From contig NZ_FOCP01000004.1 in NCBI RefSeq assembly GCF_900110145.1, positions 124,001-188,000 of the forward strand: a stretch of 64,000 nucleotides of DNA, given 5' to 3'. The position numbers and the translations under genes are program-made. Below the pieces are notes generated by a model, which saw only the letters and a program-made list of their open reading frames with translations, ran no database searches and was not told the origin of the DNA. This document shows, piece by piece, positions 1 through 64,000 of this stretch (its first letter is position 1; the number at the start of each line of letters is the position of its first letter). The DNA is from Nitrosomonas marina. Its GTDB lineage: Bacteria; Pseudomonadota; Gammaproteobacteria; Burkholderiales; Nitrosomonadaceae.

Positions 1-51
1 AACGACCCCAATGTTTGCAACGAGAAATTAGTAATCTGTCACCGTTCAGCA

Positions 52-98
52 TGGCTCCCCGACCAGGGCTCGAACCTGGGACCTGCGGATTAACAGTC
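52..98 (-). pseudogene. 3' fragment of tRNA-Asn (GTT), probable attachment-site scar
   Basis: Read on the minus strand, this stretch matches the 3' half of a tRNA-Asn: anticodon loop CTGTTAA with GTT at 94-92, the 3' anticodon strand TCCGC, a good T-arm (CCAGG, loop TTCGAGC, CCTGG), the 3' acceptor strand TCGGGGA, a discriminator G and an encoded CCA ending at 52. The 5' half is missing: upstream of the anticodon the sequence departs from any D-arm, and no TCCCCGA acceptor strand is present. A tRNA 3' end standing alone is the usual footprint of site-specific integration, because integrases recombine within the anticodon-to-T-arm part of tRNA genes. In that geometry the element would have lain to the right. 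No integrase is visible in the window. Confidence 0.7.
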
Positions 99-191
99 GG
101 CAGTTTATCCCAAAGCCCTTGCACTCATTACTGATCATACAGTTCCATGGGATGTATCCGTGTGCATATCTCTGTTGCTAAAGTTTTTAAT

Positions 192-851
192 CTAGAGATT
201 CGAAGGAGTATTTCTTTGTGATGGGTCTCTTTTGAATGATTTTATTAGTGTATGGGGATCGATTTCGTGCCTATGGTTTCTGGCTGCTGATGCCCACCAC
301 TTGAGTTGCATGAACGTTCTGCCAAAATAGTTAGCCCATTCTTCAGAATCCACATTTTCAAGAAAGGAACCGTCATCAGCTAGTACTTCATGTGCTTTGG
401 GAATATGAATCATAGCCGAAACCGGTAAACAACCAAGCTCCGATAGAAAAGTACGCATTCCAACCGCAGCTCTTGCCCCACCCCATTGCCCAGCTGAATA
501 GGTAACAATCGCGCTGGGCTTGTAAGAAAAAATAGAGCTTCCGAAATGATTGAGTAAATGGGATAAAGCCGGACTCATGAAATGATTGTACTCAGGGCTC
601 ACCATGACATATCCGTCAGCAGCTTTAATTTTTTCTGCCAAAGATTGCAGGCAGGACGGTGCCTTTGTTCGAGAGTAGGAAAAATAGGGTTTGAATATTG
701 GTTCAATATCAAAATCCAATGGATCAATCAGCTCTGCAGAAGGCTCTTCTTTGTAATTCGACACACAAGCCTTTGCTACTCTTAGGCCAAGTCGTGGAGG
801 ATTGGGCGGCGTGCTATCTCGTACCGTACCAAGAAAAACAAGAAATTTCAT
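192..851 (-). CDS. NADPH-dependent FMN reductase family protein
   Basis: This is a 219-residue flavodoxin-fold protein of the NADPH-dependent FMN reductase / NAD(P)H:quinone oxidoreductase type. It starts with a beta strand (FLVFLGTVRDS) leading into the phosphate-binding loop, and carries the family signature SPEYNHFMSPALSHLL near residues 85-102, where the flavin ring binds. A GQWGGARA segment follows. Such enzymes reduce free flavin, quinones or azo/nitro compounds in the cytoplasm; the substrate cannot be told from sequence. The gene stands alone in the left accessory region, beside the tRNA-Asn fragment. The ATG is preceded by a weak GGAAC ribosome site. Confidence 0.8.
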   Translation of the reverse strand: MKFLVFLGTVRDSTPPNPPRLGLRVAKACVSNYKEEPSAELIDPLDFDIEPIFKPYFSYSRTKAPSCLQSLAEKIKAADGYVMVSPEYNHFMSPALSHLLNHFGSSIFSYKPSAIVTYSAGQWGGARAAVGMRTFLSELGCLPVSAMIHIPKAHEVLADDGSFLENVDSEEWANYFGRTFMQLKWWASAARNHRHEIDPHTLIKSFKRDPSQRNTPSNL

Positions 852-1038
852 AGGTGTTCCAATTACATCCTTGATAACTTTTAAAAAGTTTGATGAATGT
901 ATTATATTTAACTTATTATAGTTGACTGTAACAGAAGTGAATCCGGATACATACCCATTCCAGTGTTCAGGTAACCGGATCCACTTCTATGAGCGAGCTG
1001 GATAAAAAACACTTGCTGTGATAGAACCGTATTATGGC

Positions 1039-1998
1039 CTACAATATGTGTCGACGGTTTTGCTCGTCATCAACTTTCACTCTGCCAGTCTTTATTGAAT
1101 TGAAGATGTGATCAAATACAACGCCTATATTCCCCTTTTCATCGCCCAGGAAATATGAATGGCCTTTAGGCTTATCATATCTATTATTAAAATTATCACA
1201 GTCAATTTCATAAACATTGGATTGTGTTTTTTGCATGTTCTCTGGACCGGTATGACCGAGCCTTCTTGAGGCCACTTTGTTTTTCGAATTCGATATCTTG
1301 CTTGATCTTAACGCAAGGTCGTCGGTTGCATAATACACAGATACGTTTCTTGATGACTGGCTTATTAAACGACCATCCTGTCCCTCTTCCAGGGATTCAT
1401 TAACAATATCAGCAGCCATTAAAATAGTATTTCTAAATAGAAGCGGCACACCGTTTGCCAGGTCATATTTATTCCATGCTGAAAGAGTCTCTCTAAATAC
1501 TCTGTTCCCCATCGAATGAGCAAGTATATTTATGCGTTTGAGGCAAGGGTTATCCTCTGGTTCTTCATCCCTCCATTTCATAAAAAACTGTAACGCACGG
1601 GCAAATGAAAATGCGCTCATATCTGCAGATTTCTGATCGTCCCAATAGTCCTTTACGATTCCTGGGTCATCATCGCAAGGCCATACTACAGGGACCACCT
1701 TAACCAGATTTTCTTCTTTGACGTCAAAGAATTTTTGAAGTTTTTGTGTTCGTGGAAATATATGTGGTTCAGGTAGATTCGAAAAACCATGAATAAAAAA
1801 CAATATTTGCTTTGCATCGCTGTCCCTAAGCCTGGCTAGCCATTCTTTAGAACCCAACTCAATGTAGCTATCCTTACCAATTCTCTCGCAACAATATATC
1901 GAATTGGATGGCGCGTTTATCTTCAAGTCAAACTTGAACGTGCGATTTACTTTTGTACGTATAGACCCTTGTGGCTCTCGGTTGGTAACGAACAACAT
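1039..1998 (-). CDS. Alpha/beta hydrolase, DUF900-like
   Basis: This 319-residue protein looks like a serine hydrolase of the DUF900 (PF05990) alpha/beta-hydrolase group. The oxyanion strand FFIHGF lies at residues 67-72, the nucleophile elbow AHSMG at 160-164 (Ser162), a candidate catalytic Asp in MAADIV at about 197, and a late His in GHSY near the C-terminus, so the triad seems complete. It has no signal peptide, so it is probably cytoplasmic. A strong GGAGG precedes the ATG. It lies 75 bp downstream of the unrecognised 305-residue protein in the same direction, so the two are probably co-transcribed. The substrate is unknown; DUF900 proteins often accompany accessory loci. Confidence 0.7.
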   Translation of the reverse strand: MLFVTNREPQGSIRTKVNRTFKFDLKINAPSNSIYCCERIGKDSYIELGSKEWLARLRDSDAKQILFFIHGFSNLPEPHIFPRTQKLQKFFDVKEENLVKVVPVVWPCDDDPGIVKDYWDDQKSADMSAFSFARALQFFMKWRDEEPEDNPCLKRINILAHSMGNRVFRETLSAWNKYDLANGVPLLFRNTILMAADIVNESLEEGQDGRLISQSSRNVSVYYATDDLALRSSKISNSKNKVASRRLGHTGPENMQKTQSNVYEIDCDNFNNRYDKPKGHSYFLGDEKGNIGVVFDHIFNSIKTGRVKVDDEQNRRHIL

Positions 1999-2073
1999 AG
2001 CGGTTCCTCCGCATCTATTGGGAAAAAAAATTTTTGATTATTTTTTTGCATTAGATTCTCTTGCAAAACTCAA

Positions 2074-2991
2074 TTAGGAATTACCATTTTTGATATCGTC
2101 GAATGCTCTAGCAGCTGAGATCAAAAGTTGGGCAGTGTTTTTAATCCAGTCAATTTTTGTTTTTTCCCAGGTATCCCAACCCTTGGGGAGTTTTTTTTCT
2201 TTGAACATCAAAGTCAAATCCGCAACGGTCAGTGTTGGTTCCGAGTCTATAGTCTTTGCATCAGGTTTATTAGCAAAAAATGCAAACAGTAGTCCAAATT
2301 CTCCAGCAGCCCCCACCAGGTTATTTTCTCCTGCAACTTTTGTCAGCGTTTCAGCGAATTCTCTTTTTTGATCAGACTGTTCGGTGCTGGGCTCATTTGT
2401 AAAAAAACTTTTTAATTTCTCTTTTACAAGGTCCCATCCTTGTGAGTGCACATCACTTATATCTTGAAGCACTAATTTTGCGGCTTCTTTACTATTGACT
2501 TTCGAATCAGGGTCTCTGGCTAAGTTTTCAGCAATAAATGCAGCCACGTCGGATTGTTTGATAAAGCCGTCCGTTACATAATTAACCAATCGATCAAAGT
2601 CGCTTTGACTGAATCTTCCTGAACCCCTTTTTGCAGGGTTGCCTTGCAAAATACCACTATGTCCTGGATGTGAGCCTTGTGAACCTGGAAAATCCAAACT
2701 AAAAAGTCCAACGGGTAAAAGCGCACTCGGTTTTCCAGAATCATCGAACATACGTGCGTGGTTCCCTTTTGCGAAAATTTTTAGAACCTCACCCAAATCA
2801 CCACCGCCTGAATTACCAAGATGTGTAACATCATCAACACTTGCAAGCGGTTCGGTTATGCTATTGCGAACGGGAAGATCACCTGTCGCTACTACAGCTC
2901 CTATGAATGGGCAAGTCGCTTTTTTTTCTACTATTGCCCGGCGTTCTGTAAAGGATAACTGAATTTTTTTACAATCTGCATCGACCGTCAT
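2074..2991 (-). CDS. Unrecognised protein, first gene of the hydrolase pair
   Basis: I do not recognise this 305-residue protein. It has no signal peptide or membrane segment. Visible features are a TCPFIGAVVATGD stretch near residue 26, a glycine-rich NSGGGDLGEVLK segment, a SLDFPGSQGSHPGHSG loop around residues 97-112, then a helical C-terminal half rich in Asp, Lys and Glu. The CPF and SHPGH stretches recall haem-peroxidase-like folds, but no diagnostic motif is complete, so no function is assigned. GAGAGG stands before the ATG. It precedes the DUF900-like hydrolase by 75 bp and probably shares its transcript. Codon use looks more AT-rich than in the core genes to the right. Confidence 0.6.
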   Translation of the reverse strand: MTVDADCKKIQLSFTERRAIVEKKATCPFIGAVVATGDLPVRNSITEPLASVDDVTHLGNSGGGDLGEVLKIFAKGNHARMFDDSGKPSALLPVGLFSLDFPGSQGSHPGHSGILQGNPAKRGSGRFSQSDFDRLVNYVTDGFIKQSDVAAFIAENLARDPDSKVNSKEAAKLVLQDISDVHSQGWDLVKEKLKSFFTNEPSTEQSDQKREFAETLTKVAGENNLVGAAGEFGLLFAFFANKPDAKTIDSEPTLTVADLTLMFKEKKLPKGWDTWEKTKIDWIKNTAQLLISAARAFDDIKNGNS

Positions 2992-3629
2992 TTTAACCTC
3001 TCTTCAAAAATATTCTGATTAGCTGAAGTGAAAAACTTTGAATATTTTGTTAGCAGCAGGTATGTGCGTATTGCACCTTACATAGGTATGAACCGTAAGG
3101 CGTCAAAATCAAATTTACCAATATTTGAAAGATATCATTATCTTAAAACAGTGCATATACGTATTAACACGTATTGTTAAAAAGATAAAAAATTCGAACA
3201 ATTTAATAATAATGAAGTATTGAAACAAGGAATTGCAACAGTGAGAAACTACTTTACTGTTTACAGTACTTGGCTTTGCTGAACAGGATCTGACAGTGGA
3301 GCGGAAAAATTATTGTAGCATGCGGTTTTATCCCTTCAATTCGTATTTGACGAGTTCAACGATTATTTTGGAGAGGCTGGGAAAACTGAAAAAGTTGGTT
3401 TTTATGTGGAAGCTAATCCTGGAATGTTGAAATTTGATAATTCGACGATTGAAAATAAGGTACGGAATATAGATGATATTTTTGCTGCAGTAATTTTATA
3501 TAAACAGTCAGTCCTGAAAATATACCCAAATAATTGATATTACATATAAATAGCTGTATTTTTTCTGTTTGAATCGACCGATAATATTAAAATAATTACA
3601 TGCTTTCTGGTCGAAAGGGTGATTTATGG
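2992..3629. other. AT-rich gap with an eroded reading frame
   Basis: No intact gene is seen in this 640 bp. On the plus strand one frame stays open from 3319 to a TGA at 3535-3537 and would encode about 72 residues of ordinary composition (segments FVFDEFNDYFGEAGKTEK and KVRNIDDIFAAVILY). It has no start codon after the in-frame TAG at 3316; the same frame upstream begins with a GTG at 3241 and carries two in-frame stops. It could be the tail of a decayed gene. The rest is AT-rich with no clear repeat. Confidence 0.35.
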
Positions 3630-3895
3630 ATGCTTACACCGGGCAGTTTTGCCCACCAACCGAATCTGTTTGACACAGACTTGTTGCTACAGCGTGATCC
3701 AGCCGATCTATTGTTACGACTTGCCTTAGAGATACCCAAGCATATGGGTTTGATGATGCATTTTCCATTCATTATATGCAATCGACAGGTGCGCTGATGG
3801 CTGCTTGCGCACGTGATCTGAATAAATGGCTACTGGCCATTTTTGGATCTTTTTTTCCTGCAAAAAAAGCAATGTGTGCCAACATTTCAGACTGA
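3630..3895 (+). mobile_element. IS5-family transposase remnant (internally deleted and frameshifted)
   Basis: The first 40 or so codons from ATG 3630 read like the N-terminus of an IS5-group transposase (FDTDLLLQRDPADLLLRLA, then a family-like IP segment). Near 3747 the frame slips and continues as FDDAFSIHYMQSTGA. It then jumps directly to a sequence typical of the extreme C-terminus of the family (LMAACARDLNKWLLAIF) and stops at 3893-3895. The whole DDE catalytic core, about 300 residues in an intact copy, is missing. Terminal inverted repeats were not found. The element cannot move and marks past IS activity in the left accessory region. Confidence 0.6.
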
Positions 3896-3990
3896 AAAAA
3901 ATTGACAGGAATTTAATCCAGTTCCAGTTGCTGACTGCATCGATGTGCTGAAAATTATCAGCAAAACTTTCACAGTTTTGACTACTTAAA

Positions 3991-5538
3991 TCAATACCTG
4001 TTTTTAGCGATTACACGACCGGCAATACGCTTATCTTCGCTATCCAGAACCATATGGGCCCTTTCAAGTGGTAATGTCTCACCACGGAAAAACCTGGGCT
4101 CATACAGATTCCACAGCAGCATTATGACCACACCAAACAGCAGCGTAACCACACCAATAATAAATACGGCTCCCACACCAGCAATCGAGCCACTGGAACC
4201 GTAACCGGGGTCCATCATGTTCCATGCCTGAAGCACTGCCACGGCAAACAGAATTACGGCAGCAATTGCAGGCAAAATGACTTGCAGTAACGCCGTATGC
4301 CAGTGGTTGAAAGCCGTTCGGAAAAAATAAAGTGCACAGGAAGATGCTGCCACAATATAAAAAGTACACACGGCTATACTGACACTGAGAATCGTGTCTT
4401 CTACTATCGATTCACTGATCAGACTCAACGTTGTGTAAATAATCAACGTCATCAAACCGATCGTCCAGGTTGCAAATTTTGGCGTATGTGTCACTTCATT
4501 GACTGATGCAAAATGCGATGGAATCGCCCGATACGTCGCCATGGCCAGCGCAATCCTCGCTGAAGGCATGATAGTAGACATCGTTGCCGAGAATGCGGAT
4601 ACACAGATAATTACCGCAGCAACCAGAGCACCATTCGGCCCGATAATATTTGTAGCCAGTGTCGTAATGCTGGAATCAATATTGTTGGCATGCGTCAGGC
4701 TGGATTCATCATTTGTATCAATTCCGGCATAAGATAGCGCTGCAATCGAAAAGACAACATACGTAAAAATTGTAATACTCATTGCAATGACACCACTGCG
4801 CCCTGCTTGCTCGGGACTGCCGTCAGTTTCCTCTGACATGGCCAGCGACGCATCGAACCCCCAGAAAATAAATAATGCAATCATAAAACCCTTGAGAAAT
4901 ACATCGAATGATGGAATTGCAAACGGGTTAAACCATTCCCATGAGAACGGTTCTGCACTTTCCAGGGCCTCACCCTGCTGAACACGTGTAAACAATATAA
5001 CTGCCAGTAAAATCAGGATGCCATATTGCGCAAAAGTTAAAATCATGGTGGTTCGCGACGATTCACGGGCGCCCAACGCTGTTAAGTAGGTCGTGCTGAA
5101 AATAAAAACTAAAGCCACACCCAGGTGAAACCAGACAGGCGTATCACTCATGTTAAAAATAACAGCGACTGAGATGACGGTGATCTGAGTGGCAGCAACG
5201 CCCGCCAGTATACTGCCCAGTAATAACGCCCATCCGCCAAACCATCCGACTTTGGGTCCGATTGCCTTTGTTCCCCAGGTAAAAATGGTACCGGCATCGG
5301 GCGCAGCGGCCGTAAGATATTTATACGACAATGCAACAAAGAACATTGGAATCACAGACAAAACAAATACGACTGGCAGTTGGTAACCACTGCCGGCAGC
5401 GCCATAGCCCAACGCACCAGCCAGTGAATAAGCCGGTGCAGTCGCTGCAAGACCAATGGTTACCGCTGCCCATCTGGACACTGACCCTTTTTGCAGTCCC
5501 TTGGCTTTTAAACCGTGCATGTGTGTTTCTTCGTGCAT
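3991..5538 (-). CDS. APC-superfamily amino acid permease
   Basis: This 515-residue inner-membrane protein of the amino acid-polyamine-organocation (APC) superfamily has about 12 to 13 predicted hydrophobic helices. The first carries the typical unwound substrate-binding motif (GLAATAPAYSLAG), and helix 6 reads FWGFDASLAMSEET, as in APC transporters. The family imports or exchanges amino acids or polyamines with H+ or a counter-substrate; the substrate is not predictable here. The frame is open to 5619, but the ATG at 5538 is preceded by GAGGT at good distance and gives a normal N-terminus. No regulator or catabolic gene is adjacent; mgtE follows on the right in the same direction. Confidence 0.85.
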   Translation of the reverse strand: MHEETHMHGLKAKGLQKGSVSRWAAVTIGLAATAPAYSLAGALGYGAAGSGYQLPVVFVLSVIPMFFVALSYKYLTAAAPDAGTIFTWGTKAIGPKVGWFGGWALLLGSILAGVAATQITVISVAVIFNMSDTPVWFHLGVALVFIFSTTYLTALGARESSRTTMILTFAQYGILILLAVILFTRVQQGEALESAEPFSWEWFNPFAIPSFDVFLKGFMIALFIFWGFDASLAMSEETDGSPEQAGRSGVIAMSITIFTYVVFSIAALSYAGIDTNDESSLTHANNIDSSITTLATNIIGPNGALVAAVIICVSAFSATMSTIMPSARIALAMATYRAIPSHFASVNEVTHTPKFATWTIGLMTLIIYTTLSLISESIVEDTILSVSIAVCTFYIVAASSCALYFFRTAFNHWHTALLQVILPAIAAVILFAVAVLQAWNMMDPGYGSSGSIAGVGAVFIIGVVTLLFGVVIMLLWNLYEPRFFRGETLPLERAHMVLDSEDKRIAGRVIAKNRY

Positions 5539-5716
5539 TTCTACCTCGTCGCGTTGAAAACCTATCATCCAGGCTCTTGGAATTGATGCGGTGTTTTGGA
5601 ACAACCGCGTGCTGCTCAAGATTTCAAGATGGGCACATTCTACTGATTTTCGTCGTTGGATTAAAAAAATTTAATCGAACACCGGTAATCAACTTAACAT
5701 CAGTTTTCAGACCCGT

Positions 5717-7078
5717 TCACAGAAGATAATAAGTGGCCAGACCCAGAAAACTCATAAAACCAACCACGTCTGTAACAGTCGTTAAAATAACCGCTCCGGA
5801 GAGCGCCGGATCAATATGCATACGCTGCAGAATCAGTGGAATGGCAATTCCGGACGCTGCAGCAGCAACCAGATTGATAATGATGGCTGCTGCAATCACC
5901 ATACTGATTCCGATATTCTGAAACCACAACCAGGCCATTACCGCTATTACTACTGCCCATAATAATCCGTTCAGAATGCCAATGAGTATCTCCTTTCGAG
6001 CCAGCCAGAATCTATTGCCACTGGTAATCTGATCGAGCGCAAGCCCTCTTATGGTCAATGTCAGTGTCTGACTGCCGGCGATTCCACCCATACTGGCCAC
6101 GACCGGCATCAGTACAGCCAGCGCAACAATCTTGTCCAGTGTATCGGTGTATATTCCAATCACCCACGCTGCCAGAAAAGCCGTGATCAGATTGATACCA
6201 AGCCAGACAGTTCGACGCTTGGTGCTGCTGATAACCGGCGCAAACAAATCTTCTTCTTCATCCAAACCATCACGCCCCAAAAGCGCACGGTCTGTTTCGG
6301 CACGCAGAATTTCCATGGCGTCATCCATCGTGATGCGGCCAATCAGCCGATTGTTCTGGTCCACAACCGCTGCTGAAACCAGGTGAAATTGTTCAAAAAA
6401 AAGTGTTACCGCATGTTCATCATCGGTTGCGAGAATTGCCTGCTGCTTTTCCATCACATCTTTAACGAGTATTTCCCTGTTATGTGTCAGCACTTTGTTG
6501 AGCAACAGTTTTCCCTGGTAAAATCCAGATCGGTCTATTACCATCAATCCGTCCGTATAATCGGGCAGCTCTTCGTGTAATTGCAGATAACGCAGTACGA
6601 CTTCAAGGGTGACATCATTTCTGACAGTAATGACATCCTGACTCATCAAACGCCCTGCCGTACCCTCCTCGAATGAAAGATTGGTTTCAAGCCTTTCAAG
6701 AATTTCATCGGGTAGTTTTTCTTCTATGGACTGACGAACATGCTCCGGAAATTCTTCGAAAATATACGCCAGATCGTTTGCATCCATCTGCTCTACAGCC
6801 GCAACCAGCTCGTCGGGTTTCATGGTGATGATCAAACTGTTTCTGACCTCATCATGCAGAAATGACAGTGTTTCAGCTTCTTGCGATTCAGGTACCAGCA
6901 TCCATAGCTGCACCCGTTTTTTTGGTGGCATGGCTTCAAGTATGTCAGCCAGTTGCCCGGGATGTATTACTTCCAGCAAAGTACGTAATTGTTCATATTC
7001 CTGCTCTTGCAGCAATGCGAATATCTGATCCAATGAGATTTTTGCAGTTTCGCCCGGTGGATTCTCCAGTTCTATCAT
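5717..7078 (-). CDS. mgtE: Magnesium transporter MgtE
   Basis: MgtE is a Mg2+-selective channel of the inner membrane, gated by cytoplasmic Mg2+. All parts are present: an N-terminal MgtE-N helical domain (about 1-130) with repeated acidic LADILEAMPP-like units, two CBS domains (about 135-255, including GRLMSQDVITV and IGRITMDDAMEIL), and a C-terminal pore domain of five helices (about 285-453) with the characteristic MPVVASMGGIAGSQTL segment. The length, 453 residues from the ATG at 7078, is standard; the upstream in-frame extension to 7168 is probably not translated. AGGGA lies about 10 nt before the chosen ATG. The gene appears monocistronic. Confidence 0.93.
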   Translation of the reverse strand: MIELENPPGETAKISLDQIFALLQEQEYEQLRTLLEVIHPGQLADILEAMPPKKRVQLWMLVPESQEAETLSFLHDEVRNSLIITMKPDELVAAVEQMDANDLAYIFEEFPEHVRQSIEEKLPDEILERLETNLSFEEGTAGRLMSQDVITVRNDVTLEVVLRYLQLHEELPDYTDGLMVIDRSGFYQGKLLLNKVLTHNREILVKDVMEKQQAILATDDEHAVTLFFEQFHLVSAAVVDQNNRLIGRITMDDAMEILRAETDRALLGRDGLDEEEDLFAPVISSTKRRTVWLGINLITAFLAAWVIGIYTDTLDKIVALAVLMPVVASMGGIAGSQTLTLTIRGLALDQITSGNRFWLARKEILIGILNGLLWAVVIAVMAWLWFQNIGISMVIAAAIIINLVAAAASGIAIPLILQRMHIDPALSGAVILTTVTDVVGFMSFLGLATYYLL

Positions 7079-7330
7079 TGCGTATGTTTCCCTATTGAGT
7101 GAAGTTGTTCTAATATTCCCGACCACACTTTGATCGATTCTGACCTGTAACTGGAAACGACGATACAAAGACCCGGATTCACTCAGGTTTTGTGTTTTTT
7201 TCTATCACCGGTTCCGGCTGAAGCTGCATGCAATACGATACAGGCTCATACATACATGGTATGGATAATTTAGTTAGCAGGACATGGAAGCACTATCACA
7301 CTATTTTTAACAGTATGCGGTTAGATTCTG

Positions 7331-8257
7331 CTAAAAATAATTTTTACTGATGCTATCGTTGATTTTGATGACGCCAAGCTGGAGCTCGTCGATAAATGCA
7401 TGCAGTTTTTCCTGATCGAATTCCTGAATCCTGGCCTGCAACAGTTTTTTTTGTAACTGAACAAGGATCTTTAATACTTTTTCCTTGCGCGGCAGGTTAC
7501 TCAAACAGTTTCCAACCTGGCATAACGCGTGGTTAAATGATCGCGGAAAATTTTCCTGCAGCAACAGGAACTTTAATACATCAGTTCTGCGAATACGTTG
7601 ATGCACGTTGCGTCGATACATCTGGTATGCTGTCAACGACTTGAGCACACTCAACCATTGCAGATTTTCGAACGGTGTCAAATCTTCTGACATATCCGGC
7701 AGCAGCGTGGCGGAACGCACATCAATAATACGTGTTGTCATATCGGCGCGTTCAAGATTGCGCCCCATACGCAGAAAATCATACCCCTCGTCATGCGTCA
7801 TGGTTCCGGCCAGCATACCGCTGACAGTCTGCACACCCAGAATAACCGAACGCAAATAATCGTATCGATGTCGTTGTGTGACAACGCTTCGAGCGTTAAC
7901 CTTGGAATTCAAATGCAGGGTATTGACCTGTTCCCAGGCTTCACGCGGAATAATATCGCGGATTGTCCGTGTATTCTCGCGTGCCATGTTCAACGCGCTG
8001 AGAATCGAATCGGGATTACGGGTATCAGACACCATAAAACGGATCACACTGCGTTCATCCGCCTCATCATACAGATTGTAAAAGTAATCGCGACGACTTG
8101 AGATATCCACGATCGGTTCCCAGCCCAGCCGCACGCGTTTTGGCAGATCAAGCAGCAGGTGCGTATTGACGTTAATCAGTCTGGCCGTGTTCTCAGCCCG
8201 TTCCAGGTAGCGTGCCATCCAGTATATTCGGTTGGCAACGCTCGATAGCATCGTCAT
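7331..8257 (-). CDS. Alpha-E domain protein (DUF403)
   Basis: This 308-residue all-helical protein belongs to the alpha-E (DUF403) family. It opens with the family signature NRIYWMARYLERAENTARLI and contains the conserved REAWEQVN and MGRNLERADMTTR segments. No biochemical role is established. In many bacteria it is encoded with a circularly permuted ATP-grasp ligase, a transglutaminase-like protein and the Anbu peptidase. Here the start is fixed by GGAGG just before ATG 8257, which overlaps the ligase stop codon in an ATGA quartet, implying translational coupling. Expected to work with the ligase upstream. Confidence 0.9.
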   Translation of the reverse strand: MTMLSSVANRIYWMARYLERAENTARLINVNTHLLLDLPKRVRLGWEPIVDISSRRDYFYNLYDEADERSVIRFMVSDTRNPDSILSALNMARENTRTIRDIIPREAWEQVNTLHLNSKVNARSVVTQRHRYDYLRSVILGVQTVSGMLAGTMTHDEGYDFLRMGRNLERADMTTRIIDVRSATLLPDMSEDLTPFENLQWLSVLKSLTAYQMYRRNVHQRIRRTDVLKFLLLQENFPRSFNHALCQVGNCLSNLPRKEKVLKILVQLQKKLLQARIQEFDQEKLHAFIDELQLGVIKINDSISKNYF

Positions 8258-9705
8258 ATCGCCTCCATGTCTACAACCCATGTATCTTTGCTGCCACCTC
8301 CCTGCGAAGAATTCACCACCGTCGATCCTTTACGTAAAGCGACGCGTGTCAGACCGCCGTTGGTCACGTTAATTCTTTCACCACTCAAAATAAATGGACG
8401 TAAATCCAGGTGGCGCGGCTCCACATGATGGTCGACAAGCGTGGGCGCAGTGGACAATGTCAACATCGGTTGTGCAACATAATTTCGGGGATCCCGACGG
8501 ATCAGGCGGACGAATTTCTCGCGCTCGCTTTTACTGGCCTGTGGCCCGATCAGCATGCCGTAACCGCCGGATTCGTTCGCGGGTTTCACAACCATTGTAT
8601 GAATATTCTCGATGACGTGTTGCCGCTCAAGTTTATTGATGCATTTATAGGTTGGCACATTGGGCAATATCGCATCCTGGTCAAGGTAATATTTAATAAT
8701 CTCGGGTACAAACGCATAGACAACCTTATCATCGGCAACACCGGCGCCAGGCGCGTTGGCCAGCGCGACCTTACCGCATTTCCAGGCACGCATCAGCCCA
8801 GGCACGCCGAGCAAGGAGTCCGGATTGAACACTTCCGGATCGAGGAACAAATCATCAATACGACGATAAATGACATCTACGCGCGTCAGCCCTTCAATTG
8901 TGCGCATGTATACAATATCATTTTCCACTGTCAGATCACTACCTTCGACCAGTTCAGCTCCCATCTGTTGCGCCAGGTAAGCATGTTCGAAATAAGCTGA
9001 ATTAAAGATACCCGGCGTCAATACAACAATCTCCGGCTGATCGCCCGGTCGTGGTGATAAGGCGGCCAGCGTGTCATAGAGCTGCGATGGATAATCATCA
9101 ACCGGCAGAATATTATTCTGTTCGAACATTTCCGGAAACAACCGCTTCATCACCAGTCGGTTCTCGAGCATATAGGAAACGCCCGAAGGCACGCGCAAAT
9201 TATCCTCGAGCACATAAAAAGTGCCATCCTTGTCCCGCACCAGATCAGACCCGCAAATATGTGCCCAGATACCAAGCGGTGCCTGAACACCGACACACTC
9301 GGGTCTGAAATTTTTAGAGTCCTGAAGTAACTCAGCGGGGAACACGCCATCCTTAATGATACGCTGCTGGTGATACAAATCGTCGATGAACAGATTGAGC
9401 GCCTGGACACGTTGCTCAAGACCGGCTTCAACCTGCAACCACTCACGCTTATCTATAATGCGCGGAATCATGTCAAATGGCCAGGCGCGATCAATAGACC
9501 CTTCCTCTTCATTATAAACAGTAAATGTGATGCCCATTACATGAATGGCAGACTCAGCCGCGACTTTATACTCTTCAATTTCGCTATCTTTGAGCGTACG
9601 CAGATAACTACACAACGCCTGAGCAGCTGAGCGCGGACGACCGGTTGCACGAAGCAGTTCGTCATACAGATTTCTTACTTTATAACTTCCCCAACGAATT
9701 GCCAT
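8254..9705 (-). CDS. Circularly permuted ATP-grasp ligase (DUF404/DUF407 type)
   Basis: This 483-residue protein is a circularly permuted type 2 ATP-grasp enzyme, normal in length for the family. Recognisable segments are LRVPSGVSYMLENR (about 170-185), the VVLTPGIFNSAYFEHAYLA region, VYRRIDDLFLDPEVF, VANAPG-like, and the nucleotide-binding VVKPANESGGYGM loop near residues 370-385. ATP-grasp enzymes of this group are predicted to form amide bonds between a carboxylate and an amine through an acyl phosphate, making peptides or peptide tags; no substrate is proven. It is the first gene of a two-gene operon with the alpha-E protein and is divergent from the Anbu gene across 165 bp. Confidence 0.9.
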   Translation of the reverse strand: MAIRWGSYKVRNLYDELLRATGRPRSAAQALCSYLRTLKDSEIEEYKVAAESAIHVMGITFTVYNEEEGSIDRAWPFDMIPRIIDKREWLQVEAGLEQRVQALNLFIDDLYHQQRIIKDGVFPAELLQDSKNFRPECVGVQAPLGIWAHICGSDLVRDKDGTFYVLEDNLRVPSGVSYMLENRLVMKRLFPEMFEQNNILPVDDYPSQLYDTLAALSPRPGDQPEIVVLTPGIFNSAYFEHAYLAQQMGAELVEGSDLTVENDIVYMRTIEGLTRVDVIYRRIDDLFLDPEVFNPDSLLGVPGLMRAWKCGKVALANAPGAGVADDKVVYAFVPEIIKYYLDQDAILPNVPTYKCINKLERQHVIENIHTMVVKPANESGGYGMLIGPQASKSEREKFVRLIRRDPRNYVAQPMLTLSTAPTLVDHHVEPRHLDLRPFILSGERINVTNGGLTRVALRKGSTVVNSSQGGGSKDTWVVDMEAI

Positions 9706-9870
9706 AAGAATTATTTATTTCGTGGATATCGAAAAAAACCAGCACTTCTTTCACATGCGCGATTTTAAAAATCACCATAAATCACTATAATATTTTCAAT
9801 TTTAACATGCGGTATTGATACTTTGACAACCGAGCCTTTGATCCGCATTTAGCTTACGACTCATTATCTT

Positions 9871-10605
9871 ATGACTTATTGTCTGGCGATCAGCGTTAAT
9901 AAAGGTCTTATTTTTGCTTCCGACTCAAGAACCAATGCCGGTGTTGATTATGTAACGACATACAGCAAAATGCATTCCTTTGTTTGGCCCGGCGAACGCA
10001 TCTGTGTATTACTGACCGCCGGGAATCTTGCCACATCCCAGGCAGTTGTTAACAACATCAAAACCGGACTCGCTGCACAGGGTTCCGGCATGAATCTGCG
10101 CAAAGGAAAATACCTGTATGAAGTCGCACACTATGTGGGACAGCTCAGCCAGGCGGAACAACGGGAGCATGCCGAAGCGCTGGAAAAAAGCGGTAACAGC
10201 AGCGCAGAGGCCAGTTTCATTCTCGGCGGACAAATTGCCGGACTGGCACCGGAAATTTATTTGATCTACCCACAAGGGAATTACATCAGTGCCTCACCGG
10301 AAACACCCTTTTTACAGATCGGTGAAAACAAATATGGAAAACCCATTCTGGACCGGATTATCACACCGACCACGTCCCTTGAAGATGCTGCGAGGTGTGC
10401 ACTGGTTTCACTGGAATCAACGATACGCAGCAATATTTCCGTTGGGCCGCCTCTGGAACTGGCGATCCATACAATCAACGAACTTCACGAGCCAGTCCGT
10501 ATGAAACTGACGCTGAATTCTCCGATGTACAAATCTCTCCAGAAACAATGGAATAACGGTTTACGCGATGCTTTCAGCCGGTTACCACGCTTTGACTGGG
10601 AGTAG
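9871..10605 (+). CDS. Anbu, proteasome-like N-terminal nucleophile peptidase
   Basis: This 244-residue protein matches the Anbu (ancestral beta subunit) family, relatives of the proteasome beta subunit and HslV. It begins MTYCLAISVNKGLIFASDSRT. After removal of Met1, Thr2 would be the nucleophile, with Asp18 (SDSRT) and Lys33 (YSKMHSF) in the places of proteasome Asp17 and Lys33. The glycine-rich ASFILGGQIAG strand of the beta-subunit fold is present near residue 115. Anbu assembles into open rings or helices and has shown little activity on standard substrates. Genomic context with ATP-grasp and alpha-E proteins, seen here, is the family hallmark and suggests it processes a product of the ligase. 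Its 3' end overlaps the convergent metallopeptidase gene by 32 bp. Confidence 0.9.
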   Translation: MTYCLAISVNKGLIFASDSRTNAGVDYVTTYSKMHSFVWPGERICVLLTAGNLATSQAVVNNIKTGLAAQGSGMNLRKGKYLYEVAHYVGQLSQAEQREHAEALEKSGNSSAEASFILGGQIAGLAPEIYLIYPQGNYISASPETPFLQIGENKYGKPILDRIITPTTSLEDAARCALVSLESTIRSNISVGPPLELAIHTINELHEPVRMKLTLNSPMYKSLQKQWNNGLRDAFSRLPRFDWE

Positions 10606-11704
10606 TCGCCGGTAATGAGCGCAGACTGGCATTCATTACAATGTTATGTATAAACCGCAGCTTGGCCAGCGTCACATCAGTGATTACAAAAGGATAAGCA
10701 TCATCCAATCCCATGCTGCGATTTAGCGCGTTCAAAGCAACGGACAACCGGCACCAGTCATCTAACAACGTATCAAAGACAGCGGCTTCAAAATGATCAT
10801 CGTTCATATGAGCACCTGCACCGGGTTGCGAAATATTGCTGCCTTGAATTCTGAAGCCGTAATCATGTGCAGTTTCAACAGTATCCATCATATGCAGGTA
10901 GTGCGCCCAGGTCTCGGCCCAGTCTTCCCAGGGATGTGCACTGGCATAAGCGCTGATCCAGCTCTGCTGCCATGACGGCGGCGCCCCATGCTGATAATAA
11001 TCGACCAACGCCTGTTGATAATTTTTTCGTTCGTCACCAAACAAGTTGCGAAAATCAGTGATTTTATCCGTGCCCTCAATCAGATATCCCCAGTAATAAT
11101 GACCCGATTCATGCCGAAAATGACCGAGCAGCGTACGGTAACGCTCGTTCATCTTATCACGCATTTCGATACGCGCACTGTGATCCGCCTCGCGCAGATT
11201 GATGGTTATTTTTCCCGAATGATGACCGGTGACAATGCTTTGGCTGGTGGTTACTACATTATTAAATTCCCCATGCCCGTTCATATCCTGCAAAAATTCA
11301 AAGCAGAGCCCACCATCCGGATCCTGTTGACGGTCGATTACAGGGAGATTCAAATTGTATAAAGTGTAAAGCAACCTGCGCTTTGCCTGCTCTACACGGT
11401 ACCACATCATCACATTCTTCGCCTCGGTGAGATTCGGGATGAGTTGATTCAGGCGGCAGGAGTCACACAGCATATGTGAATCTCGTTCCGGGACCATCCA
11501 GTTGCAAACATTGTAATCAATGCTGTTTTCACACTGGCGATAAGGCTGATGATTTGATATGGCCAGCCAGGTATCTTTATCTAAAGGTTCCAAGGTGCTT
11601 AATGTCCGTTGATCAGGCAAATACCCAACCATCCGGCCACATGCCAGACATTGGCTGTTCTCAAAATACAGAATATTCCCGCAAGCACACCTAAAAGTTT
11701 TCAA
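10574..11704 (-). CDS. Putative zinc-binding metallopeptidase of the Anbu neighbourhood
   Basis: This 376-residue protein has an N-terminal zinc-ribbon-like cysteine set (C6, C8, C19, C22) followed by more cysteines (C58, C67, C80, C83) and a metallopeptidase motif HESGH at residues 198-202, with a downstream WEDWAETWAHYLHMMD segment that can supply further metal ligands. It fits the family annotated as putative zinc-binding metallopeptidase (DUF2248-like), often found with Anbu, alpha-E and ATP-grasp genes. It is cytoplasmic, with no signal peptide. The gene is convergent with Anbu, overlapping it tail to tail, so the two are not one operon although the neighbourhood is conserved. Substrate unknown. 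Confidence 0.8.
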   Translation of the reverse strand: MKTFRCACGNILYFENSQCLACGRMVGYLPDQRTLSTLEPLDKDTWLAISNHQPYRQCENSIDYNVCNWMVPERDSHMLCDSCRLNQLIPNLTEAKNVMMWYRVEQAKRRLLYTLYNLNLPVIDRQQDPDGGLCFEFLQDMNGHGEFNNVVTTSQSIVTGHHSGKITINLREADHSARIEMRDKMNERYRTLLGHFRHESGHYYWGYLIEGTDKITDFRNLFGDERKNYQQALVDYYQHGAPPSWQQSWISAYASAHPWEDWAETWAHYLHMMDTVETAHDYGFRIQGSNISQPGAGAHMNDDHFEAAVFDTLLDDWCRLSVALNALNRSMGLDDAYPFVITDVTLAKLRFIHNIVMNASLRSLPATTPSQSVVTG

Positions 11705-11943
11705 GGTATCACCCTCAGATATCGATACAAACTGAATCAGTATAATGTAAAAAGAAGACCACAGTACCCAGTCAGTCGATAAAATTCAACTCAAACCGAT
11801 ATATACAGATCGTATTCTGACTCATCGGATAAAATTGTAATGAAGCACGAGGAGCAGCATATTGAGCGACATTGTTGATTAGCTTCGTTTTCAACGTCAT
11901 GCGTCATAACGCTGGTCCATCTCGTTCGCTGCGAAAATTCCGA

Positions 11944-13353
11944 TCAACTTGTTTCAGTCGAATAAGGAAGAATCAGAGAAAAACTCGTCGGATTTTTTCG
12001 CTGAATGCTTAATTCCGCTGAAATTTGCTCACTTAATAACTGTACCAATTGCAAACCGAGTGTCGAAGCTTGATCAATATCGAATTCTTCCGGTATGCCA
12101 ACGCCATCATCCGCAACTCGTAACTGCAATCTGCATGAATCCAGATACTTCAGGCTTACATCAATGTGTCCGGATTCACGTCCTGGAAAAGCATATTTCA
12201 TGGCATTAGAACAAAGCTCGTTGACGATCAGTCCGAGTGGTATGCTGACGTCAATCGATAGATATACATGATCGGTATTAACATTCACCTGAAATTTAGT
12301 GGTATCCAAAGCATACGAATATGACAGCGTATTCATGAGTGAAACGATGACACCGGCAAAATCCACTCGAGAAAAATCCGAAGACTCATACAGTATCTGA
12401 TGAATGAGGGCCATGGATTTTACCCTGTTCTGACTTTCTCGCAACACGGATATCACCGAATTATCAAAAATCATATCTGACTGCATGCCGAGCAAACTGT
12501 CGATTATCTGCAGGTTGTTTTTCACTCTATGGTGAATTTCTGCCAGCAACAAGTCCTTTTCTTTCAATGCGGCTTTTAATTGCTGTTCCTGATTCTTTCT
12601 CTCTGTAATATCAATTACCGACGCCAGCACCATAGCTCCCTGCAGCGCCTTGATTGGATTCAACCCTACTTCGACCGGAAACTCCCTGCCATTTTTATGC
12701 AAGCCAAAGAGATCTCTTCCATGGCCCATCGCACGCGTAGTCGGCTGCTCCATGAATTTTGTTCTTAATTCCGGATGAATCGAACGGTGTGGTTCCGGTA
12801 TCAGGATTTCTATCGGTTGGCCGATCAGTTCATCACGGCTATAGCCAAATAACGATTCAGTTGCGGAATTCACCATAACGATAGTGCCGGTCTGATTGGT
12901 CATGATCATGCCATTGGGAGAAGCTTCCACAGCCAGATGTATCATTTCTTCAGCCTGTTTTCGATCGGTCAGATCGACAATTGCGGCCAGCACCAGAATA
13001 CCCTGTTCAGTTTTAACCGGATTTAACCCCACTTCAACAGGAAATTCCTTTCCATCTTTACGCAAACCAAAAAGATCAGATCCATGACCCATTGGGCGCG
13101 ATTTCAATTCTTCAATATAGACTTCGCGATATTCGGGATGGTGTTGGCGAAAGCGCTGGGGTATCAACTTTTCGATCGGATGTCCGATCAATTCCTCTCT
13201 CGAATAACCAAACAGCTTTTCTGTTGCCGAATTTACCATGATGATATGACCCTCTTGATTCGTCATTACCATACCGTTTGGAGAAGCCTCCACTGCCAGA
13301 CGCATCATTTCTGAAGTATTATTGACTTCGCTGAATCGAGTCACCGCTGACAT
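11944..13353 (-). CDS. Soluble PAS-PAS sensor histidine kinase
   Basis: This 469-residue kinase has no membrane segment. Two PAS domains (about 16-132 and 136-255) are followed by a HisKA_2-type dimerisation domain with EIHHRVKNNLQ at 272-282, the phospho-acceptor being the His before Arg, and a HATPase domain with N-box NELCSNAMKYAF and G1 box ADDGVGIP. The two PAS domains are close copies of each other (both contain VEASPNGM, NSATE.LFGYSR and EFPVEVGLNP), a recent tandem duplication. GGAGAG stands before ATG 13353. It lies 67 bp downstream of the REC-GGDEF-EAL gene and is probably co-transcribed, so it likely phosphorylates that receiver. Confidence 0.88.
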   Translation of the reverse strand: MSAVTRFSEVNNTSEMMRLAVEASPNGMVMTNQEGHIIMVNSATEKLFGYSREELIGHPIEKLIPQRFRQHHPEYREVYIEELKSRPMGHGSDLFGLRKDGKEFPVEVGLNPVKTEQGILVLAAIVDLTDRKQAEEMIHLAVEASPNGMIMTNQTGTIVMVNSATESLFGYSRDELIGQPIEILIPEPHRSIHPELRTKFMEQPTTRAMGHGRDLFGLHKNGREFPVEVGLNPIKALQGAMVLASVIDITERKNQEQQLKAALKEKDLLLAEIHHRVKNNLQIIDSLLGMQSDMIFDNSVISVLRESQNRVKSMALIHQILYESSDFSRVDFAGVIVSLMNTLSYSYALDTTKFQVNVNTDHVYLSIDVSIPLGLIVNELCSNAMKYAFPGRESGHIDVSLKYLDSCRLQLRVADDGVGIPEEFDIDQASTLGLQLVQLLSEQISAELSIQRKNPTSFSLILPYSTETS

Positions 13354-13420
13354 ATTCTCTCCTTTCATTCGCTCACTCTCAAAAATAAAACTGCACGCCT
13401 GAAACTTATTGCAGTCGCCT

Positions 13421-15844
13421 TTAATGATAATTCGCTTGATTTTTGATCAATTCGGTAATTCTGCCCGGGAGAACCGGCTTGCTGAACAGGAATCCCTGGA
13501 ATTCGTCGCATCCGTGCGTATCCAGATAATCTACTTGTTCCGGGAACTCGATACCTTCTGCAACGACTTTTAGATTCAGTTCCTTGCCGAGTGCCAGGAT
13601 CGCCGCAGCTATGGCGCAGTCATTCTTGTCATGCGGGATATCCTTTATAAAGCTGCGATCAATTTTCAGTTTATGAATTGGCAAATTTTTCAGTGAACTC
13701 ATGCAAGAATAGCCGGTACCAAAATCGTCAATCGAAATTGATACACCCGAATTTTCGAGTTCCTTCAAATGCGCATTATCAACCAAATCATCTTGCAGGC
13801 AGGATTCTGTTATCTCTAACTCCAGTAAGTGCGCCGGAAGCTCATATTGATGCAGCAAATGATCGATTAATTTTGTTAACCTTGTGTCTGAGAACTGGCG
13901 TATCGACATATTGACAGCAATACCCAGATCAGAAAGTCCTTCCGACCGCCATACATTGAGCTGGCGGCATGCTTCGGCCAATACCCAGTTTCCAATTTCT
14001 ACCATCAACTTGCTTGATTCCGCTACGGGAATAATCTCTGCCGGAAACAGCAATCCCTTATCAGGATGCTGCCAGCGAATTAATGCCTCAACACTTGTAA
14101 CTTTTCGGCCAGATGAAGAAAATTGTGGCTGATAATGAAGAATAAATTCATTTCTCTCAAGAGCCTGATACAACTCACGCTCTCGCATCAAAAAATGACT
14201 TGCCCTTTGGGTAAGACAAGGGTGGTAGTATGCATACATATTCCGGCCACTGCTTTTGGCCTGGTACATTGCAGTATCGGCCATTTGCACAAGTGCGTCG
14301 TGGTGATCGGAATGTTCCGGATACACGCTGATACCGATGCTGCAAGACGGTATGATTTCCATACCTTCGACAATCACCGGCGCAGATAGACAATTCAGAA
14401 TTTTTTCCGCGATCCTGGTCAGTGCGTCTTTAGAATCAACATCTGATACAATCACAATGAATTCATCGCCGCCCAACCGACCAAGCGTGTCGCTTTTTCG
14501 CAACTCTGACTGTATTTTTTGAGAGATAAGACGCAACATACTATCGCCGGCCTTGTGTCCGAGTGTATCGTTGATACGCTTGAAATTATCGAGATCAATA
14601 AACAGGACTCCAAGTATCAACGATTCCCGCTTTGCTTTTTCAAGTGCGAATTTCAACCGGTCCATCACCAGCAAGCGATTAGGCAAACTGGTCAGGCAGT
14701 CATAGAAAGCAATTCGGGTTAACTGCTCCTGTGTTTTCCGCACGGTCGTAATATCCGATATCATTACAACCGACTGGTCAACATCACCATTTTTAACAGG
14801 TATCCGGCCGATATTTATCCAGACATACATTACTTCTTTATTTTTTTTATATGTCTTTATTTCACCCTGCCAGTGGCCGCTTTCTTCAACTGATCGCCAT
14901 AAACGATTGTAAGCGCTTTGACCCAGAAAGCTTTCTGTAAGGAAAATCAACTCTTTATCGAGAATATCGTTTTCCTCGAACTCGGTTATTGCATAAAAAG
15001 CCTTATTGGCGCAATGGAACTTTCTGTTTTTCAATAAGATAATTCCTTCCGTTGCGCACTCGAAAACAGTCGCAGCCTGTGCCAGGCGGTTTTGTACATG
15101 TCGGATTTCGGTCGTCTCCTGAAGAACTCCGATAACCTGATTTTTATACGGATTGGTATTGATAAAAGATTTTCCGTATAATTTATACCAATAATCCTTG
15201 CCTGAATCTGAATTTACTCGGAACTCTATTTCTTCAGCAGCACCTTTATTAAGACGCAGTTTCTGAATAAAGTCAGACACTTTATGCTTGTCACGTTTAT
15301 CGATTGACAGATCGAAATTTTTCCAGTCAGATATTGGTTCAAGATTGCCATTCTGGCTTTTACTCATAAAAATTTCATTTTTTTCTTCTGTTGCTTCCCA
15401 CGTTCCCAAGCGGGCTGCTTCAAGCGCTAGTCGAAAATGTTCTTCGCTCTTGGCAATTTTTGTATCATTCTCAAAGCGCTCCATGCTGACTTGAATCATG
15501 ACATGCAATTCACGGTCGGAAAACGGTTTTAACAAATATCCATAAGGCATGGTGGCTCTCGCTCTGCTCAGCGTTTTTTCTTCGGAATAAGCTGTCAGAT
15601 AAATAACCGGAATACTGTGTTTTTCCTGCAGTTTAGCAGCTACTTCAACGCCATCCATTTCTCCCTGAATATGTATGTCCATGAGAACCACACTCGGTAA
15701 TTCCTGACTGATCAAGGCAAAAGCCTTGTCCCCACTTGCCGCAGTACCTATTACATCGTATCCCAGTTTAGTCAAACGTCTTTTCAAGTCGAGTGCAACA
15801 ATTTGCTCATCTTCCACGATTAAAATCTTAATGTGTCTGTCCAT
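13421..15844 (-). CDS. Response regulator with PAS, GGDEF and EAL domains (c-di-GMP turnover)
   Basis: This 807-residue protein starts with a CheY-like receiver (1-120; acidic pair E11/D12, phospho-Asp56 in VLMDIHI, K in YLLKPF). Two PAS-like sensor regions follow (about 130-260 and 260-385). The diguanylate cyclase domain has an intact GRLGGDEF and an RKSD inhibitory site five residues before it. The phosphodiesterase domain has EALIRW, DDFGTGYS, KIDRSFI and VVAEGIE. Both catalytic domains therefore look competent, and the net output on cyclic di-GMP cannot be read from sequence. AGGAAAT precedes ATG 15844. It is paired with the downstream PAS kinase and divergent from the peptidase-flagellin gene, suggesting control of motility or attachment. 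Confidence 0.92.
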   Translation of the reverse strand: MDRHIKILIVEDEQIVALDLKRRLTKLGYDVIGTAASGDKAFALISQELPSVVLMDIHIQGEMDGVEVAAKLQEKHSIPVIYLTAYSEEKTLSRARATMPYGYLLKPFSDRELHVMIQVSMERFENDTKIAKSEEHFRLALEAARLGTWEATEEKNEIFMSKSQNGNLEPISDWKNFDLSIDKRDKHKVSDFIQKLRLNKGAAEEIEFRVNSDSGKDYWYKLYGKSFINTNPYKNQVIGVLQETTEIRHVQNRLAQAATVFECATEGIILLKNRKFHCANKAFYAITEFEENDILDKELIFLTESFLGQSAYNRLWRSVEESGHWQGEIKTYKKNKEVMYVWINIGRIPVKNGDVDQSVVMISDITTVRKTQEQLTRIAFYDCLTSLPNRLLVMDRLKFALEKAKRESLILGVLFIDLDNFKRINDTLGHKAGDSMLRLISQKIQSELRKSDTLGRLGGDEFIVIVSDVDSKDALTRIAEKILNCLSAPVIVEGMEIIPSCSIGISVYPEHSDHHDALVQMADTAMYQAKSSGRNMYAYYHPCLTQRASHFLMRERELYQALERNEFILHYQPQFSSSGRKVTSVEALIRWQHPDKGLLFPAEIIPVAESSKLMVEIGNWVLAEACRQLNVWRSEGLSDLGIAVNMSIRQFSDTRLTKLIDHLLHQYELPAHLLELEITESCLQDDLVDNAHLKELENSGVSISIDDFGTGYSCMSSLKNLPIHKLKIDRSFIKDIPHDKNDCAIAAAILALGKELNLKVVAEGIEFPEQVDYLDTHGCDEFQGFLFSKPVLPGRITELIKNQANYH

Positions 15845-16501
15845 ACAATTTCCTGACAAATTAGGGCTGGCCGTTATGATATCGATAAAGAGTCGTTCAA
15901 AAGGATGGTTAGCAGGGAGCCATCAGTAAAGCTAACCAATAATTACATAAACAAAACGGGTCCAGGCAAATCAAAATGTGCGCTCAATTCACATACAATA
16001 ATGAAGATCTCACCGAACCCAATTGATGGATTTTACTTTGAGTAAAACTGTATATCAATTTTTTAACGATAACCACCCTGATATAAACAATATTTAACTG
16101 ACTGATTTTTCATTTTTTCCAGAAAGTGATTCAAGCTGAGAAGGTTCGATATTCAACTGCAATTTTTTGCTGTCGGTAATCCAATAGCGTTCTTACCAAT
16201 CGCTATTACAGATCCGATTCTGCAATTTATACTTCTGTGGTAAAAGAAGAATGTATCTAAATAGCAGTCAACAGCCGCTGGATATTGAATAAACTCTGCA
16301 TTTGCGTAATGAAAACATTCAATTTTTGAAGCCCTCAGGCTCATGATTTATATCTTTTAAATCATCTCATTCACAACTATAGATTCTCGAAACCCGATCA
16401 ATCCTCAAGTACACACTGCGGATATCATTTGTGGCTAAATAAATCTTCCAGTTTTCCGTTGATACAACCACAATCACTATTAAGTTAATTTCTCTCAATT
16501 A
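15845..16501. other. Long divergent intergenic region before the flagellin gene
   Basis: This 657-bp gap separates the divergent signalling pair and flagellin. It is AT-rich and presumably contains both promoters. A 63-codon minus-strand frame at 16153-16344 has no ribosome site and atypical Cys/Tyr/Phe-rich composition, and is not called. A candidate sigma-28 element near its right end is listed separately. No other gene or RNA is evident. Confidence 0.5.
16440..16465 (+). promoter_or_regulatory. Candidate sigma-28 (FliA) flagellar promoter
   Basis: TAAATCTT at 16440-16447, then GTTGATAC at 16458-16465, resembles the flagellar consensus TAAA-N15-GCCGATAA with five of eight matches in the -10 and a one-base-short spacer. 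It lies 36 bp before the flagellin ATG, a plausible leader length. A late flagellin gene is normally FliA-dependent. The match is partial, so the call is tentative. Confidence 0.35.
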
Positions 16502-18223
16502 ATGAGCCTATCAATCCACACAAATATTGGTGCATTAAATAGTACGCGCCATTTATCTGCGACAGAAACGCACCTGAATCGTGCGCTGGAACGGCTGTCA
16601 TCGGGATTGCGTATTAATAGTGCTCGCGACGATGCTGCCGGTCTGGCGATATCTGAGCGAATGACTTCTCAGATACGCGGCTTAAATCAGGCGACACGAA
16701 ACGCCAACGATGGCGTTTCCATGTTGCAGACTGCAGATGGCGCACTGGCTTCAATATCAGACTCAATACAACGTGTTCGTGAACTTTCTATTCAGGCAGC
16801 AAACGCTACCAACAGCCTCAGCGACAAAAAAGCACTGCAGGAAGAAGCCAACCAGTTGATTCAGGAAATAGAAAGAGTTTCATCAACAACTGCATTTAAC
16901 AGCGAAAAAGTATTTGATCACACGGGAGGCAGCGTTCTGGGTGATTCCAGCCAGCTCGCCGTTATGTACGGTTTGCAAAACGGCTGGCTGGAGCAGGCTG
17001 AAAGTTTAATTCAGCAATACTACGGAATCACAGCCGATGGCGCTGACATTGATATCGAATTGACTACGTTCACGGACGGAGCCGGTGGTGTAGCTGCTCA
17101 GGTTGTGGGCATGATACCCGGCAGTTTTACCGGAAAAGCAACCGACGTCAAACTGCAAATTGATATGAGCGACTTTACGCCGCCCAATTTACCGAATGGA
17201 GGCACCGCACCAATCTACAATGACAGGATCATAGCGCATGAAATGGTCCATGCGGTTATGTACCGCAGTATGAACATCGCCTCAATGTTCGACCCGGCGG
17301 TAGATCAAGAATGGTTTCTTGAGGGTACCGCCGAATTTATTCATGGGGCTGACGAAAGACTGCAATCCTCAATAAATAGCATCGGGATTGGTGGTGTCAT
17401 GGCCCTGGCGGGTAATTTTGGTTCTGCTGGCGGCGCATGGGGTGGCAGTTCAGATGAGTATTCAGCTGCCTATGCAGCTGTCGGTTATATGCATCAGCAG
17501 ATCAAAGCAAATGGGGGTTCAGGCATAAAAGATGTCATGATCCATCTCAATCAAAATCAAAACGCAACGCTTAACGACGCCATCAATGCCGCTTCTGGCG
17601 GATTATGGGCCAGTGCTGATGCATTTAATGCGGATTTCGTAGCCAATGGAGCCGCTTATATTGCCGGTTTAAATCTGAGTGATGAAGATACCGGCGCAAT
17701 TGGTGGTGCTAATGTGGATGGCGGCGCCGTCAGGACAGCGGAGAGCGTCATACAAAACAGCAGTTCCAGAGGTGGAACGAATCCATTAAGCGGATTCAAT
17801 GAAGTATGGGAAAATATTGCACTCAATGTACCAGGTAATGAAAAAACCTTACAGGTAGGTGCCAATAAAAATGAAACACTTGATGTATCATTTGGTGCAG
17901 TCAATACTGCGGCAATGAGTATCAGCGATATTGATCTTATCAATAATGCCGGCTTTGCAACCTTTAAAATGGATCTTGCATTGGACCATATCAATAAAGA
18001 AAGAGCCAGAATAGGAGCACAGCTCAATCGCCTGGAATCAACTATTACCAATAACCAGACCAGTTCGGAATCTATGACAGCAAGTCGGTCCCGCATTCAG
18101 GACGCTGATTTTGCGATAGAAACTGCTACGATGACAAAAACACGAATCATGCAGCAGGCAGCCACAGCTATCCTCGCACAGGCAAACTCGAGCCCCGAGA
18201 TGATGCTTGCTCTACTCAGGTAG
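16502..18223 (+). CDS. Flagellin with inserted zinc metallopeptidase domain (flagellinolysin-type)
   Basis: This 573-residue flagellin keeps both filament-forming ends. The N-terminal D0/D1 helices (1-140) include RINSARDDAAGLAISERM, and the C-terminal D1/D0 (about 480-573) includes GAQLNRLEST and SRIQDADFAIETA. Between them the hypervariable region is replaced by about 300 residues that look like a gluzincin peptidase: HEMVH at 246-250 and, 24 residues later, WFLEGTAEFIHG, where Glu274 would be the third zinc ligand, the pattern of M9-type collagenases. Established knowledge: flagellins of this design (flagellinolysins) assemble into filaments bearing thousands of active proteases. The protein would be exported by the flagellar type III system, with no signal peptide. 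The gene stands alone with no strong Shine-Dalgarno. Confidence 0.92.
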   Translation: MSLSIHTNIGALNSTRHLSATETHLNRALERLSSGLRINSARDDAAGLAISERMTSQIRGLNQATRNANDGVSMLQTADGALASISDSIQRVRELSIQAANATNSLSDKKALQEEANQLIQEIERVSSTTAFNSEKVFDHTGGSVLGDSSQLAVMYGLQNGWLEQAESLIQQYYGITADGADIDIELTTFTDGAGGVAAQVVGMIPGSFTGKATDVKLQIDMSDFTPPNLPNGGTAPIYNDRIIAHEMVHAVMYRSMNIASMFDPAVDQEWFLEGTAEFIHGADERLQSSINSIGIGGVMALAGNFGSAGGAWGGSSDEYSAAYAAVGYMHQQIKANGGSGIKDVMIHLNQNQNATLNDAINAASGGLWASADAFNADFVANGAAYIAGLNLSDEDTGAIGGANVDGGAVRTAESVIQNSSSRGGTNPLSGFNEVWENIALNVPGNEKTLQVGANKNETLDVSFGAVNTAAMSISDIDLINNAGFATFKMDLALDHINKERARIGAQLNRLESTITNNQTSSESMTASRSRIQDADFAIETATMTKTRIMQQAATAILAQANSSPEMMLALLR

Positions 18224-18399
18224 CATCAATCAAGAAAAATCAAACAAAATTGAAACCATCCGTCAAAGTGACGTTGTTACGTTATATCGCTTGACCCTGC
18301 AGCATTCCGCCGGGGCCACTCAATCAATTACTTTATTGCAATTTCAACAGGTCTAGCGCATATTCAAATCCTGATCGCACATATGCTTACATTCGATAT

Positions 18400-19812
18400 T
18401 TAATCTTTTGAATGTTCAGCGATATAAGCTTTTATAACTTCCACGTCTACGTCTTTGATTGCATATCGCTGCGGCAAGTTTTCCAGGTTTTCATAACCCG
18501 CAGGCCGCGGTGGTTCCTGTTCGATGGCTTCTTGTATACTTTCAGAAAATTTGGCTGGCTGCGCAGTTTCCATACAAATAAGCGGCACTTCCTGCTCGCG
18601 CAATGCCTGACCGACCCTTAATCCATCCGCGGTATGCGTATCTACAAGCACTTGATATTTATCGTAGATCTCTCGTATCGTAGCGATACGGGCCGCATGG
18701 TTACTGTTTCCGGAAACAAAACCGAAATCTTTGATTTTTTTAAACATTGACGAATTAGACAAATCAAAAGCCTGCCCCTTGTCAACAGCAGACCATAGCT
18801 CGGTAACCTTTTCTGCGTCCCTGTCGGTCAGATCATAAACAAAACGTTCGAAATTGGAGGCCTTGGAAATGTCCATTGACGGACTGCTGGTATGTTTTGT
18901 CTCACGTGTTGTACGTGGTCGGTAAATACCTGTTTTAAAAAATTCATCCAGCACATCATTCTCATTTGTCGCCAGAATCAGCTGACGGATTGGCAACCCC
19001 ATCATGCGCGCGACATGGCCCGCACAAATATTACCGAAGTTTCCAGAGGGAACTGCAAACGACACTTCTTCCTCATTAGATTGCGTCGCTGCAAAATAAC
19101 CCTTGAAATAATACACAATCTGCGCCACGACACGCGCCCAGTTAATCGAATTCACCGTACCAATGCGTTGGGCCTGTTTAAATGCATGATCGTTGCTCAC
19201 CGCCTTGACTATATCCTGGCAGTCATCAAAAACACCACGAATGGCGATGTTGAAAATATTTTTTTCCTGCAAAGAAAACATCTGGGCAGTCTGAAAACGG
19301 CTCATTTTTCCATGCGGCGATAACATAAAAACACGAATTCCCTGTTTTCCACGCATTGCGTATTCTGCACTTGAACCGGTATCGCCCGATGTCGCACCCA
19401 GAATATTAAGCGTTTCGCCGCTTTTACCAAGCGTATATTCAAACAAATTACCAAGCAATTGCATGGCGATATCCTTGAATGCCAAAGTGGGTCCATTTGA
19501 CAGCGCAAGGATATGAAAACCGGGTTCCAGCGTCTTGAGTGGTGTAATATCGTCATTACCAAAGATCTCCGCCGTATAGGTACGAGCGATTATCGCCTGC
19601 AGATCATCTGCAGGAATATCATCGGCAAAGCGTGACAGAATCTCAAAGGCCAGCGATTGATAGGTCATGCCACGCCAGCTTTCCAACTCATCAGCGCCTA
19701 TTTTTGGGTAGGCTTCCGGAATCGCAAGTCCGCCATCTGGTGACAGACCGCTGAGTAAAATTTCTGAAAAAGATTTGGGCGGCATACCACCACGTGTTGA
19801 AATATAGCGCAT
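18400..19812 (-). CDS. thrC: Threonine synthase
   Basis: ThrC converts O-phosphohomoserine to threonine with pyridoxal phosphate in the cytoplasm. The 470-residue protein has the N-terminal YISTRGG motif of the long (type 1) enzymes, the PLP-lysine motif LAFKDIAMQLLG near residue 112, the phosphate-binding GATSGDTGSSAEYA loop and the AVPSGNFGNICAG segment. It is the last gene of an alaA, hom, thrC run on this strand, 73 bp after hom, the usual betaproteobacterial order. The 3' end faces the flagellin gene across 176 bp in which I see no convincing terminator. Confidence 0.96.
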   Translation of the reverse strand: MRYISTRGGMPPKSFSEILLSGLSPDGGLAIPEAYPKIGADELESWRGMTYQSLAFEILSRFADDIPADDLQAIIARTYTAEIFGNDDITPLKTLEPGFHILALSNGPTLAFKDIAMQLLGNLFEYTLGKSGETLNILGATSGDTGSSAEYAMRGKQGIRVFMLSPHGKMSRFQTAQMFSLQEKNIFNIAIRGVFDDCQDIVKAVSNDHAFKQAQRIGTVNSINWARVVAQIVYYFKGYFAATQSNEEEVSFAVPSGNFGNICAGHVARMMGLPIRQLILATNENDVLDEFFKTGIYRPRTTRETKHTSSPSMDISKASNFERFVYDLTDRDAEKVTELWSAVDKGQAFDLSNSSMFKKIKDFGFVSGNSNHAARIATIREIYDKYQVLVDTHTADGLRVGQALREQEVPLICMETAQPAKFSESIQEAIEQEPPRPAGYENLENLPQRYAIKDVDVEVIKAYIAEHSKD

Positions 19813-19885
19813 CTTGAATTAATTCAAAAAGTTAAAACACTGCAATTATGATACGTCAGCAATCGCAGATTGGTTATATATTTAA

Positions 19886-21202
19886 TCAGTTGTTTAATTC
19901 TTCAATACGAATACGCGTCACTTTTCCCGTCACCACCGGCAAGGCTTCTATTGACTGAATCGCTGAATTGGTATTCTTTTCTGTGGTTTTGTGGGTCAGC
20001 ATAATAACGTTTACCAGTTTTCCTTCATCAACACTTTCCTTCTGAATAAAAGCGCTGATGGATATATCGCATTCCGCCAGTAAACGGGTGATTTCGGCCA
20101 GAACACCGGGTTTATCGATGACCTGTAATCTCAGATAGCAAGCTGATTCAACTGCATCCATTGGCAACACAGGCGTGTCTGACAGCAAATCCGGTTGAAA
20201 CGAAAGTGTCGGCACACGGTGCATCGGATCGGCTGTCTGCATACGTGTGACATCAATCAGGTCCGCAATCACTGAACTGGCTGTCGGTTCAGCACCAGCG
20301 CCCGCACCGTAATACAATGTTGTCCCAACGGCATCCCCCTTGACGACAACGGCATTCATGACGCCTTCCACATTGGCGATCAAACGGCTTGCGGGCACCA
20401 GCGCCGGATGAACGCGTAACTCAATACCCTGCTCAACGCGCCGTGTGATGCCCAGTAATTTAATGCGGTAACCCAGTTCCTCGGCATAGCTGATGTCTTC
20501 CTGTGTCAGTTTGGTTATCCCTTCTATATAAACTTTATCAAACTGTACTGGAATACCAAAGGCAATTGCAGACATAATGGTAATTTTATGCGCAGCATCA
20601 ATACCTTCAATATCATAGGTCGGATCAGCCTCAGCATAACCCAGCTTTTGCGCCTGCTCCAGCACCGGCGTGAACGGCAGTGAATTTGCGCGCATCTCGG
20701 ACAAAATGAAATTTGCAGTTCCATTGATAATTCCTGCTATCCATTCAATCCGGTTGGCTGTCAGGCTTTCACGTAACGCCTTGATAATTGGAATGCCACC
20801 AGCTACAGCAGCCTCAAACGCAACCATGACGCTTTTTTCACGTGCTGCAGCAAAAATTTCAGTACCATGATTGGCCAGTAGCGCTTTATTAGCGGTCACC
20901 ACATGTTTACCTTGCGCAATAGCCGCCAGTATCAGGTCTTTGGCTATGGTTGTTCCCCCGATCAATTCGACGATGATATCAATTTCTGGATTGTTTACAA
21001 CATCCTGCGCATTATCAGTGACCGTTACACCTCCTTCGGCAATGCCACGGGCGCGGTCCAGGTCCTTGTCTGCAATCATGGTCACGACGATACCCCGACC
21101 TGCACGACGCGCAATTTCTTCCTGATTACGTTTTAACACGGTGTACGTGCCACCTCCCACGGTACCAACACCAAGTATGCCAACTCTTATCGGTTTCATC
21201 AT
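19886..21202 (-). CDS. hom: Homoserine dehydrogenase
   Basis: Hom reduces aspartate semialdehyde to homoserine with NAD(P)H, the branch step to threonine and methionine. The 438-residue protein has the Rossmann loop GILGVGTVGGGTY at the N-terminus, the catalytic region with GIINGTANFILSEM and YAEADPTYDIEGIDAAHK (about 165-220), and a C-terminal ACT domain (about 355-435, beginning LRLQVIDKPGVLAEI), which normally gives threonine feedback inhibition. It is monofunctional, without an aspartokinase domain. Two adjacent ATG codons make the exact start uncertain by one residue. It sits between alaA and thrC. Confidence 0.96.
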   Translation of the reverse strand: MMKPIRVGILGVGTVGGGTYTVLKRNQEEIARRAGRGIVVTMIADKDLDRARGIAEGGVTVTDNAQDVVNNPEIDIIVELIGGTTIAKDLILAAIAQGKHVVTANKALLANHGTEIFAAAREKSVMVAFEAAVAGGIPIIKALRESLTANRIEWIAGIINGTANFILSEMRANSLPFTPVLEQAQKLGYAEADPTYDIEGIDAAHKITIMSAIAFGIPVQFDKVYIEGITKLTQEDISYAEELGYRIKLLGITRRVEQGIELRVHPALVPASRLIANVEGVMNAVVVKGDAVGTTLYYGAGAGAEPTASSVIADLIDVTRMQTADPMHRVPTLSFQPDLLSDTPVLPMDAVESACYLRLQVIDKPGVLAEITRLLAECDISISAFIQKESVDEGKLVNVIMLTHKTTEKNTNSAIQSIEALPVVTGKVTRIRIEELNN

Positions 21203-21278
21203 TTCAGTTCTAGAACAATCCTATTGAATTAAAAATTAAGTCCCATGCATGACATTCAGTAAAAATGCATGATTTGCA

Positions 21279-22505
21279 TCAGGTTGCATGCCGCTTACGA
21301 TAGCGGTGCAGAAAATGGGCAATACGACTGACGGCTTCTTTCAAATCATCTATATTTGGCAGGAAAACCACGCGAAAATGATCAGGATTCATCCAGTTGA
21401 ATCCACTGCCCTGCACAACCAATACTTTTTCCTCTAATAATAAGTCGAGTATCAATTGCTGATCATCCATAACCGGATAAATTTTGGGGTCCAGTTTTGG
21501 AAACAGGTACATTGCTGCTTGAGGTTTATAGCAACTGACTCCCGGAATATCGGCAAGCAATTCCCAGGCGACGTCGCGCTGACGTTTAAGGCGACCGGTT
21601 GGCAGTGTCAGATCATAAATACTTTGATAACCGCCAAGTGCTGTTTGTATGCCGAACTGTGACGGCACATTCGCACACAACCGCATGGACGCCAACATAT
21701 TCAGGCCGGCAATATAATCCTCGGCGTGATTTTTTTCTCCCGAGACAATCGCCCAGCCGGAACGAAATCCGGCTGCACGGTAATTCTTGGACAGACCATT
21801 AAAAGTAATAAACAGAATGTCATCAGCCAGAGATGCTATAGAAGTATGCGTTGCGTCATCATAAAGGATCTTGTCGTATATCTCGTCTGAGTAAATGATC
21901 AGTTGATGCTGACGCGCAATTTCTATCAGTTCGAGCAAGAGCGCCTTGGGATAAAGCGCACCCGTCGGATTATTGGGGTTTATGAGGACAAGGGCGCGTG
22001 TACGATCATTGATTTTAGATCGAATATCATCCAGATCCGGCAGCCAGCCGGCTTCTTCATCGCAGACGTAATGTCTTGCGACACCTCCGGACAGCACGAC
22101 TGCTGCCGTCCACAATGGATAGTCCGGCATTGGAATCAGAACTTCGTCGCCATTATTCAACAGCGCCTGCATTGCCAGCACCACCAACTCTGAAACGCCG
22201 TTGCCAATAAAAATGTCGTCCATCTGGACGTTGGGTATTTTTTTCTCCTGAGAATAATGCATGATCGCTTTGCGCGCCGCAAATAAACCCTTGGAATCGC
22301 AATACCCGGAAGCTGCCGATAGATTATGAATTACATCCTGTAGAATTTCTTCGGGCACTTCAAAGCCAAACGTGGCCGGATTGCCAATGTTAAGCTTGAT
22401 AATATGATGGCCGTCCTCTTCCATCCGTCGGGCACGTTCTAGTACAGGACCACGAATGTCATAGCAGACATTGGCTAATTTGCTGGATTTTGTTATTGAT
22501 CGCAT
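21279..22505 (-). CDS. alaA: Alanine-forming aminotransferase (AlaA-like)
   Basis: This class I/II PLP aminotransferase aligns along its length with E. coli AlaA, which makes alanine from pyruvate and glutamate. Shared segments are KSSKLANVCYDIRGP at the N-terminus, LNIGNPATFGFEVP, GYCDSKGLFAARKAI, PNNPTGALY and the PLP-lysine motif FNGLSKNYRAAGFR. ATG 22505 was chosen because it reproduces the AlaA N-terminus; the frame stays open to 22523. No clear Shine-Dalgarno is visible. It is the first gene before hom and thrC, 76 bp from hom. In other betaproteobacteria this position is annotated simply as a PLP aminotransferase feeding the same pathway. Confidence 0.92.
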   Translation of the reverse strand: MRSITKSSKLANVCYDIRGPVLERARRMEEDGHHIIKLNIGNPATFGFEVPEEILQDVIHNLSAASGYCDSKGLFAARKAIMHYSQEKKIPNVQMDDIFIGNGVSELVVLAMQALLNNGDEVLIPMPDYPLWTAAVVLSGGVARHYVCDEEAGWLPDLDDIRSKINDRTRALVLINPNNPTGALYPKALLLELIEIARQHQLIIYSDEIYDKILYDDATHTSIASLADDILFITFNGLSKNYRAAGFRSGWAIVSGEKNHAEDYIAGLNMLASMRLCANVPSQFGIQTALGGYQSIYDLTLPTGRLKRQRDVAWELLADIPGVSCYKPQAAMYLFPKLDPKIYPVMDDQQLILDLLLEEKVLVVQGSGFNWMNPDHFRVVFLPNIDDLKEAVSRIAHFLHRYRKRHAT

Positions 22506-22698
22506 GTTCACAAAATTTATCATCGGTTGACCAGATGCTTGCTAGCAATTCTACCGAGTTACCACCCGGTTTTGATATGCAACAATTTCCCGTCATCGGA
22601 ATAAAGATAACTGCTCATTATATTACGTATTGAAGGCCAGACAAAATCAGTATGCAGTATTTAAAGGTGTTTTTACTAAACTGCGCTAATTTATACGG

Positions 22699-24258
22699 TC
22701 ATTGCTTATCTTCCACATTTTTTAGAATGCGACGCACAATTTCTGTCGATGAAATACCTGGTGTATAGTCAAGTTCCCTAATCATGGTTTTCGGCAGCAT
22801 ACTGCATTGGCGATATTTATCTGAACGCTCCCGCTCATCGGCGCAGGCAAACGTATACATATCGAAACCATGTTGCTGCATAAATTCGATTGTCGCATTT
22901 ACGGGGCTTTCTGTGATTACGGTATCTACATGTCTGCAGGCGGCAACAGCAGCCGCCCGCTCCGTCTGCGTCATCACCGGTAATTTACCTTTGTTCTCCA
23001 GAACACGTTGATCCGAAACGACGCATACTGTCAAATGTGTACCCAGCGATTTTGCGGCCCGTAAAAAATTAATATGACCTACATGAAACAGATCAGCCAC
23101 CATACGCGTATAAACTCTTTGCTGCGGCCTGTTCTGAGGCCAATGCGGTAATACCTGCCCGGTTCGCGTTATAATACGTTCGAGCCATTGCCTTGCACGC
23201 AGTACCTGTACATCGTCCGGATCTTTGATGGCAATCTGGTATGCATAACTCCATGCCTTGATCAAATCACCCGACAACCAGCTTTTGACCAGACGATGAT
23301 AGCCATAACAACGTACCAGTGACGTAAATTTCTTTAGATTGAGAGATGAAATCACCGTATCCCAGAACGGATTCGGTGTACGCCAGTCTCCGTAAAACGA
23401 TGTTAATATTTTCTCCGGCTGCTCGGGATACCAGATTTTTCCTAAAGGTGTAGTACGTTGTGTCAGATCAAAATTCGGAAAAACCGTAACCCTCTGATAA
23501 TCTTCTGAATAGTTTGGCAACATAAAACCGCCGACAATCTGTTGATTATTACATTTCTCCAGACCGCAAACATCCAGGGTGATGCCGGATTCCTGATGTA
23601 TAAAGTCGCGATAATTCTGGTACCCGATACGCAGTGGCACTGCTGACCAGCCATGTTTTTCCAGCACTGCACAACATTGTTCAAACAATGGCAACCAAAC
23701 CGCTATATCGATATCCTTGTCGAAATCGAGCAGCTTGCCTTCTCGCTCCAGCCCCAGCAAAGTTCCGGCATATGGGAATGCAGGAATCCCTTCCCCGGAA
23801 AGCATGGCGCAGGTCGACCATAACAACTGCTCGGCATGCCCCGAGGCGAAAATACTTTCACCAGCAACCCGTGGTTTCTTTTTTTTCTTCGGTGCCGGCA
23901 CTTTCCCTGAACGCGTCAACTCTGACAGTTGATCCAGGGCCTTGCCAAAATATTCCAGCGATCGCTGCAGATCCAGGGTATAGAAATAAGATGTACCTAA
24001 CAAGTGCGCCCAATGTGCTTTCTCTGCTTCGTTTCCGGCTGCTAGAAAAAGTTGCCTGGCATATACCGGAACTTCCTGCGCACGGTCTGTACGCAATGCC
24101 CAAGCACACCACAGCCGTGCCACATCTGCATGCAAAGGCAGTTTCTTTTTCAACACATTTAGCAAGTCACCCGCTTCTTCAAGGCGACCCGCTTCAATGT
24201 TTTGTTTTGACTGCAGCAGGGCCTCACTGTCCATTTTATTCAATGTAATTTTTTTCAT
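22699..24258 (-). CDS. LicD-like phosphotransferase fused to a cytidylyltransferase
   Basis: This 519-residue protein has three parts. Residues 1-120 are helical and TPR-like. A middle LicD/nucleotidyltransferase-like domain (about 140-300) carries YAGTLLGLEREGKL followed by DFDKDIDIAVW, the acidic metal-binding pattern of LicD-type phosphocholine transferases. The C-terminal 139 residues form a cytidylyltransferase with the nucleotide-binding HVGH at 392-395 and ISSTEIV at 502-508, as in glycerol-3-phosphate, ethanolamine-phosphate or choline-phosphate cytidylyltransferases. The fusion suggests one polypeptide activating a small alcohol phosphate with CTP and transferring it to a surface glycan. 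No signal peptide or transferase partner is adjacent, and the acceptor is unknown. Confidence 0.75.
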   Translation of the reverse strand: MKKITLNKMDSEALLQSKQNIEAGRLEEAGDLLNVLKKKLPLHADVARLWCAWALRTDRAQEVPVYARQLFLAAGNEAEKAHWAHLLGTSYFYTLDLQRSLEYFGKALDQLSELTRSGKVPAPKKKKKPRVAGESIFASGHAEQLLWSTCAMLSGEGIPAFPYAGTLLGLEREGKLLDFDKDIDIAVWLPLFEQCCAVLEKHGWSAVPLRIGYQNYRDFIHQESGITLDVCGLEKCNNQQIVGGFMLPNYSEDYQRVTVFPNFDLTQRTTPLGKIWYPEQPEKILTSFYGDWRTPNPFWDTVISSLNLKKFTSLVRCYGYHRLVKSWLSGDLIKAWSYAYQIAIKDPDDVQVLRARQWLERIITRTGQVLPHWPQNRPQQRVYTRMVADLFHVGHINFLRAAKSLGTHLTVCVVSDQRVLENKGKLPVMTQTERAAAVAACRHVDTVITESPVNATIEFMQQHGFDMYTFACADERERSDKYRQCSMLPKTMIRELDYTPGISSTEIVRRILKNVEDKQ

Positions 24259-24425
24259 TACTCTGATTGATATGCTTGAAATATAGTTTTAATTTGATAA
24301 TATTGAGAATCAATCCTATTATTATTTGTTTTATTATAAAAGATTTACAATTCAGCAGCGATAGATTGATCCGCAATCACATAATTGTAAACAATATTTA
24401 TTCTATTGGAGGAAAGGAGGCACGT

Positions 24426-25085
24426 ATGGCAGTGGATATTATTAATCGCCCGAATATCGGTTCTTCGGGTTTAATTGAGATTATTGACGGTTTTGAATTC
24501 GAAGGTTTCGGCTCCGGCGGATTTGGTGATGATGATTTTCTTTATATTGGTGATGAACTGGATAATTTCATTCAGGCCGGCCCTGGAAACGACGAACTTG
24601 AGGGAAACGACGGTAATGATGAATTACTTGGCGGTGACGGCAACGATATAATCGATGGTGATTCCGGCAACGACACTCTGGATGGCCAAGGTGGTACCGA
24701 CAAACTATTTGGCGGCCTCGGTGATGATATTCTGCTTGCGGGTGGCGCGGGGGATAATCCACAACTGAACCGCGACCAATTACAGGGAGACCCTCGCAAT
24801 CTGGATGGAAGTGTCATCGGCGGTGAGCCAGGTAATGACATTTTCGGTTTTTATGATCTGGGATTTTATCGCGTCAATGATTTTGTTCCAGGCGAAGATC
24901 TGTTATTTTTCGATGCGGAGAAAACCGGAATTGATAATATCGGAACGCTGGTTGGGCTCATCAGTGATATTGATCAAAGGGATGATGGTGTGACCGTTCA
25001 TTTTGGTTCAGATGCTGCATGGATTGACCTCGTCGGCGTCAATATCAACGATATTACAGCAGATATGGTTATCTTCAGTATGTAA
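24426..25085 (+). CDS. Small RTX (haemolysin-type calcium-binding) protein
   Basis: This 219-residue acidic protein has glycine/aspartate nonapeptide repeats of the RTX kind over about residues 50-105 (units such as GNDGNDELL, GGDGNDIID, GDSGNDTLD and GGLGDDILL), which bind Ca2+ in a parallel beta-roll. It has no N-terminal signal; RTX proteins usually leave by a type I secretion system with a C-terminal signal, but no such exporter is encoded in the window. The frame is open from 24267, but ATG 24426 has a very strong GGAAAGGAGG upstream and is clearly the start. No enzymatic domain is visible, so the function is open. Confidence 0.85.
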   Translation: MAVDIINRPNIGSSGLIEIIDGFEFEGFGSGGFGDDDFLYIGDELDNFIQAGPGNDELEGNDGNDELLGGDGNDIIDGDSGNDTLDGQGGTDKLFGGLGDDILLAGGAGDNPQLNRDQLQGDPRNLDGSVIGGEPGNDIFGFYDLGFYRVNDFVPGEDLLFFDAEKTGIDNIGTLVGLISDIDQRDDGVTVHFGSDAAWIDLVGVNINDITADMVIFSM

Positions 25086-25108
25086 TCTCAATACTACAGA
25101 CACAATAT

Positions 25109-25147
25109 ACTATCAGCGCTCCAGGCGCTGTTTGGACGCCTGATAGT
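25109..25147. terminator. Hairpin between convergent RTX and cyclo-ligase genes
   Basis: An imperfect inverted repeat (left arm ACTATCAGCGCTCCA, right arm TGGACGCCTGATAGT) closes about 11 of 15 pairs. A plus-strand T-run follows at 25163-25169. It lies where two transcripts meet, so termination is likely. Confidence 0.45.
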
Positions 25148-25174
25148 ACACAGATAATATTCTTTTTTTAATTT

Positions 25175-25837
25175 TCAGACGACGGCATTGTTCTTCGCAC
25201 ACAACTCGGCCGGAATCTGCTGCAGCAGTTCTCGCCCCGCCTGAAAAATACCCATTTCAGTGATTACATAATGCATTGCAATATCGTGGAGCTGAGGATG
25301 AACGTTCTCCAGTCGCTGCATTTCAAATGCGACACCAATGGTCATCGGACACACTGAGAACGTTGCCAGCGTGCGGTCATAGTAGCCGCTACCGTACCCT
25401 AATCGATAGCCCTTTTGATCAAATCCGACCATTGGAACAATCAGAACATCCGGCTGGATACACCGCGTTTCATGTGGCACAGGGATATCGTAGGCGCCCA
25501 GGCACATAGGTGCATCCGGCCACCACTCCCGAAAATGCATTGGTTTATTTTTCCCCACGACCTCCGGCAGAGCGAGTACCGCGCCCGCCGCCATAAAATC
25601 ATGCGCTGCAGGACGTGGATCGTATTCACCGCGAAATGGCCAGTACAGGCCTATTTTTTTTTTGCGCAAATTTGGAAATCCTTGTTGCAACAAGCTGGAA
25701 ATCGCTGTACTCCACCGCTGATTATGTGCCGATGCGATGGCCAAGCGTTCTGCTATGATGCGTTCACGCTCGCGTTTTCGCCAGGCTTTCCAGTCTTTCA
25801 TGGCATGCGTCTGATAGTTTGAGCTATCAATAAACAC
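25175..25837 (-). CDS. 5-formyltetrahydrofolate cyclo-ligase
   Basis: This enzyme of one-carbon metabolism converts 5-formyl-THF to 5,10-methenyl-THF with ATP. The 220-residue protein has the family features: a basic N-terminal helix, LYWPFRGEYDPRP (about 83-96), LALPEVV, and the ATP-binding GFDQKGYRLGYGSGYYDR motif near residues 138-155. The start shown is a GTG at 25837; an ATG 12 codons later is an equally possible start, and neither has a clear ribosome site. It follows mutY by 37 bp and is the last gene of the AsmA-mutY-cyclo-ligase run. No 6S RNA, often found upstream of this gene, fits in the 37-bp gap. Confidence 0.93.
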   Translation of the reverse strand: MFIDSSNYQTHAMKDWKAWRKRERERIIAERLAIASAHNQRWSTAISSLLQQGFPNLRKKKIGLYWPFRGEYDPRPAAHDFMAAGAVLALPEVVGKNKPMHFREWWPDAPMCLGAYDIPVPHETRCIQPDVLIVPMVGFDQKGYRLGYGSGYYDRTLATFSVCPMTIGVAFEMQRLENVHPQLHDIAMHYVITEMGIFQAGRELLQQIPAELCAKNNAVV

Positions 25838-25874
25838 GTCATTGATAGCGATTGCGGAAATTGTGAAATGATAA

Positions 25875-26915
25875 TCATGAAATAAAATGCTGCTGAATAA
25901 GTTTTTTAACGGGTACCGGAATCGCCAGCATCAACGCATCCTCCGGACTTTTCCAGACAAATGCGGCTGAAACTTCATTATTTGCGATCACATCCTGAAG
26001 AGATGGTCGTATCAATAATTTGAAATGAGTAAAGGAATGCCGTAATTGCGGCAACGCTAATGAGCTCGATTTCTTCTTTAGTTTCAGTTTATTCTGATTT
26101 GGCTCATCTTCAGGGAAGCACCATAACCCTCCCCAGATCCCGTTGTCAGGTCTTTTTTCCAGCAACAGCTTATTTTCGTGCCGGTAAATCATAAAAACGG
26201 TCTCTTTTTCTGGCATCTGGCTCCTGGGTCTTGATACCGGCAATTGCGCAACGCGGTCCTGTATATAGGCGACACATCGTGTTCGTAGTGGACACTGGCT
26301 ACAGAGCGGTCTGTTGCGAACGCAGACTGTAGCTCCCAGATCCATAAGTGCCTGCGTATAAACCTTCAGTTCTTCAGGACTGCCATGCTGTGGCAGCGAT
26401 TCTTCAGCCAGCCGCCACATTATTGTCAACGTTTTGGATTGCCCCGAATAACGATCGATACCAAAAAAGCGCGCAAAAATCCGTTTTACATTTCCATCAA
26501 GGATCGCATCTCGTTGTCCAAAAGCAAACACAGCGATAGCAGCCGCGGTGGAACGACCAATACCGGGTAGTTGTTGCAATGCTTCACGGGATTGCGGAAA
26601 TACGCCATGAAAGTCTTGCATAATCATACGCGCGGTTCGATGCAGGTTTCTCGCACGAGAGTAGTATCCTAATCCGCTCCAGCAAGCAAGAACATCATCA
26701 ATCGAAGCCTGTGCCAGACTTTCAATATCAGGAAATTTGCTAATAAAACGTTGAAAATATGGAATAACGGTACCTACCTGTGTCTGTTGCAGCATAACTT
26801 CAGATAACCATACGGCATACGCGTCGTATCTTTGCTGCCAAGGCAGGTCATGACGACCGCTTGTTTTTTGCCATGGTATCAACTGGTCGGCAATATAATG
26901 TATTTTTTTACTCAT
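25875..26915 (-). CDS. mutY: A/G-specific adenine glycosylase MutY
   Basis: MutY removes adenine mispaired with 8-oxoguanine. The 346-residue protein shows the helix-hairpin-helix and catalytic features: SEVMLQQTQV (Glu), LPGIGRSTAAAIAVFAFG, and LDGNVKRIFARFFGI (Asp). Its iron-sulfur cluster motif has correct spacing, C-x6-C-x2-C-x5-C (CVRNRPLCSQCPLRTRC). The C-terminal NUDIX-like domain (about 225-346) reads 8-oxoG. The ATG follows the AsmA stop codon directly, so translation is coupled. With mutM at 60 kb the window holds two members of the GO repair system. Confidence 0.96.
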   Translation of the reverse strand: MSKKIHYIADQLIPWQKTSGRHDLPWQQRYDAYAVWLSEVMLQQTQVGTVIPYFQRFISKFPDIESLAQASIDDVLACWSGLGYYSRARNLHRTARMIMQDFHGVFPQSREALQQLPGIGRSTAAAIAVFAFGQRDAILDGNVKRIFARFFGIDRYSGQSKTLTIMWRLAEESLPQHGSPEELKVYTQALMDLGATVCVRNRPLCSQCPLRTRCVAYIQDRVAQLPVSRPRSQMPEKETVFMIYRHENKLLLEKRPDNGIWGGLWCFPEDEPNQNKLKLKKKSSSLALPQLRHSFTHFKLLIRPSLQDVIANNEVSAAFVWKSPEDALMLAIPVPVKKLIQQHFIS

Positions 26916-28259
26916 TCAATGCCCGAACGTGATCGAATTTAGCAGGCTTTGCTCATCGGGCGTCATGACAAACCGCAGGCCAGAGAATCGGGCGCCACCA
27001 GCCGTTAGCAATCCAATCGTGATTTCACCGTTCAGCTTCAAGTCATTCAGGAACGAAAAATCTGGCAGATCGTTCGAATCGGTATTATTTTGCGGCGATT
27101 TAAGCTTATCCATGGCAACCAGCGCATCCAGATCCAGTGCATCAAGTTCAATATCAAATGTTGCCACGGGATTGGTAAAATCCTGTATCGACGAGGTTAC
27201 GATAAACCTGCTGCCAGCCAGCATGCCTTGCAATTCAGTTTGCACGTGTTCTGCCGACATATCAAGTTTCAGGTTGCCGCCAAATTGACCATGAACCGGA
27301 TTGCGTATCAGTTCTGGATGGAAATCTGAAAATTCTGATTCGATATCGGTAAATACCCACTGTTTGCCGCTCTTACCAACAGTAAATACCGTACCCAGAA
27401 ATAGGTGCACAGTCTGCAAGCCATACTGCATTGCCATTTCAGCATCCATGCGGACATTCCCCAGCAGTCCGTTTGTCTGCGCAGATTGATCGGTCTCGAG
27501 TATTGATAATTGAACATTCATATAACTGTCAGTTGCAATGTCCCGCAGGAAAAAAACGGCTGACCCGTTACCTACTCCAGCCTCATTGAATTCAAGCTGT
27601 TTCACATCCAGCTGCATTGCCAGGGCCCTGTCTAATTTGTTTTCCATAGAAGCGCCATTGTTCTTGAATACAACCTGACCGACCTCAATCAGTGGAACTG
27701 TTAAGGCAAGTGTTTCTACAAAGGCCGCGGTGACTTGGCTTGTTGTCAAATTCATATGATTGAATTCAATTTGATGATGTGTAACCTCGTCCCGGAGAAC
27801 AAAATCGCTTCCCGTCATTTCGGTCCTTACAATTTCGAGAACAAATGGCAAAGGGTTTTCAGACTGCCTTAACAGATCTTCGATATTAAGACGACCATTT
27901 CGATCGCGTATCAGTTGAGCCCGCAAACCTTTAATTGCGACATTGTCGACAATGATCCGCTGATTCCACAGTTGCCCGGGCGCCAGTGACAACTGCGCCT
28001 CCTCTATGGTAACAAACGGCGTATCCTGCTGAAATTCACTGAGTGTCACATCGTTGACTTGAATGATAACTTGCGAATTATTAAAATCCACTCGTACGTC
28101 ACCACCAATTGTTAATGTTCGCTGACTGCCAATCCTAGCCCATTGTTCAAATAGCGGCTTGAAATTATTCGGCACAAAAAATATCGACATTATCAGTATG
28201 CTTACCACACATGCCAGTACTGCAATAGATACCAACGCAAACAGAAAAAAGCGTTGCAT
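26916..28259 (-). CDS. AsmA family protein
   Basis: This 447-residue protein has one N-terminal membrane anchor (LFALVSIAVLACVVSILIMSIFFV) and a long periplasmic beta-rich body, the layout of AsmA-family proteins. These are now thought to bridge the envelope and move phospholipids to the outer membrane. Segments such as GDVRVDFNNSQVIIQVNDVTL and VDNVAIKGLRAQLIRDRNG are family-like. It is shorter than E. coli AsmA (about 617 residues). It is the first gene of the run with mutY and abuts it with no spacer. Confidence 0.82.
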   Translation of the reverse strand: MQRFFLFALVSIAVLACVVSILIMSIFFVPNNFKPLFEQWARIGSQRTLTIGGDVRVDFNNSQVIIQVNDVTLSEFQQDTPFVTIEEAQLSLAPGQLWNQRIIVDNVAIKGLRAQLIRDRNGRLNIEDLLRQSENPLPFVLEIVRTEMTGSDFVLRDEVTHHQIEFNHMNLTTSQVTAAFVETLALTVPLIEVGQVVFKNNGASMENKLDRALAMQLDVKQLEFNEAGVGNGSAVFFLRDIATDSYMNVQLSILETDQSAQTNGLLGNVRMDAEMAMQYGLQTVHLFLGTVFTVGKSGKQWVFTDIESEFSDFHPELIRNPVHGQFGGNLKLDMSAEHVQTELQGMLAGSRFIVTSSIQDFTNPVATFDIELDALDLDALVAMDKLKSPQNNTDSNDLPDFSFLNDLKLNGEITIGLLTAGGARFSGLRFVMTPDEQSLLNSITFGH

Positions 28260-28296
28260 ACAATTAAATTAGACGATTTGTTTCAAAACAGCTTCA

Positions 28297-28554
28297 TCAA
28301 AACACAACTTCAACAAATTTTGCATTGGGCGTTAATACCTGCATCTTGGATAATGCCATAAGATCAATGTGCTGTTGTTCTCCACTGTCGATCACCAGCA
28401 TTTCACGTTGATCAGCGGATTGGACAATATCAACCGCTTTGCCTTCCAATAACTGCCCATCCTTTAAAGTCAGCTTAAGCTGGTACCCATACATACATGC
28501 CACCTCGACGTAGTCATGCAGTTCACATGCGATCACATTCTTCTCCACAATCAT
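28297..28554 (-). CDS. Rho-binding antiterminator (Rof/YaeO family)
   Basis: This 85-residue protein resembles Rof, an inhibitor of Rho-dependent termination. It has the short beta-barrel pattern with the family-type opening CELHDYVEVACMYG, LTLKDGQLLEGKAVDIV and a hydrophobic C-terminal strand. It lies 37 bp upstream of the AsmA gene in the same direction and may share its transcript. Small and divergent, so family assignment rests on a few segments only. Confidence 0.75.
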   Translation of the reverse strand: MIVEKNVIACELHDYVEVACMYGYQLKLTLKDGQLLEGKAVDIVQSADQREMLVIDSGEQQHIDLMALSKMQVLTPNAKFVEVVF

Positions 28555-28688
28555 TATTCCTTTCGTAACGTGCCAAGCCTATAATATAAGCGAAAAAAAG
28601 TAGCAGCGTAAATGAGAGCTGCGCATAACTTCGATACTATGCGCGGATATTCTGTTAGATTCAAGCAATCCTTTCTGGAGGAAAAATA

Positions 28689-29387
28689 ATGCAACGTTAT
28701 CTATTGATTACAATTGCGGCAGCCCTGATTCTCGGCGGTTGTGCAGGCATGTCTGATACACAGCGCGGCACAGCCCAGGGATCGCTGGCAGGTGCTGCTG
28801 CAGGCGCATTGATTGGCGGACTGGCCGGTGATGGCAAGGGCGCTGCAATTGGTGCCGCAGCCGGCGCGGCCGCAGGTGCCGCTGGCGGATATTTATGGTC
28901 GAAACGTATGGAGGAGCAAAAAAGACAAATGCAGGCAGTCACTCAAGGTACCGGCGTTCAAGTATCGCAGACAGCTGACAATCGACTCAAGCTGGATATT
29001 CCGAGTGATATCACCTTTGATACCGGGCGGGCGCAAATCAAACCGAATATGAAACCGATACTTGACAGTTTCGCAGCCAGTCTGATGCAGAATTCTACTG
29101 CCCAGGTGACAATTATCGGACATACAGACAGTTCCGGATCGGATGCTATTAACAATCCACTATCGGTCAATCGCGCAGCAAGCACCCGGGATTATCTGGT
29201 TCAACGTGGCGTGCCTTACCATCGTATCCAAATCGACGGGCGTGGTGAATATGAACCGATCGCATCGAATGATACGCCGGCCGGCAGGGCCATGAACCGT
29301 CGCGTTGAAGTATTCGTTTATGAACCGGCGCCACAACAAACGCCACCGCCACCACCGCAGGCAGATCCCTACGATCGTCCCTATTAA
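28689..29387 (+). CDS. OmpA-family outer-membrane lipoprotein with glycine zipper
   Basis: This 232-residue lipoprotein has a signal peptide ending in the lipobox LGGC (Cys18). A glycine-zipper region of alternating Gly/Ala (about 25-70) follows, then a C-terminal OmpA-like domain (about 105-220) with the peptidoglycan-binding GHTDSSGSD and NRRVEV segments. A proline-rich tail ends the protein. The layout matches YiaD-like lipoproteins, which tether the outer membrane to peptidoglycan. GGAGG at good distance precedes the ATG. It is divergent from rof and convergent with trpE across a strong hairpin. Confidence 0.92.
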   Translation: MQRYLLITIAAALILGGCAGMSDTQRGTAQGSLAGAAAGALIGGLAGDGKGAAIGAAAGAAAGAAGGYLWSKRMEEQKRQMQAVTQGTGVQVSQTADNRLKLDIPSDITFDTGRAQIKPNMKPILDSFAASLMQNSTAQVTIIGHTDSSGSDAINNPLSVNRAASTRDYLVQRGVPYHRIQIDGRGEYEPIASNDTPAGRAMNRRVEVFVYEPAPQQTPPPPPQADPYDRPY

Positions 29388-29401
29388 ATATAATAAATTC
29401 C

Positions 29402-29443
29402 AAAAAAAATGGTCGGTCCGGAATTTCATTTTCCGGACTGACC
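29402..29443 (-). terminator. Rho-independent terminator for trpE
   Basis: Inverted repeat GGTCGGTCCGGAA (29411-29423) / TTCCGGACTGACC (29431-29443) pairs 12 of 13 positions. The A-run at 29402-29409 becomes a T-run after the hairpin on the minus strand, so it terminates trpE; it may also slow the convergent lipoprotein transcript. Confidence 0.75.
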
Positions 29444-29467
29444 GGCTGTATATTTTATATTACGCGT

Positions 29468-30940
29468 TCATTCAAATTTATAATCCAGTCCTTCTTCAGC
29501 AATTTCGGCTGCACGCAATATCGCTTTGGCCTTATTCTGAGTTTCAACCCATTCATTTTTCGGTACCGAGTCGGCGACAATTCCAGCACCGGCCTGAACA
29601 TGTAATTTACCGTCCTTGATCACACCGGTGCGTATTGCGATTGCCAGATCCATATCGCCGTTAAAACCCAGATAACCAACTGCACCGGCATAAACTCCGC
29701 GCTTGGAGATTTCAAGTTCGTCAATAATCTCCATTGCGCGAACTTTCGGCGCGCCACTGACAGTTCCGGCCGGGAATGTTGCGCGCAATACATCCATAGC
29801 GTTGAGTCCGGGTTTCAGCTTGCCTTCCACATTGGATACAATGTGCATGACATGAGAATAATTTTCAATCTGCATATTCTCGGTAACTTTGACGCTGCCG
29901 GTTTGCGCCACTCGTCCAATATCATTACGCCCCAGATCCATTAGCATGACATGCTCGGCGCGCTCCTTGGGATCGGACAGCAGATCAGCTGCCAGTTCCG
30001 TATCTTCCTGCGGCGTTTTTCCACGCGGACGTGTGCCTGCAATGGGTCGCACTGTCACAAGATCGTCTTCAAGTCGTACCAGAATTTCTGGCGAAGCCCC
30101 AACGACATGAAAATCATCGAAATGATAGTAAAACATATAAGGCGAGGGATTAAGGCTGCGTAAAGCGCGATACAACGCAAGCGGAGATGCCTGGTACGGT
30201 TTACTGGTACGTTGCGACAACACAACCTGCATGATGTCACCGTCATATATATACCGTTTTGCCCGTTCCACGGCTGACAGAAAATCACTCTCCTTGAATT
30301 CGGAAACCGTTTCACCTTTACTGATAGCACGTTCGGCAGGAATTTCTACCGGTTGCCGCAACAATGTTAACAGCTCTTCAAGACGCTTTTTACCCGTATG
30401 ATAAGCACTATCGGTACACGGATCGACATAAGTGATCAGATAAAGTTTACCGGCAAGATTATCAAGTACAGCCAGCTCTTCCGACAATAGCAACAGTACA
30501 TCCGGCGTATCAAGGGTGTCCGGCAGCGCGTGTCCGGCCAGCTTATGCTCAATGTAGCGGACCGTATCATATGCAAAATAACCCGCCAGACCACCGCTGA
30601 ACCGCGGCAGACCTTCATACGGTGCGGCTTTGAACCGTGCAATATACTGATTTATAAACGCGAGTGTATCGTCGGTCTCCTTCTCCTCGACATGCTCCCC
30701 GCTCACCACTCTGATATGATTGCCACGCGCCTCAATACGTGTGCTTGCAGGCAAACCTACAAATGAATAACGACCGAAACGCTCTCCGCCATGCACTGAT
30801 TCGAGCAAGTAGGAATAAGGCCTGTTTGCCAATTTAAGGTACACGGAAAGCGGAGTGTCCAAATCGGCAAAGGTATCCAGTATCACAGGAATACGGTTAT
30901 AGCCCTGACGTGCGAGTCGATTAAATTCGCTCTCAGTCAT
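29468..30940 (-). CDS. trpE: Anthranilate synthase component I
   Basis: TrpE makes anthranilate from chorismate and ammonia, the first step to tryptophan. The 490-residue protein has the LLES tryptophan-binding motif ([17 protein letters not shown], about 45-61), so feedback inhibition is expected. The catalytic [24 protein letters not shown] and [15 protein letters not shown] segments are intact. The amidotransferase partner TrpG is not next to it: downstream lies the lipoprotein on the other strand, so trpG must be elsewhere. It follows gph by 90 bp in the common rpe-gph-trpE order. Confidence 0.96.
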
Positions 30941-31030
30941 TTAACAGCTCTGTAGGTAAAACATGCATTATTGCAAATAAAATACGGGAAAGTATTGATG
31001 CAACTGTCAGACGCAGAATGTGCAAATGTA

Positions 31031-31768
31031 TCATGACTGCGACGGAGTTTTGACAATGAGCTGTGACGCTTCTACCAGTGAAGGCACTATTGCATCACAG
31101 TCCAGCTCACGTACATCGCGTCCTTCGTTATACCCGTAGGGAACGCAGAAAACATGGCAGCCCGCTGCGCGGGCGGCGGTTGCATCATTCAGGGAGTCGC
31201 CCATCAGAACCGCTTCATGTGGTTGCACATTAAAATACTTACAAATGTGCGTTAATGGCATTGGATCCGGTTTTCTTTTCGGCAGACTGTCGCCAGACAG
31301 AATGATTTCAAAATAATCGTGGAATCCGGTCGCACGCAACAATGGCAGCGTGAAACTTTCCGACTTGTTGGTTATACATGCCAGGCGAAATCCTGCCTTG
31401 TGCAGCAACTCAACGCCTTCTTTTACACCCGGAAAAGGTTTGGTATGTACATGTACGTTTTCAGCATAATGCTTCTTGTAAATCGGCAACGCAACTTCAA
31501 GCAACTGCGGCTCCGGCTCGGCATTCAAATCACCTGTCAATGCACGCTTAACCAGTCTCTGTATACCTTTCCCGATATAGGATTTGATCGTTGCAACCGA
31601 GTGCTCTGGCCTGCCCAATTCTCGTAACATCAGATTGGCCGCCAGCGCCAGATCTTCAGCTGTATCGAGCAGGGTACCATCCAGATCAATCATTACGACT
31701 TTGACGGGCAATGGAAAATGCAATCTATCAACCGTACTTTTAGCATACGAAAAAAGTTCTTTATTCAT
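31031..31768 (-). CDS. gph: Phosphoglycolate phosphatase
   Basis: This 245-residue HAD-superfamily phosphatase has all motifs: MIDLDGTLLDTAEDLA (nucleophile Asp, about 26-41), CITNKSESF, the KPDPMPL lysine region and the MGDSLNDATAA metal-binding loop. Gph hydrolyses 2-phosphoglycolate made by RuBisCO oxygenation or DNA repair. It sits between rpe and trpE on one strand, 54 bp after rpe. The N-terminal 23 residues before the HAD core exceed the usual length slightly. Confidence 0.92.
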   Translation of the reverse strand: MNKELFSYAKSTVDRLHFPLPVKVVMIDLDGTLLDTAEDLALAANLMLRELGRPEHSVATIKSYIGKGIQRLVKRALTGDLNAEPEPQLLEVALPIYKKHYAENVHVHTKPFPGVKEGVELLHKAGFRLACITNKSESFTLPLLRATGFHDYFEIILSGDSLPKRKPDPMPLTHICKYFNVQPHEAVLMGDSLNDATAARAAGCHVFCVPYGYNEGRDVRELDCDAIVPSLVEASQLIVKTPSQS

Positions 31769-31822
31769 ATCAATAGCAGAAAATAGCGAATACGTCCGGT
31801 TTGTTGATATTCTGCATGCAAG

Positions 31823-32500
31823 TCATACCTTGCCCAGTTCTGCGCGTAGCTCAGACACAATAGTGTCATAGCGATGCGGATCACTGTCTTTACCCGCATT
31901 AAAGATCGCTGAACCTGCCACAAACGTATCGGCACCCGCACGGGCAATTTCTGCAATATTATCGCTTTTAACGCCGCCGTCGATTTCCAGCATGACTGAT
32001 TTACCGCTTTCATCAATCCGTTTACGCACGGCTTTGAGCTTATTAAGCGCCTCTGGAATGAATTTCTGACCGCCGAATCCCGGATTAACCGACATAATCA
32101 GCACCAGATCGAGTTTATCCAGCACATGATCAAGATAATGCAACGGAGTAGCCGGATTGAACACCAGTCCGGCCAGACAACCCTGATCCTTGATCAGGCC
32201 GATGGTGCGGTCGATATGTGAAGATGCCTCGGGATGAAACGAAATAATATTGGCACCGGCCTTGGCAAAGTCAGGAACGATCCGATCCACAGGCTCAACC
32301 ATGAGATGCACATCAATCATTGCATCAGTCAAAGGTCTGATTGCCTCGCAGACCAGTGGACCAATGGTCAGATTCGGTACGTAATGATTATCCATGACAT
32401 CAAAATGAATTATATCGGCGCCAGAGTCGATCACGTCTGTAATCTCCTGACCGAGTTTGGCAAAGTTTGCTGATAAAATACTGGGTGCTATACGATACAT
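31823..32500 (-). CDS. rpe: Ribulose-phosphate 3-epimerase
   Basis: Rpe interconverts ribulose 5-phosphate and xylulose 5-phosphate in the pentose phosphate pathway or the Calvin cycle. The 225-residue TIM-barrel protein has [11 protein letters not shown] at the N-terminus, [18 protein letters not shown] with metal-binding residues, [10 protein letters not shown] and [15 protein letters not shown] 32500 was chosen because GAGAGG stands 9 nt upstream and because it gives the usual MYRIAPSIL start; the frame extends 5 codons further. It is divergent from apaG. Confidence 0.95.
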
Positions 32501-32638
32501 ACAACTGCCTCTCAAAAATCAAATACGCTATTTTAACCGCAAATGATCTTATCGCGTTAATGAGAAACAAAATGATTTACGGATTCACCAAAATTTGTAC
32601 GTGATACAATTAAGAAAATAGTGTGGAATTTTAGCTTT

Positions 32639-33022
32639 ATGTCAGAAGAAAAAAAATATGAAATCAACGTCAGTGTCCGAACCGCATATTTACCGGATCA
32701 ATCAGACGAAGAATCCGATCAACATGTATTTGCCTATACCATCACCATTGCCAATAAGGGCACGGTTGCCTCACAGTTGATCAGCCGGCACTGGATCATT
32801 ACTAACGGTGACGGGACTGTACATGAGGTTCGCGGTCTGGGGGTCGTTGGTGAACAACCATTACTCAAACCCGGAGACACGTTTGAATATACCAGCGGCA
32901 CTGTCATCTCCGCCGCAGTCGGTTCGATGAAGGGCAGTTACCAGATGGCCGCCGAAGATGGCGTTCATTTTGACGTTCCTATTCCCGAATTTATGTTAAC
33001 AGTGCCGCGCGTTCTGCATTAA
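32639..33022 (+). CDS. apaG: ApaG (Co2+/Mg2+ efflux-associated protein)
   Basis: ApaG is a small fibronectin-III-fold protein of unclear role, linked to cobalt/magnesium homeostasis. The 127-residue product from ATG 32639 has the family segments ISRHWIITNGDGTVHEVRG, LLKPGDTFEYTSG and GSMKGSYQMAAEDG, with the C-terminal PEFMLTVPR. An in-frame GTG lies six codons upstream; the ATG gives the usual MSEEKKYEI-type N-terminus, though neither has a clear ribosome site. It is divergent from rpe, the usual betaproteobacterial neighbour. Confidence 0.92.
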   Translation: MSEEKKYEINVSVRTAYLPDQSDEESDQHVFAYTITIANKGTVASQLISRHWIITNGDGTVHEVRGLGVVGEQPLLKPGDTFEYTSGTVISAAVGSMKGSYQMAAEDGVHFDVPIPEFMLTVPRVLH

Positions 33023-33122
33023 CAAAATATCCTTATCTTCATTTTACAGCGATCTATCAGGACAATCCGTCAAAATTGAACACTGATTAACATGCAGCCA
33101 CTATTGTTCCGGTGTATCCATC

Positions 33123-33838
33123 TTATTTTAGATTGACTGAATTTTCTGCCTCCAGCGTTTTCAGAACCAGACGGGCCACACGCCTGACAAAGGCATGAAT
33201 GCGTTTCAGGTTCTCAACATGATCCATGGTGAGTCTATAAGTTCCAAGATCTGTCTGTTTCCCCACAGCAAAGTCGCGCCCCAGCCGCAGTAGAAGCGCC
33301 TCGGCATTCCGATTCAGTTTTTTCTTGGTTTTCAGCACATGATGCGCATTTCCTGCATCACCTCAATAAATGGCTGATAGGTGCGCAACGGCAATGCTGC
33401 GTTGCTCATAAGCACCATGTCAAAAAACAGCAACCCAAGCCCCATCAGCATGGTTCCGTAATATCGCGTTTTCCTTCGTTTGGCAGTGTCTCTATTAGAA
33501 AACCGGCAGCAATCATGGCGAGCGCGTATTTGGTAATCTTGAAGTCAATGATTTGCGCGGTTATCGTTGTGCCGATATTTGCGCCAAGAATAAAGCCGAT
33601 GGATTGACTGAAGGTCATCACGCCGGCACTGACAAAACTGACCACCATTACAGTGGTAACCGAAAAAGACCGAATGACAGCAGTGACAAGAGCGCCGCAG
33701 TGACCGCGCTTAAACGTTTCGGGGTGAAGCGGGCCAGAACGTTTTTCATACCGCCACCGCCCCAGTTTTTAATGCTTCGGTCATCTTGCGCATGCCGCAC
33801 AAAAAAAGTGCGAGTCCACCGACAAGACCGGTAATCAT
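33123..33838 (-). pseudogene. Na+/Pi cotransporter family pseudogene
   Basis: The minus strand contains successive pieces of one Na/Pi-cotransporter (NptA-like) protein in different frames. From ATG 33838 comes ITGLVGGLALFLCGMRKMTEALKTG, cut by a stop. A shifted frame then gives GGMKNVLARFTPKRLSAVTAAL, and a second shift gives VVSFVSAGVMTFSQSIGFILGANIGTT and AQIIDFKITKYALAMIAAGF. The sequence then jumps to GLGLLFFDMVLM and PLRTYQPFIEVMQ and a PhoU-like helical tail ending at 33123. At least two frameshifts, a stop and an internal deletion are needed, so no functional transporter is made. Confidence 0.85.
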
Positions 33839-34060
33839 GCACCATACGCAAGCGGTTCATTAACGGAAAATCAGATTATTTACAAATTTGACTCCGAGAA
33901 ACCATTTCTAAAGATTTGAACTTTGACCGGACAGCCAGTTTTTTGATTGATGTTGGCCCAATATAAAACCAGGCACATAGAACGTATGTATAGATGTCAA
34001 CAGTACATAATGCGCGGTATTGAAACAGTTAATCAGTGACGTTACCAATCGCTGCTGACC

Positions 34061-34366
34061 TCAATGATCAGCGATAATTTCGTTTTCGTATTGCCTTGCT
34101 CGATTAAGCTCCCGCTCAAGTTCTTTTTTGCGCTCGTCGCTGAATTCAGTCGACAGTTCGTTTTCAACACGTCTTACCCAGGAATCGATAATTTGTTGAC
34201 GCTTTTGAACCAGATCTTTAACTGGACGATCTACTCTATGTGCGTCATCTATTTCTGACTCGATTTCATAAATCTGTGTTTCCTCGGGATACTCCTCCTC
34301 CAATCGTAAAAAAGGTACGAAAACAAGAGAACTTACCGGCCGATACATATTACTCTGACTCATCAT
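34061..34366 (-). CDS. Unrecognised small charged protein
   Basis: I do not recognise this 101-residue protein. After a short N-terminus it is strongly acidic and basic, with long predicted helices (EEYPEETQIYEIESEIDD, then DERKKELERELNRARQ), probably coiled coil. The frame is open to 34426, but ATG 34366 forms an ATGA overlap with the stop of the preceding gene, with GGAGAT upstream, so this start is well supported and the two genes are translationally coupled. It probably works with the membrane-anchored neighbour. Confidence 0.6.
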   Translation of the reverse strand: MMSQSNMYRPVSSLVFVPFLRLEEEYPEETQIYEIESEIDDAHRVDRPVKDLVQKRQQIIDSWVRRVENELSTEFSDERKKELERELNRARQYENEIIADH

Positions 34367-34878
34367 GAGTTCATATCTCCTTTCGTAAACTGGACAGCCG
34401 ACCTTGAACCGTCTTGCTTTAAACACGCATCGACCCCTGGTAATTGAAGAATATGTGTTGTCTTATAGGCAGTACCCACGGCCACCAATCTAAATTCAAT
34501 TTTTACAGCTCCGTGGAACACAGGACAAGAGATCAGTTCTTGCTCTTTCAATGTCGTTCCAGGCTCCAACCAGGAATGCGCCAGAAGTACCTTCCGTGTA
34601 GTCAGATGCTTACGTTTGCCGTTGCTTTGTATAATACCTAATCTTATATAAGCTTTTTCAATGTCTACTTTTGATTCACCAACGTTCTTCACATCAAATG
34701 TACAAAGCAGGCTATTGTCGGACATGCTGTGAATGAGATCGGCTTTTACGCCAAGAGTCAGACGTGGCTCGAAAGTTCGCGATTTGCGAAATCGATAATA
34801 TCCCCAGGCACCACCAGCAATCGTTGCTATCGTTGCTACCGCCCCCGATACAATCGCTACAAACTTCTCCAATTCCAT
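34363..34878 (-). CDS. Unrecognised membrane-anchored protein
   Basis: This 171-residue protein begins with a single hydrophobic helix (FVAIVSGAVATIATIAGGAWGYY, about 6-28) followed by a basic stop-transfer segment, leaving about 140 residues of beta-rich soluble domain (TFDVKNVGESKVDIEKAYIR, PGTTLKEQEL). I do not recognise a family. AGGAGG stands 5 nt before the ATG, a strong start. It overlaps the next gene by 4 bp. Both sit in an accessory patch beside a transporter pseudogene. Confidence 0.62.
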   Translation of the reverse strand: MELEKFVAIVSGAVATIATIAGGAWGYYRFRKSRTFEPRLTLGVKADLIHSMSDNSLLCTFDVKNVGESKVDIEKAYIRLGIIQSNGKRKHLTTRKVLLAHSWLEPGTTLKEQELISCPVFHGAVKIEFRLVAVGTAYKTTHILQLPGVDACLKQDGSRSAVQFTKGDMNS

Positions 34879-34896
34879 ATGAACCTCCTAGATTCA

Positions 34897-35043
34897 TTAC
34901 GGCATTATAGTGAAATCACGTCCAGGACTCTCAATCAAATTCTTTTCACATACTGCGCGGCCATTTACAATCACACAGGGATTTTCAAGAAAATTGTCCG
35001 ATCTGTTGGCAAGCCATCGAATCTGGTTGATGTATCTGATCAT
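34897..35043 (-). CDS. Possible 48-residue small protein or gene tail
   Basis: A minus-strand frame from ATG 35043 to TAA at 34899-34897 encodes 48 residues of ordinary composition (segments YINQIRWLANRSDNFLEN and VIVNGRAVCEKNL). The frame stays open 17 more codons upstream without a better start, and no Shine-Dalgarno precedes the ATG. It lies 18 bp before the next gene on the strand. It could be a real small gene at the head of that operon or the tail of a decayed gene. Confidence 0.3.
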   Translation of the reverse strand: MIRYINQIRWLANRSDNFLENPCVIVNGRAVCEKNLIESPGRDFTIMP

Positions 35044-35195
35044 ACATTCTGAGGAGAAAAATACAAACTGTGGTATTGGTATTATCAGGTTAGCTTAATC
35101 CACTCATTGCATATCGCCACTTTAAACTGATATCGCTTGCTGTGACGCCCCTCCAGGTGGTTATTTTAATCCTTGCAAGAAAAAGTCCCCTGCCC

Positions 35196-36251
35196 TTAGT
35201 CCATCAACACTCCCTGCACATGGATATTTACCGTATGAGAACCTCCTGCCTGGCACAACACGTGTGCTTTTTGTCGATCAAATCGCCAACCCGCAGCACT
35301 TCTCCCAAACGGCGCAATTCTGTATTCCACGTTTCCAGGCAATTTCTGAAAGATATAGCGCCTGCGATTGTCCAGTTCTGCCACAGATTTCGGTTTCGAC
35401 TCTCCCGGCACAAAAACGCCAACATGAGTAACTGCAAAACCATGGTCTTGCAACTTACCTGTTAACTGACCCGATATAGCACATGTGTTTGTTGACTCGG
35501 GGATTCCAACAGGGCTCACATTGAAGGCTCGCGACTCACTCCAGTCTCCCCACTTACCATTTACATAGGCCCTTACTTTCCATGTCCACCCTTTCAAAGA
35601 TGTTATTCCGTAATGAGTTGATCTTGCAAGATACATTGGAGCTTCAAGTATATTAATATCTACTAACGGATTCATGGTTTCTGGACCAACAACATACAAA
35701 TGGTACTTAGTTGCACCGGGGCATTCCGACCATGAAAATCTCCAGGCCGTCTCAACCCTCCCATCTGAAAGTCTCTGCTGGTTCAATGTGCCATTGTCAT
35801 CAGGTGTGATCAGTGTTACTTTACATAAGTTACCTTCTGACCATTTTTTAATGTATGGAAAGTCCTTACACAAAATAGCTTCTTTTTGTGTAGACATACA
35901 GACTCTAATAGTTTCGCTGGTGAAGTTTCTGCCATGTGCTCGCTTAGTAATGCGAAGAGTCTCACTGTTCACACCACGCTTAAGTGGCACCTCAACATAA
36001 TCAACTGTACGCGGATCAAAAACACCGTCCCTTTCAACCGGTATGGCATGGATGTAAACATTGCTTATACCAGATTTACCGTTATAGGCATAATCCACAG
36101 TAAATTTAAGTTCTCGATTCGACACGCTCTCAATTTTGAGATTTTTAATGGCGTTTTCTTCAGATAATTTCCCTTTGACATTGTCAGCGTGGATGACAAA
36201 GAACAATACTGGAATAATCAGTATGTGACATTTCGCAATTAAACGCTTCAA
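35196..36251 (-). CDS. Unrecognised secreted protein with fibronectin-like middle
   Basis: This 351-residue protein has a signal peptide (LIAKCHILIIPVLFFVIHA) and no further membrane helix, so it is probably periplasmic or exported. The middle (about 150-245) reads like a fibronectin III-type unit (TAWRFSWSECPGATKYHLYV, WKVRAYVNGKWGDWSESR). The C-terminal part, about 260-350, has a carboxypeptidase-regulatory-like beta pattern (ISGQLTGKL ... VFVPGESKP ... RRYIFQKLPGNVEYRI). The start is a TTG with GGAGGAG at proper distance. I do not recognise a family. Upstream of the small membrane genes on the same strand, it may belong to the same accessory unit. Confidence 0.62.
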   Translation of the reverse strand: MKRLIAKCHILIIPVLFFVIHADNVKGKLSEENAIKNLKIESVSNRELKFTVDYAYNGKSGISNVYIHAIPVERDGVFDPRTVDYVEVPLKRGVNSETLRITKRAHGRNFTSETIRVCMSTQKEAILCKDFPYIKKWSEGNLCKVTLITPDDNGTLNQQRLSDGRVETAWRFSWSECPGATKYHLYVVGPETMNPLVDINILEAPMYLARSTHYGITSLKGWTWKVRAYVNGKWGDWSESRAFNVSPVGIPESTNTCAISGQLTGKLQDHGFAVTHVGVFVPGESKPKSVAELDNRRRYIFQKLPGNVEYRIAPFGRSAAGWRFDRQKAHVLCQAGGSHTVNIHVQGVLMD

Positions 36252-36528
36252 TCAATGCTCCTCCAAAATAATTTGTAGCAATGTACATAAACTCCTGAAG
36301 GCATGTGATTGACAGTTTAGGCAACAGTCCCTGATGGACTCCGTCACAGACTTCCACCGGAACTCCGTTTACTGTTATAGGCGTATGGGAGATTTAATTC
36401 ACGACAAATTATTGAAAATACAGAACTGGTCTCGATTCAATAACAAGATCATTTCTATACTAATTGAACTGTATTGGCGAACGGGTGGCAGCCAATCAAT
36501 TCGTTTTTGTCATGATCCACGATTCCAC

Positions 36529-37089
36529 TCACGCTCGTTCGATATACTCGCCTGTGTCCGTATTAACTTTAATTTTATCGCCAATATTGACAAACTGAGG
36601 CACAGAGACCTTAAGACCGGTTTCCAAAACGGCTGGTTTGCCTCCGCTGGCCGCAGTCTGTCCCTTCATCATGACCTCGGTTTCAGTCACTTCTAATATT
36701 ACACTCGTTGGCAGTTCGAGCCCAATCGGATTTTCATTATGAAAATTGATCAAAACGTCTGTATTGGGTAGCAAATACGGCGCCTGCTCTGCAAGTTCAT
36801 CTGTCGGCAAGGTCAGCTGTTCATATGATTCATTATCCATAAAAACATAAGAATCGCCCTCAGCATAAAGAAACTGCATCTGACGCGGCTCAACATGTGC
36901 CTTTTCTACCTTGTCCTCTGAACGAAACCGTTCATTGAGTTTGGTACCGTCAACAACAGCTTTCATTTCCAGTTGAACGAAGGCTCCGCCTTTACCCGGT
37001 TTGACATGATTCTTTTTATTAACCCTCCAGAGTTTATTCTGGTATTCGATCAGATTGCCGACACGAACCTCAAAAGCAGAAATTTTCAT
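36529..37089 (-). CDS. efp: Elongation factor P
   Basis: EF-P rescues ribosomes stalled at polyproline. The 186-residue protein has three beta-barrel domains. The loop that reaches the peptidyl-transferase centre reads KPGKGGAF with the tip lysine at Lys33, the lysine-type rather than the arginine-type loop of EarP-dependent bacteria. C-terminal IKVNTDTGEYIERA is normal. Neither EpmA/EpmB nor EarP is encoded in the window, so whether the lysine is modified is open. The gene appears monocistronic. Confidence 0.96.
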   Translation of the reverse strand: MKISAFEVRVGNLIEYQNKLWRVNKKNHVKPGKGGAFVQLEMKAVVDGTKLNERFRSEDKVEKAHVEPRQMQFLYAEGDSYVFMDNESYEQLTLPTDELAEQAPYLLPNTDVLINFHNENPIGLELPTSVILEVTETEVMMKGQTAASGGKPAVLETGLKVSVPQFVNIGDKIKVNTDTGEYIERA

Positions 37090-37329
37090 AGCAAAATATA
37101 ATAATCTTAAAAAGTCAGAAAAATAAGTGGCGTATTATAACGCCGCATAGCAACCATACATTTAAAATTAACGCCAGCCGATACAAGATTGGGATAATGT
37201 ACTGATATCAAAAGCGCAGAATCTGATGCAGTTTCTGCACTTTACTTTCTCTGCAGGTCTTTCTACACTCCGTCCTAAAACAATACATCGGTTTGTCCGG
37301 CAAATCGGTCAACATTCAAACTAACTGAT

Positions 37330-38040
37330 ATGACAGGAAAACTGTATCTGATTCCAACACCTTTAAGCGACTGCAATCTGGACTGGATAATACCTGCCGC
37401 GGTAAAACAATCCATTCAACAACTTCGATATTTTATCGTCGAGCAGCCAAAAACAGCTCGACGATTTTTGAAGCAGATTGAATGCAAATACCCGCTGCAG
37501 GACATTCACATGGGAGTTCTCAACGTACACACCCGCACAAATGAACTCGAGACCCTGATGCAGCCTTTACTGGCTGGTCATGACATGGGTTTGTTATCTG
37601 AAGCCGGCTGTCCGGCTATCGCCGATCCGGGTAGCAACCTGGTTCGTCTCGCGCACCACAAACAAATCAAAATCATCCCTCTCACCGGTCCTTCATCAAT
37701 ACTGCTGGCATTAATGGCGTCAGGGCTCAATGGACAGCGGTTCTGTTTTCACGGTTATCTGCCAATTGATAGAAATGCACGCATACAGGCAATCACTGTG
37801 TTGGAAAAACAATCCGGCAAACAGGATCAAACACAGATTTTTATTGAAACTCCGTACCGGAATCAAAATCTCTTTGATTTGCTCGTAAAGACCTGCCGTG
37901 ATGATACAGATTTGTGCCTCGCAATGCAGTTGACTTCCGTGGAAGAGCGTGTCATTACTCGATCAATCAAACAGTGGAAGCTGAAGCAACCGGATTTCCA
38001 AAAAATACCCGCCATTTTTTTATTGCATGCCAACCGGTGA
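37330..38040 (+). CDS. RsmI-like SAM-dependent methyltransferase (tetrapyrrole methylase fold)
   Basis: This 236-residue protein belongs to the tetrapyrrole-methylase fold group of RsmI, which 2'-O-methylates C1402 of 16S rRNA. It has MGLLSEAGCPAIADPGSNLV (about 80-99), the PLTGPSSILLALMASGL segment and FIETPYRN. It is shorter than RsmI (about 280-290 residues) and lacks its C-terminal domain, and matches the widespread short paralogue annotated only as SAM-dependent methyltransferase. Its target is unknown. It ends 4 bp from the convergent gloA. Confidence 0.82.
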   Translation: MTGKLYLIPTPLSDCNLDWIIPAAVKQSIQQLRYFIVEQPKTARRFLKQIECKYPLQDIHMGVLNVHTRTNELETLMQPLLAGHDMGLLSEAGCPAIADPGSNLVRLAHHKQIKIIPLTGPSSILLALMASGLNGQRFCFHGYLPIDRNARIQAITVLEKQSGKQDQTQIFIETPYRNQNLFDLLVKTCRDDTDLCLAMQLTSVEERVITRSIKQWKLKQPDFQKIPAIFLLHANR

Positions 38041-38044
38041 GCTA

Positions 38045-38434
38045 CTACTGGTTTTTTTTCTGAATGAATTCGATTTTATAACCGTCTGGATCTTCTACAA
38101 ACGCAATCACAGTAGTGCCATGCTTCATCGGCCCTGCCTCCCGCGTTACTTTACCACCCCGCTTTCGGGTTTCTTCACAGGCAGCGTAGGCATCGTCGAC
38201 CTCTATCGCTATATGACCGAAACCTTCACCAAGCTCATACCGATCAGTATCCCAGTTATGCGTCAATTCCAAAACAGTTCCATCGGCTTCATCCTGGTAA
38301 CCGACAAATGCCAATGTGAATCGACCATCCGGATAATCCTTGCGCCGCAGCAAGCGCATACCCAACACTTGGGTATAAAATTCCAGTGATTTCTCAAGGT
38401 CACCGACTCGCAGCATCGTATGCAGAATTCGCAT
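38045..38434 (-). CDS. gloA: Lactoylglutathione lyase (glyoxalase I)
   Basis: GloA turns the hemithioacetal of methylglyoxal and glutathione into S-lactoylglutathione. The 129-residue protein has the short bacterial Ni2+-type form with ligands visible as His5 (ILHTMLRV), Glu56 (TVLELTHNW), His74 (GFGHIAIEV) and Glu122 (YKIEFI). Start and rubredoxin stop overlap by one base (TAATG), so the two genes are coupled in an operon. Confidence 0.95.
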
Positions 38435-38622
38435 TACATTTTCACCATTTCAAAATCTTCCTTACGTGCACCGCATTCAGGACATGTCCAATTGATTGGA
38501 ACATCTTCCCAGCGTGTACCCGGAGGTATGCCTTCTTCCGGCGCTCCCTTTTCTTCATCATAAATATAGCCGCAGATTAGACACATGTACCGATTATAGT
38601 TTTGATTTTCCTCAGTAGACAT
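38434..38622 (-). CDS. Rubredoxin
   Basis: This 62-residue electron carrier has both iron-binding knuckles, [13 protein letters not shown] and [12 protein letters not shown], with the normal intervening W and the [16 protein letters not shown] spacing. A single Fe is bound by four cysteines. It is the first gene of a unit with gloA and is divergent from thiD across 52 bp. In betaproteobacteria rubredoxin next to thiD-thiE-hemL is the common arrangement. Confidence 0.95.
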
Positions 38623-38674
38623 AATAGATCGTCATTCTCATTTGGGTTAAAATGGTATTTTACGGTATTAATGC

Positions 38675-39532
38675 ATGTCACAGCCACCCCCAAATGTACT
38701 TTCGTTTGCTTCCAGCGACTCAAGCTGCGGTGCTGGCAGCCAGGCAGACATAATGACTATTGCGAGCATGGGATGCCATCCGCTTTCAGTTATCACAGCG
38801 CTAACTGTTCAGGACACCTCGGGTGTTCATGATCTGCTCCCACTTGAACCGGACTGGGTAGAGCGTCAAACCAGAACCATTCTGAATGACATACCTGTGC
38901 ACGCATTCAAACTCGGCCTGCTTGGAAGCGACGCGATCATAAACGTCATTGCTGAAATTTTGTTGGATTATCCCGACATACCTGTCGTCATGGATCCAGT
39001 GCTGGCTTCCGGTCGTGGTGACGAATTAACCACTGAAATCATGATTAAATCAATTCGCAAATTACTGTTACCACGGGTCACGCTACTGACACCCAATAGC
39101 CTGGAAGCAAGGCGACTGGCTTTTGCAGACGAAGTCGACACTGCTTCATCACACAGTCACTCACTTGATGCGTGCGCTTCCAGGCTTCTTGATACAGGAT
39201 GTGACTTTGTCCTGATTACTGGCACACATGAACACACTGCCCAGGTTACCAATTCGCTATACACACGCGGCAGGCTCATACGCACTGATAACTGGAAACG
39301 GTTACCTCACAGCTACCATGGCTCTGGATGTACGCTCGCATCTGCTATTGCCGCGTCTATTGCTTCCGGGCAAACGATAATCGACAGTGTTATTGCAGCG
39401 CAATCGTATACATGGGGGGCATTAAGCGCTGGTTTCCAACCTGGACTTGGACAATACATTCCCGATCGCCATTTCCGGAATAGCATTAAAGAACAAACTA
39501 CCTGTACTCAGCAAAACATTGAAGAACAATAA
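38675..39532 (+). CDS. thiD: Hydroxymethylpyrimidine/phosphomethylpyrimidine kinase
   Basis: ThiD phosphorylates HMP and then HMP-P in thiamine synthesis. The 285-residue ribokinase-fold protein has SSCGAGSQADIMT near the N-terminus, ALTVQDTSGVHD, VMDPVLASGRGDEL and the GSGCTLASAIAAS anion-hole segment with the catalytic Cys/Asp region (YHGSGC). It overlaps thiE slightly, forming thiD-thiE-hemL. The short upstream gap (52 bp) leaves no room for a TPP riboswitch. Confidence 0.94.
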   Translation: MSQPPPNVLSFASSDSSCGAGSQADIMTIASMGCHPLSVITALTVQDTSGVHDLLPLEPDWVERQTRTILNDIPVHAFKLGLLGSDAIINVIAEILLDYPDIPVVMDPVLASGRGDELTTEIMIKSIRKLLLPRVTLLTPNSLEARRLAFADEVDTASSHSHSLDACASRLLDTGCDFVLITGTHEHTAQVTNSLYTRGRLIRTDNWKRLPHSYHGSGCTLASAIAASIASGQTIIDSVIAAQSYTWGALSAGFQPGLGQYIPDRHFRNSIKEQTTCTQQNIEEQ

Positions 39533-40142
39533 AATATCCGGACTGTACGGAATAACACCCGACTTGGCAGACACCGACATTCTGCTCGAAAAAACCCGTC
39601 AAATACTTGAGGGCGGTGCCAGACTAATACAATTCCGGAACAAATCTGCCGACAAAACACTGTGCTTGCATCAGGCAGAGACGCTTCTGCAGCTTTGTCG
39701 AAAATATGATGTTCCCCTACTAATCAACGATAATGTGGAGCTCGCGTTACAGGTTGATGCCGATGGCGTTCATCTTGGCACGAAGGATATGGACATTGCC
39801 TTGGCTCGAAAGCAGCTGGGGTTGGATAAAATCATCGGCGCTTCCTGTTATAACCGCATAGAACTTGCTGTACAAGCAGTTGCTAAAAGCGCCGATTATG
39901 TCGCTTTTGGCGCATTTTTTCCCACGTCCACCAAACATGATACAGTTGATGCATCAATTGATATTGTGCGGCACGCCAAAAGTGTTCTCGATATACCGGT
40001 GATCTGTATTGGCGGCATTAACTCGCACAATGCGCGGTCTTTAATCGCAAACGGTGCTGATGCACTAGCTGTATGCCAGGCGATATATCAGACGGGGGAC
40101 GGACGAGAATCAGCTGCTACGATTTCAAAGTTGTTTAGCTGA
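39519..40142 (+). CDS. thiE: Thiamine phosphate synthase
   Basis: ThiE joins HMP-PP and the thiazole phosphate into thiamine phosphate. The 207-residue product has [41 protein letters not shown] and [11 protein letters not shown], with the phosphate-binding GGI and NGADALAV loops. No ATG lies near the expected start. A TTG at 39519 gives a normal-length protein overlapping the thiD stop by 14 bp; the frame extends to another TTG at 39447 deep inside thiD. Neither has an obvious ribosome site, so the start is uncertain and coupling to thiD is likely. Confidence 0.92.
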
Positions 40143-40192
40143 TTTCATTCAGTTTAATTTTTTTATTTTTTATTTTTCTTGAGAGCAATTCA

Positions 40193-41473
40193 ATGACTTC
40201 ACGAAATCAACAATTATTTGAACTATCACAAAAAATTATTCCCGGCGGTGTCAATTCACCAGTACGCGCGTTCAAATCTGTTGGCGGCAATCCCGTTTTC
40301 TTTCAACGGGGACAAGGAGCGCACGTATGGGATGTCGACGGCAAGTCTTACATTGATTATGTCGGATCCTGGGGACCATTGATTTTAGGTCATGCACATC
40401 CGGATGTCGTCAAAGCCGTCCAGAAGACATCAGAAAATGGCCTCACCTTTGGAGCACCAACCGAGGCGGAACTGGAAATTGCTGAATTGATCTGTAAACT
40501 GGTCCCATCTATCGAGCAGGTAAGGCTGGTCAGTTCAGGCACTGAAGCAGGTATGAGTGCCATCCGCCTGGCACGTGGCTTTACCGGTCGCAACAAAATC
40601 ATTAAATTTGAGGGTTGCTATCATGGGCACGATGATTCTCTGCTGGTTAAAGCCGGTTCTGGCGCATTAACGTTCGGCAATCCAAGTTCAGCGGGTGTAC
40701 CGCAGGAAATCGCAGGCCACACAATTGTACTGGATTTTAACGATGTCGCCGGTGTAGAAGAAACGTTTAAACAAATCGGTAAAGAGATCGCGGCGGTTAT
40801 TGTTGAGCCGGTTGCTGGCAATATGAATCTGATCACGCCCAAACCTGGATTCCTTGAAACCCTTCGTACATTATGTACTCAACATGGCAGCGTGTTGATT
40901 TTTGATGAAGTCATGACGGGATTTCGTGTCGGTCTTGAGTGTGCACAGGGTGTCTATCAAATTCAACCCGATCTAACAACACTTGGCAAAGTGATTGGTG
41001 GCGGCATGCCAATGGCGGCTTTTGGTGGTCGTCAGGATATCATGCAATGTCTGGCACCTGTCGGTGCTGTGTATCAGGCGGGTACATTATCAGGCAATCC
41101 TGTTGCCGTCGCAGCTGGATTGACAACGCTGAAACTGATTCAGAAACCAGGATTTTATGACAATCTTTCTGATACAACGCGCCAGTTAACAGACGGTTTG
41201 ACCACCTGCGCGCAAAAACACGGAATTGATTTTTGCGCGCAATCAATCGGCGGCATGTTTGGGCTTTATTTCAGCAAAAATATTCCGGCCAGCTTTGCTG
41301 AAGTGATGGCCTGTGATAAAAACGCCTTTAACCGGTTTTTTCATGCAATGCTGGATAAAGGGATATATTTTGCACCTTCAGCTTTTGAAGCCGGTTTTGT
41401 CTCTACCACGCATGGCAGCAAGGAAATTAACGAAACATTAAGCGCTGCAGAGAATATTTTTGCAGCCTGGTAA
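40193..41473 (+). CDS. hemL: Glutamate-1-semialdehyde 2,1-aminomutase
   Basis: HemL makes 5-aminolevulinate from glutamate-1-semialdehyde, the C5 route to haem. The 426-residue PLP enzyme has [49 protein letters not shown] and the PLP-lysine motif [16 protein letters not shown] near residue 265. The ATG has GAGAG upstream. It closes the thiD-thiE-hemL set, 50 bp after thiE. Haem demand would be high in an organism rich in c-type cytochromes, such as the neighbouring c4. Confidence 0.97.
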
Positions 41474-41487
41474 AACTGGCAGAACAC

Positions 41488-41547
41488 AAAAAAAGCGGCA
41501 GGCGCCTGCTATCAACCTTTTGATGATACTGATACGCCTGACGCTTT
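41488..41547 (-). terminator. Probable terminator of the cytochrome c4 gene
   Basis: A 13-bp imperfect stem, AAAGCGGCAGGCG at 41492-41504 with CGCCTGACGCTTT at 41535-41547 (12 of 13 pairs, 30-nt loop), is followed on the minus strand by a run of T. A second GCCGCTTT near 41621 offers an alternative pairing with the left arm. Confidence 0.5.
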
Positions 41548-41691
41548 ATTGGCTTGAAATAATTAAAATCACGACAAACTACAACTGCACAACATCTATA
41601 TCCTGTACCACACACTTTTTGCCGCTTTCACCACCAGGGCTGCAAAACCGTCAGCCGACTGACGCGCAACCAGGGAATATAACAAACAGGA

Positions 41692-42333
41692 TTACTGCAC
41701 ATCCATACTTTGGATATACTCGGCAACTGCACGTTTTTCCGCCCCACTCATTCGTGTGAGCACCTTTTGCATAACACCGTTATCGTTTCCACGCTCGGCC
41801 TTGTTAAACAGATCCAGCTGTGTGTATGTATATTCGGCATGTTGGGCTGCTAACGCGGGGTAATGCGGTGGAATTCCCGTACCGGTTGGTCCGTGGCAGC
41901 TTGCACAGGCAGGCACGCCATTTTCTATATTACCGCCGTGATACATAATTTTTCCCATTTCGAGGAGATCTTCATCACTGCTGATGTTTCCGGCCGGCTC
42001 TGGTGTCTGGGCAGCATAATAGGCAGCAACATCTTCCATATCCTGCTGTGAAAGTGGCGCAACCATAGATGCCATCACAGGGCTGTTTCGATTGGGTTTT
42101 TCACCTTCTTCGGCTTTAAAATCCATTAACTGTTTAGTAATATACTCGGCGTGCTGACCAGCCAGACTGGGGTTGATCGGTATAATGCTATTACCATCTG
42201 GATTATGGCATCCTGCACAGACACCCGCCGCGATCTCCTGGCCTCTGGCAACATCACCTGCAGCAAAAGCCGGTGACGATAATGCGATAACCAGAGTGCT
42301 TGCCACGACAAAGCTATTTTTCAAAATTTTCAT
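41692..42333 (-). CDS. Di-haem cytochrome c4
   Basis: This 213-residue periplasmic cytochrome has a signal peptide (LVIALSSPAFAAG) and two CxxCH haem sites, CAGCHNPDG (about 40) and CASCHGPTG (about 143), each half ending in the usual axial-Met region (SPVMASMV and NGVMQKVLTRMS). This two-domain repeat is cytochrome c4, an electron donor to terminal oxidases. It is convergent with hemL. Confidence 0.93.
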   Translation of the reverse strand: MKILKNSFVVASTLVIALSSPAFAAGDVARGQEIAAGVCAGCHNPDGNSIIPINPSLAGQHAEYITKQLMDFKAEEGEKPNRNSPVMASMVAPLSQQDMEDVAAYYAAQTPEPAGNISSDEDLLEMGKIMYHGGNIENGVPACASCHGPTGTGIPPHYPALAAQHAEYTYTQLDLFNKAERGNDNGVMQKVLTRMSGAEKRAVAEYIQSMDVQ

Positions 42334-42483
42334 AATTTCATGTATTCCGTATTTTTATGCCATTAAAATTCTGTTATTTTTAAGGATAACTCTTAATTCC
42401 TGGAATAACATGTTATTTTATCAAGGCATAGCATTGTTCACAACAAGATTCATTGAAAGTGTCCGCCTCTATTGAGTCACTGA

Positions 42484-43086
42484 ATGAAAATAATTTTTTT
42501 CCTGCTTCTGGCTGCAAATATTCTGCTGTTAGCATTGCAAGTCTCCCAACCGGTAATGCAGACAAGGGATAATAATTCCGATACTCATGTTGTAAATTCA
42601 GAAAAAATCATTTTATTGCCAGCTGAGGTAAGCTGCATTGTGTGGGGAAATTTTTCGCTTACAGAAATAGAATCCGCTGAGACAGCCCTGCAGGCGCTAG
42701 ATCTGAACACACCCTACCGAGTAACCTCAGCCGCACCACTGACACAGTATCGAGTTCACACTGTTCCGTTTGAAGATCAGCAGGCTGCTGATAGAGAAAT
42801 TAACAAATTTCGAAATTCTGGTATCAGCAGCTTTCGCATACTGGAACAGGGCACCTGGTTTAATTCGATTTCCTTTGGTGAGTTTGCTGACGAGTTATCG
42901 GCACAAAAGCTGCAAAAAAAACTCAACCTTCAGGAAATAACGGGCACAATTATCAGTAAGTATCTAATCAAACAAAAAAAAATTTCAATTTTTGAAGCAG
43001 ATACCAGCAAGAATATTGCATTACAGTCGTTGATTGAGCAATTTCCGGACAGCAAGCTGACACAGACCACCTGTGAACGCTTATAA
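42484..43086 (+). CDS. SPOR-like envelope protein
   Basis: This 200-residue protein has an N-terminal hydrophobic anchor (IIFFLLLAANILLLALQV) and a soluble part with a SPOR-like beta-alpha unit around residues 80-160 (TQYRVHTVPFEDQQAADREINKF and FNSISFGEFADELSAQKLQ). SPOR domains bind denuded peptidoglycan at division sites; here the domain match is only by pattern. The gene precedes map by 54 bp on the same strand. Confidence 0.6.
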   Translation: MKIIFFLLLAANILLLALQVSQPVMQTRDNNSDTHVVNSEKIILLPAEVSCIVWGNFSLTEIESAETALQALDLNTPYRVTSAAPLTQYRVHTVPFEDQQAADREINKFRNSGISSFRILEQGTWFNSISFGEFADELSAQKLQKKLNLQEITGTIISKYLIKQKKISIFEADTSKNIALQSLIEQFPDSKLTQTTCERL

Positions 43087-43139
43087 TATTTCACAAATCA
43101 AATTAAACTCGTTTTGCTTGAAATATCATTGAATCACTT

Positions 43140-43940
43140 ATGCAAGTAACCATAAAAACACCACAAGAAATCGAAAAAATGCGTGTTGCAGGCAAGCTGG
43201 CCTCCGAGGTTCTGGACTACATCTCACCATTCGTAAAACCCGGCATAACAACTGAAGAACTGGATTCGTTATGTCACCATTATATGGTTGACGTGCAAAA
43301 GACCATACCTGCACCTTTAAATTATGCCCCAAAGGGCCATAAACCCTACCCCAAATCCATCTGCACCTCGGTCAACAATCAGATTTGCCACGGCATTCCA
43401 GGCCAGAAAAAGCTCAAAAACGGTGATATCGTCAACATTGATGTCACCGTCATCAGCCAGGGTTATCATGGCGATACCAGCCGTATGTTTTATGTTGGGG
43501 AACCGTCCATTCAGGCCAGACGGCTTTGTGAAGTAACCTTGGAAGCCATGTGGCGCGGAATAGACATGGTCAAACCAGGCAGCCATCTTGGAGATATAGG
43601 CCATGCTATTCAAAAACTCGCCGAAGGGGTTGGTTATAGCGTCGTTAGAGAGTTTTGTGGTCATGGTATCGGCAAAAAATTTCACGAAGATCCGCAGGTA
43701 CTGCACTACGGAAAAGCAGGAACAGGACTTGAACTCAAACCGGGCATGACGTTTACCATAGAGCCGATGATTAACACAGGAAAGGCTGCAATCCGTTACT
43801 TGCCCGATGGTTGGACAGTGACCACTAAAGATGGCAGTTTGTCTGCTCAATGGGAACATACCGTACTGGTAACCGAGGATGGACATGAAGTTCTGACTGT
43901 CTCTAAGGGCGCGACGCTCAAACCTACCTACCGTTTTTGA
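43140..43940 (+). CDS. map: Methionine aminopeptidase, type I
   Basis: Map removes the initiator Met. The 266-residue protein has the dimetal ligands: two Asp (IVNIDVTV and GDTSRMF), His (FCGHGIGKKFHEDP), Glu (FTIEPMI) and Glu (AQWEHTVLVTEDG). It also has the type I signature YPKSICTSVNNQICHGIP. It is not next to rpsB, its usual neighbour in many proteobacteria. It precedes rph by 15 bp. Confidence 0.96.
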   Translation: MQVTIKTPQEIEKMRVAGKLASEVLDYISPFVKPGITTEELDSLCHHYMVDVQKTIPAPLNYAPKGHKPYPKSICTSVNNQICHGIPGQKKLKNGDIVNIDVTVISQGYHGDTSRMFYVGEPSIQARRLCEVTLEAMWRGIDMVKPGSHLGDIGHAIQKLAEGVGYSVVREFCGHGIGKKFHEDPQVLHYGKAGTGLELKPGMTFTIEPMINTGKAAIRYLPDGWTVTTKDGSLSAQWEHTVLVTEDGHEVLTVSKGATLKPTYRF

Positions 43941-43955
43941 TTATCAACCATTCAC

Positions 43956-44681
43956 ATGATAACCCGCAGCCATAACCGCACCAACGCACAGATTCGCCCT
44001 GTTAAAATTAACCGGAACTATATCAAACACGCCGACGGCTCCGTGCTGATTGAATACGGGCATACAAAAGTCATCTGCAACGCCAGTGTCAGTGAAAAGG
44101 TGCCTCCTTTTCTCAAGGACAAAAATCAGGGGTGGCTGACAGCAGAATATGGCATGCTTCCTTGCTCGACTCATGAGCGCATTCAACGTGAAGCCGCGCG
44201 CGGAAAACAATCTGGGCGCACTATGGAAATTCAGCGACTGATCGGTCGCTCATTGCGCGCAATCATTGATCTGAATATGCTTGGAGAACGAACCATCCAG
44301 ATCGACTGCGACGTAATTCAGGCTGACGGCGGCACACGGACAGCCAGTATTACCGGTGCATTCGTCGCTTTGCACGATGCTGTAGAACGTCTGTTGTACC
44401 AGCAGCTTATCGAAACATCTCCGATTCTGGATCATGTTGCGGCAGTTTCAGTGGGTATTTACCAGGGTGCGGCAGTACTCGATCTGGATTATCAGGAAGA
44501 CTCAGCGTGTGATACTGACATGAATGTGATCATGACAGGAAGCTCCGGCATTGTGGAAATACAGGGCACAGCTGAAGGAACAGCTTTCACGCGTAACGAA
44601 CTCGATCAAATGCTTGATCTGGCAGAAACCGGCATTCAGGAACTGATATCAATACAGAAATCCGCTTTAGGGGCACACTGA
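43956..44681 (+). CDS. rph: Ribonuclease PH
   Basis: RNase PH trims tRNA 3' ends phosphorolytically. The 241-residue protein has [43 protein letters not shown], the arginine-rich [16 protein letters not shown] and the [23 protein letters not shown] phosphate-binding loop (read here as [17 protein letters not shown]). It is followed after 1 bp by rdgB, a common pairing. Confidence 0.96.
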
Positions 44682-44682
44682 T

Positions 44683-45279
44683 TTGATAAATGATATAAAA
44701 AAACTGGTGATAGCCAGCGGCAACCCGGGTAAATTGCGCGAATTCAGCGCACTGCTTGATCCATTCGGTTTAGAGCTGTTGCCGCAATCAGCATTTGAAA
44801 TTGCAGAAATTGATGAGCCGCATCCCACGTTTATTGAAAATGCACTCATCAAAGCCAGGCACGCCAGCCGCCATACCGGTTTACCTGCGTTGGCCGACGA
44901 TTCCGGCATCTGTGTTAACGCCTTAAATGGCGCACCTGGCGTTCTGTCGGCACGTTTCGCTGGTGAACCGAAATCGGATCAGCGAAACAACCAGAAGCTG
45001 GTCGACACACTCAGTCAGACACCTGACCGCAGCGCTTATTATTATTGTGTTATCGTGCTGTTGCGACACGCTGACGACCCACAACCCATCATTTCAGAAG
45101 GATTGTGGCACGGCAACATTATCTTGACTCCACGCGGCGATGGCGGATTTGGCTATGATCCTTACTTTTACATCCCGGAGTTGAAGAAAACGGCAGCTGA
45201 ACTGCGCTCAGATGTCAAAAACACAATCAGCCACCGGGGCAAGGCACTTACCCGTCTGATAGAAAACCTACAGCGATAA
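44683..45279 (+). CDS. rdgB: Non-canonical purine NTP pyrophosphatase
   Basis: RdgB hydrolyses dITP, XTP and dHAPTP to keep them out of DNA. The 198-residue protein has IASGNPGKLREF, LADDSGICVNALNGAPGVLSARF, GLWHGNIILTPRGDGGFGYDP and ISHRGKAL, all family segments. The start is a TTG directly after the rph stop, with no ATG available in frame nearby, so translation is probably coupled. hemW, its frequent neighbour, does not follow. Confidence 0.95.
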   Translation: MINDIKKLVIASGNPGKLREFSALLDPFGLELLPQSAFEIAEIDEPHPTFIENALIKARHASRHTGLPALADDSGICVNALNGAPGVLSARFAGEPKSDQRNNQKLVDTLSQTPDRSAYYYCVIVLLRHADDPQPIISEGLWHGNIILTPRGDGGFGYDPYFYIPELKKTAAELRSDVKNTISHRGKALTRLIENLQR

Positions 45280-45373
45280 ATTTTATCCGCTCTATCACAG
45301 CTTCACTGTTGTATCGTGTAATAACACGTATTCACAGCAAACGCACTTATCAGACAGTTCCGAAAAAACCGGC

Positions 45374-47083
45374 TTATTTTTCCGTAATTTCACGGTCAAA
45401 GCGTTTCAACACATGCTGTGTCATATTTTTCGCAAGCTCCTCTTTGCCATAAAAGACTGTACCGAGATTATCACTGCGCAACAGTTCTGATTCATCTTCA
45501 TTATTGGTTCGTATTACGACCTCGATGTCCGGATTTAGCGTACGCGCAGTTTTCACCATTTGACGCACATTGATCGGATCAGGCACTGCAACAACAAGCA
45601 TCGAAGCTTCTGCTATGTGCGCCTGGATCAGCACTGATGGTTCCGATGCATCACCGGAAACGGCCGCCAGCTCCTGATTGCGTAAATCCTGTACACGTTC
45701 ACGTATTTGATCGACCACAATATATGGTATATCCCGCTGACTCAAAACACGGGCAATACGCTTGCCAACTTGCCCATAACCGACAATAACAACTTGTTTT
45801 TCAAGATATTTGCGCTCAGTACTCATAGGCAGTTCGGCATACGGATCGTCGCGAGTAGCCAGGCGGCGTGCGAATTCTGAATAACGAGTAATCAACCCGC
45901 TGACAGGCGTAATGACCGCGAAAGCGATCGGATTAAAGGCAATCGAAATCAAGGCACCGGCAAGCACCAGACTCATTCCTTCAGCAGGTAACAGGTTAAG
46001 AGACAAGCCAAGACCAGCCAGAATAAATGAAAATTCACCAATCTGCCCCAGGCTAGCCGCAACCACCAGCGCCGTATTCAACGGATAACGGAATACCAGC
46101 ACCAAAGACAATGCGGCAATGGATTTTCCAACAATTATAATGGCCGCAACACCCAGCACATGCAAAGGTTCTTTTATCAGCACGAACGGATCGAACAACA
46201 TTCCGACCGAAACAAAAAAGAGCACAGCAAATGCATCTCGTAATGGAAGCGACTCTTCAGCAGCACGTTGACTGAATTTTGATTCACGCATCACCATTCC
46301 GGCAAAAAACGCGCCCAAAGCAAACGATACGCCGAATAATTCCGCTGCACCATAGGCAATACTGATGGCAAAAGCAACAACAGCCAGTGTAAACAATTCA
46401 CGTGATCCTGTTTCGGCAACATGCCACAACAACCAGGGCAGCAGTCGGCGACCGACAATCAACATCAGTGCGATAAAAACAGATACCTGCAACAGTGTAT
46501 AGGCCACAGTCTGCCATAATGACACTGTGGTATCGGCAGAAGATTCTCCAGAATCCCCCAGCAAATGCGCAAATGAAGGTAACAACACCAGTATTAAAAC
46601 CGTAACCAGATCCTCGACAATCAGCCAGCCAACTGCAATACGGCCGTTCATGGTTTCCAGCAAACCGCGCGCCTCAAGGGCCTTGAGCAATACAACCGTA
46701 CTGGCACATGACAGCGATAAACCAAGCACCAGGCCTGCTGGCATATCCCAGCCCCACGATGCGGCCAGCATCATGCCAAGCACGGTTGCGACTGTCATTT
46801 GAACAATTGCCCCAGGCACTGCTATGCGTTTAACTGCAAGTAAATCACCTAGGGAAAAATGCAGACCGACACCAAACATCAATAACATTACACCGATTTC
46901 AGCCAACTCAGACGCAATCTGCGTGTCTGCAACAAAGCCGGGCGTATAAGGACCAATGGCAATTCCGGCCAGCAAATAACCAACAAGTGCGGGAACTCTC
47001 AACTTCTCTGCAATAAAACCAAGCATCAAAGCAAGGCCAAAGCCGGCCGCAATTGTTGTTATCAGAATCAGGCTGTGTTCCAT
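45374..47083 (-). CDS. ybaL: YbaL-type cation:proton antiporter with RCK domain
   Basis: This 569-residue CPA2-family transporter closely parallels E. coli YbaL: LVGYLLAGIAIGPYTPGF, LAEIGVMLLMFGVGLHFSL, LSCASTVVLLKALE and GWLIVEDLVTVLILVLLP. About 12 helices (1-400) are followed by a cytoplasmic TrkA-N/RCK domain with the NAD-binding GYGQVGKRIARVL. It probably exchanges K+ or Na+ for H+, gated by nucleotide or redox state. No ancillary KefF/G protein is beside it. It is convergent with rdgB. Confidence 0.92.
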   Translation of the reverse strand: MEHSLILITTIAAGFGLALMLGFIAEKLRVPALVGYLLAGIAIGPYTPGFVADTQIASELAEIGVMLLMFGVGLHFSLGDLLAVKRIAVPGAIVQMTVATVLGMMLAASWGWDMPAGLVLGLSLSCASTVVLLKALEARGLLETMNGRIAVGWLIVEDLVTVLILVLLPSFAHLLGDSGESSADTTVSLWQTVAYTLLQVSVFIALMLIVGRRLLPWLLWHVAETGSRELFTLAVVAFAISIAYGAAELFGVSFALGAFFAGMVMRESKFSQRAAEESLPLRDAFAVLFFVSVGMLFDPFVLIKEPLHVLGVAAIIIVGKSIAALSLVLVFRYPLNTALVVAASLGQIGEFSFILAGLGLSLNLLPAEGMSLVLAGALISIAFNPIAFAVITPVSGLITRYSEFARRLATRDDPYAELPMSTERKYLEKQVVIVGYGQVGKRIARVLSQRDIPYIVVDQIRERVQDLRNQELAAVSGDASEPSVLIQAHIAEASMLVVAVPDPINVRQMVKTARTLNPDIEVVIRTNNEDESELLRSDNLGTVFYGKEELAKNMTQHVLKRFDREITEK

Positions 47084-47242
47084 AAAATTTCCTTTTTGTT
47101 ATTTGAGAACGTCAATGGTAAAGTTTACATTAGAGAGCTGCGAATCAGCTGTGACGATTTGTCATCCGCTCGATAGACTAATAAACGCGTTGTTTCTTAC
47201 CGACCCAATTATAATGGATCGTTTCCAGCGTGTGAGCCGCTT

Positions 47243-48859
47243 ATGCATACAAACAGCAACCCTTCCAACACACTTATTCATTCAATGATGCGGGCTGAAA
47301 TATACGATCATCCCGTAGAATCCATTAAACTCATTGAAACGCATATTTCCTGGGTTATCTTGACTGGCACTTATGCCTATAAGATAAAAAAACCCTACAA
47401 CCTTGGGTTTCTCGATTTTTCCTCCTTGTCGCAACGCAGGCAGTTTTGCCTTGAAGAACTGCGCCTGAATAAGCGGCTTGCCGCCTCCGTTTATCTCGAC
47501 ATTGTTGCCATATCGGGCAGCGTTACGCACCCAGTTTTACAGGGGCCTGGAGAAACCATTGAATATGCAGTTAAGATGGCTCAGTTTCCTCAAGAAGCTC
47601 AACTCGATGTCATGCTCGCTGATGGTAAACTTGGTAATAAGCATATTGATGCATTCGCGCACCTGCTGGCGGAATTCCACCAAAATACCGAAACGGCCAG
47701 TGCAGATACCTGTTTTGGCAACCCTGAACATGTTTATCAGCCTGTTGCACGGACATTTGAAAAAATCCGCTTATGCACCCAAGTACAGCAACACAGTAGA
47801 CACCTGGCAGAATTGGAAAATTGGGCCGAGTCCTTTTTTTCGACTCATAAACACCTGTTTGAAAATAGAAAACATGACGGTTTTATTCGGGAATGCCACG
47901 GCGATCTGCATTTACGCAACCTGCTTTGGTTAAATGGCAAACCACTCGCTTTCGATTGTCTTGAATTTGATCCTAATTTACGCTGGATAGACACACTCTC
48001 CGATATTGCATTTCTAGTCATGGATTTGCAGGACAGACAACATCCGCAACTGGCTTATCACTTCCTGAATACCTATATGGAGTGTTGCGGTGACTACTCC
48101 GGTCTACAGGTATTTCGCTTCTATCTGGTCTACCGCGCAGTCATCCGCGCGATGGTGAATGCAATCAGTGCTGAAGAAACAGACACCGCACTTGAGAAAA
48201 GACACAAAGCTGTAAAAGATTGCCATGCCTATCTGACGCTTGCACAGTCATACACCAGCCCCAACAATCCGGTTCTGATCATTGTACACGGCCTATCTGC
48301 TTCAGGGAAAAGCACGCTATCAGAAATAGTGCTCGAGCATATCGGCGCAATTCGCATACGCTCAGATGTAGAGCGAAAACGAATGTTTGGTCTTCTCGAT
48401 ACTACAGGCACGATAAACAGCGATTCGAATACCGGTCTCACACATAACCGAACTGAGAAATTTACACATATTTATTCGCAAAAAGCCAGCGACGAGACTT
48501 ATACTCAACTTTACAAGTTGGCCGATGATGCACTCGCATCCGGCTTTTCTGTGATTGTCGATGCAGCTTTTCTCAAATACAATAAACGGCGTAGCTTTTT
48601 GAAACTGGCTCAAAACCGAAATATACCTTTCGTCATGCTATCGTTGATTGCATCTCCCGATACGCTACGCCAACGCATACAAGCAAGACCAAAAGGTGTC
48701 TCAGATGCCGATATTTTTGTTCTTGAGCAGCAACTGCGCACAGCTGAACCCGTACACGAAGATGAACTACCATTTCAAATAATCGTCGATACGGAAAAAA
48801 ATTTGAATTTATACAAACTGACTTCAGCGATCATTGAAAAGAGCCGCCAACAACAATAA
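47243..48859 (+). CDS. APH-like kinase fused to an AAA/P-loop domain
   Basis: This 538-residue protein joins two parts. The N-terminal aminoglycoside-phosphotransferase-like domain (about 1-330) has the catalytic HGDLHLRNLLW and the acidic FDCLEFDPNLRWIDTL. The C-terminal P-loop kinase-like domain (about 345-538) has Walker A HGLSASGKSTLSEI and a DAAFLKYNKRRSF segment. The pair is widespread in proteobacteria as bifunctional aminoglycoside phosphotransferase/ATP-binding protein; resistance has not been shown and the substrate is unknown. It stands before rlmH. Confidence 0.85.
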   Translation: MHTNSNPSNTLIHSMMRAEIYDHPVESIKLIETHISWVILTGTYAYKIKKPYNLGFLDFSSLSQRRQFCLEELRLNKRLAASVYLDIVAISGSVTHPVLQGPGETIEYAVKMAQFPQEAQLDVMLADGKLGNKHIDAFAHLLAEFHQNTETASADTCFGNPEHVYQPVARTFEKIRLCTQVQQHSRHLAELENWAESFFSTHKHLFENRKHDGFIRECHGDLHLRNLLWLNGKPLAFDCLEFDPNLRWIDTLSDIAFLVMDLQDRQHPQLAYHFLNTYMECCGDYSGLQVFRFYLVYRAVIRAMVNAISAEETDTALEKRHKAVKDCHAYLTLAQSYTSPNNPVLIIVHGLSASGKSTLSEIVLEHIGAIRIRSDVERKRMFGLLDTTGTINSDSNTGLTHNRTEKFTHIYSQKASDETYTQLYKLADDALASGFSVIVDAAFLKYNKRRSFLKLAQNRNIPFVMLSLIASPDTLRQRIQARPKGVSDADIFVLEQQLRTAEPVHEDELPFQIIVDTEKNLNLYKLTSAIIEKSRQQQ

Positions 48860-49070
48860 ATTTACATATTTTAAAACGGTTATCTTATCCTCACCTGACT
48901 CCAACATATAGTATTCTTATTTTTTGACTTCCTGGAAAATCAAATTTCCGCACCCAAGTGGAACCAGGATGTTATCCATTGAAGCCGTTTTAGCTCTATA
49001 ATCCATTTATGATACAGGATACCTGTGTGGCCCAAAGACGGTCTGCCGAAAACTTTTTTGATTGTTATAC

Positions 49071-49541
49071 ATGAAGCTCTATATCTTTGCCGTAGGTAAC
49101 AAAATGCCTGATTGGATAAACTCCGCTTTTTCAGAATATGCTAAACGTCTTTGCCAGGAAATAAAAGTACACTTGTTCGAAATAAAGCCTGAAAAACGAA
49201 CCAGCGGCAAGCATAAAGAGCAGGTACTACAGGCTGAATGGCAGCGTATTGAAGCGGCAATACCTGCAGGATGTCGCATCATAGCACTTGACGAACATGG
49301 CGAGCAATGGACGACCGTTCAGCTTGCCAATACTATAAAGCGATGGATGTTTGAAGGCAGTGATTATGCATTTGTTATTGGTGGCGCAGATGGATTACAT
49401 GACGAGATTAAATCAAACGCTCAGCACTCCCTGGCTCTGTCCAAACTAACTTTTCCGCATGGCCTTGTTCGCGTGATGCTCATTGAGCAACTTTATCGCG
49501 CTGTTTCACTGATTAAGAACCATCCCTATCATCGCATATAA
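49071..49541 (+). CDS. rlmH: 23S rRNA (pseudouridine-1915-N3)-methyltransferase
   Basis: RlmH is a SPOUT methyltransferase acting on the whole 70S ribosome. The 156-residue protein has the SAM-binding trefoil segment FVIGGADGLHDEIK and the C-terminal LIKNHPYHR, both diagnostic. The frame starts at a TTG at 49062; ATG 49071 gives the usual MKLYIFAVGNK start. nadD and rsfS, normally just upstream in betaproteobacteria, are absent here; the APH/AAA gene is in their place. It precedes maf by 53 bp. Confidence 0.95.
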   Translation: MKLYIFAVGNKMPDWINSAFSEYAKRLCQEIKVHLFEIKPEKRTSGKHKEQVLQAEWQRIEAAIPAGCRIIALDEHGEQWTTVQLANTIKRWMFEGSDYAFVIGGADGLHDEIKSNAQHSLALSKLTFPHGLVRVMLIEQLYRAVSLIKNHPYHRI

Positions 49542-49594
49542 TCACGACTTTAAGAATTGGTTGTTAAAATTTATATTTTGAAATATTTATCATT

Positions 49595-50218
49595 ATGGCG
49601 TTCCCGGAAAATAAGATTTATCTCGCATCACGCAGTTTGCGCAGACGAGAACTGCTTAAGCAGATTGGTGTTAAATTTAAAATTTTACTTATGCGAGAGA
49701 CTTTAAGCCGCCCCAGTGACATCGACGAGACACCATTAAAAGATGAATCACCGAATGATTACGTCTATCGCATTACCAGCACAAAAGCAGAAGCAAGCTG
49801 GTTGCGACTGACTCAGAGGCAATTACCATTACTACCTGTATTGGTGGCAGATACCGTAGTTTCATTGGATGGTTGTATTCTTGGAAAACCAAAGAATCAG
49901 GCGCATGCTGAAGAAATGCTAACCGCTCTTTCGGGCCGGTCTCATCAGGTACTGACTGCTATTGGCATTGTCTTTAAAAATAAAACACAAATAAAGCTGT
50001 CGACTACAACTGTCCGTTTTCGTGATATCACGCCACAGGAAATCCGCTACTGTATTGATTATGACAATGTATATGACAAAGCCGGGGCCTATGCAATTCA
50101 GGGGTTAGCTGCAGTTTTTATTGCTGATATCAATGGAAGTTACAGTGGCGTCAAAGGACTACCGCTGTTTGAAACATCACAATTGCTGGAAGAGGTGGGG
50201 ATAGAAATTTTCAAATAA
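49595..50218 (+). CDS. maf: Maf nucleotide pyrophosphatase (YhdE-type)
   Basis: Maf proteins hydrolyse dTTP/UTP or modified nucleotides. The 207-residue protein has the N-terminal ASRSLRRRELL signature, VADTVVSLDGCILGKP, LTALSGRSHQVLTAIG and the YDKAGAYAIQGLAAVF segment. These match the YhdE (dTTP/UTP) subgroup more than YceF. It lies between rlmH and rng, the usual order. Confidence 0.94.
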   Translation: MAFPENKIYLASRSLRRRELLKQIGVKFKILLMRETLSRPSDIDETPLKDESPNDYVYRITSTKAEASWLRLTQRQLPLLPVLVADTVVSLDGCILGKPKNQAHAEEMLTALSGRSHQVLTAIGIVFKNKTQIKLSTTTVRFRDITPQEIRYCIDYDNVYDKAGAYAIQGLAAVFIADINGSYSGVKGLPLFETSQLLEEVGIEIFK

Positions 50219-50301
50219 TTACAGCTATGTAGCATAGTGATCTTTGTTTTAATCCATTCATAGCATTATATTATTGTTGTTTGATTTGCCTGTCTCTTTC
50301 T

Positions 50302-51756
50302 ATGGATAATGAAATTCTAATCAACATTACACCTCAGGAAACCCGTGTTGCCATCCTGGAGCAAGCTGTTACCCAGGAGCTACATATTGAACGCACCAGC
50401 AATTGCGGCATTGTCGGAAATATTTATCACGGACGTGTTAGCCGTGTTTTACCGGGTATGCAGTCCGCTTTTATCGATATTGGACTTGAGCGTGCGGCTT
50501 TCCTGCATGTTGCCGACATTTGGGAACCCAGCCACAACGGTCGATTGACTCAGCCCATCGAAAAATTATTATTCGAAGGAAACTATATCCTGGTTCAGGT
50601 TATTAAAGACGCAATAGGCATGAAAGGTGCACGCCTGTCCACACAAATCAGTCTGGCAGGGCGTATGCTTGTTTATTTACCTCAGGAAACCCATATCGGC
50701 GTATCGCAACGTATTGAGGATGATGTCGATCGTGAGTTTTTACGTAAAAAATTAATGCAGGTGCTGCCGCAGGAAGAGTCCGGTGGCTATATAATACGCA
50801 CAATGGCTGAAACTGCAGATGAAAATGATCTCAGAGCAGATATCGACTATCTGCATAAACTCTGGAGCAACATTCAAGAAACCGCCATAACCGCTTCTTC
50901 TCCTGTACTACTCTACCAAGATTTGGATTTGAGCCATAGAGTTCTGCGCGATTTTGTTAATGAGAATACATCATGCATACAGATCGATTCACGAGAAAAT
51001 TACCAGCGCCTGATTGCATTTGCTCGTTGCTATATGCCAAACATAGCCGATCGAATTTCGTTATATACCGGCGAGCGTCCCTTGTTTGATCTTTATGGTG
51101 TCGATGACGAAATTCAAAAATCTTTAGCAAAACGTGTCAATCTGAAATCCGGAGGGTATCTCATCATAGATCAAACTGAAGCGTTAACCACCATGGATGT
51201 CAACACAGGTGGGTTTATTGGAGTACGCAACTTTGATGACACAATTTTTAAAACCAATCTGGAAGCCGCCCAAGTGATTGCCAGGCAACTGCGTTTACGC
51301 AATATTGGCGGCATTATTGTTATCGATTTCATCGACATGGATTCAGAAGAGCATAAAAGAGCAGTCTTGACTGAATTCAAGAAAGCGCTTTCAAAAGATC
51401 GGACACGCATGACTGTTAACGATTTCAGCCCACTTGGTCTCGTCGAAATGACACGCAAACGCATGCGTGAAAGCCTATCTCATATTCTCTGCGAGCCATG
51501 CCCAACCTGTAGTGGACGCGGAGAAATTAGAACTGCACAAACGGTTTGTTACGAGATTCTGCGGGAACTATTGCGGGAATCGCGGCAATTTGATGCCAAT
51601 GAATTCCGCATACTCGCATCCCAGCAGGTTATAGATTTATTCCTTGATGAAGAGTCCCAAAGCCTTGCACAACTTGTTGATTTTATTGCTAAACCTATCA
51701 GTCTTCAAGTGGAAGAAACTTATTCTCAGGAACAATATGATGTAATTATTATGTAG
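50302..51756 (+). CDS. rng: Ribonuclease G
   Basis: RNase G matures 16S rRNA 5' ends and starts decay of some mRNAs. The 484-residue protein has an S1 RNA-binding domain (about 35-125; IYHGRVSRVLPGMQSAFIDIGLERAAFL), the RNase E/G catalytic domain with metal-binding MDVNTGGF and IVIDFIDMD, and the zinc-link CPTCSGRG. It lacks the RNase E C-terminal scaffold. The frame opens at a TTG at 50281; ATG 50302 is the better start. It is convergent with cheZ. Confidence 0.95.
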   Translation: MDNEILINITPQETRVAILEQAVTQELHIERTSNCGIVGNIYHGRVSRVLPGMQSAFIDIGLERAAFLHVADIWEPSHNGRLTQPIEKLLFEGNYILVQVIKDAIGMKGARLSTQISLAGRMLVYLPQETHIGVSQRIEDDVDREFLRKKLMQVLPQEESGGYIIRTMAETADENDLRADIDYLHKLWSNIQETAITASSPVLLYQDLDLSHRVLRDFVNENTSCIQIDSRENYQRLIAFARCYMPNIADRISLYTGERPLFDLYGVDDEIQKSLAKRVNLKSGGYLIIDQTEALTTMDVNTGGFIGVRNFDDTIFKTNLEAAQVIARQLRLRNIGGIIVIDFIDMDSEEHKRAVLTEFKKALSKDRTRMTVNDFSPLGLVEMTRKRMRESLSHILCEPCPTCSGRGEIRTAQTVCYEILRELLRESRQFDANEFRILASQQVIDLFLDEESQSLAQLVDFIAKPISLQVEETYSQEQYDVIIM

Positions 51757-51811
51757 CAGTCATGAGTATAACCAGTTTGACAACCAGTCATACTCACGAA
51801 TTTTAAAATAA

Positions 51812-52798
51812 CTAAAATCCCAGGCTTGCCAATAAGTCATCAACTTGATCCTGATTAGTCACTGCTTCAGATGATTTCTCAGGGTTTGTCACAGGACCAT
51901 TCAGTAGTCCGTCATTGGTTATTTTCTGCTTATTTGCAGGTGGCACATTTGCCAACAGAAGTTGAACAAGATCATGTTCCAGTCGTTGTACCGTATGCGT
52001 GATTTTTTTTATCACCTGGCCCGTCAAATCTTGAAAATCCTGGGCCATCATGATCTCCATTAACTGTGCATTTGTTGCATCAGTCTGTTCGGGTACTCTG
52101 TCAATAAAACTGAGTGTTTCGATCAATAACTGTTTGAATTTTTCTGTATTTGGCTGTAATCGTTGCTCTTCGAACGCGAGCTTCCACTTTTCAGAAAGCT
52201 GGATCGCTTCCAATGAGAGTTTCTCTTGAATAGGCATGGTAGTCTCGGTTGCATTCAGAACCCGTTCTGCCGCCTGTTCTGTTTTAGTGGCCACATACGC
52301 CAGTTTATCCTGAGCTTCAGGTACCTCTGATACAAGTGACTCTATACGTTTATCATAACCAAGTTCACGCAAACTATTATGCAGATTACGTGTCAGGCAG
52401 CCAACCTGGTCAAGTATATTCCTATCCTCTTCATTTGGTTTCGCTGACACGCCGGAAGATTTAGAATCGACAATTTGTTGAAGAGGACTTGTATTGACTG
52501 GATGTGACATTTCATCGACTGCTTGCATCAATATCGTTTCCGGAACAACATGTTCAGATGCACCTGTATTGTTTTCTATCTCCGGCGGTATTATCGATTC
52601 AGTTGTTTGAGCTGATGGTGCACAATTCGAATGTTTATTACTGGAATTGTTATCACCAGAACATGACTGTAGATTATCTTCTATAGTTGCTGAATCCGTT
52701 TCAGCAGGCGTGCCCATTTGCGCAGATTCAGATATTTCGTGCATGTTATTAGAGGATAGCATGCCTGTTTCCTCCCGAATATATGTATTCGTATTCAT
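51812..52798 (-). CDS. cheZ: Chemotaxis phosphatase CheZ with long N-terminal extension
   Basis: CheZ dephosphorylates CheY-P. The catalytic helix EIMMAQDFQDLTGQVIKKI (Asp and Gln active residues) and the C-terminal CheY-binding tail DQVDDLLASLGF are both intact. The protein has 328 residues against about 210 in E. coli: the first 115 or so are Ser/Glu/Gln/Asn-rich and probably disordered. The first ATG has no strong ribosome site, and an internal start such as Met13 or Met19 would remove only a few residues of the extension. It follows cheY by 45 bp. Confidence 0.92.
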   Translation of the reverse strand: MNTNTYIREETGMLSSNNMHEISESAQMGTPAETDSATIEDNLQSCSGDNNSSNKHSNCAPSAQTTESIIPPEIENNTGASEHVVPETILMQAVDEMSHPVNTSPLQQIVDSKSSGVSAKPNEEDRNILDQVGCLTRNLHNSLRELGYDKRIESLVSEVPEAQDKLAYVATKTEQAAERVLNATETTMPIQEKLSLEAIQLSEKWKLAFEEQRLQPNTEKFKQLLIETLSFIDRVPEQTDATNAQLMEIMMAQDFQDLTGQVIKKITHTVQRLEHDLVQLLLANVPPANKQKITNDGLLNGPVTNPEKSSEAVTNQDQVDDLLASLGF

Positions 52799-52843
52799 GT
52801 CTGGACTCTTTGGTATATTTGTAAACTTGATATCAGTATCTCC

Positions 52844-53245
52844 TCAGGCAGATACCTTGTTTTCCATATTCTGAAAAATTTTGTTTAGTTTTTCATCAAG
52901 TACTGCGGCTGTGAAAGGTTTCACAATATAGCCGCTAGCGCCAGCCTGAGCTGCAGCAATAATGTTTTCTTTTTTTGCTTCCGCAGTTACCATGAGTACA
53001 GGAATTTTGCTCAACCTCTCATCAGCGCGCACAGTCTGCAGCATTGTAAGTCCATCCATATTGGGCATATTCCAATCAGATACTACAAAATCGTAATTAC
53101 CATCTTGAAGTTTACGCAATGCAACAGCGCCATCTTCCGCTTCATCTACATTAATAAAACCAAGTTCCTTCAACAGATTACGTACAATTCTACGCATTGT
53201 TGAAAAATCATCTACAACCAAGAATTTTAAATTTTTATCTGGCAT
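52844..53245 (-). CDS. cheY: Chemotaxis response regulator CheY
   Basis: This 133-residue single-domain receiver has the CheY markers: acidic pair in [16 protein letters not shown], phospho-Asp in [12 protein letters not shown], Thr in VMVTAEA and Lys in [11 protein letters not shown]. Phosphorylated CheY binds the flagellar motor switch. ATG 53245 is preceded by TTGGAG at correct spacing; the frame extends 4 codons to a TTG. It forms an operon with cheZ. No cheA or cheW is in the window. Confidence 0.95.
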
Positions 53246-53641
53246 TCTGTACTCCAATTAAACTCAGGTTCAAACAATTTACGTTTATCCATGAATCAAA
53301 ATCGACAAAGCGCATGTTCATTTACCCATTTATCGGCAAATCATTTAGAAACTTAACAGAGACTGCTACAGTAGCTTGGCATTGTTGGTATCAGGTACTT
53401 TTAGTATCACAGGAAAAATAAAAAAGGTACGAGTTTTATTGATGATTAAACGCAGCACCGGTGCAACTGCCAGGCCGATCACCGGCCGGTCCGACCCGAT
53501 ATTACAACAGTTTGCCTACAAGCCACACTTAATATATTGTTGTGAGTCACGATCCCCTGTTTACTGAATACTTTCCGAGCCTCACTTGGGTTGTAAGAAT
53601 AATTGTAAAACTACGTGCCTGAATACAATCTGAATAGCCCG
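53246..53641. other. Intergenic region upstream of cheY
   Basis: These 396 bp separate the EamA transporter stop from cheY. They should hold the cheY promoter. A 63-codon plus-strand frame (53376-53567) has no ribosome site and looks random. A GC-rich patch with a short imperfect palindrome (GGCCGATCACCGGCC, 53472-53486) stands out from AT-rich surroundings. No gene or RNA is evident. Confidence 0.4.
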
Positions 53642-54562
53642 TTAACGATATGGTTTTGCAACACCTTGTGAAGAAGCCGGGTTCAGTTTTGCAGAAAACA
53701 GACCGCTAGAGACTATCATGCTACCTCCCACAATTTCCTTCCATGTTAGCGTTTCACCCGCAAGCACATAGGATGCTATTGCAGCTACAACCAGTTCAAA
53801 CATCAAAACGATAATTGCCCGATTTGCCGGCACGTATGTCAGCCCATACTGAACTACAATACTTAAGACAAACATCAAAATGCCAACTGACAGCAAAACC
53901 ATCCAGCTTTGCAAATTAATTTCTGAAATAACGGGCGGCAGCGCTAAAATAAAACTGCAGCCAAACCCTATTACAGTCGCACCAAGCCAGATAGCAATTG
54001 ATTTAATCTGGATTGAATGCGACTGATCCTTACGAATGAGCACATTAACCAATGCATACATCATGCCGCCGAGTAACCCCATCCAGTCACCGTAAGAATC
54101 AGGTAAAGGAACAAGTGTTTCCGGCTGCCAAAGCATGACTATTGCCCCGACAACTGAAAGCGCCATAACAGCGAACCCTTGCGTACTCAGTTGTTCGTTC
54201 AGCAGTATTCTGGCAAAAACAGCTGTCCATAATGGCGCTAAATAAAATAATAGAAGTACGCGGACAATTTCTCCATGAATAATGGCGAGAATATATGCGA
54301 CATTCGCCCATCCAGCAAAAAAACATATCCAAAACAATAAATGAGCATTTTCATTGAAAATATTGGCATTTCGAATATTTTTATAAAACAGAACCACACC
54401 CAGGACCAGGGCGATCAGGTAAGTAAATGTTGTTACAACCACGCCGTTTATCCCGGCTTGTTCCAATTCGCGAATTGGGTACCAGACCAGACCCCATATA
54501 AAAGCACCAAATATTAAAGCCGCAATGGGCAACCGCACAGATCGCTGGTTAGTATGCAGCAT
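53642..54562 (-). CDS. DMT-superfamily (EamA) transporter
   Basis: This 306-residue protein has ten predicted helices in two EamA repeats (about 10-140 and 155-290), typical of drug/metabolite transporters that export amino acids or other small molecules. Segments include IFGAFIWGLVWYPIRELE at the start and VLMFELVVAAIASYVLAGETLTW in the second repeat. The cargo is unknown. The gene appears monocistronic. Confidence 0.88.
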   Translation of the reverse strand: MLHTNQRSVRLPIAALIFGAFIWGLVWYPIRELEQAGINGVVVTTFTYLIALVLGVVLFYKNIRNANIFNENAHLLFWICFFAGWANVAYILAIIHGEIVRVLLLFYLAPLWTAVFARILLNEQLSTQGFAVMALSVVGAIVMLWQPETLVPLPDSYGDWMGLLGGMMYALVNVLIRKDQSHSIQIKSIAIWLGATVIGFGCSFILALPPVISEINLQSWMVLLSVGILMFVLSIVVQYGLTYVPANRAIIVLMFELVVAAIASYVLAGETLTWKEIVGGSMIVSSGLFSAKLNPASSQGVAKPYR

Positions 54563-54730
54563 TGATTAAATTCTCAATAAAAAATAAAAAACGGGAATTT
54601 GAACGGATTGATTTGCTTGACAGCTATTGATTATTCAATGATTCTTAAGATTGTTTCAGATGAAAAATATAAAAATTGATCCACTTAAAATACGTATTAA
54701 TCATTATTATCGCGCACAAACTATAGATAC

Positions 54731-54759
54731 AAAAAAACCCGTCTGATACGGGTTTTTTT
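54731..54759 (-). terminator. Rho-independent terminator, bidirectional
   Basis: AAAAAAACCCGT - CTGAT - ACGGGTTTTTTT is a perfect 12-bp stem with a 5-nt loop and T-runs on both strands. It lies 119 bp after the desaturase stop on the minus strand, ending that transcript before the EamA gene. Confidence 0.85.
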
Positions 54760-54877
54760 GTTTTCGGTGATTATACTTTTTCCAGTTTAATTCACAAAAT
54801 TACAGATCGTTCTTCTTGAATCTTTGTCCATTACTTTTGTAATTTAAACAATCAATAAATAGCGTTATTGGATTACT

Positions 54878-56068
54878 TTAGGCGTAACAACGCAAACGTT
54901 GAGAAAAAGATCTTAATACTTCTATACCGCTTTCTTCGGCACGCTTACACCAGTCTTCCAACTGTTTGACCAGTTCATCTTTGGATGCTGTAGAGCGTTG
55001 CCAAATCTCGATCAATTCTTCTCTCATATTGTAAATTGTATCGAGAGTTTTGGTTTTACTAAGAACTTGACTGAGAGTTTCGCGTTCATGCGCCTGTAGT
55101 GTTTTTGCATCAGCCAGGAGCCAGCGTTTTAGTGTTGATTTATCAATATCGTAATGCGAAATTGACTCTTTCAGATGAACAATCTCTTCTGCAAAGGCAA
55201 CCTTCAGTGATTTTGAATATTTGGCCAGAACTTCATAGCGATGAGAAATTACTGCCTGCAGTGTATCCAGATCACATTGTGTTTTCTCTCTGTTAAATCT
55301 TAACTTGGGCGCAACTTTTTTAACTTTCGCCAGCCCCATCATTTCCAGTAGCCGTATATACAGCCATCCAATATCAAACTCATACCACTTATTTGACAAC
55401 CGGGCAGACGTTGCATACGCATGGTGATTGTTATGCAGCTCTTCACCACCGATCAGAATACCCCATGGCACAATATTGCGACTGGCATCTTCCGCCTGAA
55501 AATTACGATACCCCCAGTAGTGTCCTATACCATTAATTACACCAGCAGCAAAAACCGGCGTCCACATCATTTGAATAGCCCAGATGGTTAACCCAATCGG
55601 ACCAAACAGTATCACATTGATAATCAACATCAATACAATACCTTTTGCGCTGTGTTTACTGTAAATATTCCGTTCAACCCAGTCATCCGGCGTACCATAA
55701 CCGTAGCGTTCCAATGTTTCTTTATTTTTCGATTCAATCCGATATAGTTCTGCACCTTCAGTCAGAACTTTTTTGATACCGTATATCATTGGACTGTGCG
55801 GATCATCCGAAGTCTCGCATTTGGCATGGTGTTTACGATGAATCGCTGTCCATTCTTTTGTCACCATACCAGTAGTCAACCAGAGCCAGAAACGAAAAAA
55901 ATGGCTGGGGATAGGATGAATATCCAGCGCCCTATGGGCTGAATGGCGATGTAAATAAATAGTAATACTGGCAATTGTAATATGCGTTACAACAAGTGTA
56001 ACCACAACATATCCCCACCAAGGCATATCTACAACACCTGAAATTAAATTGAGAAAATCTGAAATCAT
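54878..56068 (-). CDS. Acyl-CoA/acyl-lipid delta-9-type desaturase
   Basis: This 396-residue membrane di-iron enzyme introduces a double bond into acyl chains. Three histidine boxes are present: HRHSAHR (about 40-46), HRKHHAKCE (about 77-85) and ELHNNHHAY (about 209-217). Hydrophobic helices surround them. The C-terminal 150 residues beyond the desaturase domain are charged and helical (KSLKVAFAEEIVHLKE, MREELIEIWQRSTASKDE), longer than in minimal desaturases. The start is the first ATG. A palindrome lies 225 bp upstream. Confidence 0.9.
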   Translation of the reverse strand: MISDFLNLISGVVDMPWWGYVVVTLVVTHITIASITIYLHRHSAHRALDIHPIPSHFFRFWLWLTTGMVTKEWTAIHRKHHAKCETSDDPHSPMIYGIKKVLTEGAELYRIESKNKETLERYGYGTPDDWVERNIYSKHSAKGIVLMLIINVILFGPIGLTIWAIQMMWTPVFAAGVINGIGHYWGYRNFQAEDASRNIVPWGILIGGEELHNNHHAYATSARLSNKWYEFDIGWLYIRLLEMMGLAKVKKVAPKLRFNREKTQCDLDTLQAVISHRYEVLAKYSKSLKVAFAEEIVHLKESISHYDIDKSTLKRWLLADAKTLQAHERETLSQVLSKTKTLDTIYNMREELIEIWQRSTASKDELVKQLEDWCKRAEESGIEVLRSFSQRLRCYA

Positions 56069-56482
56069 AAAAGACCGTCCTTCTTAAAACCTGAATCCTG
56101 TAAACAAGTTGATAATAGAATTATTATAATGAAAAAACTTACTTGTCCAGACACCTGCTGGTTTTTTCTGAAACATGAATTACAGCACAAGCATGGCAAT
56201 TCAAATTATACAAATCCAGTTGTCAACAAGTATTCTTTCTTAATCTTCAATACCTGTAAGCGTATTTAATTTTAATTAAAAACCACATTTCTTCTGTCAA
56301 ACTGATTGACAGATTGATATTTAGCACTCCACATCTTAACACTTTAATGACAGCGACTGTCAAAATTTGTCACATGAATTTAACGTATTCTAAATCCAAT
56401 CCATGGTAAAAGCGAACCTATAATTTAACCAAGTCACTAACAATTCGATCTGCAAAACAGAATCATAAAGCACTGACAATTA
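56069..56482. other. Regulatory region upstream of the desaturase
   Basis: This 414-bp AT-rich gap has no gene. It contains a perfect palindrome, described separately, and repeated TGTCA-type words (TTGTCAACAAG near 56220, CTGTCAAAATTTGTCACA near 56357-56375). It probably holds the desaturase promoter. Confidence 0.4.
56293..56313. promoter_or_regulatory. Perfect palindrome TCTGTCAA-N5-TTGACAGA, possible operator
   Basis: Eight-base arms with a 5-nt spacer (ACTGA) form a 21-bp dyad, the size bound by TetR-type or similar dimeric regulators such as those controlling desaturases in other bacteria. It lies 225 bp before the desaturase ATG. No regulator is adjacent, so the protein that would bind is unknown. 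Confidence 0.35.
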
Positions 56483-57025
56483 TTAAATATGGCATAAACG
56501 CCAACTGCCGGTTGCCAGATCATTCAACGAATAATCACCGATCGCAAACCGAATCAATCTCAATGTCGGGTGCCCAACTGCAGCGGTCATTCGCCGTACC
56601 TGACGGTTTTTTCCTTCGTGTATGACGAGTTTTATCCAGGCCGTAGGAATATGTTTGCGAAAACGTACTGACGGTGTTCTTGGCCACAGATTTTCAGGCA
56701 CACTCATCAGCTCAGCCGTAGCCGGTTGCGTTTTATAATCCTTAATCATCACCCCACGACGCAGTTGCTTTAAAGCGCTTTTGTTTGGAATACCTTCCAC
56801 CTGAGCCCAATATGTTTTGGGCAACTTGTATTTCGGGTGGCTGATCCGGTTTTGCAGACTCCCATCATCAGTTAATAACAACAAACCTTCACTGTCAGCG
56901 TCCAAACGACCAGCTGCATAAAAACCCGACAGGGATATGAAATCCTTTAGCGAACAGTGGCCAGAAACCGCGGTAAACTGACTAACTACCCCATATGGCT
57001 TGTTAAATAATATCAATCGTGACAT
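56483..57025 (-). CDS. rluE: 23S rRNA pseudouridine-2457 synthase (RluE-like)
   Basis: This 180-residue RsuA-family enzyme lacks the S4 domain, as RluE does. It has LFNKPYGVVSQF, the catalytic GRLDADSEGLLLLTDDG (Asp in the RLD motif), KTYWAQVEGIP, and the RluE-like PTAWIKLVIHEGKNRQVRRM and LRLIRFAIGDYSLNDL. ATG 57025 was chosen over an adjoining TTG. Confidence 0.93.
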   Translation of the reverse strand: MSRLILFNKPYGVVSQFTAVSGHCSLKDFISLSGFYAAGRLDADSEGLLLLTDDGSLQNRISHPKYKLPKTYWAQVEGIPNKSALKQLRRGVMIKDYKTQPATAELMSVPENLWPRTPSVRFRKHIPTAWIKLVIHEGKNRQVRRMTAAVGHPTLRLIRFAIGDYSLNDLATGSWRLCHI

Positions 57026-57375
57026 CAAATTGACTACGGCATCTTATCAGCAGCATCGGCAAGCAAAAAAGTCCTTCACATACTCAGAAACAAAGCTGTG
57101 AGCAGGTGTGAAAAAAAACATCTCTACCACAGGTTCAGTTAACAGTAAGAGTAAGCAACAAAAGATTTAGGATTTAGACTTTCACCTGACCCCAGCGTTC
57201 ACACAATATCCCAATCATCACACAATGCGATTGCTGTTCTTTAAAGTCCTCAAATAAAGACTGATAAGACACGAACACCATTGGGAGCGTCATTAGTAAC
57301 CCAAACTGCACTCTTTGTTGCCTGCTCCGTGCCCTCCTACTCGTTCAATTACCGCACCAAATTATAAACAAACGC
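57026..57375. other. Intergenic region with no clear gene
   Basis: About 350 bp without a convincing gene. A 39-codon minus-strand frame (57293-57174; FVSYQSLFEDFKEQQ) has no ribosome site and no known relative, and may be a remnant. No repeat or terminator stands out. Confidence 0.35.
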
Positions 57376-57672
57376 TTACTGTTGCTGAACCTGAAGCGCC
57401 GTATCAGGAGAATATCTGGGCCGCAAAACTAGCACAACCTTTCGTCTGGATGTTGCCCCATGCTTTAGCACGACCTGATTTCGCGGTACACCGAAACATT
57501 TTGCAAGATATTTCACCAGCGCAGCATTTGCTTTGCCTTCAGTCGGTGCAGCCGCTATCTTTATTTTTAACGCATCACCGTGCAACCCAGAAACCTCAGT
57601 CCGTTTCGCTCCAGGCTGTATATACAAAGTTAAAGTACAGTATTGCTTGCTTTCATACTGATACCAGGTCAT
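57376..57672 (-). CDS. DUF167 (YggU) family protein
   Basis: This 98-residue protein has the DUF167 core LTLYIQPGAKRTEVSGLHG, LKIKIAAAPTEGKANAAL and VVLKHGATSRRKVV. The family is small, cytoplasmic and of unknown function. It lies 50 bp downstream of yggT in the proC-yggT-yggU order common in proteobacteria. Confidence 0.92.
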   Translation of the reverse strand: MTWYQYESKQYCTLTLYIQPGAKRTEVSGLHGDALKIKIAAAPTEGKANAALVKYLAKCFGVPRNQVVLKHGATSRRKVVLVLRPRYSPDTALQVQQQ

Positions 57673-57722
57673 ACAAGTTATTAATCACACTATTAATCTG
57701 GCCATGATGAACTGACAGTGTT

Positions 57723-58301
57723 TTAATCAAGTATTGACCTGATTTCCATGTGAACGCCGGCCACCACCATCAGTAACAATTGGATAACAATCAGCACAAA
57801 TAATGGCGAAAGGTCCACATTGGCAATTGGGGGAATACGACGTCGAAAGACAGATAAAAATGGTTGCGTGAATGTATTAAGCAAAGGCGCAATCGGACTA
57901 TAGGGGTTGACCCATGAAATAATCGCCTGGGCTATTATCATGAACAGCACAATATAGAGCGTCATCTTGATAATTTCGACCATTCCCAGCAAACCCATCA
58001 CGGTTCCCGCAGAAATCATATTTGAGCCGAATTCAAATCCCTGATACAAATACACGGTTGAGATAATAATGCACTCTAACAACCACGCCAGAACCAGTGT
58101 AGACAAGTCCAGTCCTTTCCAGCCGGGTATCATACGACGAGCAGGCCGTACAATAAAATCTGTTACCGCTATCAAAAACTGCACAATATTGTTGTAATAT
58201 GGAACCCGTAACAACTGAAAATAAAAACGAAGCAATAACGCCAGGGAGAAAAGACCTAAAATCGTATCTATCAGGAAAATTATAATCTGGTTAGTCATCA
58301 T
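57723..58301 (-). CDS. YggT family membrane protein
   Basis: This 192-residue inner-membrane protein has two YggT repeats (about 5-85 and 100-185), each with RPARRMIPGWKGLDLSTL or FRRRIPPIANVDLSPLFV motifs after helical pairs. YggT proteins have been linked to osmotic stress and division, with no firm mechanism. It stands between proC and the DUF167 gene on the same strand. Confidence 0.92.
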   Translation of the reverse strand: MMTNQIIIFLIDTILGLFSLALLLRFYFQLLRVPYYNNIVQFLIAVTDFIVRPARRMIPGWKGLDLSTLVLAWLLECIIISTVYLYQGFEFGSNMISAGTVMGLLGMVEIIKMTLYIVLFMIIAQAIISWVNPYSPIAPLLNTFTQPFLSVFRRRIPPIANVDLSPLFVLIVIQLLLMVVAGVHMEIRSILD

Positions 58302-58366
58302 TCGTTCCCTTTAATTGTTATTTGCGGTTGCATACACACTGCTCTCATTATTTATCTGATATCAAG

Positions 58367-59197
58367 CTATTGTTTACCGAATTCATCACTCATCTCGCGT
58401 GAACGTGTATTGGCAGCAAAAACTGCAGCAATAATTCTGTTTTTTAGATCGTCTGCATCCATTGTTGCTATTGCCTGTTCCGTGGTTCCACCTTTCGATG
58501 TAACCCGTGCCCGCAATGCAGCCACATCATCATCTCCTGCGTTTGCAAGTTTGATAGCTCCCTGAAATGTCAACAATGAAAGCTTTCGTGCCTCTTCCTT
58601 ACTTAATCCTAATTTTATCCCTGCTGTCTGCATGGATTCAATAAAATAAAACACATATGCCGGCCCGCTACCGGAAATCGCCGTGATGGTATGCAACATG
58701 TCCTCGTCATCCACCCATAACGTCGTACCAACTGAATGCATGATAGACTCGGCAGTGCGTTTATCCTGATCATTGACTTCTGACGCAGCATACAGTCCGG
58801 TTACACCGGCTCCGACGAGAGAAGGTGTATTGGGCATGGCGCGCACAACCCGCTGATAACCACCCAGCCATCTTATTAAATCCGAACTGCGAATACCCGC
58901 CGCTATTGATATCACCAATTGCCGATCCAGCAATCCTTTCATTCGTTGAGCCAACTCCTGCAACTGCTGCGGTTTAACCGCAAGCACAATTACATGAGAG
59001 TCACTGTTTTGCGTATCTGATGCAAGACCATCGATCATATCTGCTACAGCTGCAATGCCAAACGTAGCTTGTATTCTGGCACGGACTTCTTCATTAATCT
59101 CAATCACATCGATCTGTTCAGTGGAAAAATCCTGTTTCAACAGTCCGCTAATCAAGGCGGACGCCATATTACCGCCACCAATAAATGTTATTTTCAT
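58367..59197 (-). CDS. proC: Pyrroline-5-carboxylate reductase
   Basis: ProC reduces pyrroline-5-carboxylate to proline with NAD(P)H. The 276-residue protein has the nucleotide-binding FIGGGNMASALISGLL, VLAVKPQQL, RAMPNTPSLVGAGVTGL and the catalytic C-terminal ITAISGSGPAYVFYFIESM. It opens the proC-yggT-yggU set. Confidence 0.96.
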   Translation of the reverse strand: MKITFIGGGNMASALISGLLKQDFSTEQIDVIEINEEVRARIQATFGIAAVADMIDGLASDTQNSDSHVIVLAVKPQQLQELAQRMKGLLDRQLVISIAAGIRSSDLIRWLGGYQRVVRAMPNTPSLVGAGVTGLYAASEVNDQDKRTAESIMHSVGTTLWVDDEDMLHTITAISGSGPAYVFYFIESMQTAGIKLGLSKEEARKLSLLTFQGAIKLANAGDDDVAALRARVTSKGGTTEQAIATMDADDLKNRIIAAVFAANTRSREMSDEFGKQ

Positions 59198-59265
59198 TAT
59201 CCGTTTTCGTAAAAGTTAAAAAGAGTTGTACGCTTGATCTTTTTAAAACAGCGGTAGAATACGTT

Positions 59266-60144
59266 CTACGACTTTTGACAAACCGGGCAGTAAAAACTGG
59301 ATCGTTGCACCTGCTTAATCTGCTTTATCTGCTCGCCACAGTGTCTGCAGGGCATTCCCGTACGACCATATACCCAATACTGCTGCTGAAAGTAACCCGG
59401 AGTTCCATCACTATTGACAAAATCGCGCAAACTGCTGCCGCCAGCCTCTATCGCTTTATGCAATACGGATTTCACATTTTGCACAAGTTTCTCGTATCGT
59501 GAAAGTCCTATTCTGCCAGCAGCCGTTCGCGGATTTATCTTCGCATGAAATAGCGCTTCATTGGCATAGATGTTTCCCACGCCAACAACCACCTGATTAT
59601 TCATTAATAATGCTTTAATAGTTGTTTTACGACCTCGCGATAACTGGTATAGATATACTGCGCTGAAATGGTCGCCGAGCGGCTCAGGCCCCAGATGACT
59701 TAATAATGGATGTTGATCAACACAGTCTGGTTGCCACAAAATAGCACCAAATCGACGCGGATCTTTGAACCGCAGTACGCTGCCGCCTACCAGAATCAAA
59801 TCAAAATGATCATGTTTGCCTGGAGAATATCCGTATTCCATTCTTTCTAATTTCGCCGAAGCTTCTGTTACTTCTTCTAGCGTTTGATTATCGGCTTGCA
59901 GCATCCTTAAACTGCCAGACATACCCAGATGAATAATCAAAGTGCCCATGTCAAAATTAAGCAAAAGATATTTCGCTCGTCTTTTTACTGTAACCACTTC
60001 CCGGCCTTGCAGTTGATACGGCAATTCTTTGGGAATCGGCCAGCGCAGCTTTGGCTGCCGGATAATGACTTGTGAAATACGCCGTCCCTCCAGATATGGC
60101 GCTATACCCATACGCGTAACCTCAACTTCGGGTAATTCTGGCAT
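59266..60144 (-). CDS. mutM: Formamidopyrimidine-DNA glycosylase
   Basis: MutM (Fpg) excises 8-oxoguanine and cleaves the strand. Its N-terminus is the catalytic PELPEVE (Pro after Met removal). The H2TH region has [17 protein letters not shown], and the C-terminal zinc finger is CRHCGEQ...YCPVC, with the terminal QKS after the last Cys. At 292 residues it is slightly longer than usual. It follows the Gld-type operon by about 40 bp on the same strand and could be read through from it. Confidence 0.96.
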
Positions 60145-60183
60145 AATAAATTGCCTGTTACAGGTTCTGCATTTTCTTCCGGA

Positions 60184-61032
60184 TTACTCCTGCCCGATAC
60201 CAGCAGGATTTAGCAATTGCCGGCTTACTGAATCTGGAAACAAATAACCAATCTGTTCGTTTGCGCGGTAAAATACCACTCCGGCATCATAATCGACTGC
60301 TGTGATGACAACGTTTCGTCCATCCTTAAAATCAATTTTTGCAACCACCTTGTCATCAGAATCATGCGGCTTAACCATCAATTCGATAGCCCGGCTATCG
60401 TGCCATAGTTGAACCCAGCGTTCGAGTGTTTCATCATTCTGATCGATTGCTTCTGCGGGATCAATCTGCCAGGTACCGTTTTGATAGTTAACCGACATAC
60501 CATTCAATTCAAACCTGACCGGCAGTTCATCATCTGACATCAGCGTTGAATTAATCAATTCCAACGGATTCAGGGGTATCCATATAGCGTACCGCGGAGA
60601 CACCAGATACACATCGTCATTGATAGCCAGATACTGCTCATTCGTAACTGGTGCAAACCCACCAAAAGCAAAGTAATCGTCATCTATATACAATTCGATT
60701 ACAGGTTGATCCAGGTTGAAGCGCTCAACGTCTTTTAATGGAAAGCGTTGCCGACTGTTTGCAGTCAACACATTCAAAAGCTTCTCTATAGCTGTGACAT
60801 CTGCCCGGGCAAAAACCGGTGCCACCATATGCCAGCCATCCACCATTCGCTTAAGTTCGATTTCCTGTTCTTGCCGCACAATACGAATTGATTGCACGGA
60901 TTCAGATGTACGTATGGAAACCTGGAACGTTTCATCATTTTCGGACTGAAATTGCGGTGTCAAATAAAGAAAAAATGCCAGTCCCACAATGGTCGCCAGC
61001 ATAATCAGGTTAATCTGTGAATGATACGTCAT
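60184..61032 (-). CDS. DUF4340 domain protein of the Gld-type exporter operon
   Basis: This 282-residue protein has one N-terminal membrane helix (LIMLATIVGLAFFLYLTPQF) and a beta-rich periplasmic body, fitting DUF4340: IVRQEQEIELKRMVDGWHMVAPV, LNVLTANSRQRFPLKDVERFNL and the LINSTLMSDDEL segment. It lies 15 bp after the GldG-like gene, last of four. DUF4340 proteins usually accompany this exporter; their role is unknown. Confidence 0.82.
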   Translation of the reverse strand: MTYHSQINLIMLATIVGLAFFLYLTPQFQSENDETFQVSIRTSESVQSIRIVRQEQEIELKRMVDGWHMVAPVFARADVTAIEKLLNVLTANSRQRFPLKDVERFNLDQPVIELYIDDDYFAFGGFAPVTNEQYLAINDDVYLVSPRYAIWIPLNPLELINSTLMSDDELPVRFELNGMSVNYQNGTWQIDPAEAIDQNDETLERWVQLWHDSRAIELMVKPHDSDDKVVAKIDFKDGRNVVITAVDYDAGVVFYRANEQIGYLFPDSVSRQLLNPAGIGQE

Positions 61033-61047
61033 AGTATTTGTTGACTG

Positions 61048-62403
61048 TTACGTCATTTTTTTCCTGCGCCACCAGATGATGACGCCGCATAGCAAAAATA
61101 CAAAAGGGAGGACAAGCAAAAAGAAAACAACAATCACAGTCAGTTCGAAATCGGTCAATATCAGATGACTATCCAGCGTCGCGCGCGGTTGAATGGTGAT
61201 CATTTCTTCATCGCCCGACAGCCAGTTGAAAAGATTAATCCCAAAATCCAGATTATTTCCGTTACCCAGATACATGTTGGCCAGAAAATGACCACTGCCC
61301 ACGACGATCACCCGTTGCTCCCGGTCATTGGCAAAACGCGACAGCGCAACCGCGATCGTTACCGGACCAGCCGCGTCTTCCTGCGGGTTGAACGTATAGT
61401 CATCATCAGAACCATGTTTTACCCAGCCATTATGGGCTACATCGACAAGTGGAACAACGCGCCATTTTTCGTTCTCAACAAAATTGATCTGTCGCGCGAA
61501 AGGAAAAACTGTTATGTAATTAAATCCATGTGTGATCGCATGTTTTCCATAACCGGTTCCCAGCGCAAACGTAACGGGCGCCTTTAGCTGCTCAGCCTGC
61601 GGGTCGATAACCACGCCCGGCGTCAAAATCAAATGCAGTTTTTCGGCCAATGGCATTAGTCCCCGCAATGATTCGCGATCAATCAGCCACAATAAATTTC
61701 CGCCGTTATCAATATATTCGAGCAGCTTGTCTACCTCACCAGGCAGCAATTCAGTCTGTGGCGAAGCAATCAGCAACATATCGGTATCAATCGGAATATC
61801 AGGTGTCACCGTAAGATTCAGCGTCTCGCTGACAAACCCATTCACTTGCAGTTGCCGCCCAAACTCACCCAAGTCATAGTTGGCCATGCCGTCCAGACCA
61901 CGTTCCCCATGACCAGTTAGCGCCAGAATGAGCTTTTCCTGCGGGCGTGACAGTCTCAGAAGCGTCTGCGTGAATACCTGCTCATTGATTGTTGTCAAAC
62001 GCGCCTGCTTGTTCTGATATTCAATGACCAACTCTCCATTGACTTGCACACCGGCCTCTCTGGCTAAATCCGGATGTTCGGCCGGGTCTATAAACGTCAA
62101 TGAAATATCAGGTTTGATACGCTGATATAGCTGTATAAAGTTATGAATAATTTCCCGCACATCGCCAAATTCCACATGCTGCTCTGTAACGTATGCAGTT
62201 ATATGCACAGGCGCAGTCATTTTTTCAAGAATTCCAATGCTGGTCTGGCTCAATGTATTACGGCCATTCTGACTGACATCCCACTGCGAGCGTATCTCCG
62301 TTGCCAGAAAACCCAGCAAAATAAACAACAGCAGCAGCAAAAACACAAAAACGCCGTGCTGTATTTTTAATTGAAAACGTAAGGATTTATTTGTGCGCAT
62401 CAA
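61048..62403 (-). CDS. GldG-like ABC transporter accessory protein
   Basis: This 451-residue protein has an N-terminal helix (HGVFVFLLLLLFILLGFLA), a large periplasmic domain with LILALTGHGERGLDG and LLIASPQTELLPGEVDKLLEYIDNGGNLLWLIDR-type segments, and a C-terminal helix with a basic tail (LPFVFLLCGVIIWWRRKK). This is the GldG/DUF7088 layout. In Bacteroidetes GldG works with GldA and GldF in gliding; in proteobacteria the same trio exists without gliding, with unknown cargo. Confidence 0.85.
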   Translation of the reverse strand: MMRTNKSLRFQLKIQHGVFVFLLLLLFILLGFLATEIRSQWDVSQNGRNTLSQTSIGILEKMTAPVHITAYVTEQHVEFGDVREIIHNFIQLYQRIKPDISLTFIDPAEHPDLAREAGVQVNGELVIEYQNKQARLTTINEQVFTQTLLRLSRPQEKLILALTGHGERGLDGMANYDLGEFGRQLQVNGFVSETLNLTVTPDIPIDTDMLLIASPQTELLPGEVDKLLEYIDNGGNLLWLIDRESLRGLMPLAEKLHLILTPGVVIDPQAEQLKAPVTFALGTGYGKHAITHGFNYITVFPFARQINFVENEKWRVVPLVDVAHNGWVKHGSDDDYTFNPQEDAAGPVTIAVALSRFANDREQRVIVVGSGHFLANMYLGNGNNLDFGINLFNWLSGDEEMITIQPRATLDSHLILTDFELTVIVVFFLLVLPFVFLLCGVIIWWRRKKMT

Positions 62404-62469
62404 TGTTGCAAATCAAAATGGCTATCGTGGCCGTCGTTTTCGGTTACTTGCTTGTGATCAGGTATCCCA

Positions 62470-63213
62470 TTATCCATGCAATCGCTCACCATCCATGCGT
62501 CGAATGGTCAGCACCAGGAAAAACACGGTAAACAATGTACAATATACCAGACTGTAGGTATCCACCAACCCATTATTAAACAGTTCGAATTGCTTGAAAA
62601 TCGAAAAATAGTAGATCCAGCCTTCATGATCGCTGATAACGAGATCTACCATCCAGAAACCCAGCATTACAGCCAGCATGCCGATAGCGGCAACCACTGG
62701 TTGTATGGTCAGGCTGGAAATATAGAGCCCCAGCGCGACAAAACAGCAAATTAACAAAAACAGCCCCAATGCTCCACTGATTAGCAGACCCCAATCCAAT
62801 GTTCCGCCTGCAAGCAGCGTAAGAAACATCGATACGATCAAGCTGACAACACCCAGAAAAAAAACAGTAAGCCCTAGAAACTTTCCTAAAACGATTTCAG
62901 TGATTGACACAGGTGCTGAAAGCAGCAATGTGAGTGTATTATTTTTTCGTTCTTCTGCGAACTGCCGCATCGTCAATAAAGGTACCATCAATAGCAGTAC
63001 AACGGCAGATAACGCAAAAACAGGCGTGACGATTATCTCAGTAAAACCCGGTGGATTGGCAATTTGCATTAACTGGGGCTGTAGTTGCAAAAAAGCATCC
63101 AGACGCCCCAAAAAGAACCAGGCAAACAGTAATTGCACAGATGTCAGCAACAGCCAGGCCAACGGCGAACAAAACATCATGTACAACTCTTTACGCGCTA
63201 TAGTAAAAATCAT
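62470..63213 (-). CDS. ABC transporter permease, GldF-like
   Basis: This 247-residue protein has about six helices, including LAWLLLTSVQLLFAWFFLG and the ABC-2 core VLLLMVPLLTMRQFAEERKNNTLTLLLSAPV, with the cytoplasmic coupling segment RQFAEERKNNTL typical of ABC-2 and GldF permeases. It lies 12 bp after the ATPase and is followed by the GldG-like gene, so the four genes form one operon. Confidence 0.9.
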   Translation of the reverse strand: MIFTIARKELYMMFCSPLAWLLLTSVQLLFAWFFLGRLDAFLQLQPQLMQIANPPGFTEIIVTPVFALSAVVLLLMVPLLTMRQFAEERKNNTLTLLLSAPVSITEIVLGKFLGLTVFFLGVVSLIVSMFLTLLAGGTLDWGLLISGALGLFLLICCFVALGLYISSLTIQPVVAAIGMLAVMLGFWMVDLVISDHEGWIYYFSIFKQFELFNNGLVDTYSLVYCTLFTVFFLVLTIRRMDGERLHG

Positions 63214-63225
63214 ACCGTTATGAAT

Positions 63226-63975
63226 TCAGTGAGTTGTTGTTAGCGTATTTTGCGTCAAACGGGTAAATTCCGCTTCCAGATCAGCGCCTTTCTGCTTGAA
63301 ATCTGCCAACATTTCATTCAGAACCATGCGTCCTTCATGCATGATCTGCACCCGGTCGCAAACACTTTCAACTTCAGACAAAATATGCGTTGAAAGAATC
63401 ACGCTGCGCGATTCACCAAGATCCCGGATTAATGTGCGCATTTCTCGCATTTGATTAGGATCGAGCCCAACCGTCGGCTCGTCAAGAATAATGATGTCCG
63501 GCTCGTGGATAATCGCCTGCGCGATACCCACTCGTTGCTGCAATCCTTTTGACAAATTACCTATCAGATATCTACTCCGGTCAGTCAAACCACAACGTTT
63601 TTTAGCCTCTTCAACCGCCTGCGCAATGCACTGTTTTTCTATACGGTGAAGACGCGCGGCAAAGCGCAGATATTCATTCACCGTCATATCAAAATACAAT
63701 GGAGGCATCTCAGGCAAATACCCGATATGCGCCTTGGCTTTTTGAGGCTCATCCAGCAAATCAACGCCACAAACTTCAATACTTCCACCGCTTGGAGCAA
63801 GATTACCTGTAATCATCCGCAACGTCGTCGTTTTGCCGGCTCCATTTGGCCCTAGCAATCCCAGCACCTCACCTTTTCTAAGCTGTAACGTTAAATCCCG
63901 AACGACTGCCCGCGTACCGTAGAACCGCTGAATATGTTGCGCCGAAAGCGTCAGGCACTCGCGTTCTTCTGCCAT
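63226..63975 (-). CDS. ABC transporter ATP-binding protein, GldA-like
   Basis: This 249-residue ATPase has Walker A GPNGAGKTT (about 39-47), Q-loop YLPEMPPLY, the signature LSKGLQQRVGIAQAI, Walker B IIILDEPTVGLDP and H-loop STHILSEVE. ATG 63975 has GGGAGAG 7 nt upstream; an ATG two codons earlier is too close to it. It is the first visible gene of the exporter operon near the window edge, so more genes may precede it. Confidence 0.93.
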   Translation of the reverse strand: MAEERECLTLSAQHIQRFYGTRAVVRDLTLQLRKGEVLGLLGPNGAGKTTTLRMITGNLAPSGGSIEVCGVDLLDEPQKAKAHIGYLPEMPPLYFDMTVNEYLRFAARLHRIEKQCIAQAVEEAKKRCGLTDRSRYLIGNLSKGLQQRVGIAQAIIHEPDIIILDEPTVGLDPNQMREMRTLIRDLGESRSVILSTHILSEVESVCDRVQIMHEGRMVLNEMLADFKQKGADLEAEFTRLTQNTLTTTH

Positions 63976-64000
63976 TGGCATACTCTCCCAAAGTAAAACA

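Follow-up and report, generated by a model that had tools for sequence, protein, structure and literature searches.

A gene within a 64,000-nucleotide stretch of Nitrosomonas marina DNA (the window) encodes a protein that, judged from its sequence, is a flagellinolysin, with flagellin ends that enclose a metallopeptidase-type middle. We consider it very probable that this protein, likely transcribed by sigma-28, is a minority subunit beside ordinary flagellin and cuts extracellular proteins by means of a zinc-bound site. The family itself is already known, the N. marina protein being a further member, and NCBI entries close to it already carry the title "flagellinolysin [Nitrosomonas sp.]" (for example P0006 and P0020, with 87% and 76% identity to the window protein). 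What is added here is the minority-subunit model together with a genus-wide pattern, both of which are testable in N. marina.

The reading frame opens with an ATG and encodes 573 residues followed by a stop codon (Table 1). The peptidase part is enclosed by Pfam Flagellin_N and Flagellin_C, the arrangement that marks membership of the flagellinolysins, and both ends score above their Pfam cut-offs (PF00669, 137.3 bits; PF00700, 68.2 bits), in agreement with the original prediction of intact flagellin ends. The NCBIfam flagellinolysin model NF033876 is covered from position 1 to 384 of 384 with 437.5 bits, compared with a cut-off of 205. The match is not due to chance, because this end-to-end score is accompanied by invariant catalytic residues. 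The flagellinolysin design proposed beforehand is likewise upheld by the catalytic motif, the predicted gluzincin-like fold, the filament-forming ends and the family score. The "M9-collagenase spacing" ascribed to the motif, by contrast, is not found: His250 and Glu274 are separated by 24 residues, compared with 28 on the alignment with ColG, and Pfam Peptidase_M9 scores 21.6 against the 573-residue protein, under its gathering score of 26.

Table 1. Features of the flagellinolysin gene and its upstream region, in window coordinates
Feature	Position	Strand	Basis or proposed role
Sigma-28-like element (TAAA ... TCCGTTGATA)	16436-16465	+	Begins 66 bases upstream of the start codon
Leader without Shine-Dalgarno sequence	16480-16501	+	Anti-SD duplex energy +0.1 kcal/mol
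Flagellinolysin gene, 573 aa	16502-18223	+	Open reading frame; end-to-end NF033876 match
Flagellin_N (D0/D1), residues 5-141	16514-16924	+	Pfam PF00669, 137.3 bits, above cut-off
Metallopeptidase-type domain, about residues 149-406, hypervariable region	16946-17719	+	AF2 model; gluzincin matches; ColG profile match
Asp221, Asp224	17162-17173	+	Candidate calcium-site carboxylates; invariant in 70/70 and 8/8
HEMVH, residues 246-250	17237-17251	+	Proposed zinc ligands His246 and His250; proposed general base Glu247
EGTA from Glu274	17321-17332	+	Third zinc ligand proposed to be Glu274; Ala277 as "basement" residue; motif roles after PMC5595980
Tyr320	17459-17461	+	Invariant in 70/70 and 8/8
Flagellin_C (D1/D0), residues 490-572	17969-18217	+	Pfam PF00700, 68.2 bits, above cut-off

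In the AF2 model the middle of the protein is ordered, comprising a helix (residues 149-174), the peptidase part and short β-strands (residues 433-465), so that the segments said to flank the insert as linkers are not plain ones. When the full-length model was used for structure searches, the matches listed were flagellins only, and the middle was therefore folded alone. The model that resulted is modest in confidence, with a mean pLDDT of 60.6, and its structure matches are mostly gluzincins, with non-enzymes of M1-like fold (TFIID chains) also listed; plain Foldseek with the same model gave a best match no better than E 0.09. A profile match of the middle to ColG is weak (E 0.022). From these models and matches, the middle is predicted to resemble the gluzincin fold. 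A sequence search for a solved flagellinolysin structure found none among the best 60 matches; 9n59, aligned over 5-572, was considered as such a structure and set aside, being an Azotobacter filament.

Both parts of the proposed zinc site are present in the reading frame where they had been reported, the HEMVH motif at residues 246-250 and Glu274 24 residues on, the latter within WFLEGTAEFIHG (residues 271-282). A homologue search with residues 140-470 as the query yielded 774 proteins with E < 0.001 among 7996 candidates scored, from which the best 120 were taken. In an alignment of the window protein with 69 of these 120 listed homologues, His246, Glu247, His250, Asn258, Glu274, Gly275, Ala277, Tyr320, Asp221 and Asp224 are invariant (70/70). 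The identity of His246, Glu247, His250, Glu274, Ala277, Asp221, Asp224 and Tyr320 extends to 8/8 sequences of a broader sample, in which overall identity falls as low as 20%. The pattern HExxH...EGxA is kept by 118 of the best 120 of the 774 homologues; among those listed, P0064 is a cut sequence that begins downstream of the HExxH portion, and P0078 retains HEMVH and the glutamate, with serine replacing the basement alanine. Tyr320, by the role of such a residue in M9 collagenases, is a possible transition-state tyrosine. In FliA(H) of Clostridium haemolyticum, the zinc ligands are His233, His237 and Glu262, and Asp206 lies in a calcium site (PMC5595980); by analogy with Asp206, either Asp221 or Asp224 may be the calcium residue of the N. 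marina protein.

Between the window gene and that of N. marina Nm71, dN/dS is ~0.06-0.07 in each of four parts (N end, middle, protease core, C end); the ratio is reported for the N. marina pair only, because synonymous rates were saturated beyond N. marina. In seven of nine comparisons no part is better conserved than the protease core (residues 150-400); it falls behind the N end by 0.01 in genome G026, and in G019 it is less conserved than both ends (0.70 versus 0.74). The whole middle (residues 141-470) is less conserved than the N end in 6/9 comparisons and more conserved than the C end in 8/9. When the structural flagellin is compared across eight Nitrosomonas genomes, its middle ranks last in conservation in seven and ties in one (the script-based comparison found no structural flagellin in G026, and this row was dropped). 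From the comparison of the core with the middle of the structural flagellin, the protease part is therefore under more selection than an ordinary hypervariable region. Purifying selection on the protease core is strong.

The finding that the filament ends are selected as strongly as the protease bears on an alternative, namely export by the flagellar route followed by release of most of the protein, which would then work as a secreted protease and not as part of the filament. Release or secretion of the peptidase part is discussed for Hylemonella gracilis in PMC7643111; the C. haemolyticum protein, on the other hand, is located in filaments according to PMC5595980, and we regard release as improbable. 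Still less credible is that the protease-like domain has become a surface or adhesion module that no longer cuts. The sub-threshold Pfam M9 score would be in keeping with such a module, but the invariance of the catalytic residues (70/70 and 8/8), the persistence of the motif in 118 of the 120 listed homologues and the strong purifying selection on the core all argue against it.

The gene is an orphan in that no flagellar genes are present among the window neighbours examined, and the active H. gracilis gene is likewise described as lacking flagellar neighbours in PMC7643111. On the minus strand beside it (11944-15859) are a PAS histidine kinase gene (11944-13368) and a gene for a response regulator-PAS-GGDEF-EAL protein (13421-15859), an arrangement also seen in N. 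marina. These neighbours were rejected as pointers to function, since no close match to them lies beside the eight other intact Nitrosomonas genes (G019 and G026 contributing a short flank on one side only): the matches are distant relatives, a 25%-identical kinase near the G028 and G031 genes and a 32%-identical GGDEF-EAL piece beside the G019 gene. A multicopper oxidase gene adjoins five of the eight. Elsewhere in the window we note a zinc metallopeptidase of another family (10574-11704, minus strand; Pfam Peptidase_Mx with a zinc ribbon), an adjoining gene for a proteasome-subunit-like protein (9871-10605, plus strand) and a candidate secreted protein with RTX calcium-binding repeats (24267-25085, plus strand).

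Among the genomes sampled, flagellinolysin is much commoner in Nitrosomonas than in the class. NF033876 exceeds its cut-off in 13/61 genomes of the relatives search, divided between the genus (11/37, with nine intact genes, one split over two contig pieces in G004 and one broken in G023) and the rest of the order (2/24). Class-wide the count is 4/274, own genome included, in a sample that spans many genera, flagellated or not. Without the own genome, the figures are 10/36 for the genus and 3/273 for the class (Fisher p 3e-8, to be taken as a guide only, the genomes being related). One further genome of the class, G124, harbors a 1092-residue flagellin (L178:277-3555) in which the HExxH...WFTEG motif recurs and the middle is much longer, and which we regard as a giant flagellinolysin candidate, its NF033876 score of 180.1 bits lying under the cut-off.

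Within the genus the gene appears to have been lost more than once. G020 retains the C-terminal 153 residues (L020:8409-8867) and G022 scattered pieces adjoining a multicopper oxidase gene (L173:1065-1346), and the G023 copy (L021:2338-4055) is apparently frameshifted, an assembly error being possible in this case. Because of these remnants and the broken copy, the gene is dispensable, and the three lineages offer a natural setting for testing its function. The genes of G029, G028, G031, G034 and G027 have one chromosomal site in common, where the G020 and G022 remnants are also found, and the window gene and those of G006, G026 and G019 are located at other sites. N. marina Nm71, a harmless organism and thus suited to such tests, encodes a 95.8% identical protein in the same place, and the two loci share their neighbours over a run that begins with the metallopeptidase gene at 10574, takes in threonine synthase (ThrC) and ends at 24258.

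The orphan site, the differing neighbours in other species and the scatter of the family across bacteria (as described in PMC5595980) would suit a foreign gene, recently acquired and without a flagellar role. We find this very hard to reconcile with the protein distances, which track those of ThrC (r 0.73, permutation p 0.002, 9/10 carriers; ThrC was recovered from 25/30 loci plus N. marina, with G029 lost from the comparison), with the neighbours held in common with Nm71 and with the promoter-like element common to the genus genes (see below). Plasmid carriage was considered as well and rejected: nine plasmid records match the gene, each covering at most 13% of it. The best reading of the history is an old Nitrosomonas gene that has passed by vertical descent, with repeated loss and some relocation.

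Three genes of the genome contain Flagellin_N, namely that of a 487-residue structural flagellin, the flagellinolysin gene and a third behind a flgK-like frame, which is read as flgL. Behind the 487-residue flagellin come genes interpreted as flaG, fliD and fliS; in this cluster only fliS exceeds its NCBIfam cut-off, the flagellin, FlaG and FliD being named by best NCBIfam matches that are each below their own cut-off. FliA, encoded by the sigma-28 gene, is present above cut-off. Another long flagellin is held by all ten genus genomes with an intact (nine) or contig-split (one, G004) flagellinolysin, and in G023 nothing but the broken flagellinolysin matches Flagellin_N. Given the separate structural flagellin, proteases are probably not what the filament is built of. 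The original prediction of a filament built of thousands of proteases is thus not supported as it stands, in view of the genome's own flagellin, the mixed filament of C. haemolyticum (PMC5595980) and the absence of a Shine-Dalgarno (SD) site.

Upstream of the gene, a sigma-28-like element was noticed before being tested. The element was scored as TAAA-N14-16-GCCGATAA, the consensus of E. coli, with a match defined as at least 8/12 consensus positions. Such a match lies 55-70 bases upstream of the start in 10/10 intact Nitrosomonas genes (nine genomes plus N. marina; G023 was omitted because its gene is broken). The summed score is reached by 0/1000 dinucleotide-shuffled sets, whether for all ten or for the seven less related genes, and by 0/300 when the position is left free, although the relatedness of the compared genes means that these tests overstate independence. 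As a positive control, six structural flagellins jointly beat 300/300 shuffled sets. Taken as single sequences, none of the ten intact Nitrosomonas genes has a significant element, and the same scan reveals no good element before the structural flagellin of the own genome. A sigma-70 scan of the region found 5 matches where 6.1 were expected. The joint tests make transcription of the gene by the flagellar sigma factor likely.

The translation start is also distinctive. The anti-SD duplex energy of the 22 bases before the start is -1.1 to +0.6 kcal/mol in 10/10 Nitrosomonas flagellinolysins, compared with -9.0 to -7.3 kcal/mol in 9/9 structural flagellins. An SD site is also absent from 3/10 other window genes, and outside Nitrosomonas most flagellinolysins examined do carry one, some of the starts being uncertain. 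The promoter-like element and the lack of an SD site together suggest expression that is timed with the filament and kept at low dose, the latter because translation would start weakly. That the protease flagellin dominates the filament under some condition, as its complete D0/D1 ends might allow, is the least plausible of the alternatives in view of the missing SD site, the structural flagellin encoded separately, next to genes of cap and chaperone type, and the mixed filaments of the studied relative (PMC5595980).

We therefore return to the minority-subunit model. The steps that can be read directly are the flagellin ends, the motif, the family match, the structural flagellin, the genes for the fliS chaperone and sigma-28, the genus-wide promoter-like element and the missing SD site. 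In the steps that would join them, the flagellar sigma factor would transcribe the gene, a weak translation start would hold the dosage low, and the product would be exported through the flagellar system and co-polymerise with ordinary flagellin as a minority subunit. Its middle domain would bind zinc and calcium, and cleavage may favour sites followed by a large hydrophobic residue, the preference of the two characterised relatives.

What the enzyme is used for is the least certain step. As a chemolithoautotroph, Nitrosomonas does not live on peptides, and this speaks against a role that is mainly nutritional. The most likely use, offered tentatively and at somewhat less than even confidence, is that proteins of the surrounding biofilm or floc are trimmed locally. 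A more elaborate proposal, which we think rather unlikely, is that the dose is set by design: sigma-28 would provide the on-switch wherever the gene is located, and the missing ribosome-binding site would keep the proteases sparse, so that cells loosen the protein matrix of their own floc and swim out.

Betaproteobacterial flagellinolysins are already known (PMC5595980 and PMC7643111), and Nitrosomonas entries titled flagellinolysin in NCBI belong to the same family by name. Among the papers searched, none joins flagellinolysin or proteolytic flagellin with Nitrosomonas, although the 74-species supplement of PMC5595980 may include the genus. The natural role of proteolytic flagellins is called unclear in PMC7643111.

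The protein shares with FliA(H) of C. haemolyticum (PMC5595980) the flagellin ends, a gluzincin motif in the hypervariable region, a candidate calcium aspartate and the company of a separate structural flagellin, and in that species structural flagellin makes up most of the filament and the protease is a second component, put at up to 10%. The FliA(H) gene lies in a flagellar cluster (PMC7643111), and its activity and filament location are shown, whereas the N. marina gene is an orphan and its properties are predicted only; the His237-Glu262 spacing of 25 in FliA(H) compares with 24 here. HgrFlaMP of H. gracilis, also betaproteobacterial, has the same motif and is encoded outside a flagellar cluster, but its host belongs to the Comamonadaceae and its activity is shown with zinc and calcium, that of the N. 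marina protein being predicted (PMC7643111 for HgrFlaMP). The M9 collagenases ColG, ColH and ColT share the gluzincin fold, as predicted for the N. marina protein, and a WF-EGTAEF-like motif, and we note that PMC5595980 was unable to demonstrate that a flagellinolysin cleaves type I collagen. Where the collagenases carry accessory domains, the N. marina protein carries flagellin ends instead.
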